From positions 6,968,483-7,032,482 of the forward strand of contig NC_087077.1 of NCBI RefSeq assembly GCF_026151205.1: a stretch of 64,000 nucleotides of DNA, in the 5' to 3' direction. Positions 1 through 64,000 of this stretch are shown piece by piece. Every line of letters begins with the position of its first letter. The stretch's first letter is position 1. Below the pieces are notes generated by a model. The model saw nothing but the letters and a program-made list of their open reading frames with translations. It had not been told where the DNA came from and did not search any database. The stretch is from Bolinopsis microptera (lineage: Eukaryota; Ctenophora; Tentaculata; Lobata; Bolinopsidae). Position numbers and translations under genes: made by a program.

Positions 1-10
1 ACAAGCACAT

Positions 11-40
11 TATTTCATTTCATTTCATTTCATTTCATTA
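11..40. repeat. ATTTC pentamer microsatellite
   Basis: About six head-to-tail copies of TTTCA at the left edge of the window. It is a simple repeat with no coding content. Confidence 0.85.
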
Positions 41-395
41 CATGTGGATGGGGCATATATCACAATTAGATTAGAACAGGCTGCTTATCATTAGTTTCAA
101 CTTTAAAATGGACATTTCCCTTACTTCGAGGAATACTGGGATCCGTCAGCCGTGAAAAGTTCTACAATCTTTAGAGTTGAGACACACGACAATCTGCAAG
201 CCATCCTTATAACAAATTACGTATAGTCCCTGACCCTTTTTATATTATAACGTAATTCGTAAACAGCTTTTTACGCACTCCTTTGAAAGTTAAACCAAAG
301 CTATTATCTGAAATAATCGTAATAAAGCAGTCGTTCACACACACGGACCCTGGGTATCACAAATTCTCAGTTTTCTCAGCTGAGCCTGATAATTA

Positions 396-641
396 TCAAA
401 ATTCTGCCTCCTTCGGTTGACTGTTCGAATAAATTTCCCCAGTCTTCTGTCGTCTGTCCGGACTTATTTGAGAATTGATGCTTTTTCTGCAGAGAGGGAG
501 ACACATCTTCAACAGCAACCAAAGGCAAAAGAAGAGAATGAGGAGTCCCAAAGAAAACCAAGAGAACGTGAATACTTGCTGTGCAGTTTTACCATCGCCG
601 AAGTTTTCCTCGGTAGACTGACTCGGCTCTTCTTTCGACAT
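396..641 (-). CDS. small single-pass membrane protein, paralogue A
   Basis: This open frame encodes about 81 residues if it starts at the ATG ending at 641 (MSKEEPSQ...). The frame stays open further upstream, but this start matches the starts of the two related ORFs at 1985-2260 and 4453-4728. A hydrophobic stretch in the middle (FSLGLLILFFCLWLLL) could be one membrane segment. It is followed by a cysteine pair (CLPLC), a polar stretch and the motif SPDRRQKTGEIY. The same order (hydrophobic segment, CPPLC, PPDRRLKTGEIF) occurs in the two other ORFs, so the arrangement is conserved even though this copy has diverged strongly, which argues for real coding. I do not recognise the family. It could also be the last exon of a longer gene. 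Confidence 0.5.
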   Translation of the reverse strand: MSKEEPSQSTEENFGDGKTAQQVFTFSWFSLGLLILFFCLWLLLKMCLPLCRKSINSQISPDRRQKTGEIYSNSQPKEAEF

Positions 642-1212
642 GATAAGATGGTGGTGGACAAGTTTTACGAAGTTTCTTGAGAGGATCACTACTATAACAA
701 GACTAAACAACTTTACAGGTAAAGGAGTAAGGGAAATGTGTATTGTGTAACCACATTGACTGTAAACAGTTACTGAAAACAAAAGAAGTGTAAATTGTTG
801 AATAATATTACGTTATTAATATTTTCATGTATAGTATTATGACCTAACTCACTGCAATGTTGGTCAATTGTTCATATTATGTGTTTGATTACTCTTGGAC
901 TATACAAATTTCAGCATGTAAACGGACGGCCTCAGATGTAGGAAACAACTTATTCAGGAATTTTTGGCAGAACCAAACCGAACTACGATTTTCTTTTCGT
1001 CGAACCGAACCGAACAAACCGAAATAATAATAATTATAGGCAAGTTACTTATACTTCGAGACGTACAAACCTGCTGATCTAACTGTAATCTCGTACCGGA
1101 AAATGACTTAACTCAATTCTGAATGTAAATACGGATTACGGGTTGTAACTTGTGTCATCGTCATTGCCATTCAATGAGCTGGGTATAGTAATCGACCAAT
1201 GACTTGATATTA

Positions 1213-1292
1213 GGCTGGTAATCACTAGTCAATTATTACAAGCTTAATGTATAGGCTTGTGATCACTAGTCAATTATTACGAGCTTAATGTA
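1213..1292. repeat. 41 bp tandem repeat, two copies
   Basis: Two adjacent copies of a unit containing ATCACTAGTCAATTATTAC followed by AGCTTAATGTA, with a period of 41 bp. The second large duplicon carries only a contracted version of this region (around 3575-3615). Confidence 0.8.
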
Positions 1293-1984
1293 GTATGAGC
1301 AAGAAAGAAAAACAAAGCTTTGTAGTTTTATTAAATGTAATGTAATTGTGAAGAAGACAGTTTTATAACTTTTAATAAATGCATTCCGTTCAAGGCCAGG
1401 TTAAGAGTATCAGTCACCATCTGAAGTTATTCAGTTCAGCAAAGAACAATGTTTAAAACCTTACCTGATAAAAAATAATAAATGACTTCACTTAGACTTA
1501 GAAATTTAAGATTCGTAGAAGATAATCAGAAGTCATAATCTGCAGACAAGGTCCTTTTCTTCTCATACCTCATTGGATTCAGACAAAAAGTTGTCATAAT
1601 TCAAATTGATTAGTCTTACAATTGAGGATTTCCGATGCATAGGTTCAAAAGCTCAACAAACACAAAAAGTTCAACAAACACAAAGATTGGACACACTATT
1701 AATCACTGATTCAACCAGCAAGTTTTGCTTTCTTCTTGGCCGTTTTTTACCGTCCCATATTGTCTACAGCTTGCTACGCACTTCAACGAAAACAGTTCCT
1801 CTGGAATAATTCCAACCAAAGGCAGTCGTGCACATCGGCGTTCACAAACCCGATAACGAAATCTGAAGTTTTCGGCTGATTGTTCAAATTATGCTGTTTG
1901 TTCGGATGTAAATCTTTAGGTTAACTGTTCGAATAAACTTCCTCAATCCAGCTGTTTTAATATTTCCTTAATCTCCAGTCTTGT

Positions 1985-2260
1985 TTACGAACTCCTCATA
2001 TGCATGTTCAGGTACACATCGGCACTTTTCATTTCAGTTGTTGGCTCATTCTTAAATATTTCACCGGTCTTCAGCCTTCTGTCCGGAGGTATGTCAAAAT
2101 TGTTGCCATCTCTACAAAGAGGAGGACAGATCGTCAAGGCTACTCGGAACAACAGAATAAGAACGCCGATAAAAAATACAATGATTTTCAAAAGAGCGCC
2201 TTTTGACTCTACGATAGAGTGAGAATGAGAGTCATGAGACTCATTTAGTGAAATTGGCAT
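1985..2260 (-). CDS. small single-pass membrane protein, paralogue B
   Basis: A 91-codon ORF with an N-terminal Ser/His-rich stretch (MPISLNESHDSHSHS), a hydrophobic segment at about residues 25-43 (IIVFFIGVLILLF), then ICPPLC and the motif PPDRRLKTGEIF, and a polar C-terminus. The copy at 4453-4728 is almost identical in protein sequence. The ORF at 396-641 is a distant relative that keeps the hydrophobic segment, the double cysteine and the DRRxKTGEI motif. No signal peptide precedes the hydrophobic segment, so a type II or tail-anchored-like topology is possible, but this is inference. An acceptor-like TTGTCTCAG lies upstream on the same strand, so the ORF may be an exon. Function unknown. 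Confidence 0.55.
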   Translation of the reverse strand: MPISLNESHDSHSHSIVESKGALLKIIVFFIGVLILLFRVALTICPPLCRDGNNFDIPPDRRLKTGEIFKNEPTTEMKSADVYLNMHMRSS

Positions 2261-3956
2261 AATCTCAATCAGCTAGATATTGGAATCGAGGAGAAAGTAT
2301 TCACTATTCGCACTGGAGGGGAATATGAGACAATAACTGAGCTGCAAGGAGTTGAGTTCTACAGGTACTTCAAAATAAGTATGTGACTACATTTACATTA
2401 CATATAACTGCAAACAATACTAACTAAGTTAAGAGAAACAGCTCAATGTGAATTATTTATTAGGGTTCAGAGGTGGGTAAACCTTAATAATTATAATTAT
2501 AATAATATGTACCTTAGATAATATGTAGACGACCTCATAGGATGGCATAATGAAACATTTGACACGGAGTTGTAGAGTGAGCTTTGTGCCTCGCCGGGCT
2601 AAAGTAGTGGATGTCCTTGCTGTACGGCAAGTTAAACAAGGAACTGAAACTACTAGGTTCCGTACAGACTCAACTCTGCACCCATGTTAATATGTTCATT
2701 ATATGCAAGCCTCTTGATTTATAATATGTAGGCAAACCCGAACCAAACCGAACCATAAGTTTCCTCTGTGGAACCGAACCGAAGTTCTAATTATAGGCTT
2801 ACTAGAAACTCGCTGATCGAAATGCAGCTATAATCGCGGAAATGAAATCAGTAATGTTCTGATTTCTCTTCATCAGTCATCTTCTAGCTACGTACTGTAA
2901 AGAGTATAGATTTTTATTTTACGATGACGATAAAGTTTTAAGTATTTCCTAATCGATACTTTTTACCGCATCAAAAAATATCAATCTCAACCAAAGATAT
3001 GAATAGTCATAAGTCATAGCATAAGCGTAAATGTGAGCCAGTCATGACGTATCATAAAGCATATTATTGACTGTAGAATTATATTCACCATCGTATCGAA
3101 GTGAAAAATTGGCGGAAATATTTGCCATTTTTGTAATGACATATCACACAGGGCCAAGGATTAGACACCAAGGATTTAACAATTCAAAAGAGGATAAGTG
3201 CCTCTTTATAAGTTCGATAAAATAAACTGTTAGAGATCCGTGAATGTTAGACATAGCATTACATTAGATTATTCATTAAGTTTCCTAAATCTTTATTTTT
3301 AAAAATGTTTAATTCTTAACTAATTTAGAAACATTTACACCCTCATTGAAGAGTGAGGGTACACATTGAATAATGTTTATACGAATGGAACGAATTAAAT
3401 TATTTTAGTTTCTTTTATTGGTTGGTTGGTTATAGAATCCGTCTTCAATCTCGTACCGGAAAATTATCCAACTCAATTCTGAGTGTAAATACGGGTTGTA
3501 ACTTGTGTCATCGTCAATCGTCATTGCCATTCAATGAGCTTTGTGTAATAATCGACCAATGACTTGATATTAGGCTGGTAATCAGTAATTACTAGTCAAT
3601 TATTACGATGTAGTATGAGGAAGAAAGAAAAACAAAGTTTTGTAGTTTTATTAAATGTAATGTAATTGTGAAGAAGACAGTTTTATAATTTTTGATAAAT
3701 CCATTCCAATCAATGTTAAGAGTATCAGTCGCCATCTGAAGTTATTCAGTTCAGCAAAGAACAATGTTTAAAACCTTACCTGATAAAAAATAATAAATGA
3801 CTTCAATTAGACTTAGAAATTTAAAATTCATAGAAGATAACCAGAAGTCATAATCTGCAGACAAGGTACCTTTCTTTTCATACCTCATTGGATTCAGACA
3901 AAAAGTTATCATAATTTGAATTAATTACAGTTTTACAATTGAGGATTTCCGATATA

Positions 3957-4107
3957 TAGTTGTAAACTAATTACAACACTACAAATCTATTACATTTATT
4001 GAGTATTATATAAAGCGATGGAAATATTTTAAGCGGGTAATATCCTGTCAAAACCCAGGATACATAACATGAAGACTTTGTTGTAACTTTGTATGGAAAG
4101 CATTAAT
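3957..4107 (+). mobile_element. 150 bp insertion starting with the shared 46 nt leader
   Basis: Copy 2 of the duplicon has about 150 bp here that copy 1 lacks: GATTTCCGAT lies before it and AGGTTCAAAA after it in both copies. The inserted piece starts with AGTTGTAAAC and continues through ACTAATTACAACACTACAAA to TTATTGAG at 4003. The same leader lies at the 5' end of the LINE at 16086-20786 and twice at 26.9-27.5 kb. After TTATTGAG the four sites differ. ATAG occurs on both sides and may be a short target duplication. Confidence 0.65.
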
Positions 4108-4452
4108 AGGTTCAAAAAGCTCAACCAACACAGAAAGCTCAACAAACACAAAGATTGGACACACTTTTAATCACTGATTCAACCAGCAAGTTTTGTTTTC
4201 TTCTTGGCCGTTTTTTACCGACCCATACTGTCTACAGCTTGCTACGCACTTCAACGAAAACAGTTCCTCTGGAATAATTCCAACCAAAGGCAGTCGTGCA
4301 CATCGGCGTTCACAAACCCGATAACGAAATCTGAAGTTTTCGGCTGATTGTTCAAATTATGCTGTTTGTTCGGATGTAAATCTTTAGGTTAACTGTTCGA
4401 ATAAACTTCCTCAATCCAGCTGTTTTAATATTTCCTTAATCTCCAGTCTTGT

Positions 4453-4728
4453 TTACGAACTCCTCATATGCATGTTCAGGTACACATCGGCACTTTTCAT
4501 TTCAGTTGTTGGCTCATTCTTAAATATTTCACCGGTCTTCAGCCTTCTGTCCGGAGGTATGTCAAAATTGTTGCCATCTCTACAAAGAGGAGGACAGATC
4601 GTCAAGGCTACTCGGAACAACAGAATAAGAACGCCAATAAAAAATACGATGATTTCCAAGAGAGCGCCTTTTGACTCTACGATAGAGTGAGAATGAGAGT
4701 CATGAGACTCATTTAGTGAAATTGGCAT
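4453..4728 (-). CDS. small single-pass membrane protein, paralogue C
   Basis: A 91-codon ORF nearly identical to the one at 1985-2260; the clearest difference is Lys to Glu just before the hydrophobic segment (GALLEIIVFF). It has the same layout: Ser/His-rich N-terminus, one hydrophobic segment, ICPPLC, PPDRRLKTGEIF. It lies inside the second copy of the 1.3 kb duplication, so the close match partly reflects recent copying and is weak evidence of selection by itself. Function unknown. Confidence 0.55.
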   Translation of the reverse strand: MPISLNESHDSHSHSIVESKGALLEIIVFFIGVLILLFRVALTICPPLCRDGNNFDIPPDRRLKTGEIFKNEPTTEMKSADVYLNMHMRSS

Positions 4729-4830
4729 AATCTCAATCAGCTAGATATTGGAATCGAGGAGAAGGTATTCACTAATTGCGCTGGAGGGGAATCTGAGACA
4801 ATAACTGAGCTGCAATGAGTTGAGTTCTAC

Positions 4831-6480
4831 AATATGGCGATGTTGCAACTCACGACGGGGCTAATGTAGCAGTATTAACTATTTATAGGTTATTTGTTCT
4901 CCAAGCGGTGTGATAAAAAATGAAGAAAACAAGAGAACCGCTTTAGCCTTTATGGTTACAGATCAAGGATTGACCGCTCATGACAATAGCTGAGACTTAT
5001 CGTTCGTACTGCTCACTGTGTAGTGGTACATTTAGAATCGTTGTTGATGCTTCTCGTTTATTTTGCGGAGCCTCCGGAAAAGTTTTGAGAAAATTTGAAG
5101 CATTTTGCCAGATTATCTGGCATCTTGAGCACAAAATAGCCTTAGAAACATGTTATGTTGAATACTAAGAGAAATAGTATGTTAGATTTTGGGTTATATT
5201 CTCAGGGCAAGCAAGGCTATCATCAGGGGATCCTTCGCCTGTCCTGGTGGAAACCAGGACTGGTATTTATCGGAATGAAGAAAAAATATCATTTAATCAA
5301 ACAATTTACAAATTTAGGGGTTGTACCTGGGGTGAATCGTGACGGAAGAGATAATTTAATGAAATTGGATCAAAATTGAATCAAGTAAGCAAGCTTTCTG
5401 TGCTAATTTGAATTCCAAAGGTCCAAAGTCAATTTACACAGAGGACGTTTATTTGTTAAGTTGCAACCCAAGCCACGTTGACAATTTTTGATCGGTTGAG
5501 TTAAACTATGATATGACAATCTGTGTTTACCAACTAATGTATAGTTTATCTTTATTTATGGTTTTCAGCTTTTGGTAGTCTCGACCAACATTTCTTTTGA
5601 TAGAGCAATAACTGATTGAATATTAGCATAATCATTAATTATTAAATATTAATGTAATTATTAATGTAATTTCACGCTCAGCAAGATGGCTTTACACGTA
5701 CGAAACAAGAGCTAAATTATAACCAAGATTTCCGGATCCTTCATTGATATCCTGATTGTTGCAGATGAACTTGGGGCACTTTAAGAGCGCTCGTTTAATA
5801 GCACAGACAGACATTTTGGCAGATGAACTATTAAGAAAGCTAACTGCAACAACAACAATATCGAGGATGACGCTGAGGACGACGATTAGTGATGATGAAA
5901 AAGTTGTGGCAGATGAACTACTGGGTGTTTCAAGACTCGTTACCAAATTTCAAGTGCCGCTCAAAATTTAAGAAACAAGGCAAACTGTTTAAATTTTTTG
6001 CATCTTGCTTATAACATTTAAAGATAAGTATACAATTATGACGATGTGTTAAATGAATCAAATATTATTACTAAAATCGTATGTGTTACTACAATTTGTA
6101 AGTTTTTATTTATTTAATTATAATTTATTAAGTTCATACACTGTATTACTTGGTTTATTGTACCACACAAACTAAGTGTCTGGATAAGGTTGTGAAATGA
6201 TGGTCACACAAAGATGATTGCTCTTAAGTCTTAACAAACCCCACAATTGTAATTATGACAAATGTTTTATCGGGTGACAGATTACTGTTTTACTTTCCAT
6301 TCAACGCTCAATCATATGTTATGAATGATTTTGCATCATAAAAGTTTAAAGATTGATTTTGAGATAGTGGACGTTAAGTTCTATAACAAATACAGATCAG
6401 TGTTTTATGGTAGAAACTAGAAAATCTGATACAAATTCAAATTGTGCTTGAGTGGCAGTTTTGTGAATGAGTTTGAGAGA
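4831..6480. other. no confident gene; short ambiguous ORFs
   Basis: Several short ORFs occur here. The most notable pair overlaps at about 5692-5971. On the plus strand it reads a peptide with two ADELL motifs; on the minus strand it reads a hydrophobic stretch (SLIVVLSVILDIVVVAVSFL) followed by cysteines, loosely like the small membrane proteins nearby. A short repeated word, GCAGATGAACT, underlies both readings. I found no convincing further exons of the transporter in this stretch. Confidence 0.4.
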
Positions 6481-6487
6481 GACTCAC

Positions 6488-9400
6488 CGATTGTAAATCC
6501 AGTGACACCTCTACAGCAAATGAAGAGCCAGAAGGACGGAACGAAGGCAGATAACAGAGCACTGATCACTAGCACCACCATTCCTATTAGCAGTACTTTC
6601 TTACGACCATACACGTCTGATAACTTACCTGCCACTATACTGCCTGCAGGGGGTGAAAGGTGTTGGAACTGAAGTAGGTTTTAGAATTGAGAAAAAAATC
6701 GAAAACATTAAAAACAGTACTGTGTGAATAACCTGATAACAAGATTTACGAAAAGATTTATGTAGCATCTAATGTAATTATTAATACTAATAAAATCTCT
6801 AAGACTTACCGATAGCGTAAAAGAAGAAAACTATGGCCGGTATGATAGCTTCTTGTATCGGAGTCAGATCAAAGTCACACTTCATGTCCTTTAATATCAC
6901 GCTCGCTGAAAGGAGTCACCCGTTAGTTATTTGCCCTATTACAAGTAAGATGTGATAATATCATTATCAGCCAGCCGACGTATACTGTTCCTTATATTAT
7001 ATATTTTATAATATATCAGGATTCAGGCGACTAATTCATATTTGTTGAGTATTATATTCATGCAATCAACCTGTTATACTAAGAATTCCAGCCAATCTGA
7101 CAGCCGCTCTGCCAGTCAAGTGTACAACATATTCTACATCAAGTTGCTGCGTTAAAATGAGCCCATTTCTTAGTTATAAAATTCAAGTTCGAGTATATTT
7201 TTTGATAGTGTCGCTAAGCACTCTTACCAAGGACCCTGAGTTGTCAAAAATGCAGATTTCAGATGGAAACACGAGAACATTTTCATAATCTATGATGTTA
7301 AACAATAACATTGTTATGACAGTAACATCTCTAAACCACGATATCACTATCACGTGAATCACGGGTCGATTGTTAAAATCCTCACACAAATGTGTGGTAA
7401 CAGGGTAAAGTATGTTTTGATGGGCACCAAGTATCATGTTTCCATTCTGTTGCCTTGGTTATCTCAGTCTCTGTTAAACCTAGCGTATTTGTGGTTGAAT
7501 ATGTCGCTCACCTTGATGGGTTATTATATATATTTTTCTCAGCTTTACTAGACCTAGGTTATGTTCAAAAATCCAATCAATAAAATCTATACCTTTTCGA
7601 CTAAGTTAATCATAGAAATTTAATGACTGCAATCTACATAATTTGATGATAATATGTTGCCATAATGCCATACTATTCCAACGTATTATGTTAGATTACA
7701 TTCCAGCTCATTTCCCTCAATTACCTAGCTCCATAGAACCACGTCCCTAATTTCAGGACAGGGTGACACACATCATGACATCAGTTGTTCTACTATTAGA
7801 TTTACAGAGTATTGTAATGCAGGTTTATGTTTCATTACCAGGTTTGTGTTTCATTACCACCCCTGTGAGACGTGCTATTCTGACCCCCAGCTGTGGTTAA
7901 TTCGTTATTTTTAGATTGGATTGAGCTTCGTTGAAAAGTCACGTCTTAAAGTTATGATAGTTTGTGTTAACTTTGTGTTACTGTATTGTGGTGAGCTTCT
8001 TGGTTATATCAGATGAAATTAGAGTAATTTGATCGTTTTTTAGTGACGAAAACAAGAGGTCAGGGTAGGACAATTTACCGTTAGCTGGCTTTAAAGCTTT
8101 AAGCTAATCATGAGCCATGGAATTTTAGCTGTGACGACCAATACTAAAATTGTTGCCACGGACACGTTGTTGTGGATATTTATGTCAAACTATTTCAAGG
8201 CCGTAATGATAAAAATTTGTATTAAGTAGCAGTAATTATACAGGGTGGGCCAAAAGTCAGTACCCATACGTTGGCCTTTATAGCTCAGTCACTGAGTGCC
8301 CAATTTAAATACTTCCTTCTGATATGACTTAGTACCACCACTGGTTCGAGGAATTTGTCAACTCGAAAAATATTCGCGTTCATTTTTTTCAAATGAAGGT
8401 TCATTTTCACATTTATTTGATAGTTTGGATAGTTGGATCAAGCTTAATGTTATTAAATTGTGTTTGGCCATTCGAATTACGTTTGTCCTGAAAGAATTAA
8501 AACTGTAGCTTCTCAGATGACCGAGATATGAAGCATAACGAGTTTATTCATTACGTGCGATCAGGTGATTGGATTACCTAATCACGTGATAAGGTGACCC
8601 CGTTAACCACCCCGTTAAACATTATGGGAATTGTTAAGAGTGCCCAATTAAGGTGTCGTGTCACGGTGTCACATAATCACCCAGTCAATTTTGTTAACGA
8701 GATACAGAAAATGCTTGATAACTTCGTCATTTCTAATCCGTTTTGCCTCATGTTTTCAGATCATATGTAACATTTGATAATCTACCGTCTCTGAAAAAAT
8801 TAGGCGTTCAGCATGTTCAGAGAAAACAATATAGGTGTTTTAATATTGAATGGGCGTGGTCTAAAATATTCGAATTTTCAAATTTTGACGACGGAATCCT
8901 CGAACCAGTAAGTACAGTATGCAATCTGCAAAGCAACAGCTCTCAAATATAAAACACGGCGGAGCTATTAAGGCCAACGTATGGGTACTGACTTTTGGCC
9001 CACCCTGTATATATATAAGATCTAATCAACACCGACTTTTAATGTGTAGGAGTACAGCTACAAAATATATAATATATATTAGTATAATTAATTACTAATT
9101 ATACCGTTTTTAAATCGTTTCGACAACGTCTTAAAATTTCTATGATTATTGTCCTAGTCTATATAAGATACGCTTTGATGCAGTTTGGACATGTAACATT
9201 ATTCGACCTTTTTGTTTGGCTGTCAGACTTCTAGCACGGCCTTATCTCGCGATAGAACAGGCAAATGGTGTGAATTATCTACTCATATAACATCACACTA
9301 TTATAAATTGCTAGATGTGCGTGGTCTATATGTACTGGTCCACACATTTGAGGTTTTCTTGGCTATCTTGTAGTTTGTACCAATTCATTACTTTGCTAAT

Positions 9401-12400
9401 TTCGTGGAAGTCGATTGCGTCATCACGTCATGCCATTACAGTTTCAAAACAGCGAAATCTATCCGAACATCATGCACCCCGAAACTATTGTCGATTATGA
9501 TCAGAACGGAGAAATGTCAGAACCGGAAGGATTACAAACCCAGCCAACTCTGAACGACTTCGTGATTGTGTACAAAGCAAAGAAAGAGACCGGCTGTCTT
9601 GAGATCTTTTTTCGCCAAGTTGAGCAGGAAGTAGGTCTTAAAGTAAAGAAGTTGTTATCTTCCAAGTTCGATAAGAATGGACTGATGTACGGTGTAATCT
9701 CAGCTTCTCGGGAAGTGCTCGCTGAGCGGGCTGTAAAGCTCAAAATATCTATCCCAGTCCAAAAACAAGTTGATGAGGAGTATTCCCTGGCAAAATCTTG
9801 CATGAAGACCATCAAGCACTACTTTTCTCCTTGTCTGGAGTCTGGATTTTTCAAGATCCCATACGACCCTCAGTATGAAGATCATATCAATCACTCCATT
9901 TTCGAGGGAGGGGATCCATTCAATTCCTCTAGAATCAGAATCATGTTGATACATGATCTTATCAAGGATATCGATATCACATCAGAATTGAAAGAGAAAG
10001 AACCTAGTTATCCATCTCTAAAGAGAGATGAATACCGCGGTCTACGGTGGCTGGAAGAGCACAAATACATCGAAGATAGCTTCCCTCTGCACAGTATAGA
10101 TGAGGTAAAGAATCTGGCAAGTTCAGTCCTTTCTACTAAAGAATCTTGGTACAGGTCTCTGTCTCTAACTTCACTGAGAAATTACTTCGGAGAGAAGATT
10201 GGACTGTCATTTGCTTGGAGGTCAGCCTGGATGTCTAATGCACTGCCATTCCCTATCCTATTTGGTGAGTTGAACTAAACATGAATCTGATCTTAAATCC
10301 AATAATGATACAGTCCATAATGTCTCAGTTTTTTCACCCTGTTATGATTTTCTGCAGTAAACTATTATCAATGAAATATTTAAACTTTTAAAACTACAAT
10401 GAACAAAACATTGCAGGTCTGATCACGATATTTTACGGCATCGTCATAGGCACGAGCACCGAAAAAAGTATGTTCGGTAACAAGATTGAGGATAGGTACC
10501 TTGCTGCCATGAACAACCGAGCCACTCCTTACTACGCTCTGTTAATGTGCATTTGGGCAGCAGTCTTTCCAAAAATCTGGTCTAGATTCAAATACATTTA
10601 TTCCTTTAAATGGGGCACGACCAACTACTTCCTGTTTGATGAAAGAGAGATTGTTAAGTTTGCTGCAATGAAAGAAAGATCAAGAGGTGCACTATACCAG
10701 AGGTACTGTCTAACTTGGGCGTGTACGTTTGTATCCATATTGATAGGAGTTACTTACTGCTTGGGAATGATATACATCCAGATGACACTGACGACATACC
10801 TCGAGGACATGATTGATCAAGCGGACCTAACAGTTAATGCTGCGATATCTTTGATAAATACATTCTTAGTCAACCTGGTGATTAACCCGATGTTTGAATG
10901 GAGTTCAAAGAAGCTTACTGCGTTTGAAAGACATCATTTTGATTCAGGTTCACAGCATATCATTATATTTTTTGGCAGTAATGTTCTAATATTGAATATT
11001 AATCTCTACCTTACAAGACTTTTTTGTGGCGGACCAATTTGCGACGACCGAAATTTTGGCAATTGGCGGTCCGAAAATATGGCGAAATTGAACAAAAACC
11101 GTCACATTTCGGACGTCACAGAAAATAAGTGTATTTTTCATCATTTTGTTTTCTGACACAAAGGAAATTCAAAATTTTCTAAAAATCGGTAAAATCATGT
11201 TGAAACAAAATGAAACTCATAAATCGATTTCTTCATCTTCCTCTATACTTAAGGGGTCCGGCTCGACTCTTTCAGTTTCACGCTGTTCTCCAGTGTACTC
11301 CCAGGAGTAAGATTCTCGGATAAGCGTATTACTTGACATTAAATTCATCATGGAATATTGTGTTTATTTGTCCCACCATCATATCACTAACTTTTCAAGA
11401 ACAAAATGAATCGATGAAGCCACAATTATTGGAATGAGCTAAAAATAATGCGACAGATTCTATTACGACGACCGAAATTTTGGCGGTCCGAAAATATGGC
11501 GAAATTTCGGGAAAACCGTCGCATTTCGTACGTTATGAAAAAGTCTTGTAAGGTATTGTATTTAAAGGTACCTAGAGAACATCAAAACGATAAAAAACAT
11601 TTATTTCAGATTTCGAGAGAGCCCTTACAATCCGGGTGTTTTGCAACTCATTCTTCAACAACAACATTCGGATCCTTATGATGCTGATAGTGCCCAGATT
11701 TGACCTCACAAATATATTCACCCACAAAACGGACTCTTTCGAGCTTTGCAAAGAAGGGCAATGTGCAGAGGCCATTGGCTATCAAGTGGCATTTTTCCTC
11801 CTTCTGCGGCCAATTATAGATCTAGCTAGGTATGTTCGACATACGATCAGGATATTGTTTTGCAAAAAGAGAGCTGTAAAAGATGAGCTGGATATAGTAG
11901 ATGGGTCTCTGATTGAATTTGTGGAGAAGCAACACGGACTCTTTTCCGGACAGAGGTTTGGAAAGCAACTAGCTCTTAAAAACTTTTACTCACAAAGATT
12001 AATTTTTGCTGCTTAAAATAGAAATTTAGAAGATAAGAGTTATTTGTGTCTAATAACCTTTGAATCCTCATTATTCTATTATTTAATAATGAGGTCTGAT
12101 CGTCATGTTCTTACAGCGTTCGATGTCTGTGTGAAGGTAAAATGGTGATATCCTCTGGATCAGGCAGAGGTCGAGTGTTATCGGGATTATTTCTTTAGTA
12201 GTGGAACAGCAATAGTCCCATTACCTTAGTATTGCTGTTCCACTACTAAAAATATTCTATTATTTGATTAGACTGTAGTGATTGAGCAAAGTTCAATAAC
12301 CACAACTTGTTCTTCAGGTTCGGAGAGAAGTTCACAACGATGGATGATATGAATGCTAGGGTTGCTCAATATGGCTTTGTGGTCATGTTTGCTGCAGCCT

Positions 12401-14245
12401 TTCCTCTTGCTCCTATCATTGCCTTCTTGATGGAGTATTTTGTTAGGAGGGCAGATATTGACCGGTAAGATTATTTTATAACAATTAACAATATAAGCCG
12501 GCCTTAGGTGAGCTGCCATCTTTTCTTATAATTAACTATCTAGGTACATTCTTGTACTGTCTTAGATCTTGAGGAAGCAATCTGTAAAACCACAAACTGT
12601 TTTAAAAGAAGTACATTGTAGTTTGCTAGTGATACCAAAAGGTACATTTCAATGTACCATTTACTTTTCAACTCTAAAAGGTACCTAAAGAGACAAAGAA
12701 GACCCATTCCACGAAGACAGGAGGGTATTGGGAGTTGGGAAGATATTTTAGAATTTGTAAACATGATGGCTATCTGCACAAACGTCTGGATTATTGCATT
12801 CCGGTATGATTTTGTTTCACCTTTGTAATTATTACCTCCAAATTATCTTACAGAAAATAAGATAATTTGATAATGATTGTGGAATGTGTAGTGACACAGA
12901 GTCTATACCTTGACTAAATAGTAAATAATGTTTCAGGTCAAATTATGGTTTTAATCTATTTATTGACTGGAAAAGATACTACCCTGAGGATTACCAAGCT
13001 ATGCTCAGTGTCGTCCTCATATCATCTCTAGTCCTTCTAACGTCTTTGATAAGAGCTGTTACTCAGTACAATAAGATCCCAGAAAAAGTGAAGATATTTC
13101 AGAGGGAGGAAGAGAAGACAGCGGGAGAATTTTTAGGTAACATGTCAAACGGGAATTCTTGCAGAGGACCCGGCAATAGAACATTTGTTTCACAAAACTC
13201 GGTGGCAGTTTGATGAGGAGTAAAAATTTCTGAGAAATTTGGTAGCATGCCAATTTTATAATGAGGCATTTATCGTTTTGATTCTAACTCATCTAAGAAT
13301 AATTTGAGCAGCACAGATTAACAAAACAATCAAAGCTTTTGCATTTCAATAATTTATGTCAGTATTGAGAGAAAAGCTTGTTATGTATTTCAGGTTGTTT
13401 ACTTTTCCTGGAGTTCCGTACTAAAATATTCTGAAATAAAAGATTCAAAGAATGTTGTTGTTTAATGACTTACCCATAAATATTTCGGCAGCATCAGCAA
13501 AAGACATCATTCCGAGCACAATCATAAAGAAAATGTGGTATCTGCCAAACCCAGCAGCTTCCAGTACCTGATGGGAAGTTTTATTATCCTGAATAACATT
13601 GACACATAACATTCTTTAACCAATGAAATAGTGTCAACAGTCAAAATTACTTTGCTTTATGTTTAATTAGCCCGAGATTGAAACATAACATGTAAAATAG
13701 TATGTATAAGTATGAGCTGATAGTCTCACAAATAACATCCATCATCAAAATATTATATAAGCAGGAATGTAAAATCCGGATCGGAGTATTGTTTATTGAG
13801 TCATTCCTTTCCTGATAAGAGCATTTTTCCTTGTCGCATCAAACGGGATCAATACAAATTTACACAAGAATACATAAGCCAGAATCTCAACTTCCATGAA
13901 ACATTTTCGTATTAGTATTAGAGAAACAATTACAAAATCATCAACAAACATTATTAAGATCGTAAGTAGGAATCGATTCTGTACTTTCAGGGCTTGTTGG
14001 TAGTGTTTCGGGACTGAGTGAAGTGGGAGATCTTATTTCAATATCTTCTAACCGAGCTGAAATTATTGAATAATTAAACTTTCAAAATTTGCCCTGAGCT
14101 AAATCTATAACTAAATCCAGTGAGTGCTCTTTAATAATGTATTCTTTGAAAATGCAGATAGATTATTACCTTGGTCATCAATTTCATTAGGAAATTCCCC
14201 TGTAACTTCATCACTTACATCAAGAGTGGGGTTTGCATAGGCCAT
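6488..14245 (-). CDS. SVOP/SV2-like major facilitator transporter, N-terminal exons
   Basis: Five exons join in frame on the minus strand: 14170-14247 (start ATG 14243-14245), 13950-14056, 13474-13567, 6810-6905 and 6488-6643. Acceptors are AG; donors are GTAATA, GTTTGT (weak), GTAAGT, GTAAGT and GTGAGT, and the phases fit throughout. The product starts MAYANPTLDVSDE, has an acidic/Ser-rich cytosolic tail, then LEAAGFGRYHIFFMIVLG as the first membrane segment. Further on come the family loop motif GKLSDVYGRKK and the segment CCRGVTGFTIG. This is the first third of an MFS transporter of the SVOP/SV2/organic-ion type (GFGR start, GxxxDxxGRK loop). Such proteins move small organic solutes across membranes; the substrate here is unknown. 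The exons after GFTIG were not found, so the gene may continue beyond the left edge or be truncated. Intron 3 (6906-13473) holds the anoctamin gene on the other strand. Confidence 0.75.
8241..9007. mobile_element. mariner/Tc1-like non-autonomous element (767 bp)
   Basis: The element has perfect 38 bp terminal inverted repeats starting CAGGGTGGGCCAAAAGTCAG, with similarity for a few bases more, and is flanked by TA on both sides (8239-8240 and 9008-9009). A TA target duplication and a CAGGGTG...CAAAAGT end are typical of the Tc1/mariner/IS630 group. The interior has only short ORFs (for example 8743-8952) with no transposase motif, so it needs a transposase from elsewhere. It lies in intron 3 of the MFS gene, just upstream of the anoctamin gene. 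Confidence 0.9.
9415..13213 (+). CDS. anoctamin (TMEM16) family membrane protein, six exons
   Basis: Exons 9415-10264, 10417-10947, 11610-11955, 12318-12464, 12681-12803 and 12937-13213 (stop TGA 13211-13213) join with matching phases into 757 codons. Family signs in order: a cytosolic N-terminal domain ending LRNYFGEKIGLSFAWR (family pattern IRNYYGEKIxxYFAW); TM1-2 FPILFG/LITIFYGIVIG; ATPYYALLMCIWAAVFPKIW, then KWGT; an FERALTIRVF loop; and YGFVVMFAAAFPLAPIIAF matching the TM7 signature QFGFVTLFVAAFPLAP. RRPIPRR, WEDIL and a last hydrophobic segment (LSVVLISSLVLLTSLI) close the protein. Anoctamins are ion channels or lipid scramblases of surface or internal membranes. Most positions that bind Ca2+ in TMEM16A appear replaced. 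Donors GTTCAC (exon 2) and GTTTGG (exon 3) are weak. The start is uncertain: an AG at 9440-9441 could be an acceptor, and M6 or M20 are alternatives. Confidence 0.88.
11037..11545. repeat. intronic repeat pair with a short acidic ORF between
   Basis: Two direct copies of a repeat lie at about 11043-11135 and 11466-11545. Both start GACGACCGAAATTTTGGC and share GGCGGTCCGAAAATATGGCG. Between them, on the minus strand (11217-11339), is a 40-codon ORF starting MSSNTLIRESYSWEY and ending in an acidic run (SIEEDEEIDL). It may be the tail of a decayed transposon ORF. The whole lies in anoctamin intron 2. Confidence 0.45.
12194..12250. repeat. perfect 21 bp hairpin in anoctamin intron 3
   Basis: Arms 12194-12214 (TTTAGTAGTGGAACAGCAAT...) and 12230-12250 are exact reverse complements, separated by a 15 nt loop. 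Chance is unlikely for a perfect 21 bp stem. It could be a tiny foldback element or a structured RNA. Confidence 0.85.
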
Positions 14246-14533
14246 ATCTGACAAATAATCATAAGATTACTTGTTGATGGTTGGATACTTAATTAAATGT
14301 GTTCTTAGGTTCTGTGAATAATAAACATTGAATCGATTAATAAGAACAGGATAAGTATTTGCAGAAAAAATCCACATTATTCTAATACTATACTTCAAGT
14401 ATCAAAATATAAGCACACCAGCTTAAATTTCAAACTTGACTACATGGTTGCCAATTTTATCCTATACCTGTGGAGTAATAAAACAGAAGTTAAGAGAGCG
14501 ATTAGTGACTAATCTTTGAATGCCAGAAGGCAC

Positions 14534-14795
14534 GATCGATATGGCTTAGTGGTGAGAGCTTCCGGCTCTTGTGCAGAAGGCCGTGGTTTGAATCCCAGTG
14601 TCACCTAGTCTACCAGGGAGTTGATTCAAGATGTCAATCCTTCGCAGCTCAGTGAGGCCCAGTGGTGCATCTCGCTGATCTACCGAAGATCGGTTGCGAG
14701 AACATCGCGCTACAAACCAGGGAATAGCTTAGGATCCATTGCATTAGATCAATGTAAAATTACATATCTGTGTAATTTCTCCTTTGTTGACTCAG
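14534..14795 (+). mobile_element. tRNA-derived SINE
   Basis: The head contains a Pol III A box, TGGCTTAGTGG (14542-14552), and a B box, GGTTTGAATCC (14585-14595), 43 bp apart as in tRNA genes. It is followed by a body that is not tRNA-like (GATTCAAGATGTCAATCC...). A short piece of the same body (GATTCAAGATGTCAATC) recurs at about 22162. The 3' limit is approximate; it may end near the GTAAAATTACAT...GTGTAAT stretch. No clear target duplication was found. Confidence 0.65.
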
Positions 14796-15055
14796 CAGAA
14801 TGATCGGAAACGTGATCGAGGATTAGTTGAAGAGGGCCTTGCAAAAAGAACAAAGATCTTCCTAAGATAACCCTTCATAGGGTACCCTTCATCAGCACAA
14901 CAATATTGTGGTAATTAAAGCAAAGCAAAGTACAATTTTTGGATGAAGCATTGAAAATGGACAATCACCAAACGGTAATATTTCTGTTAAAAGTTATAAA
15001 ATTATTCAAACAAAATAAACATAATATAGCAATGACCCTATATAAAATCTACCCT

Positions 15056-15208
15056 TTAAGAATTAAAAAAGTTTCCTAAACAATCAAAAATTACCCTTGG
15101 CCTTGTGGGCTGTGGCTCCAAGTTAAGATCTAGACTGTTTATATCAACAAGGTTTTTTCTCGCACCTCTGTCTCCACGGAGAGAAATCACTGTTGTTCTT
15201 AGGATTTC
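15056..15208 (-). pseudogene. split retroelement-type ORF, C-terminal segment
   Basis: The minus-strand frame reads LEILRTTVISLRGDRGARKN and continues to a stop at 15056. With the 654 bp insert at 15209-15862 removed, it joins in frame to the segment at 15863-16085 (IRKRLRFEILR). This is the C-terminal end of an ORF type I recognise as common in invertebrate genomes (pattern LRsaixxiRGsR). Its function is not established here. Confidence 0.7.
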
Positions 15209-15620
15209 CAGGCCTGTCAAGGTCGTATTGGACAGTTCAGCCGCATTGACAGATCTTTTGAGAAAATCGAAGGAGCTCAAAAGCACGATTTTCAAAAATG
15301 TTTATCTGACACCTGATCGAACCCTGGAGCAGAGAGTAGAACATCGAAAACTGGTAGCAGAATTGAGAGAGAAAGCTCGAGAAATGCCAAACGAACATCA
15401 TTTTATTAGGAAAGGTGCAGTTTGCAGTCAAGTAAAATCAGTAGAAGATAAGGACACTGTCTCGACAAGTTCAGCAATGAAAAGTAGTAGTGCAGGAGTA
15501 ACTAAGAAAAAGGAAAAGAAACCCAGACCACTTTTACCGCATCATATAGCGTGTAATCGTCGACCACCACCAGGATACGTGTCACCAGTCACAACTGACT
15601 CATCAGATAATGATTATTGA
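15209..15620 (+). CDS. ORF1-like C-terminal fragment of the 654 bp insert
   Basis: From the insert border the frame reads RPVKVVLDSSAALTDLLRKS, then a charged region with YLTPDRTLEQRVEHRKLVAE and EHHFIRKGAV, and a Lys/Ser/Pro-rich low-complexity tail ending SSDNDY (stop 15618-15620). The pattern (RPxKVxL...LLRKSKxLK, DRTxxQRxEHRKLVxEL, FIRKG) is one I associate with nucleic-acid-binding ORF1-type proteins of non-LTR retrotransposons; that is recognition from memory, not a search. The N-terminal part is missing through 5' truncation and no ORF2 follows, so this is a dead copy or a non-autonomous derivative. Confidence 0.6.
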
Positions 15621-15862
15621 CAATTAAAATTTTGGTCCCCCCTTGTTCAAATTTGTTATTATAACTGGGTTGATTTCTAAGTGATAACGCTGCTTATCTA
15701 TTAACAGCAACACATTTTCTGGATTACATGACCGATAAGAAGTTTGTTAAGTAGATACATACAACGGTTTTAATATTATTACATGACACATAATAGGATT
15801 GAATTAATATTGATATTAAAATGCTCATTGTAGCCATATATTTTAGATTTTCATCATCATCA
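15209..15862 (+). mobile_element. 654 bp retroelement insertion with 12 bp target duplication
   Basis: The 12 bp word TCTTAGGATTTC lies on both sides (15197-15208 and 15863-15874). The insert ends in a TCA/CAT microsatellite (15851-15862), typical of some non-LTR retroelement tails, and carries a plus-strand ORF that enters open from the 5' side. The insert therefore looks like a 5'-truncated target-primed copy. Removing it restores the frame of the interrupted minus-strand ORF. Confidence 0.88.
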
Positions 15863-16085
15863 TCTTAGGATTTCAAAGCGAAGGCGCTTTCTAATGTATC
15901 CTACAGCATCCGAGTACCTCTGGCCAGTGTGGTACTCCATCTTACTGGCCAGCTTCTTAACCAGTCTTTCAGCTTCACCACCCACTTCAAGAACCCTTGC
16001 GTTGTAACATCGCTTTTTCTCATTTTCATGGGACTGGTACATCGCTGGGATCGATTTGCTTGCATTGGAGGGGGCTGGGGCATGA
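15863..16085 (-). pseudogene. split retroelement-type ORF, middle segment
   Basis: The minus strand reads FHAPAPSNASKSIPAMYQSH, then ENEKKRCYNARVLEV, GEAERLVKKLASKM and GYIRKRLRFEILR. It continues the segment at 20787-20929 (ending AFFDVRV) once the LINE at 16086-20786 is removed, giving RVFHAPAPS across the joint. It continues into 15056-15208 once the 654 bp insert is removed. Family unknown; relatives I recall carry an FTPLVFS stretch after the KKRxYxxRVxEV motif that is absent here. Confidence 0.7.
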
Positions 16086-16271
16086 AATAATAATAATAAT
16101 AATAATAAATACAACATTTATAAACCGCCTTATAGCTAAATCATATAACTCGATATAATTTAATCCTGGAGATAAACTCCAGTGCTTTCTAAAGCGGCTC
16201 TTACATTAACTGAGCTTAGTTTAATTGAAAATTAGACATGACAAGTTCATTTTACCTATGTAAATGCAAAA

Positions 16272-19134
16272 TCAATCAAATGCTAGAGAAAAGAAGTATG
16301 TTTTAAGTTTGGTCTTGAAAGATGTAACTGACTCAGCTGATCTTATGTCGTATGGCAAGGAATTAAATACTTTAACTGCACAGTGACTAAAAGCTTTCTC
16401 TGTGTTTACATAGTTAGGAGAGGTTGGAAAACTAAGGTAAAAATAATCATTATCAAGACGTACATTTTTAAAACTTTGCTGCCTAGGAGATATCAACTCT
16501 TTTAAGTAAGGAGGAGCTATATTATTTAAACACTTGTAGGCAAGTAGGGCAATCTTAAAATCTATTCTAAATCTAACTGGTAGAAAATGAACTTTCTTAA
16601 GAAGTGGAGTAGTGTGTGCCTTTCTTCCTCTCCCGAAAATAAATCTTACAGCAGAATTTTGCACCTTCTGTAAACGACTTAAATCATAAGAGCTCAGTCC
16701 AAAATATACGCTATTGCAATAATCAATTCTAGAGAGTACTAGAGCATGAACAAGCTGAATCTTAAGGTTAAAAGACAGTTTTGATGCAATAAACCACAAA
16801 TTTCTGATCTGAATATTACATGCTTGAACCACTGACGTAATCTGATCACTCATTGAAAGATAACTGTCCAAATACAGCCCAAGACTCTTCACAGTTCCAC
16901 TAACAACATGTGGCTCTTGATCCTTAACAATCTGTAGAGAGGCTGGAATATTTGTTGAGTCAAATTTAGAGGATATAACGATGACTTCAGTCTTAGAAGA
17001 ATTCAGTTGAAGGAAATTGTTTGATGGGTCATCAGAATCAAGGGTCTGATGGGTCATCAGAATCAAGAGTGAAATACAGCTGGGTGTCATCAGCATACAA
17101 ATGAATACAGCACCCATGCATACTTGCAATGTTCTCAAGATCTTTGGTGTACAATATGAATAGCAGGGGGCCAAGGATTGAACCTTGTGGCACACCTATC
17201 TCAAGAACAGTTGCTGAGGAAGACGAATCCTTGACTTTGACACAAAATGAACGGTTAGCCAAGTAGGACCTGATCCATGTAAGAGCAATGCCTGTAATGC
17301 CATAAGCAGATCTTAGCTTCTTGATTAATCTTGGGTGATTGACAGTATCAAAGGCAGCACTCAAATCTAGAAGTAAAAGAACAACTTTAGTTTTCTTGTC
17401 AATAGTTATCAAGATGTCGTTATGGATTCTGGTTGTTGCAGTTTCACAGCTATGAAACTTCCTATAGCCGGACTGAACTTTAGAAAGCAAGTTGTTATCC
17501 TCAAGATAACTGGTGAGCTGTATAGATACACACTTCTCAATGATTTTTGACAAGAATGAGAGATTGCTAATAGGCCTATAGTTAGATAGAGATTCACCGT
17601 CAAGGCCACGTTTCTTCAAACTTGGACGAATGAGAGCCTCCTTAAGTTTTATAGGAAACTCACCTTTAACTAATGATTCATTGACTATAAATGAGATCAG
17701 AGGAAGGAGTTCTGGGAGACACTTGATAAGAATCTTTGTAGGTATGGGGTCAAGATCACAGAATTTGTTAGACATATTCTTTATGATGCTTACTAGTTCT
17801 TCATCAGACACATGACGGAATTGTATCTTTGGGCTATTAGAAAGAGGAACAAATTCATCTGAGTTAGGAGAATCTTGGGATTGTTGTTCTAAATAAATGT
17901 TGTTGTATATGTTGTCGACCTTTGATTTAAAGAACTGTGCAAAGTTGTTAGCACTCTCAAGATTTGAAGAGCAAGAAGGTGTAGTAGTACTAACTTTTTC
18001 TTTATTGAGCAACTTATTAACGATGGAATAAGTCTTTTTAGCATCACCTGCACTATCTTGTAACCTTGTTTTGTAGAAGTGATCTCTTGTGGATACAATG
18101 ACTGAGGATGCTCTCTCTGATGCTTTCCTGTACAGTCGTTTATAATCTGGGCAATCATGATTCTTTTGATACAGTCTCTCAATCTTTCTTCTCATTGCTT
18201 TTGCTTGTTGACAGTGTGTAGACCACCATTCAGCGTTATGATCTTTTCTTGGGATGAAAGTTTTTTCTTTAGCATGCTTGTCCAAAATACTGCTCAACTC
18301 AGACTCAAAGATATCAACTGCACTATCGAGGTCATTGAAGCAATCAGTGTCACATAGTTTTGACTTAAGAATGTCCTCAACAAAAGCATCTAGGTCTATG
18401 CAAGCAATGTTTCTGTAAATAATTGGTTCTAGAGTGCCTATGGGTGCTGGAGATACATTGCAATTGAAAGCAACAAAGTAGTGGTCAGACGATGTACCAG
18501 AATCAGTAATGACAGGATCTAGAACTTCAATGCAATCGTGAGTAAAAGAACCATCCCTGGTAATTACAAGATCTAATATGCCCCCATCTCTGTGTGTTGC
18601 AGCTGAAATTTGTTGCACCCACCCACAAGACTTAAGTAGTGAATTAAACCTTTGTGCAACTGAATCATTTTCGTCTTCAATGTGGATATTAAAATCACCC
18701 ATGATCAAGGGCTTTCCAGGTTTGTCTACTAAATCAACCAAGAGTTGCTCAAAGTCAGTTAGAAATTGGGGGATGTTAGCACTCTGAGATGTGGAGGTGC
18801 CAGAACGGTAAATTGAAACAATTCGTAGTATATCTCCAGAAGATGATTAGAAGGTACATTCACAAGACTCAAACGTTTTGAATCGCTTGCACTTCTGAGG
18901 AGTCACTTTAAGACTTTTCTTATATAGAACAGCAACACCTCCTCCCCGCCCAGCTCTTGGCTGGCTATGAATGGAATATCCAAGTTCTTTCATCTCAGAA
19001 AACTTAGCATTGTCATCTTTTCTCAGCCAAGTTTCTGTAGCACAGCAAATATCAGTATCAAAGTCTTCAAGCAATTGCATGACTCCAGCAGTTTTATTGC
19101 AGATGGATCTGCAATTGAACAGGGCAAAGTTCAT
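16272..19134 (-). pseudogene. LINE ORF2: APE endonuclease and reverse transcriptase, two lesions
   Basis: It starts MNFALFNCRSICNK, 29 bp after the ORF1 stop. Endonuclease motifs: NCRS, ETWL, IYRSG, GDFNIH (with the Asp and Asn), LDLVIT and SSDHYFVAF. Reverse transcriptase motifs: LIRPSLKK, YRPISNLSFLSKIIEK, the catalytic Asp in LLLLDLSAAFDTVNH, GVPQGSILGPLLFILYTKDL and YADD. The C-terminal part has LQKVQNSAVRFIF and LLKKVHFLPVRFRIDFKIA, typical of the CR1/L2 group. Two lesions are visible. One is an in-frame TAA at 18847-18849 after CECTF, with the same frame open again at once (GDILRIVSIYRSG). The other is a 25 bp tandem duplication at 17022-17071 that shifts the frame after YADD. The spacer between YADD and NNFLQLNSSK is also shorter than usual, so a small deletion may have come with the duplication. 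Confidence 0.9.
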
Positions 19135-19163
19135 ACTCTGACATTCTGACTTAGAGTTTGTAG

Positions 19164-20727
19164 CTAGTTTTTTGAAGTAAGGATGTTTTGTTTATACCGA
19201 TTCAATGCCTGTTGCATGATGGGGCACTGCTCTGAGCTGGAATGGTGAGTGTTACAGTGAGATGAGATTCTTGGATCTTTTGACAGACTGCAATTGCGAC
19301 ATCTATGTCTGCTAGGGTCTTCCTTGTAATGACAGTCTGATGTTCTATGCCTACCGCTGCAATACATACAAACCAGAGTTTCTTTCTCAGGACAATTTTG
19401 GGAAATATGGTGGAGCTTCTGACAATTATAGCACTGCTTGATGATGAATCTATCCTTTACAGGACAAGCACTATTCAGAATGAAGATTTTGCCGTCTCCT
19501 GTCAATAGGTTCCTAATCTGAGGAGAGACCTTGATCCCAGCAGTAGTGTACCTTAGTCCAACATTTATGTACACAATTTCAAAGAAATGCTCATTATCTA
19601 GCAAGTGTTTAAGTCCAGGATTTTTCAAGGGAATAATATCTAGAAGAGCTTTTTTAGTCTGTAACCGGAAATCTTCAGCGGGCAAACCAGAGCGATCAAT
19701 GGTTTCGAATATCTGACTGGGAATATTAGACACAGTGACCTTAGGGAGAGCTTTCTGTGAGAGAGTGATGTGAAAACCAAGTAATTTAATGACATCAGAG
19801 TTTTCAATAAGACTTTTAGCCTTCAGCCTATCAGATGAAGATGGAAAAACTAGCGTTATCTTCTTATGTGAATCTAGTAGGCTAGTTTTCATAGCAATCA
19901 ATCGTGTGTCATAGAGCAACTCAGATAGAACATCTGGAGCAGATGAAATATCAGCAGAAGGAGAGGGACTATCTAGCACCAATATCTCTTTACTTTCCTT
20001 GCTAATTTGATTTATGTTAGCGGACACTTTACTTGGCTGAGGAGAACTAGCACCACCTACAAGAGCTTCAGCAAAATTGCTGTAAGAGGACAGTGCACTT
20101 GGAGACCGGGATTGCAAGTTTTCTTTGTTAACATTAGAAACTCGCTCTTCCAGCGAATGTTCAGAGGCTGGAGCACATAGAGCAAGCTTGTCGACAATAA
20201 TGCTATGCATTTCCTCACGAAATGATTCCAGAAGGGCAGAGTTGTTTGCCCTCATCAGATGCTCAACTTTGGAGAGAACATCAGGAGCTTCATCATGACC
20301 ATTATCATGACTCATCACAGGGTTGGACTTAGAAGCATCTACCACAGATGGTACAGGTGGACCAGGTGGAGAAAAGTTTTTGGAAGAACGGGTGTCATCT
20401 ACCAGTGAAATGCAATCTTCACATACGAATAGAAAATAACCCCAACGAGCTTGATCTGCAATCATAGGTCTCACCTTAGCACGGAAGGTATTTGTACAAA
20501 TGGACTCAGGAAATTGAACACTGGTTTTTTTTGCGACAAGCGGAGTGAAACATCCCATCACAGACATTACAGATAATCGATTCATTCACAGTGTCATTAC
20601 TCCCACACTGTTTACACGAGCCGTCTTCAAATACAGGAAGTATAACAGAGTTCTTCTTTGGCTTTAGAGTCTTCTTGAGCTTCTTACTGGCCAGGGCCTC
20701 GTGCCCCTTTTGGCCCGCCATTGACAT
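19164..20727 (-). pseudogene. LINE ORF1: PHD-type finger plus CCHC knuckles, one frameshift
   Basis: The start is MSMAGQKGHEALASKK with a basic N-terminus. A PHD-like C4HC3 finger follows: CKQC, CNVC, FHSAC, and, after a frameshift, VCEDC. The shift sits in an A8 run (plus-strand T8 at 20525-20532); one A fewer would join the two frames through CRKK into TSVQFPESI. The middle is Ser-rich, then comes a folded region (KKITLVFPSSSDRLKAKSLI...). Near the C-terminus lie zinc-knuckle motifs CYNCQKLHHISQNC and CMYCSGRHRTSDC, plus further Cys/His pairs. The role is presumably RNA binding and particle formation for the LINE. Confidence 0.85.
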
Positions 20728-20739
20728 TGCTTCCTGAAA

Positions 20740-20786
20740 CTCAATAAATGTAATAGATTTGTAGTGTTGTAATTAGTTTAAAACTT
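20740..20786 (-). promoter_or_regulatory. 46-47 nt leader at the 5' end of the LINE
   Basis: Read on the minus strand, AAGTTTTAAACTAATTACAA leads on to ATTACATTTATTGAG, then TTTCAGGAAGCAATG of the LINE. The same leader is found at 3958-4003, 26898-26938 and 27441-27481 with different sequence after TTATTGAG. It could be a common promoter/5' UTR module or a spliced leader copied with the RNA. Confidence 0.6.
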
Positions 20787-20929
20787 AATACCCTTACATC
20801 AAAAAATGCTCTCTCTGAAGCATTCCAAATCGATCTTGCAGAAATGTCCAGCCTAGCTTGGTCTCCTAGGACTGTTCCCTTTGGTAACTCTAGACCATCA
20901 ACTGGAAGAAGAACTGGCTCAGTCTGCAC
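20787..20929 (-). pseudogene. split retroelement-type ORF, N-terminal segment
   Basis: The minus-strand frame reads DVQTEPVLLPVDG, then GDQARLDISARSIW and ERAFFDVRV, where the LINE interrupts it. The arrangement xEPxLxPLxG, ARLDIxARxxW, FFDVRVF is one I recall from many invertebrate repeat-encoded proteins; it resembles a PD-(D/E)XK-type nuclease fold (inference only). The ORF continues at 15863-16085 and 15056-15208. Sequence further 5' (20930-21110) is degenerate and contains two copies of CAGAGACACCTTTGCAG (minus strand). Confidence 0.65.
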
Positions 20930-21110
20930 ATCCCTGCAAAGGTGTCTCTGTTTTGGAACATTATTATGCTTGAGCTGCTTGAGTTCTGCAAAGGTGTCTC
21001 TGTTAAAAGTAACATGGGTTCCCTAAACCACAAGATCACCATTTTCATTTTAGGCAAAGGCTTCAGCAATCAGCATCTTTATTTCTGACCATTTTAAAGG
21101 CTTCACTGTC

Positions 21111-21950
21111 TTTAATTCATAGCAATCTGTTTTTAAATTTATTGGTAGACAATACAAATAAAATAAGGTCATACGTCAGTGTGTGATGTGAAATGAGCTT
21201 TATATTATTACATCCGATCTATTTTGAGACCAGTTGTATGTGGCATCTTCAATTTTTCAATTTTGAAACCTTGCTATTTTGAATTTTTTAATTTGAAGGC
21301 TCCGTATATAATAAACGGCATTTCTGAGTTTAACGGGTGATACTCGTAAAATATTTGTTCCAAATATTACCGTCGACGAGTCCAACTCGGCGCCCGTCCT
21401 GGTAGGTTATAAACCTACAACTCTGAGTGCATTGTAATTACCAGTAAATTAATTTTGGTCGGATCATAATTCCCACTTTATTGACCATGCTAACTTTTGG
21501 CCTTTTCAACTCAAGCATAATAATACTCCAAATTGTTTACAACAGAAATCCGGACTTATAAGCAATATTTTCAAAAATATGAAATATTTATATTATATAT
21601 TATTTATGCTGATTATTCCGAAACTCGTGACACACAAAATTGATTGACGATGTCAACATTTCCAAATCGTTGCTAGCTCTGTTTGTGATTCGTGAAGCAA
21701 AGCATTACGATCTTTTCTAAAGATTTTATTGAAGCGAGACAAGAATGACAGTTCTTGTAAGTTTATAACTTACCAAGACGCGCACCTAGTTGGACTTGTC
21801 CACGGTCTTGTATTTGAAACAAATGTTATATTAGTATCACCCGTTAAGGCAGTTCGCGCGGCGTGTTGAAGCGGTGACGTCCTCCTACTACACAACAACA
21901 ACAAAAACCGTTTTGGTCACGTGACAGGCTAGTAAAACATGAATTCGATT
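21111..21950. other. no gene seen
   Basis: AT-rich sequence with short TATA runs. Nothing coding was recognised. The word CACCCGTTAA/TTAACGGGTGA occurs in opposite orientation at about 21337 and 21838, so a decayed inverted-repeat element of about 0.5 kb may lie between. Confidence 0.4.
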
Positions 21951-21954
21951 GTTT

Positions 21955-22036
21955 AGGGCTCGGGTTAGAGTTAGGGTTGTGGTAAGGGTTAATGGGTTAT
22001 GGATAGCTTCGGGGTTATGGTTAGGGTTACGCTTTT
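21955..22036 (+). repeat. degenerate telomere-like TTAGGG stretch
   Basis: Imperfect copies of GGGTTAG (GGGTTAGAGTTAGGGTTG, GGGGTTATGGTTAGGGTTA) occur over about 80 bp. They resemble the metazoan telomere repeat and form an interstitial stretch. Confidence 0.6.
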
Positions 22037-22193
22037 TTTGCCACATAAGTGATGATGATGAAACAAAAATTAATTTATTTTTATTTTTATTTTTACTACA
22101 TACTACCTACTTACTTGTAACTGGCTTTTTCAATTTTTACTTAAACTTGATTTGAAACTTGATTCAAGATGTCAATCTTTAGCATCTCGCCGA

Positions 22194-22279
22194 TTTGCAT
22201 ATTTTTTGCATATTTTTTGCATATTTTTTGCATATTTTTTGCAAATTTTTTGCATATTTTTTGGCGCTTCGCGCCAAAA
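22194..22279 (+). repeat. 12 bp tandem repeat ending in a GC-rich hairpin
   Basis: About six copies of TTTTTTGCATAT (one variant, GCAAAT) are followed at once by a perfect 9 bp stem, TTTTGGCGC-TTC-GCGCCAAAA (22259-22279). The unit is probably part of a transposon end. Confidence 0.8.
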
Positions 22280-22499
22280 CCTGAATTTCAAAAAATTTTC
22301 GGGGCAAGGACAAAATGAAATTGCAGCATGTGCAAAATCGCGATTTTTTAATGTTTTACGTTTCCCGCGTCAAATTGCGATTTTATTCAGATCCTCCGCA
22401 TTTTCACGTATTTTTTATTCAAATCTGCGGGCTAGGGCTAAATATTACGTTTTCTATGAGCATATGAAACCAATCATCATGCATATACTAGGGGGTGCA

Positions 22500-23930
22500 C
22501 CATAAAAATAAACTTGCTCGGATTTTAAAAATTTTTGTACCATTGTTTTCTAGAGACTGTGAGAATTTTCACAATACCAAATTTGTCATACCTTTTTGAA
22601 AAGATCAGTGAGTTTCGCCTAGGTGCCATATTTGATGGTGCGCGGCTTTTGGAGCAAAATTTGCTGTAAAAGTCGCGTAATTTGACCAAATTTGACCAAA
22701 TTCGTTGATTTTTGTCGTATTATTTGGATATATCTTCAGTTCCTTGAATGAGATCATTCTGAAAATTTGCGACGACCTTCCAATAGGGCTTTCACAACTG
22801 TCCGAAAAATTTGGTGGATATCGGAGTTGATATAGTGATCAAAATGGGGCAAAATACGCTGCTTTTAGCTGTAACATAATGTCTGATGGTTGGATATGCT
22901 TTAAACTTTTCGGACACTTTCCTTGTAAGTCTATGAGTAAGCTTACCAATTTTTGTTGCAATCAGAGGTCGGGAAGGATACTTAATATCTATTTGTTTGA
23001 AGAAAATTGTGCTGGCCGAAATTAGCGCTAAAAAACCATCCTACAGTCGGCACGCGCGGCTCACTGTCGATGGCGCACTACCTACATATACACAGCCTTC
23101 CGAATGTAGGTACGGATTTCAGAAAACCGAAAATACATTTTCGGCTCTTAATGATCAAGTTAGCATGAAACATGAACAATAGTGGTTTCCAGAAAAACTT
23201 TAAACTTTGAAAATTTTTGAAAGGGAGGCTTCACATAGCCATGTGCCTACGCGTACTGCGTGACGCGCTTGTTTCACAAGTAGGATAGGCACATACAGAT
23301 CAGCACACATAAGATGGTACGTGTGCGCGCGCGCAGTGCTGACAATTGCGTCGTACTTAACTCCGTGTGCACGTACATCGTGTGCGATTATTTATACTTA
23401 TTGAAGGCTATAAATGCCTCTTGTTTATTTTAATTTGGTATTGTTCACTTTTAGACGATAAAATACAGGAATTGCGGTATAATAATACGAATAATTAAGA
23501 TTGTACGATCAAAATACATCACGAAACAGTATCAACTACCTCGCTACTTATCAACTTATACTATGTACTATGCGACAAAGATACACAAAGCAATATTTAT
23601 ATACTTATAGAATAAACGAAACACAGTATTCAGTATTTACTAGTACTACCCCGCTACTAGTAGTAGTACTACAACTTAATGCGACAAAGGTCAAAGATAT
23701 TGTATAAAATATAACTAAATAAACAATACGGTGCCCATGCCTGAGCTTTATAAAACTGGAAACACTTCTCAGATTAATTATTTTGCTTCTCAAAAACAAT
23801 TACAAACTAACAATTTTCGACGTTAAACAGCTACATTAAACATTAACATTACACTTCACAATCCGAAAGAAAGGGGCTCGTCGCTGCAGGCCTGACTTTG
23901 ACTTGATCCTGAAAAAGTACATGTCATTTA
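22500..23930. other. non-coding; contains a block repeated at 31.8 kb
   Basis: No gene recognised. The block at about 23108-23180 (AAAACCGAAAATACATTTTC, GGCTC, TAATGATCA, GCATGAAACATGAA) recurs at about 31798-31857, so it is an interspersed repeat. A GT/GC-rich stretch (GTGCGCGCGCGC) lies near 23322-23334. Confidence 0.5.
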
Positions 23931-23938
23931 GGTACCGC

Positions 23939-24170
23939 GACAATTGTGAATTGACCCCTCGACAATTGACCCCCTATGTAATTACACTGGGGTCAATTGT
24001 CGCGAAATCTAGGGTTTAGTACGACAATTGGCCCCCCGAAAATTGACCCACCGACAATTGACCCCCTACCTATGTAATTAAACTAGGGTCAATTGTCGCG
24101 AAATCTAGGACTTAGTACGACAATTGACCCCCATGTAATTACACTGGGTCAATTAATCGGGTTAGGGTCA
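23939..24170. repeat. GACAATTGACCCC inverted-repeat cluster
   Basis: CGACAATTGACCCC and its reverse complement recur many times. One pair is a perfect hairpin: 23960-23973 with 23989-24002, with a 15 nt loop. A second, similar pair follows at about 24050-24100. Related words return at 24466-24505 on the other side of the TCAGGG array. Confidence 0.85.
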
Positions 24171-24175
24171 TGGTC

Positions 24176-24446
24176 AGGGTCAGAGTCAGTGGTCAGGGTC
24201 AGGGTCAGGGTCAGGGTCAGGGTCAGGGTCAGGGTTAGGCCTAGGGTTAGGGTTAGGGTCCTGGGTCAGGGTCAGGGTCAGGGTCAGGGTCAGGGTCAGG
24301 GTCAGGGTCAGGGTCAGGGTCAGGGTCAGGGTCAAGGTCAGGGTCCTGGATCAGGGTCAGGGTCAGGGTCAGGGTCAGGGTCAGGGTCAGGGTCAGGGTC
24401 AGGGTCAGGGTCAGGGTCAGGGTCAGGGTCAGGGTCAGGGTCAGGG
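24176..24446 (+). repeat. TCAGGG hexamer array, telomere-variant type
   Basis: Tandem GGGTCA units run for about 270 bp. They are interrupted near 24233-24262 by GGGTTAGG units and twice by GGGTCCTGG. TCAGGG differs in one base from TTAGGG. Long translated frames here (GSGSGS, GQGQGQ) are artefacts of the repeat. Confidence 0.92.
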
Positions 24447-24835
24447 TTAATTGTATCAAATTATATTGTCGGGGGGTTAATTGTCGGGGGGTAAATTGTC
24501 GCCCACCCGTCATTTAATGTAATTACATAATACAATATAATACATAATTTGGTTATGTAGACAGCATGAGAGTAGGCCTGGCCATCTCGAAGTGATAATA
24601 ATACATAATACAATGTAAATGTTGCTGTTACAAAATGTATAGCTAACATAAGCGAGCGTTCATGTATGACGTCAGCGACCGAGGGAAAAGGGTATTTGGA
24701 AATGCTGACGGTTGCTGACAGGAGGGGGAGGTATGAGCCTTGTTAACGTCAACAAAAATACGTGAATTCAAATCAATTTTATTAGCAATAAAACGTCACT
24801 AATTTCCTTAAAATTAGTACTCTAACTGAACTCTG

Positions 24836-26215
24836 GTGACCAACTGCTTAAATCAGTCACACACTAATTTTCCCTGCCTCATGCCTACTACTGGAAACTG
24901 TATCTCCAGACAAGTGTCAGACGTTACTATGCATTGGTTGCTCTTCAAAAAGGTTAGCAAAAAGATAAAGAGTGCGACCCTGATAAACTTTTGGGAGAGA
25001 TTCATCGACGACATATTTGGAGTGTGGATGGGGACAGCGGGACAATTTACAATGTTTGTCGAATTGTTGAACAAACTGGCTAAATCAAACTGGCAGAACC
25101 ATATAGAATCAAGGTTATCTTTTTAGACCTTACCTTGAGCTTGGACTCAGAAAATCAGATCTGGTACAAGCTATTTAGAAAGGAAACAGATGCTAGGAAC
25201 TACTTGAGATCAGATACATATGTAGTTTCCAACCCCACCATGTGTAGAGGACCTGGGCGAACTAAAGGAGGATCTTGCCAGATGCGGACACAACAACAAC
25301 GGTGACAAACTAGAAGAAATCGAGCCGAAAGCAATACAGAGGTCTATTGAGAACCCAGGAAATCCAACCAGAGACACTGAGGATAAGACACAACAGAGCC
25401 TCGTATTTTCCGTACAACACTCTTGATAACATTAGTCTTACAAAGTTGGTTAAGAACTTAATCTGGTCATTAAGCTACTAGGTTAATGTTATGTGGGGAT
25501 GTACGGATAGTATTTGCCACTAGGAAACACCCTTCAATCGGTAATACACTAGAAAAGAATCGACAACTGGGACAACTGGAAACCCTTGATGTAGGACAAT
25601 TACAGAGGTGTAATGGACCTAGCTGCAAAATTTGCCCCGTCCTCTTTGACAAGGACTCAAAAGATCATGGGGGGGGGGGGGGGGGGGCCAATGACTACCA
25701 ATAGAGACTTTTGGGGACTAATGGGGACTAAAAATCATGGGGACTAGAGGTCAACTCGTTGACGTAATTCACCATTTGTCCCCATAAGTCCCCAGAATTT
25801 TTGACAGTTATTTATGGTTTTCAAGTTAGTTTAATAACGATACGATCGAGATGTTTTGTCCAAGATAAGAGTAGGATAAATCTAAATGGGGACTAATGGA
25901 GACTTTTGGGGACTAAAAATCATCTAAATGGGGACTAATGGAGACTTTTGGGGACTAAAAATCATGGGGACTCTGGGTAAAATCGTTGACGTAATTCCCC
26001 AAGTCCCCAAAAGTAGTCATTGGCCCCCCCCCCCCCCCCCGATCATGGTCAACAACATAGAACTGGTGCTAGACGGAACTCTAAAATGCAAGGACAAGCA
26101 TGTTATCTACCTTATTGGTCATAATTATCACGGACATTACTTTCACACTGAAGACCTCAGCGTGAATTATTATGTCCGTGAAAATAATGTCTGTGGTATT
26201 AAGGTCCGTGAATAA
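24836..26215 (+). pseudogene. Penelope-like retroelement relic, split by an insertion
   Basis: The plus-strand frame reads FWERFIDDIFGVWMGTAGQF (reverse transcriptase motif with the two Asp), then in other frames IWYKLFRKETDARNYL, TRKHPSIGNTLEKNRQLG and RCNGPSCKICPVLFDKDSK. After the inserted element come LKCKDKHVIYLIGHN and GHYFHTEDLSVNY. The order RT DD box, RKxTDxxxYL, Cys-rich CxxxxCKxCP and VIYLI...YxxTE is that of Penelope-like elements with a GIY-YIG domain. Stops and frame changes show it is dead. The 372 bp interruption is the G-ended element at 25669-26040. Confidence 0.72.
25671..26040. mobile_element. G-ended TIR element 1 (370 bp), 8 bp target duplication
   Basis: Left end: a G run, then CCAATGACTAC (25688-25698). 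Right end: GTAGTCATTGG followed by 17 C (26024-26040). The left G run is 19 long; taking two of those G as the end of the target duplication gives GATCATGG on both sides (25663-25670, 26041-26048) and exactly 17 G against 17 C. The interior is repetitive: ATGGGGACTAATGGAGACTT is repeated twice (25887 and 25927), with related words in inverted orientation. No ORF. The insertion breaks a Penelope relic. Confidence 0.85.
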
Positions 26216-26760
26216 TAAAGTCCGATAATTATTTCCATTAATTTTAGTGTGCGTCCCACATAGGCGTAGATATGTCTGTAGCCGATTACTATATTAGCTA
26301 ATTAGTATACTAGGACAAATATAATCACTCCTCAGTCACATTCTAGAGTTCAGAAAAAGAGTAAAAAACTGAATATTATAAACTGGAGTTATTTCAATTT
26401 TAAAGAAGACATTTTGGCTAGTATCCCGAACCGAGATATTATATGTGCAATTTTTTTCATGGAAGCCTTTTTACTTAGTATCCACTACAGGCACGTAGCC
26501 AGGATTTTTCTTTGGGGGGCCCTTTGCGAGCGGAGCGAGCCGACCCGTTCAATCCAGCTGCACAACAAAATTTGTTGTTTTCTTGATTTTTTATGTATGG
26601 TGTAAAACAGTGTAGAGAAGTGTACGATCGAAGAATATTTCCAGATTTAAACATGTAACAATTGTTGTTTAAATGCTACCTGAAGCTGTTCAAATGAAAT
26701 TGAACTGGGAGAATCGAGAAGATTACAAGTCACAGCTACGTACAACAATCAGGGTCAGGA
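26216..26760. other. no gene seen
   Basis: Non-coding AT-rich sequence. A GGGGGGCCCTTTGCGAGCGGAGCGAGCC-like stretch near 26513 resembles the edge of an interspersed repeat but has no partner end that I could find. Confidence 0.35.
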
Positions 26761-26765
26761 ATGAA

Positions 26766-27866
26766 AAGGGATACGTAGATAGAGTTCCTTATAATCCCTG
26801 ACTACGACAGGGAGCTGAAGGCAGATCTGGGAGGGTCTGGGCACAATATTATATTGCTATTATATTATCATCTGCACACTTATACTTTAACTTAGCTTAA
26901 ACTAATTACAACACTACAAATCCATTACATTTATTGAGGATATGAGTATGACGTAGTTATGTCGATACGTTATTCAACTATTTATTTCTATTAGAATCTG
27001 TCTTCACTAAGTCTATTTAGAGACAATCAGAAATTTGAATCATTTATCAAGACATTATACTTATACATCACAAAACCTCCGACTTGATTTACAACTTAAC
27101 TTCACAAACACTAATCATATAATACAAACTTACTCTGTCGGTTATCATACTATAATTCAAGGCAACATTAGCGTCCGTGAATTGATCTCTGCAGGAGCCC
27201 TCCCTTACTAAAACTTGTGTCTTCATCTGCCGTATTACTTGGGAATATCGCCGGTCTCAGCTTCAAACATAAAGGTATGATATTCAATAGATGCCGCTCT
27301 GCAAACTTCACCTGAAAAGGGATAAGTAGATAGAGCTCCTTATAATCCCTGACTACGACAGGGAGCTGAAGGCAGATCTGGGAGGGTCTGGGCACAATAT
27401 TATATTGCTATATTATCATCTGCACACTTATTCTTAGTTTTAAACTAATTACAACACTACAAATCCATTACATTTATTGAGGATATGAGTATGACGTAGT
27501 TATGTCGATACGTTATTCAACTATTTATTTCTATTAGAATCTGTCTTCACTAAGTCTATTTAGAGACAATCAGAAATTTGAATCATTTATCAAGACATTA
27601 TACTTATACATCACAAAACCTCCGACTTGATTTACAACTTAACTTCACAAACACTAATCATATAATACAAACTTACTCTGTCGGTTATCATACTATAATT
27701 TAAGGCAACATTAGCGTCCGTGAATTGATCTCTGCAGGAGCCCTCCCTTACTAAAACTTGTGTCTTCATCTGCCGTATTACTTGGGAATATCGCCGGTCT
27801 CAGCTTCAAACATAAAGGTATGATATTTAATAGACGCCGCTCTGCAAACGTCACCTTATCACCTAC
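26766..27866. repeat. 0.55 kb direct tandem duplication
   Basis: Two head-to-tail copies, about 26766-27317 and 27318-27866, are almost identical. Each contains GACTACGACAGGGAGCTGAA, the shared leader (26898-26938; 27441-27481) and, on the minus strand, an exon-like frame reading LNIIPLCLKLRPAIFPSNTA. That frame lies behind an acceptor-like TTTTCAG in copy 1. Whether it is coding is uncertain. Confidence 0.85.
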
Positions 27867-29170
27867 CTGAAACAGATTTTAAGATAAGCAACTAAATAAA
27901 GATTCGTTGAGATTCTGAGTTTCTGCCCTGACGGCTAACCAAATAAAATTTGGTTTAAGATATTTACCTTCTTTCAGATTTCTTTTTTAGACTGAACTAA
28001 ACTTTAAACGATAACCTCTGAATGATCTGAACAACTAACTTTAAGGACATCGATCCTAAGAAATGGCCGTTTTTAAAAGCATTAAAAAATTTCAAAGGGT
28101 CTACACAATGTCAATAACGCGCGGCCGGCTGGCGCTAGATATTGTAAAAGGCTTACGATTTTTTCCTTTATTCATCAGAAAGTCAATGTGGCAGACATAA
28201 AGAGCTAAAACTCTGTCAAAGCTTCTAGATCAATCTTTCGATACTGTTTAGGCGGGAACTACAGGAGGTGCTATTTTCAGGTCCGTCTAGATCTCTGATA
28301 GGAAAAGTTAGTGGATCACTGGATCCGTCCCTGAAGTGAAACAAATGTTACTATCTTGCAAATGTTAACCATTTTATTTCGATTAGAATCGAATTTAACA
28401 TACTTAAACTTGATATGATGTAATAATGAGGTACGTGTAAAAATCAAGGGTATCCCTCGAGCCAGTTCAGCTTGTGTAGTATAACAAAATAAATAGGGAA
28501 AAATAAGGGAGAGTACCTGGTGCCATGCTGTGTCAACAGAAGCGCTGAGGATAAATTCAGTGAGCATTAGTTGGAAAGGATTGTCATCAGTTACTGTGTG
28601 AGTTAGTGTTGTGGTGGACGAAAGGATAAGCCGCTGATCAGGGATATAGGCCCCTCCTCACGAACTCTCTGCTGTGTTGGCGCAACGAGTGAGACTTTGG
28701 GGTGGTCAAAAGATGTGATGGTCCCGTCAAGTCTTGGCGAAACTCAACATAGGTCAGATAGGTAGAAAACAATGCCATTGGAAAACTCTATCCAATGCAA
28801 TAGTCACATTATAGTCATTTCTAGAAGAAGAAAAAAACCTGGTTAATGTTGTTTAATGTGAGAGAATAAGATAAAAGAGTCGACCAATTTTTGTCAGTGT
28901 AAATATTGTCAAACAGCGGGCTCCAAAATCGTCTAGGGGGAAAGAGCCCTGAATATCAGCTATCTGCCTTAGTACCTTGGCTCTAAAGTCTAAATTATGC
29001 AGCGATGACGACATAAAAAGTCGCTGTATCATGGCAAATCTTGCTTTGTCAGAACTAAAAGAAGGTTTAGGAGCAAAGTAAATATCAGACTTAAGATATG
29101 AAAGCACAGAAAGACTGAGTCAAATGTACAATTGTAGCTGCTGTCAGCTATTCTGCATCAAATAAAATAT
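27867..29170. other. no gene recognised
   Basis: Several short minus-strand ORFs (28316-28567, 28853-29107) without recognisable motifs. The ORF at 28853-29107 (SSLHNLDFRAKVLRQIADIQ...) looks faintly protein-like but could not be assigned. Confidence 0.4.
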
Positions 29171-29173
29171 TAA

Positions 29174-29724
29174 GGGGCCATCTACTTAGGACGTCCAGCA
29201 AAAAGGGAGGGGGAGGTGGTTTTGGAATTTCGGACAAATCCGGACAGTGATAGGGAGTGGTTTCTGAAAATCCGGACGTCCGGAAATTTTGGCAGAATTA
29301 ACGAAAAAGTCGCATTTATTTCAACTCTTTGACACTAATTACTCAGTAAGTTTAGATCCCTGTATTTTGAACGAGAAGTCGTTTCCCAGAGCAGCTCATG
29401 AGAGCTGAGACACAACTCGCATATTCTGCTACTGCCTTAAAACTTATTCCATTGGATGGCTACCTACTTAAGTACCTTAATGTAACTGTGCTAAACTTGT
29501 TCGACACTAAATGTATTATTGTCTATTCTAAGTGACTACACATTTTATTAACAATGAATTTGAGTTGTATTGGTTTTATTTGTACTCTTTAAAGTAGCTG
29601 GAAATCCGGACGTCCGGGGGAGGGGGTTTGAAAATTCGGACACACCCGGACAGGGGGAGGGGGTGCTCCCCGAGGGTGGTCTGAAAATCTGCAATTTTGA
29701 CGGACGTCCCAAGTAGATGGCCCC
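29174..29724. mobile_element. TIR element with TAA target duplication (551 bp)
   Basis: Ends GGGGCCATCTACTTAGGACG (left) and the reverse complement of GGGGCCATCTACTTGGGACG (right), differing at one base over 22 bp and followed by GTCC. TAA flanks both sides (29171-29173, 29725-29727), which fits the 3 bp TWA target of PIF/Harbinger elements. Subterminal G-rich words with CGGACGTCCGG occur near both ends. No transposase ORF, so non-autonomous. Confidence 0.8.
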
Positions 29725-30081
29725 TAAAGTCTAAACAAAAGTTCTCAAAACGTACACAACGAGAGAGTGTCGACCTACATGTCAATGAAACAGACTGTTT
29801 CACTGTTTGAGACAACACGTGTGTTTGCGCGCAATTCTGGAATAATCCGAGAGATGAACTGTAGCGAGTGTAACTTTAGTGTGCAGATGAGTGTGTACTT
29901 CGATGTATACTATTTCTGCACGTACAGGATCCTTTGTAAGGGGTCATTCACATATTTAGTTATCACTCACTTTGCTAACCAATACAGCAATACTGGGGTA
30001 GGTTCACTGATAGTGTTTCTCAGAGATATAGATGGCTGTAAATTATGCTAATAAATATATAAAAATAAATATGGTCAAATG

Positions 30082-30336
30082 TGAAATGTTAAACAATGAG
30101 ATGATTTAAGAGAAGCAAATATTAGTGGACTGAAATTATAATCTGATAAAGTGCAGCTGTGAACTCAAATGTATAAAACAAACTCACAATTCGGATCGAA
30201 CAGTTTAAAATGAAACACAATAAGACAGAGTAATTGGTAAAATGTTAAACAATAAGCTGTTTTAAGACAAGAAAATATTAGTCGACTGAAATTATGATCT
30301 GATAAAGTGCAATGTGAACTCAAATGTATAAAACAA
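30082..30336 (+). repeat. 157 bp direct repeat, two copies
   Basis: Copies at 30082-30181 and 30239-30336 share AAATGTTAAACAAT and ATATTAGT(G/C)GACTGAAATTAT and other words. They lie directly before the 233 bp satellite. Confidence 0.8.
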
Positions 30337-30375
30337 CAGATCGAACAGTATACAATAGTACATTTAACAAATGTA

Positions 30376-31520
30376 CTATTGCAAATGACAAAAGTGTAAT
30401 AAGGTAACTGGTAACAAGTCTGCTGGTTATTCAAAATTTAACATTAAAATATGTCCCGGCCCTTTGAATCATCCACCGAATGATCAACTGAATGATTGCA
30501 ACAGACAAAGAAACAAGCAAAATTTGTTAAATGGAGTGCATGATCAAAGAAGGTATATTAGCTCCCTACAAAAATCTAATCCAATGAGAAAATAAATCTA
30601 AAGTCCAATTGCAAATGACAAAAGTGTGGTAAGGTAACTGCAGGTAACAAGTCTGCTGGTTATTGAGAATTTAACATTAAAATATGTCCCGGCCCTTTGA
30701 ATCATCCGCCGAATGATCAACTGAATGATTGAAACAAACAAAGGAACAAGCAAAATTTGTTAAATGGAGTGCATGATCAAAGAAGGTATATTAGCTCCCT
30801 ACAAAAATCTAATCCAATGAAAAAATAAATCCAAAGTCCAATTGCAAATGACAAAAGTGTAGCAAGGTAACTGCAGGTAACAAGTCTGCTGGTTATTGAG
30901 AATTTAACATTAAAATATGTCCCGGCCCTTTGAATCATCCGCCGAATGATCAACCGAATGATTGCAACAGACAAAGAAACAAGCAAAATTTGTTAAATGG
31001 AGTGCATGATCAAAGAAGGTATATTAGCTCCCTACAAAAATCTAATCCAATGAGAAAATAAATCTAAAGTCCAATTGCAAATGACAAAAGTGTAGCAAGG
31101 TAACTGGTAACAAGTCTGCTGGTTATTCAAAATTTAACATTAAAATATGTCCCGGCCCTTTGAATCATCCGCCGAATGATCAACTGAATGATTGCAACAA
31201 ACAAAGGAACAAGCAAAATTTGTTAAATGGAGTGCATGATCAAAGAAGGTATATTAGCTCCCTACAAAAATCTAATCCAATGAGAAAATAAATCTAAAGT
31301 CCAATTGCAAATGACAAAAGTGTAGCAAGGTAACTGGTAACAAGTCTGCTGGTTATTGAGAATTTAACATTAAAATATGTCCCGGCCCTTTGAATCATCC
31401 GCCGAATGATCAACTGAATGATTGCAACAAACAAAGGAACAAGCAAAATTTGTTAAATGGAGTGCATGATCAAAGAAGGTATATTAGCTCTCTACAAAAA
31501 TCAAATCCAATGAGAAAATA
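30376..31520 (+). repeat. 233 bp satellite, five tandem units
   Basis: Units begin near 30376, 30601, 30834, 31067 and 31297 (period 233, once 230). Shared words are AATATGTCCCGGCCCTTTGA, CGAATGATCAACTGAATGAT and AAGGTATATTAGCTC. Units are very similar, so the array is recent or homogenised. The last unit ends sharply at GAGAAAATA. Small ORFs within it are repeat artefacts. Confidence 0.93.
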
Positions 31521-31559
31521 TTGTTTTCCGATATTACAATCACAATCCACGGACATGAC

Positions 31560-31860
31560 TAAAAATGACTGACACGTCCCGCGCGGCATCAGAAATATGG
31601 GAGGAAATCTGGCACCACGATTTGTGGTGCCAGTTTGTGGCCATGGATAGAGCCCTCTTTGCCGCCTCCGGCGGTCGCGCGCTACTGCAAGCGAGAGGGC
31701 TCTGGTTAGAGCAAAAGGGAGGCCTAGGCTTTCAGAAATTGCACTACAAAGGGGAACCCTCGAGTCCAAAATCGTATAGGGGTAGGTGCAGACTTCGAAA
31801 ACCGAAAAAATATTTTCGGCTCATAATGATCAGGGTTGCATGAGCATGAAACATGAATTG
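31560..31860. repeat. GC-rich repeat fragment with hairpins
   Basis: Contains a perfect 10 bp stem, CTGGCACCAC/GTGGTGCCAG (31609-31633), and inverted words AGAGCCCTC/GAGGGCTCT about 50 bp apart around a CG-rich core. The right part (about 31798-31857) is shared with about 23108-23180. Likely a decayed transposon. Confidence 0.55.
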
Positions 31861-32089
31861 ACCAGTGATTAGTTGCTGATGTGATTCATAGATTGATACA
31901 TTTCACATGAAAACTGTGTACATCTTAACTCTAAATTTTGAACATGATCTTTAAAATTCTCCGTTCGATTCGTGGATCACATTAGGGACGAGAACTTTTG
32001 CTAATCGGGATGGATCTCGTATCAAGGGACGTGAGACTTGCGTGTCGGAGGCATTGAGGACATTAGTATCTCATTATATCAACATGCCT

Positions 32090-32900
32090 GCCTATCCTGC
32101 TTAGGTCGATCCAGATGAACTCTGGAACGAGTTTCGCGGCAGTGCTTTCCTCCATTTATCTCTAGCACTTATGAGCAAACGTAACTTATCAGGATCCAAT
32201 CCAGTATCTTGTTGTAGGATGTCCGGAAAGGTCTCATGAGGTCGTTCTCGATACTAATGGCCATTATACGATGGTTTCCAGAAAAGGAGTTGCTGAGCAG
32301 ATTGGACATTGGTCCTGTGTTAACAGGTAAAGATTTCGTTCAAAACGAAGTCTACGTCTTTTTACGGTATCTGTCACCGGTGGAATATTTCCGTAAAGAA
32401 CGGATTTAGGTGTGTGTGATTTCCACCATATGCCAAAGACCCTTTGTAGCATTCTTGTATAGACACTGTCTAGTGCTCTAGTGTCAGCCTTCTTAAGAGT
32501 TCACGTTTCTGTGCCATACAGGAGAACAGGTGCTACGCAGCTGCAGTGGCGCACTGTTGCCTATTGGCGCCCCCCTGAAAAAGTGCCCCCTCTGTTGGCG
32601 CCCCCTCCCTTTTTGGCGCACCTCCTTAAAACTGGACAAATTATATGATTTTAGAGGATACGCCAGTAAAATCTCTAAAAAATCGTGTTTCTAGAGCAAA
32701 ACGAGCAGTTTTAGTACTGTAGTTAAGTTTTTCCAAATTGTCCCACATTCAAGTGACGATTTGGCGCCCCCCTAAGATGGCAGCCCCCCACACAGTAGGA
32801 TCGGTAGGGCCCTTCAATACGCCACTGCTGGCGCGGTTCTAAAAATCTTGGTCTTGATCTTCCTAGATTGCGTCTCTGTTAGATGAAACTATGTAAGATC
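32090..32900 (-). pseudogene. LINE reverse-transcriptase ORF, C-terminal tail relic
   Basis: Minus-strand pieces read CVAPVLLYGTE, LKKADTRALDSVYTRMLQRV, FGIWWKSHTPKSVLYGNIPP, TVKRRRLRF and, after a frame change, TFPDILQQDTGLDPDKLRLL and ARDKWRKAL. This is the familiar C-terminal tail of many invertebrate LINE ORF2 proteins (LLYGxExW..., RxLxRVxxxxWKxxxxNxxLYGxxP, RRLRFxGH, DTGLxxxxLxxxMxDRxxWR). Stops and shifts show decay. A 284 bp element (32544-32827) sits in front of CVAPVLLYG. I cannot assign the clade with certainty. Confidence 0.7.
32544..32827. mobile_element. hAT-like element with CAGTGGCG ends (284 bp)
   Basis: The left end is CAGTGGCGCACTG and the right end TACGCCACTG. CAGTGGCG/CGCCACTG is a typical hAT terminus. 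The interior has repeated TTGGCGCCCCC words in place of a gene. The flanks show only CTG on both sides and no clear 8 bp duplication, so age or mutation must be assumed. It interrupts the LINE tail relic. Confidence 0.7.
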
Positions 32901-33032
32901 CTAACTATCGAACATGCCTACCTTCTCTAAATTCATCTCTGATGGAACAGTTGCTTGAATTTGGAAAGGTCTTAACATCTTGGCACACCTGTGCATTTTA
33001 AGTTGTTGTGCCACTATAATCTATAAGTTTAA

Positions 33033-33050
33033 ATTATTATTATTATTATA
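33033..33050. repeat. ATT/TAA microsatellite at the 3' border of the R4/Dong element
   Basis: ATTATTATTATTATTATA lies directly beside the end of the element's 3' UTR. A matching ATT run borders the other end at 35569-35591. Confidence 0.85.
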
Positions 33051-33071
33051 AAGGGTCTCAATAAGAGGTCT

Positions 33072-33148
33072 CGACTGCCTAGGCGTCAGACCTTGGCAGT
33101 CGGTAGTTTTCCTCTGGCCCGGGATCAGCTGACCCTAGGGACCAGAGG
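33072..33148 (-). ncRNA. two hairpins at the 3' end of the R4/Dong 3' UTR
   Basis: CGACTGCC/GGCAGTCG (33072-33079 with 33095-33102) and CCTCTGG/CCAGAGG (33111-33117 with 33142-33148) are perfect stems within about 80 bp of the element end. The second encloses CCC...GGG pairs. They may be the RNA structure that the reverse transcriptase binds. Confidence 0.65.
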
Positions 33149-33211
33149 ATAAAGGTGTAGAAACTATATGTATCTACAAAACTTTCAAGGTTGTTTTTAC
33201 AAGAGACAGGG

Positions 33212-33730
33212 CTTGCTGCGCAAGGGAAGAAAAGCGGGAGAAACACTCACAAATTATACAAATAAATATTATAAAACATAGCAAAAAGAAATTCAAACAA
33301 TCCTACACTACTACAAATGTTTATTACATACTACAATGTGATACATGATAATTATATGCTGTATAGACAAGAAACAGGGCTTGCAGGGCAAGAGATGGAT
33401 CAAAGGGACTAGTCACAGAGTGTAATATACAGTGATTCAGCAAGAACCCATTGCTAAATCTGGCACACAAAATACCACAATCAATACAAAAATATACAAT
33501 ATTATATCAAACAATATGTTTATACAAGAATCAGGGCTTGCAGAGCAAGAGAAGAAAAATAAGAGAAAACTACCATCAACTGTATATACCGTAGTCCATC
33601 AGATAGGTAATCATTACTAATACACAAATCAGCAGGGCTAACAACAATATAAAATCCATAATAAATACTCAATCTACCCAATATACGAGTTAAAAATTGT
33701 ATAAACAAGAGACAGGGCTTGCATAGCAAG
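33212..33730 (-). repeat. four spaced CTTGC-NNN-GCAAG mini-hairpins in the 3' UTR
   Basis: CTTGC/GCAAG stems with 3 nt loops lie at 33212-33224, 33380-33392, 33537-33549 and 33718-33730, spaced 168, 157 and 181 bp. Each sits in the context ACA(A)GA(A/G)(A/T)CAGGGCTTGC...GCAAG. The loops differ (TGC, AGG, AGA, ATA) while the stems stay constant. Confidence 0.88.
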
Positions 33731-33833
33731 GGAAGAAAAATAAGAGGACCAGGTAAAAAGTGTTTATTAGAGTACCCAGTGAAAATTAAACTAAAAAAAA
33801 GAGTATTTACAGTGTATTATACACTCAAATATA

Positions 33834-35549
33834 TTATATGTCTAAGACCATCCTGAGAATCCTGGCTGATCCAAGCAGAGCTGTCTTCTGGAGATTAGAG
33901 ATGCTCAGATTGCAGTGGACTGCGTCGAGGTGTTTACGAAAGTTTATGGTGATAGTTCCTAATGCGCCTATCACCACAGGGACGATTGTGACCTTTCGTA
34001 AATTCCAGTTCTTCTTAATTTCTCTTTTCAGGTCTTGATATTTCAGAATCTTTTCTTGTTCTCTATCCAAGATCCGGGTATCTCCTGGGACTGCAACGTC
34101 AATGATGGTTGCTGCGTTGGTTACCTTGTCTACCAGGAGGAGATCCGGTCTACAGTGTTCGATAACGTGGTCCGACTGGACATGGAAGTCCCACAATATC
34201 TTGACTTGTCCGTTCTCCAGCACCTTCTCTGCCCGGTGTTCGTACCACCTTTTACTGCGTGGGAAGCCGTATTCCTTGCACAGACTCCAGTGCAATGCGG
34301 CAGCTACTTTGTCATGCCGACACTTATATTCTGTCTGTGAAAGTTTTGGGCACCCATTCAGTATGTGGTCTATTGTCTCGTAATGATTTCTGCAGAGTCT
34401 GCAGAGGGGAGAAGAGCCAGGTGTTTTGTCAATCCTGTGCTTCACGTAATTAGTCCTAAGTGCTTGGTCTTGGGCTGCTATCAACAATCCTTCTGTCTCC
34501 TTCTTCAAATCTTGTTGGGTGAGCCAGTTCCAAGAGGTTAACGGGTCTGCTGTACCCATCATCTGCCTTGGGAACTGTCCGTGCATCACTTTAGCAGTCC
34601 ATTTCTCCTTGCGGATTTCCTCGCGTTGTGTTCGGTCAATATCTTTCTCTATCTCTTCACCCAAGAGTATCTTGTCTTTGACAAAGTAGTCCTTCAGAGC
34701 AATCAGTTCTGGGTCTCTACTTCTCACCACATAAGTAGTGAGTGCATTCTCCTCTCTCTTAACGACTTCCTCTATACTATGTAGCCCACGGCCACCCAGT
34801 TGACGGCTGACGTATAACCGATCAACATCTCCTTGGGGGTGGTGAGCTCCATGTATCCTCATCAGTTTCCGGGTCTTGACATCTAAGGCTTTGGTCTCCC
34901 CAGCATTCCATGAGAGAATTCCAGCTCCATATCTTATCACAGGTACAGCCCAGGTGTTAATCGCTTGTATACTATTCCTGCCATGAAGCTGGGATTTCAA
35001 AACCTTTTTAACTCTTCTGATATAATCTTTTGTAACCAGTGCTTTCATCTCTTTGTGTAGTATATCATTAGCTTCTAGTATTCCGAGATACTTATAGCCG
35101 TCGTCCTCCAACTCATGGATCTGTTCACCTGTGGGTAGGGAGATGCCTTCAAAAACGGCTCTTGCTCCCTTCTTCACCTTCACCACGGCACATTTCTCTA
35201 GCCCAAATTCCATTTTTATGTCACTGCTGAACTCTGCTGTGGTATTAACCAGTGTGTGCATTTCGTCTTCACTCTCGGCATACAACTTGAGGTCGTCCAT
35301 ATATAGCCTATGCGACACTTTCGGTTGACCTCCTCTCTCCAGAGAGTATCCTATGTCATGCTTATTCAAAAGAATGGACAGGGGTATAAGACTAATGATA
35401 AAGTGGATAGGTGAGACTGAGTCTCCTTGGAATAGACCTCTATTAATTTTAATTCTCCCAAGGGAAACTTTACCAAGCATCAGGTTAACATACGATTGTT
35501 TGAAGGAGGCTTCAAACAGGTCTATGATGCATGAAGAGATGCCACACAT
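33834..35549 (-). CDS. R4/Dong-type RT with CCHC finger and restriction-like endonuclease
   Basis: Open for about 570 codons from ATG 35549 (MCGISSCIIDLFE). The RT part starts within the palm: RGLFQGDSVSPIHFIISLIP (motif B), YMDDLKLYA (motif C, catalytic DD), GLEKCAVVKVKKG, DDGYKYLGI. A long linker follows. The finger is CRLCRNHYETIDHILNGC (C-x2-C-x8-H-x4-C), then the endonuclease signature RPDLLLVDK...IIDVAVPGD. Target-primed insertion enzymes of this type nick DNA with that PD-(D/E)XK-like domain. The N-terminal half is lost by 5' truncation, so the copy cannot act alone. The lack of stops shows it is recent. Confidence 0.88.
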   Translation of the reverse strand: MCGISSCIIDLFEASFKQSYVNLMLGKVSLGRIKINRGLFQGDSVSPIHFIISLIPLSILLNKHDIGYSLERGGQPKVSHRLYMDDLKLYAESEDEMHTLVNTTAEFSSDIKMEFGLEKCAVVKVKKGARAVFEGISLPTGEQIHELEDDGYKYLGILEANDILHKEMKALVTKDYIRRVKKVLKSQLHGRNSIQAINTWAVPVIRYGAGILSWNAGETKALDVKTRKLMRIHGAHHPQGDVDRLYVSRQLGGRGLHSIEEVVKREENALTTYVVRSRDPELIALKDYFVKDKILLGEEIEKDIDRTQREEIRKEKWTAKVMHGQFPRQMMGTADPLTSWNWLTQQDLKKETEGLLIAAQDQALRTNYVKHRIDKTPGSSPLCRLCRNHYETIDHILNGCPKLSQTEYKCRHDKVAAALHWSLCKEYGFPRSKRWYEHRAEKVLENGQVKILWDFHVQSDHVIEHCRPDLLLVDKVTNAATIIDVAVPGDTRILDREQEKILKYQDLKREIKKNWNLRKVTIVPVVIGALGTITINFRKHLDAVHCNLSISNLQKTALLGSARILRMVLDI

Positions 35550-35568
35550 GGTCAAACATGGTCAAACA

Positions 35569-35591
35569 ATTATTATTATTATTATTATTAT
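35569..35591. repeat. ATT microsatellite at the 5' border of the R4/Dong element
   Basis: About eight ATT units (TAA on the element strand) directly adjoin the truncated 5' end. Confidence 0.9.
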
Positions 35592-36340
35592 CTCAGCAGT
35601 AAGTCCAGAGAAAAAATCGAATCGTTAGTGTTTGAACTACACTTTAAGAAAATATTTTCTGATCCATTTCTAGATAAGGTCAATGATCTGGTATTAGTAC
35701 CAGCATATTCATTCTTCATTCTTCAGTAGAATTTTGCTATTGTACAATGTATAAGCTTAGTATTCCTATCACTACCTGATGTAAGGCTTTTAAAGATATT
35801 GATGCCATGTTAAAGAAGATATCGGATCATCAATGTGAACTTACCTTAGTTCGTGTATTTATGGCAGGTAATATTGTGATGGGTAAAAATAATGACGGTA
35901 AAAATATTGCGGATTTTCCGAAAAACCGCCAAATTTAACCACAATTTTTTTTGTTGATTTACGAATAAAACCACCTAAGGTATACAATACGATTAGGACT
36001 TAATTAAGACTTAGCTCAGAAGATATTATGGTCTCTTCAAAAAGAAACAGGGAGAAGCTCTTGTCTTAAAATTTTTATTGTGTTATCAAATCCAGGCGAG
36101 GGAAGTGTTGCAAAATTTTATTTATGATCAAAAAAATCAAAAATAGGCTATCTGGATGAAATTAACCAACTTCAGAGCTTTTAAACTATGTTTCCAATTA
36201 AGAAACCATGGGTATTCCATGAAATGTGTTTAGAAAAGGGCTGGCTTTCCGTGATGATGATATCATAGCTTTTCTCCGAGAGAGATACTTGGAGGAATTC
36301 AGCAAAGAGGAGAAGATTTTGAGCTTTGAGCACGTTGAGC

Positions 36341-37261
36341 GGGGGGAATGCAACGTCAATTAATGTCAGTATTCCATAAAAACCCCAAACTGACATTGAC
36401 ATTAATTGACATTAATTGACATTAATTGACATTAATTGACATTAATTGACATTAATTGACATTAATTGACATTAATTGACATTAATTGACATTAATTGAC
36501 ATTAATTGACATTAATTGACATTAATTGACATTAATTGACATTACTTGACATTAATTGACATTAATTGACATTAATTGACATTAATTGACATTAATATGT
36601 CTTGAAATTTGAGATTATCATTATTCGATAAATATTCAAGATATTCACGTCTATGTAAGTTAGACCGGTTCAAAAAAACAAAATGTCCTTGAATAATTAT
36701 GAGTATGTTCTTATCTGTTGATCCTTAGGTTCAAAGACCACCAAAAAAAATTTCAGCTTCCAACTCTTCCATCTTCGGTCCCCACCGGCCACGCCCATAT
36801 TTTATTGGTTTCTTATACAGGTAAAATATCTAGAATCGGCTTCTTTAGTATGAAGGAGTAATGTTAGCTGTTTAAGATTCGTTATTCAAATATAAATGTC
36901 ATGAAGGCATTTCGTTTAATGTGGGTTTTAAGTTCTGATGATGTTGAGAACCACGCCCTTGGATGGCCACGCCCATTTAAGAAAATTAAATTTAGGGAAA
37001 CCGTATTATTTTAGTTTTATTGTTTAATGATCTGAATTTTTTCACATTTCACATTTCCATATGTGATAGTAGTGAATAAATTAATGATATAAACGTTCTA
37101 AAGTGCTAAAAATATGGTAGAACTACATAATCTCTGGTCGAAAAATATCGTGTCAATTAATGTCAGTATTCCAAAATTTTGCAAAACTGACATTGACATT
37201 AATTGACATTAATTGACATTAATTGACATTAATTGACATTAATTGACGTTGCATTCCCCCC
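36341..37261. mobile_element. G-ended TIR element 2 (921 bp), 8 bp target duplication
   Basis: Both ends read GGGGGGAATGCAACGTCAAT inwards (28 bp perfect inverted repeat). CGTTGAGC flanks both sides (36333-36340 and 37262-37269). Inside each end is an array of TGACATTAAT decamers: about 21 copies on the left (36388-36598), about six on the right (37187-37243). The core has no ORF but two CCACGCCCAT words. Its insertion split an open frame that is restored when the element and one target copy are removed. Confidence 0.92.
36388..36598 (+). repeat. TGACATTAAT decamer array
   Basis: About 21 almost perfect 10 bp units, one with TTACT in place of TTAAT. It is the subterminal array of the element at 36341-37261; a shorter array of the same unit lies at 37187-37243. 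Confidence 0.93.
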
Positions 37262-37644
37262 CGTTGAGCAGGAGGGAGAGGAATCACTAGTAACTTATAT
37301 CCAGCAGTGTTGCAATCATGGTGAATTATCTTTCTCTGGTTTTAGGGAGAACTCGATCATTGAGTTGTTTGGAACTTTATTGCAGGACTCAGAGATCTAC
37401 TGTTATTGCTACAAAGTGGATGCTTCATCAATCAGAAGCAGATCCCTGTTCTGAGATACTTAAGCGTGCAGAATGGGAATCAGAAATGTTCACATTCAAG
37501 AAAGAGCTAAACAGCTCTGCTGACACCCAAGAAGCTAATGAATCCCCATTGATAAGGAAAATGACATCTTCATCAGAAGAATTATGCTCCCAAGGTTACA
37601 AGAATACACAACATCTGAAAGTTAAGAATGTGTTTCATTTTTAG

Positions 37645-39540
37645 ACAATAGTTAAACAGTACATGTTCTTAGAAAAATAGATTATTATAGTGCTTTCAAC
37701 TGAAGCTACAACATCAGATCTCGGAAAATATTCCCCTTATTTATTTAATCGTTTTTTAATTCTTATTTTTCTCTTCCTTCCTCATGTCATTTTTCTAGAC
37801 ATATTCTTGATGAGGTGTGCAGATGATGTTGGTGTAATTATTATTTTATTGTTTAATTTGATTTGATTTGATTTAATTGGGTCGACAATCATTGCTATTA
37901 TTTATAAATTATTTATCTAATGGAATAATTACATCATTAATATCTGGTATGGTTTATGCTTGCTGCTTTGATATTGCAATAATATTCATTATTTATTTTC
38001 AAATTATTAGTTTTTTAGTGAGATGATCGATTTACAATACTTTTATCGTGAACTGTGATAATGTTTAATCAATTTGAATGATAACATGGAATAATTACAC
38101 TATTAACATTTAACATCTGGTATCCGGTTACTGCTTTGATATTGATTTACATTATTAGATGCTTACTGTTTAGTGAGACGATTGATTTACAGTGCTGTTG
38201 TATTGTGAATTGCATTGATCATTGTCTTACTTTTCCTTCCGACTATCTACCCAGCCAAGAGGCAACATGTAGCTGTGGTGGTTGCGAAATCACACTATAG
38301 ACTTAATGCTACACTAGGTAACAGCCCTCCTATAGCCCTCTAACAGCCAACACTTAGTTGTATTTTGTTATCGGCTATTAGCCGGTTAATATTCTATCGG
38401 CATTGTACCTATTTGCGGTAAAGTTATAATATTGATTACTATGTCACAATCATGCTCATTATCAACAAATTAACTCAACTTGCTCCAGTCATCCTGCCCA
38501 TCTAATTGTAAAACCTTATATGAGGGTAATTACATAGATTTATATTTAGGTGTCAGGAATCTCAGTGAAAGACAATAACTTTATGTACTACGTTGTGTTT
38601 TTTGTGTCCAAGTTTGCCTTAAAAATAAAAGTAAAAAATCTTAAACATAGATTTATATATAGATTTAAACATAGATTTATATTCAGGTGTCAGGAATCTC
38701 AGTGAAAGACAATAACTTAATGTACTACGTTGTGTTTTTTATCTCTAATTTTGCCTTAAACTCTTAAACATAAAAGTTTTAGTGTTTAGGCATGTGCAGA
38801 ATCGCACTATTTGCAAAATATTACTGCACCCACACGTTGCCTTTGGCCTGGTTTAATTAGACAAAGTCGATCGTAAATTATTTCCCCTGGAGGTATTTTC
38901 GTCAGCAAGAATAAATCTTAGGCTAAAATCAGTCAATAAAAATGTTTACTTTAATTTTTACTTGATGTTGATCGTTTATGAGTATTCAATGACAGATTAT
39001 ATGTAAAATTTCACATTGTCAAATCATTTTTCCTGTAACCATCCCCTTGCAAACATTATGATGCCTTCTTTGTAGACCATATTACGTCACATAATATATT
39101 TTGCTTAGTGTATTTTTATTGAATTCTTTAATATTATTATTATGTATTTAAATTACAGAATTGTTTATTCCTTGTATTAACGTATTAACCTCTCTCCTCT
39201 TCAGATAGGAACAATGATAGAAATGATTGAAAATATCCCCAAATATTATCTGGTAGGATAGCATCTTTTTGTCATTGTGTATTTTGAATTTCGATATCTG
39301 TCCAGACATGTAGGTATTGCCGACCTTAAAGATGAAATAGTGGCTACCTGCAAAAAATACTTAACTGAAGGATCTTGCTTAGGTATTATCTATTGTGACT
39401 GTAATTTATGATAAGTTGTCCTCTTTACACAATTCTCAATGGATATCTGCGAACCACTTTATGATCTTTGATACTTTGTTTCTTTACCATAAAATTATCA
39501 GACCTTCAGACCTTTCATTCATTATTCATTAGCACTGTTA
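37645..39540. other. non-coding with two local duplications
   Basis: No gene seen. A diverged direct repeat lies at about 37919-38044 and 38087-38190 (GGAATAATTACA..., CTGCTTTGATATTG, TTTAGTGAGA). Another lies at about 38540-38605 and 38680-38745 (GGTGTCAGGAATCTCAGTGA). A short TTTGA run is at 37856-37875. Confidence 0.6.
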
Positions 39541-39549
39541 TTCATTAGC

Positions 39550-39641
39550 ATTCTGAAGAAGCTATTTTCATAAACTAGAAACATGACATACTTAAAAGAG
39601 CAAGTCATGTTTCCAGTTTATGAAAATAGTTTCTTCAGAAT
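39550..39641. repeat. near-perfect 38 bp hairpin
   Basis: Arms 39550-39587 (ATTCTGAAGAAGCTATTTTC...) and 39604-39641 pair at 36 of 38 positions, and the two mismatches can form G:U pairs in one RNA orientation. The loop is 16 nt. Total length 92 nt is in the range of a microRNA precursor, but a foldback element is equally possible. Confidence 0.85.
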
Positions 39642-40121
39642 AGAACACTAAAACGATAACATCAACACGATTAAACTAACTAATACACCATAAAACTAAT
39701 CACGCACAATATCCTCACTACACGTTTTACATGGCTCACGCGAAGACCAGGCTGTTCTCCAAAACCAGGTGAGTGACACAGGCCACAAGTCTCACCTAAT
39801 TGTGTAATGACTTCTACACACCTCACACACCGTCTTATAAACCTTGCCGCTAAGTGGGGGAGTAGCGTGGTTAACTCTCTCACATTTCTAACTCACATTC
39901 TCTCCCCTCTGTTATGATAATTCCTACTCCTAATTCCCTGCACTCCATTGTGCTCTTTCTGAAAGGATGAGCAGGGGAGAAGGTGGTGTTGGGCTCTAAT
40001 TAGGGGAACTGTGCCCTCCAGTGTGGGGAATTGTAACCCCAATGTGTCTATAAACTGTGTTACAGTGAAATTGTTGTTTGGTAGACTTTCTTAACCTTCA
40101 CACGTAAGCACTAAGCAGTTA

Positions 40122-40345
40122 CCTCTTTCTTTGGCCGTTTATATTATATTATAATATGTACCAGAGCAGTTTACCTTTTTCTTAGGCCGTTTATATATTA
40201 TAATGATATGTACCAGGGCAGTTTACCTTTTTCTCTGACCGTTCTTATATATAATAATTTGTACCAGAACAGTTTTCCTCTTTCTTTGGCCGATTATATT
40301 ATATATAATATATAATATGTACCAAAGAAGTTTCTTTGGCTGTTT
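40122..40345 (+). repeat. about 52 bp tandem repeat, four diverged units
   Basis: Each unit has CTTTnTnTnGGCCG(T/A)TTAT, a TATATTATAAT stretch and GTACCAGnGCAGTTT. GTACC occurs at 40158, 40210, 40261 and 40319. Confidence 0.8.
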
Positions 40346-43300
40346 TCTCTTTTCGAGCACAGTCACCAAGCCACCGCTAGCTATTCAGATTCAGCTTCTT
40401 CGTACAGCGTGTACTCTGTTCGTTGCTATCGGTTATTATTGTTTATAAAATATCTTTCAGTTGATTTACCTACTTGGAAACATGGATAGTGAATCTTAAC
40501 GTGAATTGTGAAATGGCTGCAAATAATAGTGAAGAAAACAAAACATGAACGATACACTGTAAGAAATAACGAAACTATTGCAGATAGTATTTTTATTATT
40601 TCAATAAATAGCTGATTCATAATTTTGGTATCACCATTGGTTTGACTTGAAGTCGTGTGGTCGTTTGAATCGAAAACTTATGGAAACTTGATTGAAAACT
40701 TGATTATAGAATAAAATATGCTTGGGCACAAACAATGGTTAGTAGTTATTTAAAATTAGATTACCAAGTTTGCTTTTAATTTTAATTGGTATAGCTGAAC
40801 ATTATGTAATTTCAATTTTAGTGATGCAGTTAGGGTTAGGCCAGGGCTAGGCATTGCAATTATTACACACTGAAACTCTCATCGTATATTAAATAATACC
40901 CCAAAACATCTGCACCATGAAAAATATTAGCTCACAGTTTTAGTCAATTACTTGTCACTTTAAGTATGCAATAGTCATTCTGTTTTTGGGCAACTTGGTA
41001 ATTCGTCAAAAAACTCTTGGTGTTTATCTAATATCTAGGCCACAACACAAAGATCACCTGATCCCATCAGGCACTCTCCAAGTATAAGTCTTTTATCTGT
41101 CTCTATATTCTTCATCTCCGAATGTGCTTCACGTGGGCCTCAGGTGTGTTACATTACCAAGGTTTCTGTTTTTGTTCCCAGACTTGGAGAATTATTTTTT
41201 ACTTAAGTGCGTAGCTCGATAATTTTACCTTCCAAAGTTGTGGTATACAGTCTACACGATAGTGTAACATCGCACCTCGATAAAGACCGGTAATAAATTT
41301 GCCTAACGAAGTATTTCTTTCTAAACCACATTTTACAAATTAATAAATGTTTTGTTGGCTGAAGCCTTTTATTAAACAGTGAGCTCAAAACTCGGCTTAT
41401 CTTGATAATACTTTGAATGGTGATGATTCAACCATTGCTCAGACCGACACACGTTTTTTTATATCTCGTTGAATCTGCAATGCCTTATGCCTAGTTATCT
41501 TTCATCATGTTTGACTCACTGTTATTGTGACGAGCGTAAGCTGACGTTTGATATGAAATGGAGCAGTCAGTAATGATGCAGACGGTGCTCATTGATATTA
41601 GATCATAGCACACAAACCCGGTGAACTTGCACGGCAAGACAAGGATTTCTAACTTTCGCCAAACTCACTGGTTGAGGTATTGTAGGTGTAAATTGGGCTT
41701 TCAATAGATTTTTTTCAACGGTTAATATAACCGTAGACACATGGCTTTAGTCAATATCCGGTATAAGATACCCTCATGGCTTTATTCAATATCCGGTATA
41801 AATATCCTCCCAGGCACTCTGGGATGGGAATAAATACGCATAGATTTAGACAGCTCATTAATGGGCAAATTATACAGTCAATGCTGGCTAAATTGAAAGA
41901 TGAATTACAGCTATTCTATTGCTAATAAGCAAGGTGACAGGCTGACTGTGTGGGATAATCTCGCACTAAAACACCCACACATTTAGACCAACCTTGACCA
42001 AATTTAAACGAGATCTTTTTAATTCGCCTCCACCATTAGGTTTGGTATGGTATAATCGTCTAAGAGTGTATAAAATATGGCCAGCCCAAGCCGCTTCTTA
42101 TGGCTTTATTACACTTCAAGGTCGTGTATTCCCCTTTAGATATACGTCTTCTTTTGTTTCCTCCCATTTAACGGCAGAAAAATCCCTTTCAAATAAGTTG
42201 AATACCTACACAATTTATAAGCAGTGCAAATTGGCTGACTTCAAGGAGTGTTCCTGTATGTCTAATTCTCAGCATTAGATCGGCCGGGAGGAAATGGTTA
42301 TTATAGGTTACCCTCCGGGAGTAGCGGGAGGGAAGTTCACCACATATATTACATATGGAGCTCAGGGTTAACAGAAATACATGCTATTCACCGGGGGAGA
42401 ACCTTTTCTTTAGTCTCTCGCTCGGGTGTGTACAATGGCTACTTTAGAGAGCCACACATGCTCCTGTCACTCTGTTGAAGATGTGCTATCACTGTTTTAC
42501 TTGTACCATTGCTCAATGTTTTGTTATTGTTCAGAATGGTTTGGAGTTATTGAAGTTATTGTAACTAGCAATTCATGAACATCAGTTACTGGGAAGGTGG
42601 AGAAATGCGAGTAAATGAAGGAGTATATTGTTTAGTTACGCATTATTTATTTAGTTTGGCCAACAGCCAAGGAAGACGCCTGCTGATTCCTTGCTTAGAA
42701 AAATATTATTATTTTTTTCCCGTTTTTCTGTGGCCAATTTGCAGTACAAATTTTCACCAAGCCGAATCTGTGAAGTGCACAATCAAATTCTCCATTAATT
42801 TTTCTTTGATAGTTGCAACAATAAGTCTAAGTATTAGAGTTTTAACTAAAGCAGAATCTTTGAAGTTGAAGTGCAGGTGTTTTTTTCACGGATTCTCATT
42901 AAATCAACTCATCTATTTTCCTCAAATGACGCTAATACATCTTTAAGATTTTCATTTAATGGTCTAAGGGATAGTTTCTCCTGTAATCGTTTAGAAGGGT
43001 GACATCCTGCAGTCGGACTCTGTAGAAATGGAGAAATAGAGAGTGGTGCATATTTAGATTTCAAGGAACTGCTAGTTGATTGGTGTATAGCAATCGATTC
43101 AAAATACCATGTTTTACCACCTGCGATTAATTGATATTGATGTTCTTAAACCAAGCTTTCAGCCATAAAAGGAATTATCACACGTCGTTTATCAACGCTC
43201 GGCGTCACAAAAAAATCTGATGTTCTCTCTTGAGGCTTTGTTACTTTTTGTTTTTGATTGGATTGTCCTCGGTATCGGTGTCTGCAAATTGCAATTGATC

Positions 43301-45260
43301 TCACCAACCTTACATTTTCACGATTTTAAATCTGTGGACGGATTGTGCTTTCGATTCTAAATGGCCAGAGCTTGAACTAATTCACACAGTGATCATATAT
43401 TGTACCACTCCAAGGATATCTGGCACAGAACTAGAGATCTTTGGATTCGTGACTTGAATATGAGTGAGACAAAGCATGTTTAACCCACAGTCTGTTTGAG
43501 GTTTAAATTTAACACTCAATATAGCGGAGCAGGTGTGTTGTTAAAAGGTAGACTTCTGAGAGCACTATTATTCTACAGAACCACATCAACAGGCAGCTGG
43601 CTGCTGGCTCCTGGTAGTTGCATGGCTTCTTTCCAACTAAACTGGTATTATGTTTTTATTTTTCTGCACATATCTCTGCAGCAAATAATACAACTTCACT
43701 CGGAAGTGCCGTGCCGACGTTTCTGTTACCTAGATAAACCTTGAAGGGCTTCGATAAGTTAGCAGCCTTTTTACCTTTTTACCTTGCTCGCTGCTCAGAA
43801 TTTTGGTCCAATTTTATCATAGAGCCTAACGACATAATCGTACCTATCTCTTCTTGACTTTTACCTTATTGCATTGGGAGATTTCACGCTCATCGCGGTC
43901 CATGACCGACAAACAGTTCTTTTAAAAAATTCGCAATATCAGCTGCAGACGTCTATTTTAAGGCTTAAAGCGGGTATTGTCCGTCGGTATATAATGCAGA
44001 ACTCGCTATACTTGTAGGGGATGTTATCGGGCCCATATTATAGTGAGGGTTACAGTCGTGTATCTTCTTACAAATTTCTACCTTGACAACTTTAACTGGT
44101 GGAGATGTGATCGTAAAATCTTAGTGATGTACCCTTCGATGCGATTAGCAGCAAAGTGTAAATTGGATTGGATGATATTATGATTGTTACCTCCTGTAAT
44201 CTTATGTCTTGATATCACCTGCGCTATTACCCTCCCTTCCATCTAATTGCCAGATCTCTTATTTAATGTACATTTAATGTTGAATCAACAGACAACCTAA
44301 TGAGTGAGTGTTTTTTCCTAAAACGACTGAAGTGCGACCAAACGTTTGCGGAGTAAATAACCGTAATATTCGTCACACTCACCGTCATCACGGTGCTGCT
44401 CTGGGGTTGTGTATCATATATTGTGTGTTCCCTTGGTCATTTCATGTTTAATTCATGTTTTTTTTAAAATCAAGATTTGTGACGAAGAAAAAGTTGCATT
44501 TTGCGTTTTGTATCTAGCGAGATCTCGGTAACTGTGCGGTTATTCTCAATTATTGTGATAAATCTAGAAAACCTGCTTAATTCAACCCTACTTTTGGCCT
44601 GGTAATTGTTCTAATGTGATGTAGTATAATGTCTATCTAATTACGCAATTAGTGGAATCCTATTAATCTTATCCTTCCTCAGTCACTCTGAGTCTGGCAT
44701 GTTACATAGCATACATGAGCGGGGCACAACACAAGATACTCAGTTATATTTCGGATTTAGAGGAATTAGTCTTGTCTGCTGCATCTAATTACATATAATT
44801 ATTTAATTGGAATCCTAGGGGCTGTCAAGTGACTTCTTTGTGATCTCAGGGACTTTACTTCGTAGTAATCTGTCATTCTTAACAATCTGTGACGTTTTAG
44901 TTTTACTAGAATTCTTACATTCGAAATTGGAACCTTTGTAAAAAACGACTCCGAAATTATTTCAACTGATCGTGTTATGAACAAGACCGGTGCGGTTGTG
45001 GAGGGCACGACCAGCTTTCATCAGTTTTTGGGCTCTGGCCCAGGTATGCAAGCAATAATTCCATAAAATCCACATTTATAGCAATTTGTTAGGCATCCAG
45101 CACAAGATTCTAGAACGGCATTTTATGGTTTTGTCAATCTAATAATGAGAATAAAATTCGCTTTTTTGGCTGCCGTCGCTTGATTTAGTTGACCCACTCC
45201 AAATATTGTAAATGCATCGTATTGAATTAATAATATTCATCATAATTTTAACTATATATA
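40346..45260. other. long stretch without recognisable genes
   Basis: Short ORFs only (for example 41994-42278, 42575-42946, 43496-43744) with no recognised motif and no supporting splice sites. A 43 bp direct repeat with CAATATCCGGTATAA lies at about 41743-41810. The region may hold distal exons or regulatory DNA that I cannot detect. Confidence 0.4.
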
Positions 45261-45265
45261 CATGT

Positions 45266-45317
45266 ATCATAAGATAATATCTTATGATATGTATATCATA
45301 AGATATTATCTTATGAT
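45266..45317. repeat. nested AT-rich palindrome, cruciform-prone
   Basis: Two 23 nt palindromes (ATCATAAGATA-A-TATCTTATGAT and ATCATAAGATA-T-TATCTTATGAT) are themselves reverse complements of each other, separated by ATGTAT. The whole 52 bp can fold in two ways. Confidence 0.9.
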
Positions 45318-45784
45318 ATGTATTTAAATTATTCATCATTCTGTCCTCTACAAATGATGGTTGCCCCTCTCTTGCTCTCATGTCCTCAGTAAAATATGCA
45401 CAAAAAGTCCGAAAGGTATGAAGATCTGGAAAACTTAATCAATCGAGTATCCAGCATGATTCGCATTCCCCTTTTTACAGATTATATGGAAATGTCATTA
45501 TGGCTTCATCGACTGAATAACCATACGGTCGATACTGAGTCCAAGAGTACAACTCTACAGACAACTTGCAGGACTTAAAAGGAAAAGTTGAATATAATTG
45601 CAATCCATATCTTTACACAATCCACACAGTATTCAGCCGTTTTTATTCTCTAAACTTAAAGACTACAAAATAACGCTATATGAAACAGTAAGACCTCTCG
45701 GAGAGTTAGAATTAACCCAAATATCAGGGACACGAATGCCTACTCCAGGATTTAAGAAACTAAACTTTCAACACTGAAAACATT

Positions 45785-46134
45785 CAGAGTAAGACCTCTC
45801 TTTACCGTGCCTCTCTATACCTACCGGATATCTCGATATACCGGGCCTCTTCTTCTAGTGTGATTTCAGTGCTCACATCGCATTTAGTAATGTGATTAGT
45901 ACCTTAATATTATTATCGAGCTGTATTCCATCGCTGTACGACACAATACGTGCATAATACAAATACGTGCATAATACAAATACGTGCATAATGAGAATAC
46001 TAGGAATGTTAGGAATAGCTGGAATACTAGGAATTGTGATCATGTGAACCGCTCTACAATCTACACCAGTGTAGTTATATAAACTGTGCTATTTTCCTTC
46101 CCCCCGAGGAGCCCGGTATAGAGAGGTTTAACTG
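45785..46134. mobile_element. possible pogo-like element remnant
   Basis: The right end reads, on the minus strand, CAGTTAAACCTCTCTATACC, followed outside by TA. The left end, CAGAGTAAGACCTCTCTTTA, is a diverged inverted match. CAGTTnAACCTC...TATA ends with TA targets are typical of pogo/Tigger elements. A further partial end (CAGTAAGACCTCTCGGAG) at about 45687 makes the left border uncertain. A 17 bp tandem word, ACGTGCATAATACAAAT, occurs inside (45949-45991). Confidence 0.45.
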
Positions 46135-47127
46135 TATATTATATATATTATATTATATTCAAAACAACAGTACTGAGTATCAGTAACTCACTACTGAGTC
46201 ACTACTGAGTTAACGTGTTTGAGAAAGTGAGACAATAATTCACGCTGTACTTAGGGCTACCTTTTAAAGTTTAGCGCCTTTCTATGTCTTCACATGAATG
46301 TTTTCCATGATTCACCCTAGGGTTAGCCTTGTGTGCCCCGCTTAATCGTTCTGTACGGGTCGCTTCTTCAAACGGTCCCCGTCCCGTCGAATCTATGTGC
46401 ACTAATTTTGGATTTGGGCACATTTCTAAGTTTTTTGGCCAAGCCTTAATAATTAGTGCGGTAGACTTGACTAGTGACTACTCATTCTGAACTCCGGTTT
46501 GTGACAGTCTTTTAAGTTACTTCAACTTGTTGTGTAAGTCAGAGATTAACCATTTAGTTCACCGCTCGGTCTACGACCTGGTCTAATATTAGAATATTGA
46601 TAGACAGTTTTTGGGTTTTCCAAATAGTTTCTGATTATTCTGATTTGCGACAAATGATATTGCACTGTTAGGATAAACGACGTTTCAAAGTAACAACTTC
46701 TTATTCATGCTGACAAAATTGGTAAATATGTGAGAAAACTGTCTCATAAAATTTATTAATCAAAAATGGCTAAACGACAACAAATTGTTCAAATACTCGA
46801 CTAAAATTAGAATCAAAATCTATATATATACACCACTACTCGATCTGCTATTCAATAAACTTAAAACATCCACTAAGTCTAAACAGCAAGTACGTGATTG
46901 TGATCGTGTGATGGAATGACATGTACAGTGATAACAGATGATAAGATGTAAGTGATAACAGATGATAAGGTAAAAGATACAATACATGTGAGATGGTGTA
47001 TACACAATGTGAGTGAAATTATAGTGAGTGGTTACTGATTGTGAGCGAGATGTGAAAAAACATTAAAAATTACTACTGCTAGAAAACTGAAACTGTATGC
47101 AATAAAAAGGGAATGAAACTAAAATAT

Positions 47128-48591
47128 CTAAAATTCTTCAGTACTAGCTATGATAAAACGTTTAATAGTATCCAGTTCTTCTCTCTTGTTAATTGTAGGG
47201 TTCAGATTAATAATAAACATCGCTTCGAAAATCTTTCTTCTGACAGTATTGGGCTCAATTCTTAAAATATCTACTTCTAAACTGGGATTTAACCCCTTAT
47301 GACAGCTCGAATAATGTATGGCAAAAGCTTGACTAACATTAGAAGGGGTAGCAGGGTAGGTAGCGTAACGTAAGTGTTCTCCTACACGAGCATGTACTTT
47401 CCTACTGGTTTCTCCAACGTACAGCTGGTCACATAATTTACACTTAATCTTATATACAACATTCTTCACTTCACAATCTTTATTACAAACTATCAAAGGA
47501 CAAATTTTACATGAATTAATACTGCACACACGTTTATCATACGGTCTGTTACTACATAAAATATTTCTCAATTTCGAAGTAGGTTTAAAGTTTACTTTAA
47601 TAGGTAAATTGTTCTGCTTTACATAATTTCTAATCTTATTGCTAGTACTGTCCGAAATAAAATCTAAATTAAGAACTGTCCTGGAATCATCCTCAACACT
47701 CTGACGCCTGTTAGAATTACTACTGTTACAATAACGTCTTGGGTTCTGGTACCCGTTTTTCTGTAATAGATCATCAAGGAGTCTGAGAGAGTGCTCCTTT
47801 TCCGCTGGGCCAGATGAGATACGGCAAGCCTCGCTATATAGGTTCTTCACTGTATTAATCTTAACAGACTCAGGATGACAAGAGTTGTTGTGCAGGGTAA
47901 TATCCTTTTGTTGCGGCTTGCGGTACAATCTGCTGGTTAATTTACCGTTTGGCTCGATCCGGACCTCAGTGTTCAGGAAGGGGATAAAATCGTCCTGTTG
48001 TTCTGGAAAGTCGACCTCCCACTTCAACTTTTTGTCCGGATCTTGGTCTGCAATCTGTTGAACCAGAGCAAGGGCTTCTTCTTTCGTCTCTGCAGTACTG
48101 GCAGCATCATCTATGTAGCGTTTGTAGAAGTTCGATAAGTATACCGATAGGTAGTGTCGATCGGTGTAGATAGAGTTCTTCTCGAACTTGTACACTCTAA
48201 TGATGGCACAGAAGGGCCCTGGCCTCAAACCCATGAACAGACCATCCTGCTGTAGCCAGAGAGTCCTGTTAAAAACAAAGAAAGAGTTGGTAAGGATGTG
48301 TAGTAGGATCTCATGAATGTCTGTCAGGCTGAGTCCCATCAGGTCCAAACTGTCTCGGTGCTCTGTAGCTAGCTCAATGACATCGTCTATACAGCCCTGT
48401 ACGTTTATGTTAGTGTATAAAGCTGAAATATCCGCGGCAAAGAACTTTCTCCTGGCAAGCTGTTCCTGAGAGATCTGGCGGAGCATCTCTATGTGCTGGA
48501 TTAAATTACTCAGGTGACTAGGCACCTCATTAAGGAGAGGTTTAAGAATGGTCGTCACTAGCCAACTGAGTCTCTCTGTAGGTGAGTCCAC
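47128..48591 (-). CDS. Penelope-like element ORF: RT plus GIY-YIG, 5'-truncated
   Basis: 487 codons without a stop. The start, SPTERLSWLVTTILKPLL, matches the thumb-side entry of Penelope RTs. Motifs: FFAADISALYTNI (catalytic Asp), GLFMGLRPGPFCAI where the family has GxxMGxxxSPxxA, FYKRYIDD (catalytic DD), WEVDFPEQQDDFIPFLNTEV and LYRKPQQKDITLH. Next come a Cys-rich linker (CSINSCKICPLIVC) and the GIY-YIG endonuclease VVYKIKCKLCDQLYVGETSR...GEHL, then NPTINKREEL. Penelope elements nick the target with GIY-YIG and prime from it. The N-terminal part before SPTERL is absent, so the copy is truncated near 48600. The minus-strand 3' flank has a repeated GTGATAACAGATGATAAG (46929-46965). Confidence 0.88.
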   Translation of the reverse strand: MDSPTERLSWLVTTILKPLLNEVPSHLSNLIQHIEMLRQISQEQLARRKFFAADISALYTNINVQGCIDDVIELATEHRDSLDLMGLSLTDIHEILLHILTNSFFVFNRTLWLQQDGLFMGLRPGPFCAIIRVYKFEKNSIYTDRHYLSVYLSNFYKRYIDDAASTAETKEEALALVQQIADQDPDKKLKWEVDFPEQQDDFIPFLNTEVRIEPNGKLTSRLYRKPQQKDITLHNNSCHPESVKINTVKNLYSEACRISSGPAEKEHSLRLLDDLLQKNGYQNPRRYCNSSNSNRRQSVEDDSRTVLNLDFISDSTSNKIRNYVKQNNLPIKVNFKPTSKLRNILCSNRPYDKRVCSINSCKICPLIVCNKDCEVKNVVYKIKCKLCDQLYVGETSRKVHARVGEHLRYATYPATPSNVSQAFAIHYSSCHKGLNPSLEVDILRIEPNTVRRKIFEAMFIINLNPTINKREELDTIKRFIIASTEEF

Positions 48592-48600
48592 GCAGCTGAT

Positions 48601-51560
48601 TAGAATATTGATTTATTTACTATTGACCGTCAAGTCTGAAGGAAATAGTAATTAAGCTTGCTCCATTTTTAACCTTTTGTTACCTTGGCTGTAATTCCTT
48701 TCATTAATTCTTCACTCCTTCCATCGTTAACCGATAGCTCTTGTAACTGACAACAATGTAGGCCAAATTAAAACTGATAAAATCAATCTCTCCCTTTCTC
48801 TCTCTTTTTCTTACAACAAATCAAGTCCGGCGGCCACGAGTTGTTGGCTGAGCTCTTGTTAAATGTTATTTGGCATATTTACACCGTAACTGACACGTTT
48901 TGTAACATCTCTTTTGACCGATCGGTAGCAAATTTTTAAACCTTCTTCCGTCTCTTTAAAGGATGGGATATTTCATTTACTAATTAATTAGCGGATTGAA
49001 AATTCACATTCTGTTATTATTTTCTCCCTGACATCCCGACAACATGCAGATCATTATGTGTATTATCATTACCCCTCTTTTTCCTCACTTTACTCCTCCA
49101 CTTTACTCCTCTCTTGCTTCTCACTACTACCCATTTGCCATCCTCCTGTCAATCTGTTCCCTTAAACAAGGATAATCACCAGAACATGTGACATGACTGA
49201 TCACCCATTTGCCTGTCTGGCTGCTCTCTACGTCACCCATTCTTGAGATCTGCTGCACTGTGTGGCATGCTGAACTGAGTTCTACTGCCGTTGTAACTTC
49301 TTGGTTGTTTTATTGTTTAATATATGATTGTGGTGGAGGTTGTACTTTGCTAGGAAATAACTAATCTAATAATTTGTGGCTCATATTTCCAATCAAAGTC
49401 TTAAATTAAGTTAATTTCTGGATTTAAATGAGCTTGCTAGAGTTATTATAGAGGATCAGAGAAAACGTTCTTTAGAATAAGATTATTTAATCATACATCA
49501 TGTATTTTTATAATTGCTGCTCTTTACACTAATTAAAATGAACGGATCTCTTTGTTCTGCTACACTCTAATAAATTAAGTCATTTGCCAATGTAATTATA
49601 TATTCTGAAATGCGATTCCTTTAATTAACAAGATCCTTTCCTTTTATCTGTGACTCAGAGGGGATAATATCATTACAGGTCAATATCATTACTATTTGGG
49701 GTCATACCTACTTTTGTTAGAGCTTGGTGGCTGGATTGATAAGCTAGGTTTTTATTATCCAATCTTTTGCTGTTTTCAATTATCTTAAGCTAGCGTGATG
49801 TAAATATCTAATCAAAAATTGTGACCAACCGTTGGAGAATAATATTTACTATTTTAGATTTAAATAATATTCCATATTTTTCGAAACCCCTCACCATCTT
49901 ACTATACAATTTCTCTTTCCGGTACAAGCTGCAGAGTTCCCCGAGTTGACCTCTATAATCTATTTGCCTATGACAATATCGCACTTAACTCGCACTTAGC
50001 AAGAAATTTGACTATGAAAAGTATGTGGCAGCTTTCGGCAATTTGGCTATCGAAAAGGTTGTTATAACACCAAGAATTCTTGGTCAAAGTGCTGATAGGC
50101 ATTTCCACGGGTCGAAGTTTACAATTTGGGAATATAATGCCGAGTCAGAGAGTCCTAGTGTGTCGGACAGTGCGACGGTTCCCACCTAGAGCACACTTCC
50201 CTCCCTCATTACTCACACTTTCATCGGGGTGGCTCCACGCTGCAACTCGTGCTGCAGGTAGGATCTATGCAACTTCTCCTTCCATGCAACTTTTAGCTAC
50301 GCGCAGTGACGTTTGTCACACCAGGAAATTCGTACAACAACCTAACCTTCTGGGTGATGTTGACAGATGGATCTGACTTGGTCGTGTCACAGTTGTTATA
50401 ACAGTGTAAAACTACTGGTTCCTCTGCCTCCACCCCGGCTCTCTGGCTTTATGGTTACCCTCACCAGTCACCACCACCTGGGTAGCTGTTTCAGGGTTAC
50501 TACCTGTGTGGTTTCAACATGACGTTCTGTTCACAGTCTCGTGAGATTTTAGTGTGTGAGTCTCTAATGTTTCTAAAAGAGGTAACGGGGGCGACCAGTT
50601 TAAAATGTAACTAGATTATCATGCCCCGTTGTAACTTCTAGACTAGCATTTGTCAAACTACTCATTTATTCAATTCCTTTCGAGCTTTTGGAGGGTGTAT
50701 GAGCGGCGACATGCCCTGTTCGCCTTACTCCTTTACTCTCTAGAGTTTTCTTTACTGAAGATGAGTACCTAATTGTGCGAAATTGTTCAAAATTCCTCTC
50801 GCGTCTACATAAAGACATAAATTTTTTGAAATCAAAGAGCAGTTTGTGCATTTTAAGGTTTTCTTCTTCCTTTGCTTCATACTGTTTAATATTTCCTGTT
50901 CTTGTTATTTTCTTTTCAACACATAATCTCCCGGGTATTCCACAGAACAAAACTTAAGCTGATGTAATATTATATTTCTATTATATAAAGTCGCTGTTCG
51001 TGGGTGATCTAAAAGACGCTATGATATAAAAGTAAGTTTTCTCCACTTCCTTTAGTTCACACTTTTACTTGCCCAGTTTTCTTTCTTTTCGACAAATTGA
51101 AAGTTTCCTGATATTACCCGGAAAACTTAAGTTTACTAACACTATTTTTTACGTTATAGAAGTATAACACTTTAGAAGGCACTACGATATTCATATTTTA
51201 TAACCCTACTAGGAAGGCGTGAGCCATTTAAATACTGAAACACTTTCCGGTTATTTAAATGTCAAACTTAAGTAACCGTCCAATCGTGGCCATTCTTACG
51301 CTGTTTAACAAAATCCGTCTAAAATATGATACCATTTGAAATATCAAAATAGTCTACATTTTATTCAGTTTTAATACTTGCATTTTCAACACTACTTGAG
51401 CTATGCAATCTGGGCGACAAGCTTGAAAAGTTAAAATTGACTGAAGGGCGTTCCCCCTCAGTATAGCAACACCTCGCTATATTTATTCAGGGTACTTTAA
51501 AATCATTTTATTTATTATAGAATGCATTTTGAATAAAATAAATTTTTCGAGAAAAAGTTG
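48601..51560. other. no gene recognised
   Basis: AT-rich sequence with short chance ORFs (50080-50376, 50666-50950). The ORF at 50666-50950 is rich in Lys/Glu but has no motif. A C/T-rich stretch (CTCTTTTTCCTCACTTTACTCC) lies near 49074-49110. Confidence 0.4.
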
Positions 51561-51569
51561 CGTTTAAAT

Positions 51570-52379
51570 CGGGGGGGGGGGGGGGGGGGGGGGGGGGGGA
51601 GGGGGGGTGCAGGTACTTTTTTGATGGAACATATATGCTGACTTTTCGAAATTTCTGAAAATAACCACCCACCCACCTCCTTCACGAATGGAATAACAAA
51701 AAAGTACCACGGTACTTTTCGAAATTTTCCCGAATGACCCCCCACCCCCTCCTTTATTTTTCAAAAAATTCCTGTTCATCAGCAAAAGTCCACGGCTTAT
51801 CATGCTCCTTCTACAAACTGCGTTATGTTGTGCTTAGTGTGCCCACAATACCACTGGAAGTACAACATGGCGCAGCACTTTTCCACCAATCATGGTGACC
51901 ACGAGCTCCCAGAGGACTATGCCCTGGAAAAGGCAGAGGAGGAGTGGGTAAAAAAAACTAAAATTTTAGATTTTATATGTATTTTGTTATGTTGACTATT
52001 TACTATTATGAATTATTTTAGATTTTGTATATTGACACGAATTTTTCAATTTATTCTTCAGCAGGATTCTATGTTGATTTTTTGAAATTATGCATCTATA
52101 TTAGAGGACAAAAAAAGTTGAAGCAAATTATCTCATAGGTAAATCCTGTGTATCATTTATTTTTGATAATTCACCATAGCATAAGTTGGTTGCAAATTCT
52201 AACATTTTGGTAATGAAAAAGTACCATGTACTTTTATAATCATGTTTTGGGGTACCCCTTCTTTTTTTTGGGACAAAAAAAGTACCATTATATACTTTTC
52301 GAAAATTTCAAAAAACACCCACCCACCCCTCGGGTACTTTTAGGGTTATGTTCCATCAAAAAAGTACCTGCTCCCCCCA
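51570..52379. mobile_element. G-ended TIR element 3 (about 810 bp), 8-9 bp target duplication
   Basis: Left: 29 G (51571-51599), an A, 7 G, then TGCAGGTACTTTTTTGATGG (51608-51627) and AACATA. Right: the inverse, TATGTTCCATCAAAAAAGTACCTGCT, then six C (52373-52378). CGTTTAAAT occurs on both sides (51561-51569, 52380-52388), giving a target duplication of 8 or 9 bp. Inside, words with GTACTTTTCGAAA and CACCCACCC occur in both orientations. No transposase ORF. Proline-rich frames across the G run are artefacts. Confidence 0.82.
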
Positions 52380-52805
52380 CGTTTAAATTAGAAAGATCCT
52401 ATATATTTTGTAAAAGAACCCCCAACTTCAACTTGAACATGGTCCTGCAACTACCATCCACCGCGGATTTATCTAAGGATAGATTTGTGCTGTAATCTGA
52501 CCATAAAACTAAAATTTAAATCGCTGCATATTCATAAGATCTGTTCACTGTTCAGTTCCTAACACCCCATACTGATTCGCTCTCATCTCAGATAATTTCG
52601 CCCCTCCCAGACCGCAATGCTCAACCTGCTTCCGGCCATTATCGGCTATCAGTTCTAAACTCCCAGACCTTGTGTGCACAGAGAGATTATTGTTGCTCTC
52701 AAGCCGTAGCAGCAGTTGAGAGTATACGTGTATATTATATTATAAGCTCTCTCCAGATGCTTTATTATTATCTAATTGCTGTCCGTATTTCCTTATGCAC
52801 TCCCA

Positions 52806-53058
52806 CCAATCACAGAGCATTAATACGCCCACGTGCATTCCTTCCACCAACCACAGAGCATTAACACGCCCACGTGCACTTCCCACACCAATCACAGAGC
52901 ATTAACACGCCCACGTGCACTCCTCCCACCAATCACAGAGCATTAACACGCCCACGTGCACTTCCCACATCAATCACAGAGCATTAACACGCCCACGTGC
53001 ACTCCTTCCACCAATCACAGAGCATTAATACGCCCACGTGCACTTCTTTCACCAATCA
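52806..53058. promoter_or_regulatory. CCAAT / CACGTG tandem array, exact 41 bp period
   Basis: CCAAT-type boxes lie at 52806, 52847 (CCAAC), 52888, 52929, 52970 (TCAAT), 53011 and 53052, each exactly 41 bp apart. The E-box CACGTG lies at 52830, 52871, 52912, 52953, 52994 and 53035. Each unit reads (C)CAATCACAGAGCATTAA then ACGCCCACGTGCA. ATTGG (53091) and CCAAT (53209) follow outside the array. CCAAT is bound by NF-Y and CACGTG by bHLH factors such as USF and Myc/Max. A promoter or enhancer role is inference; a plain satellite is the alternative. Confidence 0.75.
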
Positions 53059-53410
53059 GTGAGGAGGGTCCGATCACATGAGGATCATGATTGGTCCTGT
53101 GTGTTGAAGTGGTGTTTGCATCCTCGCTTTCCCAGCTTTCTCGCCTAGTGAGTCTGCTGCTAGCCACGCCAGATCCAGAAAAAGAGCGGTGTCTATTATT
53201 GCTGTGACCAATGGAGGATGGATGTGGGATGTGTGGCTAATCGTCAGGTGGGAAGAGTAGTTACACGTTGTTATTCATCCTCCTCCTCGTCCAGCCTCCT
53301 CTAATTTATAATCACATTCAGTGTGTGACTTTGTGTGCTTGTGTGCCTGGTTTGATCCTTCTGTTTTTAGAGATTGATTTGATTAGTGTGTAACGGCGAC
53401 TTGCGCTGCT

Positions 53411-53590
53411 TTGTTGAGCACCACTTTGTTGAGCACCACTTTGTTGAGCACCACTTTGTTGAGCGCCACTTTGTTGAGTGCCACTTTGTTGAGCACCACT
53501 TTGTTGAGCGCCACTTTGTTGAGCGCCACTTTGTTGAGCGCCACTTTGTTGAGCACCACTTTGTTGAGTGCCACTTTGTTCAGCTCCACT
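53411..53590 (+). repeat. 15 bp minisatellite, about 12 units
   Basis: The unit TTGTTGAGCRCCACT repeats about 12 times with A/G variants; the last unit has TTCAGCTCCACT. Because 15 is a multiple of three, it stays open in several frames on both strands (LNKVA, FVEHH, LSTTL), which explains the spurious ORFs. Confidence 0.93.
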
Positions 53591-53599
53591 GTCTATCTG

Positions 53600-55900
53600 G
53601 TGTTAACTATTAGTAAACCTGTAGTGGAAATCTAGGGTTCCTTTATCTTGTTGAAATACAGCAGTTTTAAAAAATCTGGGTTTCTAAATATATAATACTC
53701 CAGAGTACACTTAAACAGTTAAACCTTACAAGCGTTGTCAGTGGAAATAAAGATGTGTTAGCTAGATAAAAATAGTCGACAAATCCTGTTTGCGTTTGGA
53801 ATTCGCCATAAATTTATTAAACTGGAATAATGAATATTATGCTTTAAGGTATAACTTTTCCTTCGACGCTTAACTTCAGCATGTGATATTAGAGTGTCAA
53901 AATAATCAGGCCATTTAAATTAGGCTTGCAGCTCTCTTAGTATTGTTGTTTTCTATTTATATCCGAACTGCAATGAGAACTTCGGATCCAGTTTTAATTG
54001 CTTATAATCATTACATATTGACATATTATTAGCAATTCAACATACGGCCTGACACTTTTCAAACATATTCCATTTTAAATCCCATAGAAAATGGACAAGC
54101 TGAAATACTGAAATAAAAGCCTGTATCCACTTGAACGTAATTCCCTTAGCTTTTTCTTTCTAGATGTGCCGATATTATGGAATGCAATACCCTGTTAACT
54201 AGGAATGCTCTGCTTCAGCCGGGTTATTATCACTAGTCACTACTAGGTATTTAAAGTTCCAGGTCACTATCAAAAATCAAGCCACTAATGACACGAGTCG
54301 ACCACTATTTCAACATCATATTTGGAATTTTTCCGGAAACATCTGAAGGTAGCCGGACCACTTTCGTTGATGGGAAATACCATGCTCTAACTTGCTCTAT
54401 CTTGCTCTAACTTGCAGTTGATTGGATAATACTTTCATCGTTGTGGTCAGTTGAGATTTAGTATGCGGATATTATGTTCTTTTGAAGAAATAAGTTCCGC
54501 CTTTTGAACACTTGCAATTATCAACCTGACACAAACAGAGTGGAGTGCTTGTAACTAATTAATGCATCGTGTTTAGAGCGAATTAAAAATATTTCCGTAA
54601 AACAAAGGTTTATTTGTGGAGTAATAAGGATATTTACCTGAGTACTAGAGGACTGGCACCACATGTACCATGGTGAGTGCTGGGCTCACAACACAAATGT
54701 AATATCCGGCTCGATCAAATGTTTTACAGTACCTGGACCTGGCTTTCCTCGGGTAATAACCCTTCTCAGTCACTGATGAAGTGCTGATAGGAACTTGGTA
54801 TTTTACATGCTTTAATTCTTGGACGTTTTGACATCATGCTACAAGACATTTTGAACTATATTGTGAACTATATTCTCATAAAGTATCCATACAGCGTTTA
54901 GTCGTTGCTTTATCATTAGCTTTCAAACAGTATCAAGATTCTTTTAACTATTACAGTATTACAGTGAACCCAGATCTAAGCTCGCCGCTCGAACCATTCT
55001 TTTATCTGCTAGAAAGTATCAAGATTCTTTAATCTATAAGAAAGTATCAAGATGGGTGTGCACCATTCTCTTATCCAGACTAGTATCTTTTAGTAATTAT
55101 ACAGATTCCAGACAGAAACACGTGCTGGGAAAGCCAGATTGGCAGATTTACTACCGATCTCTCAAAGTAAAGAGTTAGATAGCTCCCTTTCCTTTAGATT
55201 AGAATCATCTATTGTTGTCAGAAAAACAGCTTTCTATAAACCGTTGTAAAGCGCTATTGTTCCCGTTCTTTAAGAAGGCTTTACTCCGCGATTTTAAAAT
55301 AGGGATAATGCCTATTAAGCTTTGAATCACCACTAGATTCAGCGTATGACATAGTGACGATCATTAGCCTGGGATCCTTCTTTCTTTTTATTCTATCGAG
55401 TGTTCATTCTATAAAACCTGTTGATCTTTTGTGACATTTTATTTCTGCCTGTGCTCACAAGATACCGTCCTTTTAATCTGAGCTAATAATAGCCCGTCAA
55501 TGAATGGGTCAAACATAGCATAATATAGCTCCTCCATCTTTAAAAACAGCAGTCTGAATACATCATTGAATAGATCACATGATATTATAGCGCTTTGATT
55601 ATGTTTGATTACACGAACCCTGATTAATGGTTCATTAATAGAGCTTTATCCGTGATTGTTGGGGGCCGTGCACAGTACCTGCTTGCAAATTGGCTGCTAG
55701 GTAACACACATGTGGGACACGGAGCACTGCTAGGTTGTCTCGTGTAATAACACTCACGCTGCTATCGGAACACTCTCGGAACCAGCAAATAGCCATGAAT
55801 ATTGAATTATGGAAGGCGTTTAAAGAGCAGTGGGCGTAAGAGCTACGATTATCAAGTTTGCTCTGTGGCACGAGTTTTGTTGAGAGTTGCTCGCGCCTAC
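53600..55900. other. no gene recognised
   Basis: AT-rich, without splice-supported ORFs. Short repeated words AAGTATCAAGATTCTTT occur near 55013 and 55045. It may be intron or 5' flank of a gene to the right, if the array at 52.8-53.1 kb is a promoter. Confidence 0.35.
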
Positions 55901-55940
55901 CACCACGTCTGCAACGATTGGGCGACAATCGACATCTGTC

Positions 55941-55997
55941 CGACAGCGACATCTGTCCGACAGCCGAATTAGGGATTGCGGACAGATGTCGCTGTCG
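55941..55997. repeat. 19 bp perfect hairpin of GACAGATGTCGCT repeats
   Basis: CGACAGCGACATCTGTCCG (55941-55959) pairs with its exact inverse at 55979-55997 across a 19 nt loop. The same 17 bp unit, GTCGGACAGATGTCGCT, is repeated in tandem at about 56200-56240, about 0.2 kb away. Confidence 0.88.
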
Positions 55998-56199
55998 GAC
56001 AGGATTCGTTTTTGGCGATATCTGTCCGAATTTCGGATCATATTGTAATTTCGGTTCACATTCGTATTTCACAAGCTCACGGGTAATCTCGTGACGTTGC
56101 TCCCATTGTTCTAATGCTGATGTGATCCATTGAGAACTGATCCATCGATACGTGATTGACTAGTTGAGGACAGGAGCGTGCTAGCCGTACACTAACTGA

Positions 56200-56320
56200 G
56201 TCGGACAGATGTCGCTGTCGGACAGATGTTGCTGTCGGACAGGAGTCGTGTTACCCCTGCCACCACGCCTGCCACCACGCCTGCCACCATTCCTGCCACC
56301 ATTCCTGCCACTACGACTGA
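56200..56320. repeat. 17 bp and 12 bp tandem repeats
   Basis: Two and a half copies of GTCGGACAGATGTCGCT are followed by about five copies of CTGCCACCACGC / CTGCCACCATTC (12 bp). The minus-strand frame VAGMVAGVVAGV comes from the 12 bp repeat. Confidence 0.85.
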
Positions 56321-56419
56321 CACCGCAATTTGTAGCCACTGACATCCCTTCAAAATATGTTTTTCACATCCTTTCACATTATATAATATCATGTTTATTG
56401 TTCGTGTACATTTGTGGCT

Positions 56420-58540
56420 AAATTTCTGCGGTCCTGAATTGTTTGAATTCCTTCACACCGTTCCTTCTCCCTTTCTCCAACTCAAATTACATTTGTGGCC
56501 AGAAAATTAAATTTTGACAGCTTCACCACTAGATCTTAGTAAATTTGAAAATGTAAGTTTTGCAGGCTGAACGGGTTTTCAGTTCCCTGGCTCCCTGGCC
56601 CTGGTTTCTTTGACTTAATGTTTAAAAATTCCTGTCTTTTCTCGATGTTGTGTGCTCAGGAGTCAGGGTGTTTGTTTGGTCTGCTAATGATCGTGATGCA
56701 CTCAGCGCTCTCTAAAAGCTGCAGCAGACGGGGTTTGGATTTAACTGGAAGGATATTGAAATTGACCAGCCATTGAAGATGAAATCTTGATCTCCAGCTA
56801 ATTGAATAATTCTGAGAACTTGCTTGATCGTCCCATTCTAAAGTTATTGACCCAGCTTATCGTTACATAATGAGACGCGAGAATAGATTATTGAGTAGAT
56901 ATTGTAGACTCATAACTATATTTGTAAATAACCGCGCAGCCGATAGTTGGGCATTCTCGGCCACAATGATCTAGTAGCATTATGTTTCATATGACAATAT
57001 GATAGAATCGAGTGTTGAATCGAATAAGATAATAGCCCGTGACGTCACATATCTGATGCACCAGACTTACATCTTCTTCTAAGTTCGTAAAATTCTATTG
57101 TTTGCAAATAGCAAATAATCCAGAATGATCCCTATCACGGCATGTCCCTCATTTCTCTTGTGCAAATACCTACATATAATATGATGATAGTTAGCTTTGC
57201 GGTAACATCCACTGCACTCTGTTATTTCTACCGTGATCGATTGACGGATTGGCTCTGAACTTGCCAGCTTGTGCACGATCATGGGTGAAAGAAGCTATAC
57301 AAATTTCTGAATGCCAACTCTCAGATACTACGAGATGTGTCCAGTTTTGTACTGACCGAAATTTTGTCTTATGCTCTAAGTATTAGTGTGCATGTCTGAG
57401 GCCCATATCATTCATAACTTCATGAGAATCAATGTTACAGGCTAGCTTCTATAATGCTTGTGATGCTATCAATTACACGCCACACGTACCGTGAGTTTTA
57501 AAATCTTCATCAGTGATGTCTCTTGTGTTAAACTGTGTGCGAGTTGCTTTTCTTGTCCCTCTCTTTAGTTTATAACAGTTTACACTTTACAAGATTTAAT
57601 ACTTTCCGTACTTGGTGTATTTTTGGATATTCTAGAGAGGGGTGACCTGTTGAATCTGTGATCTAACTTCTAGCACCTCGGCCTCCTTTACTATTCGTAA
57701 TGAGGCAGCCTTTACTTTTCTGGCTTTCTAAAAATTGTGTTTCTTTGAGTTTTTTTGTATCATCGCTTCAATGGTACAACTTGAATGCGTCTAAGTTTAT
57801 TTCACTTCAATCTTGACATCAATTTGCATTATATTATATTTATTAAAATATATTGGTAGTCGGCTGATCCTTACCCTCGCATAATATATCTTAAAAGATC
57901 CGCCGCTAAAGTTTATAATTGGTTGATTAGTTGTCGACATGCTAGATTACAGACGCTAGTTGTCTGTGATCATTATGCCCAACTGCAGATCATTTGCTTT
58001 CCTGGTGTCGGGCCATTTTTTGAGAACTTTATGGGATTCTTCTTACAGTTTATGTGTTTAAACTGTCCCATTATGCCGTTTACAGGCCTAGTGACAATTG
58101 TCATGTATAAATATAATGACCCTATCAGAGTATCAGATTGTAACCTGTGTAAAGGTAGCGAACCTGACCAGTGAGCTCGTCTTGACTCTCGCGGATACAA
58201 CTTTCTAACTTCGTAGTTAAGGATGGCCTGCCGTTATAACTTTATAACTTTGTAGTAAAAGAAAGTTACTTGCCGTTTTTGGTAAGAAGCAAAATGCTCT
58301 CTTTTTGAGTTATTGAGACTTGTCTGCATGCAGATTGGTTAAAACGAGGCTTATGTAATGTTGTAATTGTTTGTAGCTTTGTAGACGATGCTTGTCTTGT
58401 GCTGGTATGCTTGTTAGTATCAGCATTTACTAGAGAGCTCTGTAAATATACAAATATAAACCGTCCATCAACAATTTTGAACGTCATTGAACTATACTGT
58501 GTTCGTGTTTGGCCACAATTGCGAATTATTGCAATTTTCG
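56420..58540. other. no gene recognised
   Basis: Short chance ORFs only. Nothing structural beyond ordinary AT-rich sequence. Confidence 0.4.
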
Positions 58541-58550
58541 TTATCTAAAA

Positions 58551-59295
58551 GGGCTGGACGATTAAGGGGGCCCCCGATTATTAGGGGTCAGATCATATGA
58601 CGTATAATTAGTGATGTGACGTATAATTAGTGATGTGATCCACCAGCTATGATCTACAGAACATGTGAACTCTACCCTATATCTAGCCCAGTTTAATTTC
58701 CGAACAAGGATTCCCGGATCGGGACTGAGAAAGCTGTAAATGAGTTCCCGTCACAAGTGTGAGTGAAGTGAGGGGTGTCAGAGGGCATATGCGGATGTGA
58801 TACGCTGTCGACATATGGTAATGCGGACACCGCAGGGGATTGTTCTGTAGACACTAATGCTGTCGGTTTGACAAGACATAAGCCCCGGCACAATCTCCAA
58901 AAGCGTAGCAAGGATTCTCACCGTACGTAAGAATGCGATACTATTGTCTTTCATCTTCCAGTATATATACCTAAGAACACTTGATCGGCTAACTCCCCTC
59001 GCCTGCCTATGGCACGTACGTCTCACATCCCTTGATACGAGAACCCTCTTTAGCAAGAGCTCCCGTCCCTTATGTGATCTACGAGTCGAGCAGTCAGATC
59101 ATGTTCACTTCTTAATGTACGGCTATGATTTACAGAATTGACATGTGATTTGTGAACTCTACCCTATATCTAGCTCATTTCTGGGTCAATTAAATTCTAC
59201 TGATGGATCACATCACTAATTATACGTCACATCACTAATTATACGTCATATGAATTGACTCCTAATAATCGGGGGCCCCCCTTTGTCGGCCTCCC
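58551..59295. mobile_element. G-ended TIR element 4 (745 bp), 8 bp target duplication
   Basis: ATCTAAAA flanks both sides (58543-58550, 59296-59303). Ends start GGGCTGGACG (left) and GGGAGGCCGAC (right, inverted) and then share GGGGGCCCCCGATTATTAGG and a long inverted repeat. Each arm contains two copies of GACGTATAATTAGTGATGT, and the arms run about 100 bp. Inside, CTCTACCCTATATCTAGC occurs twice in direct orientation (58670 and 59158), so the interior has an older duplication. Short ORFs show no transposase motif. Confidence 0.88.
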
Positions 59296-59303
59296 ATCTA
59301 AAA

Positions 59304-62300
59304 GAACAATAATGAATAAATCGTCCCCTTCGCTATGGCAGAATTGGCGAACACATGACAAAATGGTCGTAAATTTATTTGACAAAGATCCTCTCCCCAC
59401 TCAATCAATCGCCCAAATACAGTGACCTAGAATAGCCCTCTTGTAAATATCTCTTCATCCGTGAGACGTGACCACAATCCGCCCCCACATTCCACCCCCA
59501 CTATTTTCCCGCGTTTTCTGGTTATTCTCGTGAGGTTCCGCCCCCGCCCCATACAGATATTAATACATTACAGTCTCCCACACACACAAACACACTTAAA
59601 CACACTTAAGCACAGGCCCCCATGTGGTCCTCGTTCACCGCCTCAACTTCTCTACTCGCATTGTTCGTACCAGAATTTGTAATTTTACTTCTACAATTAT
59701 ATTATAATGTACTCGCTGTTATTATTCAATTTTCTGATGTTTTGTTCTCTTAGATTTGGGTGTTTTTTACTGTTCTTTCAGCAGTGAGGGTCCCCGTTTC
59801 CTGCTTTTCCATATTCTACAGAAAACATGCTTCTCATATTTTGACACTGAAAAGCTGAAGTGAAGACAGAATCTGTCTTAAATGTAAGCAAAGTGCAGTA
59901 AAATTCCTACTTATTTTCGTACAAATTTTAGACATATTCTGTCTTCGCCACCTAGCGAGGAGTCAAACCATCCTTCATCTACTCAAATCTCGTTTCTAGG
60001 GCTGTGGTCGTAAAACTTTAGTACAGTTTAGTCAACGCTCACTGCTTTACTGTAAGCACTTCCCTTTTTTGCCTTAGTTATTAAAAAGTTTTCTGTGCTT
60101 TATTTCTGTATTCTTTTAGATTTCTGAATAATGGAGCATCACCTCCTTACTCTGTATCTTATCCTAACTTCTTAACAAATGAGCAAATGACAGCAGTTCT
60201 GCTTTTTAAAAGAGTGTTTACAGTTTACACGTATGACATTAGGTCACTGTTACATTTACTTAACGTCTGTTTTGCGCCACCCTAATATTATTACATTGTG
60301 TTTAATCTTGTTTGTTATGATTGAATAGTGCTCTGGGAGGGTGTTACAATATTAGCATAAAGTGTTAAGCGCTGGGGAGGGGGGTTTGTGCTTGCTTATT
60401 CGGTTACTAGGTCGTGTTAAAATTGTGACCTTGCTTACAAGTTACTACTTAGTTCCGTGGAAATATACCACTCCTCGGTTTCTTGGAAATAGACCAACGG
60501 CTTTACCGTTTTACCATCTAATTATTATTTTTTCATTCATCTGTTATCTGATTCCTGGAGGGGGATTATTTAAAACATATAAGTGATACGAAAAGTTTGT
60601 TTTCAGCAGGAGCTTTCAGAATACATGTTTGAATCGCTTTTTCGGCTGTTATCTGATTGTGGAATTTGGGCACTATTGATTTTTTTTGATCTGATCATTG
60701 TTTTTTTTATTGTAATTGATTGAAATGAAATGATCCTTTTAATCAAACCTCTCGCAGGTTAAAAATATTCCATCGGCCTCTGCTAGTTTGTGTTTTAAGT
60801 ATACAAGTGACCACACTATTATTATGCAAATTTGTAATGTCATTAGTTTAACGTCAGTACCTAGTTGAGTGTGTACTGTGCCGGACTAACACAAAAACTA
60901 CTAAACAGTAAACACTGTATAATCTTATACTCTTCCATGTTCTTAGCAATGTGTTTTAAATGGCCGTATTCAAAATTTAAACGTTTGGTCGTGAAACATT
61001 ACAGAAACTCGGATCTCTGTATTTCACCAAGATAATTGATGTAACAATGTTCGATGTCGTATAGCAATCAGTCCTTAAAATTATCTCTGAGTCGTTATAA
61101 AGTTGTGTTCAAATTACGGTAATTCAGCCTATTGAAAAGGTTCAAAACTTTTGGCCACGAGCCACATTGGTCATTTTGTCATTTTCATATAAAAGAATGG
61201 CCATCGCTTATATTTAATTGACAGCAAAATTCACTTTCTTGGCTTAAGTCTTTAAAAGACTTTCTATAGCTCTCCAGTACTACGAAATGGTCGATGTTTA
61301 AATATGAATTCATTTTTAAATTATGGTCGTATGGCGGGCGTAGTATAATAGCACTTTGACGTTTGAGGTAAAGTCGAAACTTTTGGGCGATTGGCCTTCG
61401 TAAATGTTAAATAGATAAATGTTAGTGGTAAATAACCGCCGTCTGCACGATTTGTATTTAATTGAGATATAATCGTTGATTTATATCCTGTACTGGTCCT
61501 GGATTATTAATTGTTCTCTGATCTACTATAGAATTTTGTTGATACAACGAAGTAGATTTATTTTAGCTTCTGGCTATCTTCCAGTTCCAGGATTTATACC
61601 GGCTACAACCCACTTTTGTTCATCAGTTCTATATCTCAATAACCGCTGACTTCACAGTCTGTATTTAATTGAGATATAATCCTCTACTATAATAATACTA
61701 GCCACAATAAAATATCTTTGAAACAACGACATATCATGGGAGTTTAGAACTTTTTGCTGTCTACCATTTCCATGATTCCACCTGACTGTCAGCTCCAAAC
61801 TGCTGAGCTTAACTTTTATCTGTGTTAACTGGGTAGTTTACAGGTCTGTCTGTATGTCTGTCACTATGTAATACCATCAGCTGATAGTCAGTAGGTCACT
61901 CTGTTTATAGTATACTTATAGTTGTCCTTCCCAGTATAATATATTAGTACGTGGCCTTGTCAGGGAGCTGTTTTAACACTGCAAGCTGTAACCATGAGTG
62001 TGTTAATCAGTAAACAACAGTTCACTGTAAAACTACGTCTCCTTGGTGATAAGGTCACAGCAAGTGTTACTATACCTGGGGATCTGACAGACCTGACGAC
62101 TCGTAACCAGGACTACTCATAACTATGGTCTCCATAACGACTATTAACCCCTACCTTTTTGCTTTGTGTCAAGAGAGTCACACAATATTATGCACTAACT
62201 TTCTGTTGTGAGTTGCACGGTAATTTATGTTGAAATTTGTGTTGATTCATTTATAATGCAGTGACACAGTAAGTTAGCCGTACAGTGAATCATTCTGTTC

Positions 62301-63200
62301 GGATTTGTATCGATTCGACAAATAGTATCCTAGGCGACCGATATCTATCTATGGAAGAGAAATTCTGCAGTAATCGCACGATAATTGCTTAATGAGTCCG
62401 TAATGAGCAAATTAATAAACTAATAATATAGATCTGGTAACTCATACTGTATAAATGTCGCAATTCAAGTAATAGTTGCAGCAAGGCATAGTTGTATATT
62501 GAGACAAATCCTCGGACTCGTCCAGGTTTCTCTCAAGTGTCATAACTCATTTATCTCTTCATACCATAATATATAGTAAGAAGTGGTGAGACAAAACAAA
62601 GAGAAAAATTAAGCGGGGAGTGAGCACATAATATTATGTACGTTTCGCCATTGTGCAAGTCTTTCATTTATTATTTGGAACCGCACTATTTACATGAACA
62701 CCGCTTCAATAAAATACTTCAGTTCAAGGTTAAATTCAAGGTTTGATTATCATTGGTTAGTATCTGTATACTGTAACTCGAGATTATTTTCTTTAGTCAA
62801 GTCTCATTTTCGCACCATTAGTTGTATTCTTTTATATAATTATTTTCAATTCTAGTAAACGTAAGAGTTATTTAGTTTTTTAATCATTTAGAAGGTCCGG
62901 TTGAGCTTTGCAAATTTTAATTGCGCACATGAAAACACGGCGGAATGACGCCTATCTACACCGTCTGTAATTATCCAATACTTAGAGCACGACGTGTTTT
63001 TCCACCAATTTTATTGGAGACTAGATTACTTAATTAGCGGATCTCTTCTATTTGAGTACCAGATCTCCGTTCCTGTTACCACGCGCACAGAATACCACCC
63101 ACACGTTAATTCTAGTCGAATAATTCCTCCTGTAACTGTTCTCATTTAAGAAGTCATCTCGATATCTGGAAATAGCTCTTAACTTCATAGCTTGTTCCAG
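59304..63200. other. no gene recognised
   Basis: AT-rich. Contains a CCCC/CACA-rich stretch (59470-59620) and short chance ORFs. A diverged direct repeat with TTGTATTTAATTGAGATATAATC / CTGTATTTAATTGAGATATAATC lies at about 61450 and 61660. Confidence 0.4.
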
Positions 63201-63206
63201 TTCCAT

Positions 63207-64000
<794 letters not shown>

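Follow-up and report, generated by a model that had tools for sequence, protein, structure and literature searches.

Leader copies in the window

The window, a stretch of 64,000 nucleotides of the Bolinopsis microptera genome, contains a 46-nt sequence (the SL-A leader) at the 5' end of a LINE, at the head of a short insertion and in two copies within a tandem duplication. The features concerned are the following:

3958..4003, + strand: SL-A leader copy, head of the short insertion
4004..4108, + strand: body of the short insertion, from a dispersed SL-headed family (27 sampled places) that is termed SINE-like for its size and spread only
16090..20739, - strand: body of the LINE (LINE-A), with the joint between the leader and TTTCAGGAAGCAATG at 20739/20740; delimited by the empty-site copy L008, with RVT_1 and endonuclease matches; the 3' limit is approximate
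17038..18846, - strand: LINE-A ORF2, endonuclease and reverse transcriptase (RVT_1, 4.2e-27; Exo_endo_phos_2, 2e-07)
19164..20585, - strand: LINE-A ORF1, 473 aa from stop to stop, with a weak CCHC zinc knuckle (Pfam E 0.013, below the cut-off)
20740..20785, - strand: SL-A leader copy, 46 nt, 5' end of the LINE, matching the exon of the SL-A RNA gene array
26762..27739, + strand: tandem duplication of 543-551 bp with both C-variant leaders, inside a dispersed repeat of ~3 kb or more
26898..26938, + strand: SL-A leader copy, C variant, 5' part diverged
27436..27481, + strand: SL-A leader copy, C variant, full length, in the second unit of the tandem duplication

The leader core, ACTACAAATCYATTACATTTATTGAG, occurs with 0 mismatches at 3978-4003 (+), 20740-20765 (-), 26913-26938 (+) and 27456-27481 (+); four matches were reached in 0 of 100 shuffles of the window. 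The first-pass annotation had reported that the LINE and the short insertion begin with the same 46 nt and diverge behind it. This reading holds, as the sequences downstream of the leader copies indeed differ within the window, with the corrections that the LINE copy (20740-20785, minus strand) extends one base less than claimed and that the full 46 nt at 3958-4003 (+) carry one T-to-G change. The borders of both insertions had been taken as independently fixed, which is borne out by an uninserted copy in each case. Positions 1230-1504 of the empty-site locus L008 match window 15863-16089 and its positions 1501-1652 match window 20787-20938, thereby giving the limits of the LINE, while the duplicon copy at window 1147-2232 lacks the short insertion. 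The two further copies noticed at 26898 and 27441 are also real, but they represent one event and not separate ones, because both lie inside the tandem duplication.

LINE-A ends in an (ATT)n tail near 16084-16108, and its ORF2 is followed by an open frame in another phase (16272-17195), corresponding to a frame break in the window copy. The reverse transcriptase, the endonuclease and the microsatellite 3' end are consistent with a CR1-like LINE. Scanning the whole window with Rfam gave no gathering-level match, and the region 26200-28600 gave none at E<=1. Elsewhere in the window, visual inspection of an open frame at 47128-48612 (minus strand) showed motifs resembling those of a reverse transcriptase and of GIY-YIG, which suggests a Penelope-like element. 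Locus L008 itself carries an SL-B copy (see below) heading a body that starts with TTCAGGG.

Spliced leader RNA genes

The first-pass annotation had proposed that the 46-mer might be a spliced leader (SL), in which case a gene should exist where it is followed by GT, an Sm site and hairpins. Tandem arrays matching this prediction are present in the genome, and they support the identification of the 46-mer as the putative exon of an SL RNA gene (SL-A). The SL-A array spans C1:14490813-14549177 with a unit of ~434 bp and some gaps, and 76 exact places of the exon followed by GGT are found in it among the matches listed. Each unit is ordered as exon, GTAAGATTAAGTTCC, stem, CUUUUGG, and stem. Two paralogues, SL-B and SL-C, have the same unit plan and the GTAAGATTAAGTT start. 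SL-B arrays are located on C3, C5, and C13, and these contigs hold 70 of the 72 exact places of the SL-B exon followed by GTAAG, mostly in arrays. The SL-C array lies on C5 (unit ~428 bp; 20 exact places among the matches listed). Across the eight array loci that were read, the exon is directly followed by GTAAG in 46 of 47 cases and by GTAAAG in the remaining one.

In all three SL RNAs the Sm-like motif CUUUUGG sits between two stems, and one pair of the first stem appears as A-U, U-A or U-G across them, both judged by eye. The predicted folds score only modestly better than shuffles (z of -1.5, -2.5 and -2.0), and the structural claim is based on the plan common to the three genes as judged by eye. 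SL RNA genes are typically multicopy, arranged in tandem arrays, and often linked to 5S rRNA genes. Two of the four SL-B array pieces, L144 (C5:21.34 Mb) and L146 (C13:12.94 Mb), contain 5S rRNA (RF00001, 109.7 bits each), which shares the tandem unit with the SL-B genes; the same scan gave no 5S match in L040 (SL-A), L143 (SL-B, C3), L147 (SL-B, C13) or L145 (SL-C). The SL-B arrays matched SmY only below threshold (23.1-24.5 bits vs 39), which was not relied on.

Dispersed leader copies

The 264.65-Mb assembly, of which the large contigs C1-C13 sum to 258.07 Mb, was searched for dispersed leaders. A 38-nt core of the leader has 870 places with up to three mismatches and its reversed control has 0; with up to one mismatch and arrays included, SL-B has 1516 places and SL-C 162. 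Reading 104 distinct non-gene places (SL-A 83, SL-B 17, SL-C 4) yielded 25 body clusters, some of which may be fragments of one another (e.g., L116, L058, and the second leader of L148). SL-A is over-represented in the sample, since places were mostly collected with an SL-A pattern, and so are leaders ending in GAG. Copies with identical flanks were merged (30 C-variant loci became 4 places, L103-L105 one, and L106/L107 one), and the changed leaders of L135 and L142 as well as L159-L161 were left out of the clustering. In the sample, the dispersed leader copies head repeats or single bodies and end at the donor boundary. Confinement of the 46-mer to one LINE family and its derivatives, the finding that the first-pass annotation had named as contrary to its idea, is therefore not what the genome holds.

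Besides LINE-A and the SINE-like family (27 places), the clusters include two families with a PHD-like finger in the first frame (Pfam; above the cut-off in L123, below it in L095), which may be LINEs, though no reverse transcriptase was read there. Another SL-headed family (L093, L096, L098, L099, L101, L103, and L106) shares a conserved stretch around GCCGAAACGTCGAC that resembles a hammerhead on visual inspection; for the five members covered, Rfam found no match at E<=0.1. Across 13 SL-headed loci Rfam returned one weak match below threshold (Twister-P5, 25.2 bits vs 37.6), which was not relied on either. Single-copy retrocopies of host genes were also sought as proof of host trans-splicing, and the candidates L072, L042, L111, and L121 were dropped: the body of L111 is a repeat with 29 matches, and Pfam gave nothing useful on the short ORFs of these loci.

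Some leaders occur in inverted arrangements. Head-to-head pairs ~50-65 bp apart were seen at L090, L148, C1:7307505/7307563, C1:16284611/16284668 (SL-B), and C3:9105132/9105197 (SL-C). Both leaders of L090 run into the same body and those of L148 partly do so, giving a palindrome; the pairs would be in keeping with fold-back of a cDNA end or with the joining of two cDNAs. Furthermore, 7 of the 83 SL-A places have the 5' end of the leader repeated in inverted orientation immediately upstream of it, vs 0 of 83 in a control stretch (L052, L056, L058, L087, L090, and L101; two of the seven are the arms of L090). The near-palindromic start of the leader, AGTTTTAAACT, could self-prime.

Exchange of leader types

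Searching the genome with the LINE-A body only gave 18 matches, counted as 17 insertions because two adjoining matches on C11 look like one interrupted copy. A leader is present in 16 of them, the exception (L155) being truncated. At the same joint, where the leader is directly followed by TTTCAGGAAG (SL/TTTCAG, the slash marking the joint), seven insertions carry SL-A, five SL-B, and two SL-C. The other two leader-bearing copies are joined further inside the body, one to SL-C at TTTCAG/GAAG and one to SL-A at GGAAG/CAATG. One SL-B copy matches the query body at 93% identity and the others at 99-100%, and six of the seven SL-A copies (L001-L006) start at AGTTTTAAAC, presumed to be the first base of the SL RNA.

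The same exchange recurs in other bodies. Of a family whose body begins with GACCCC, 25 copies reach the body start, which is preceded by TTGAG in 23, by GTAAG behind a changed SL-C in one, and by CATAG without a leader in one. The full starts of 16 of the 25 were read (SL-A 3, SL-B 10, SL-C 2, none 1); for the other nine the last five leader bases were seen, and three of these adjoin listed SL-B or SL-C places. The sole leaderless one of the 25, L158 (C5:13948020-13948260), has a flank that ends in CACCATAG exactly at the joint; it could be a source copy that retains its outron, or else a cis-spliced exon. L161, which starts at another inner position of this family, lacks a leader and is a plain truncation. 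In the CCTGAAG cluster SL-A heads both arms of one palindrome and SL-B occurs once, and the TTCAGGG cluster has one SL-A and one SL-B copy.

Where a body is joined at two positions by a clean joint, the longer body can be read for an AG preceding the inner joint. All five clean alternative joints (L087, L100, and L102 were not assignable) lie directly after an AG of the body, whereas chance would give AG in about one dinucleotide in sixteen:

L154: TTTCAG/GAAG
L077: GGAAG/CAATG
L053: CCAAAG/TAATACG
L159: GACAG/GAATG
L160: CGAAG/ATATG

Origin of the leader-headed copies

That copies of one element bear different leaders at exactly the same joint is best explained by trans-splicing before reverse transcription. 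We consider it very probable, judging from the genomic sequence, that SLs are trans-spliced onto element RNAs, that these RNAs are copied back into the genome, and that the leader type changes over repeated cycles. LINEs, SINE-like elements, and other repeats would yield transcripts, begun in the insertion or upstream of it, that receive an SL, and a reverse transcriptase (the element's own or that of another LINE) would copy the RNA to its 5' end, so that the new insertion begins with the leader. The window LINE and the SINE-like insertion both have the leader at their 5' border and an empty site elsewhere, as is characteristic of SL-tagged retrocopies.

Some observations count against this explanation. 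TTTCAG looks like a better acceptor by consensus and yet is left behind the leader in 14 of the 16 leader-bearing LINE-A copies, which had already been raised by the first-pass annotation as speaking against a simple splice at that point. This objection loses force in view of the three leader types found at that joint in one LINE and the one copy joined after TTTCAG. Another is L158, with its non-leader flank ending in AG at the GACCCC joint, which could be a source copy. In addition, no LINE-A copy with unspliced upstream sequence was identified, and the folds predicted for the SL RNAs score only modestly.

If the 46-mer were instead a module of a single retroelement family, serving as its promoter or 5' UTR and passed on to deletion derivatives, its position at the 5' end of LINE copies, of other repeats, and of the SINE-like family (27 sampled places) would be accounted for. 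The 46-mer is, however, an exon in snRNA-like tandem genes, it heads 25 body clusters, and copies of one and the same element have SL-B or SL-C in its place; this exon-donor structure and the leader exchange lead us to reject the module as highly improbable. An even smaller chance is left to target-specific insertion into SL RNA genes, the behaviour of SLACS and CZAR elements in trypanosomatids. SL sequence does flank the elements on one side, but by eye, in the dispersed copies that were read, the flanks upstream of the leader do not continue the SL gene, for which reason this alternative is rejected; they also differ between copies, except within duplicated repeats, and the empty site of the window LINE (L008) has no SL gene at that point.

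The leader might also be gained during reverse transcription, when the enzyme leaves the element RNA and jumps onto an SL RNA or an SL-headed mRNA. LINE enzymes have been described to jump onto other RNAs, as far as the accessible literature shows, and the fold-back leader copies upstream of SL-A places indicate that the ends of the cDNA are indeed subject to rearrangement. All five clean inner joints follow an AG, however, for which a jump should have no preference. In addition, the leaders of the 104 sampled places stop at the donor boundary, a figure in which earlier breaks would be missed because a GAG end was required at collection. Such template jumping therefore appears improbable, if somewhat less so than the two alternatives above.

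Comparison with known systems

Retroelements tagged with an SL have been documented or suspected before, in flatworms, Hydra, and dinoflagellates. According to the accessible text on parasitic flatworms, partial leaders lie within mobile elements (LTR/LINE) at 597 discarded loci, and SL capture by retrotransposons was suggested (PMC12582326). SL copies in mobile-element loci are thus common to both systems, whereas the exchange of three leader types at one joint of one element, as seen in B. microptera, is not reported in that text (PMC12582326). In dinoflagellates, trans-spliced RNAs are copied back into DNA with their leader, and the splicing of another SL at an AG within the existing one leaves truncated tandem relicts (PMC6050394, PMC3229502; accessible portions). 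Retrocopies with a leader are found in both, and re-splicing at an AG within the old leader has been proposed there, but tandem relicts accumulate in dinoflagellates whereas no tandem-leader excess is apparent in the ctenophore copies examined. TTG directly before the leader, which is exact in three SL-A cases (L106 was read and is not an SL end; the other exact cases were judged from TTG alone), shows no excess, and before SL-B it is exact in 9 cases vs 18 for TTC and 16 for TTA (among 100 of 389 matches listed). What was less to be expected is leader exchange with no apparent excess of tandem relicts.

In Hydra, ~30% of the TE Iso-Seq reads carry an SL in the accessible part of the report (PMC12220107), meaning that animal TE transcripts do receive leaders; the evidence there is RNA, whereas in B. 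microptera it consists of DNA insertions with exchanged leaders. For the ctenophore Hormiphora californensis, a leader on 56% of the Iso-Seq reads and 718 genomic copies have been published (PMC8527503), and the leader exon given there aligns with SL-B. The SL section of that paper does not link the copies to retroelements, in contrast to the sampled dispersed copies here, which head repeats or single bodies. Within the accessible literature, which left subscription papers mostly outside, we found no report of leader exchange or SL-headed retroelements in ctenophores.

Possible renewal of the leader and implications

Leader exchange at SL/TTTCAG implies that an acceptor AG is needed at that place. 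It could be provided by an outron in unsampled source copies or by the terminal AG of the old leader. The latter would make the inserted leader a self-renewing 5' end, as RNA begun upstream of the insertion would be trans-spliced again at the old leader's terminal AG, which is feasible because the leader ends in AG behind an AT-rich stretch. The old leader would be wholly removed and a fresh one added, leaving no relicts and shifting the leader type with each cycle, and the element would consequently need no 5' promoter of its own. We regard this self-renewal as a tentative proposal, somewhat less probable than not, in view of two observations: none of the 17 LINE-A insertions is an outron-bearing (unspliced upstream) source copy, and L158 is possibly one for the GACCCC family.

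The exchange of leaders provides DNA-level evidence that LINE RNAs are trans-spliced before reverse transcription, and it allows cycles of retrotransposition to be tracked by leader type in an early-branching animal phylum. The idea that retroelements obtain and renew their 5' ends through host trans-splicing becomes testable as well. Some of the "SL copies" counted in ctenophore genomes may represent the heads of retroelements and not SL genes.
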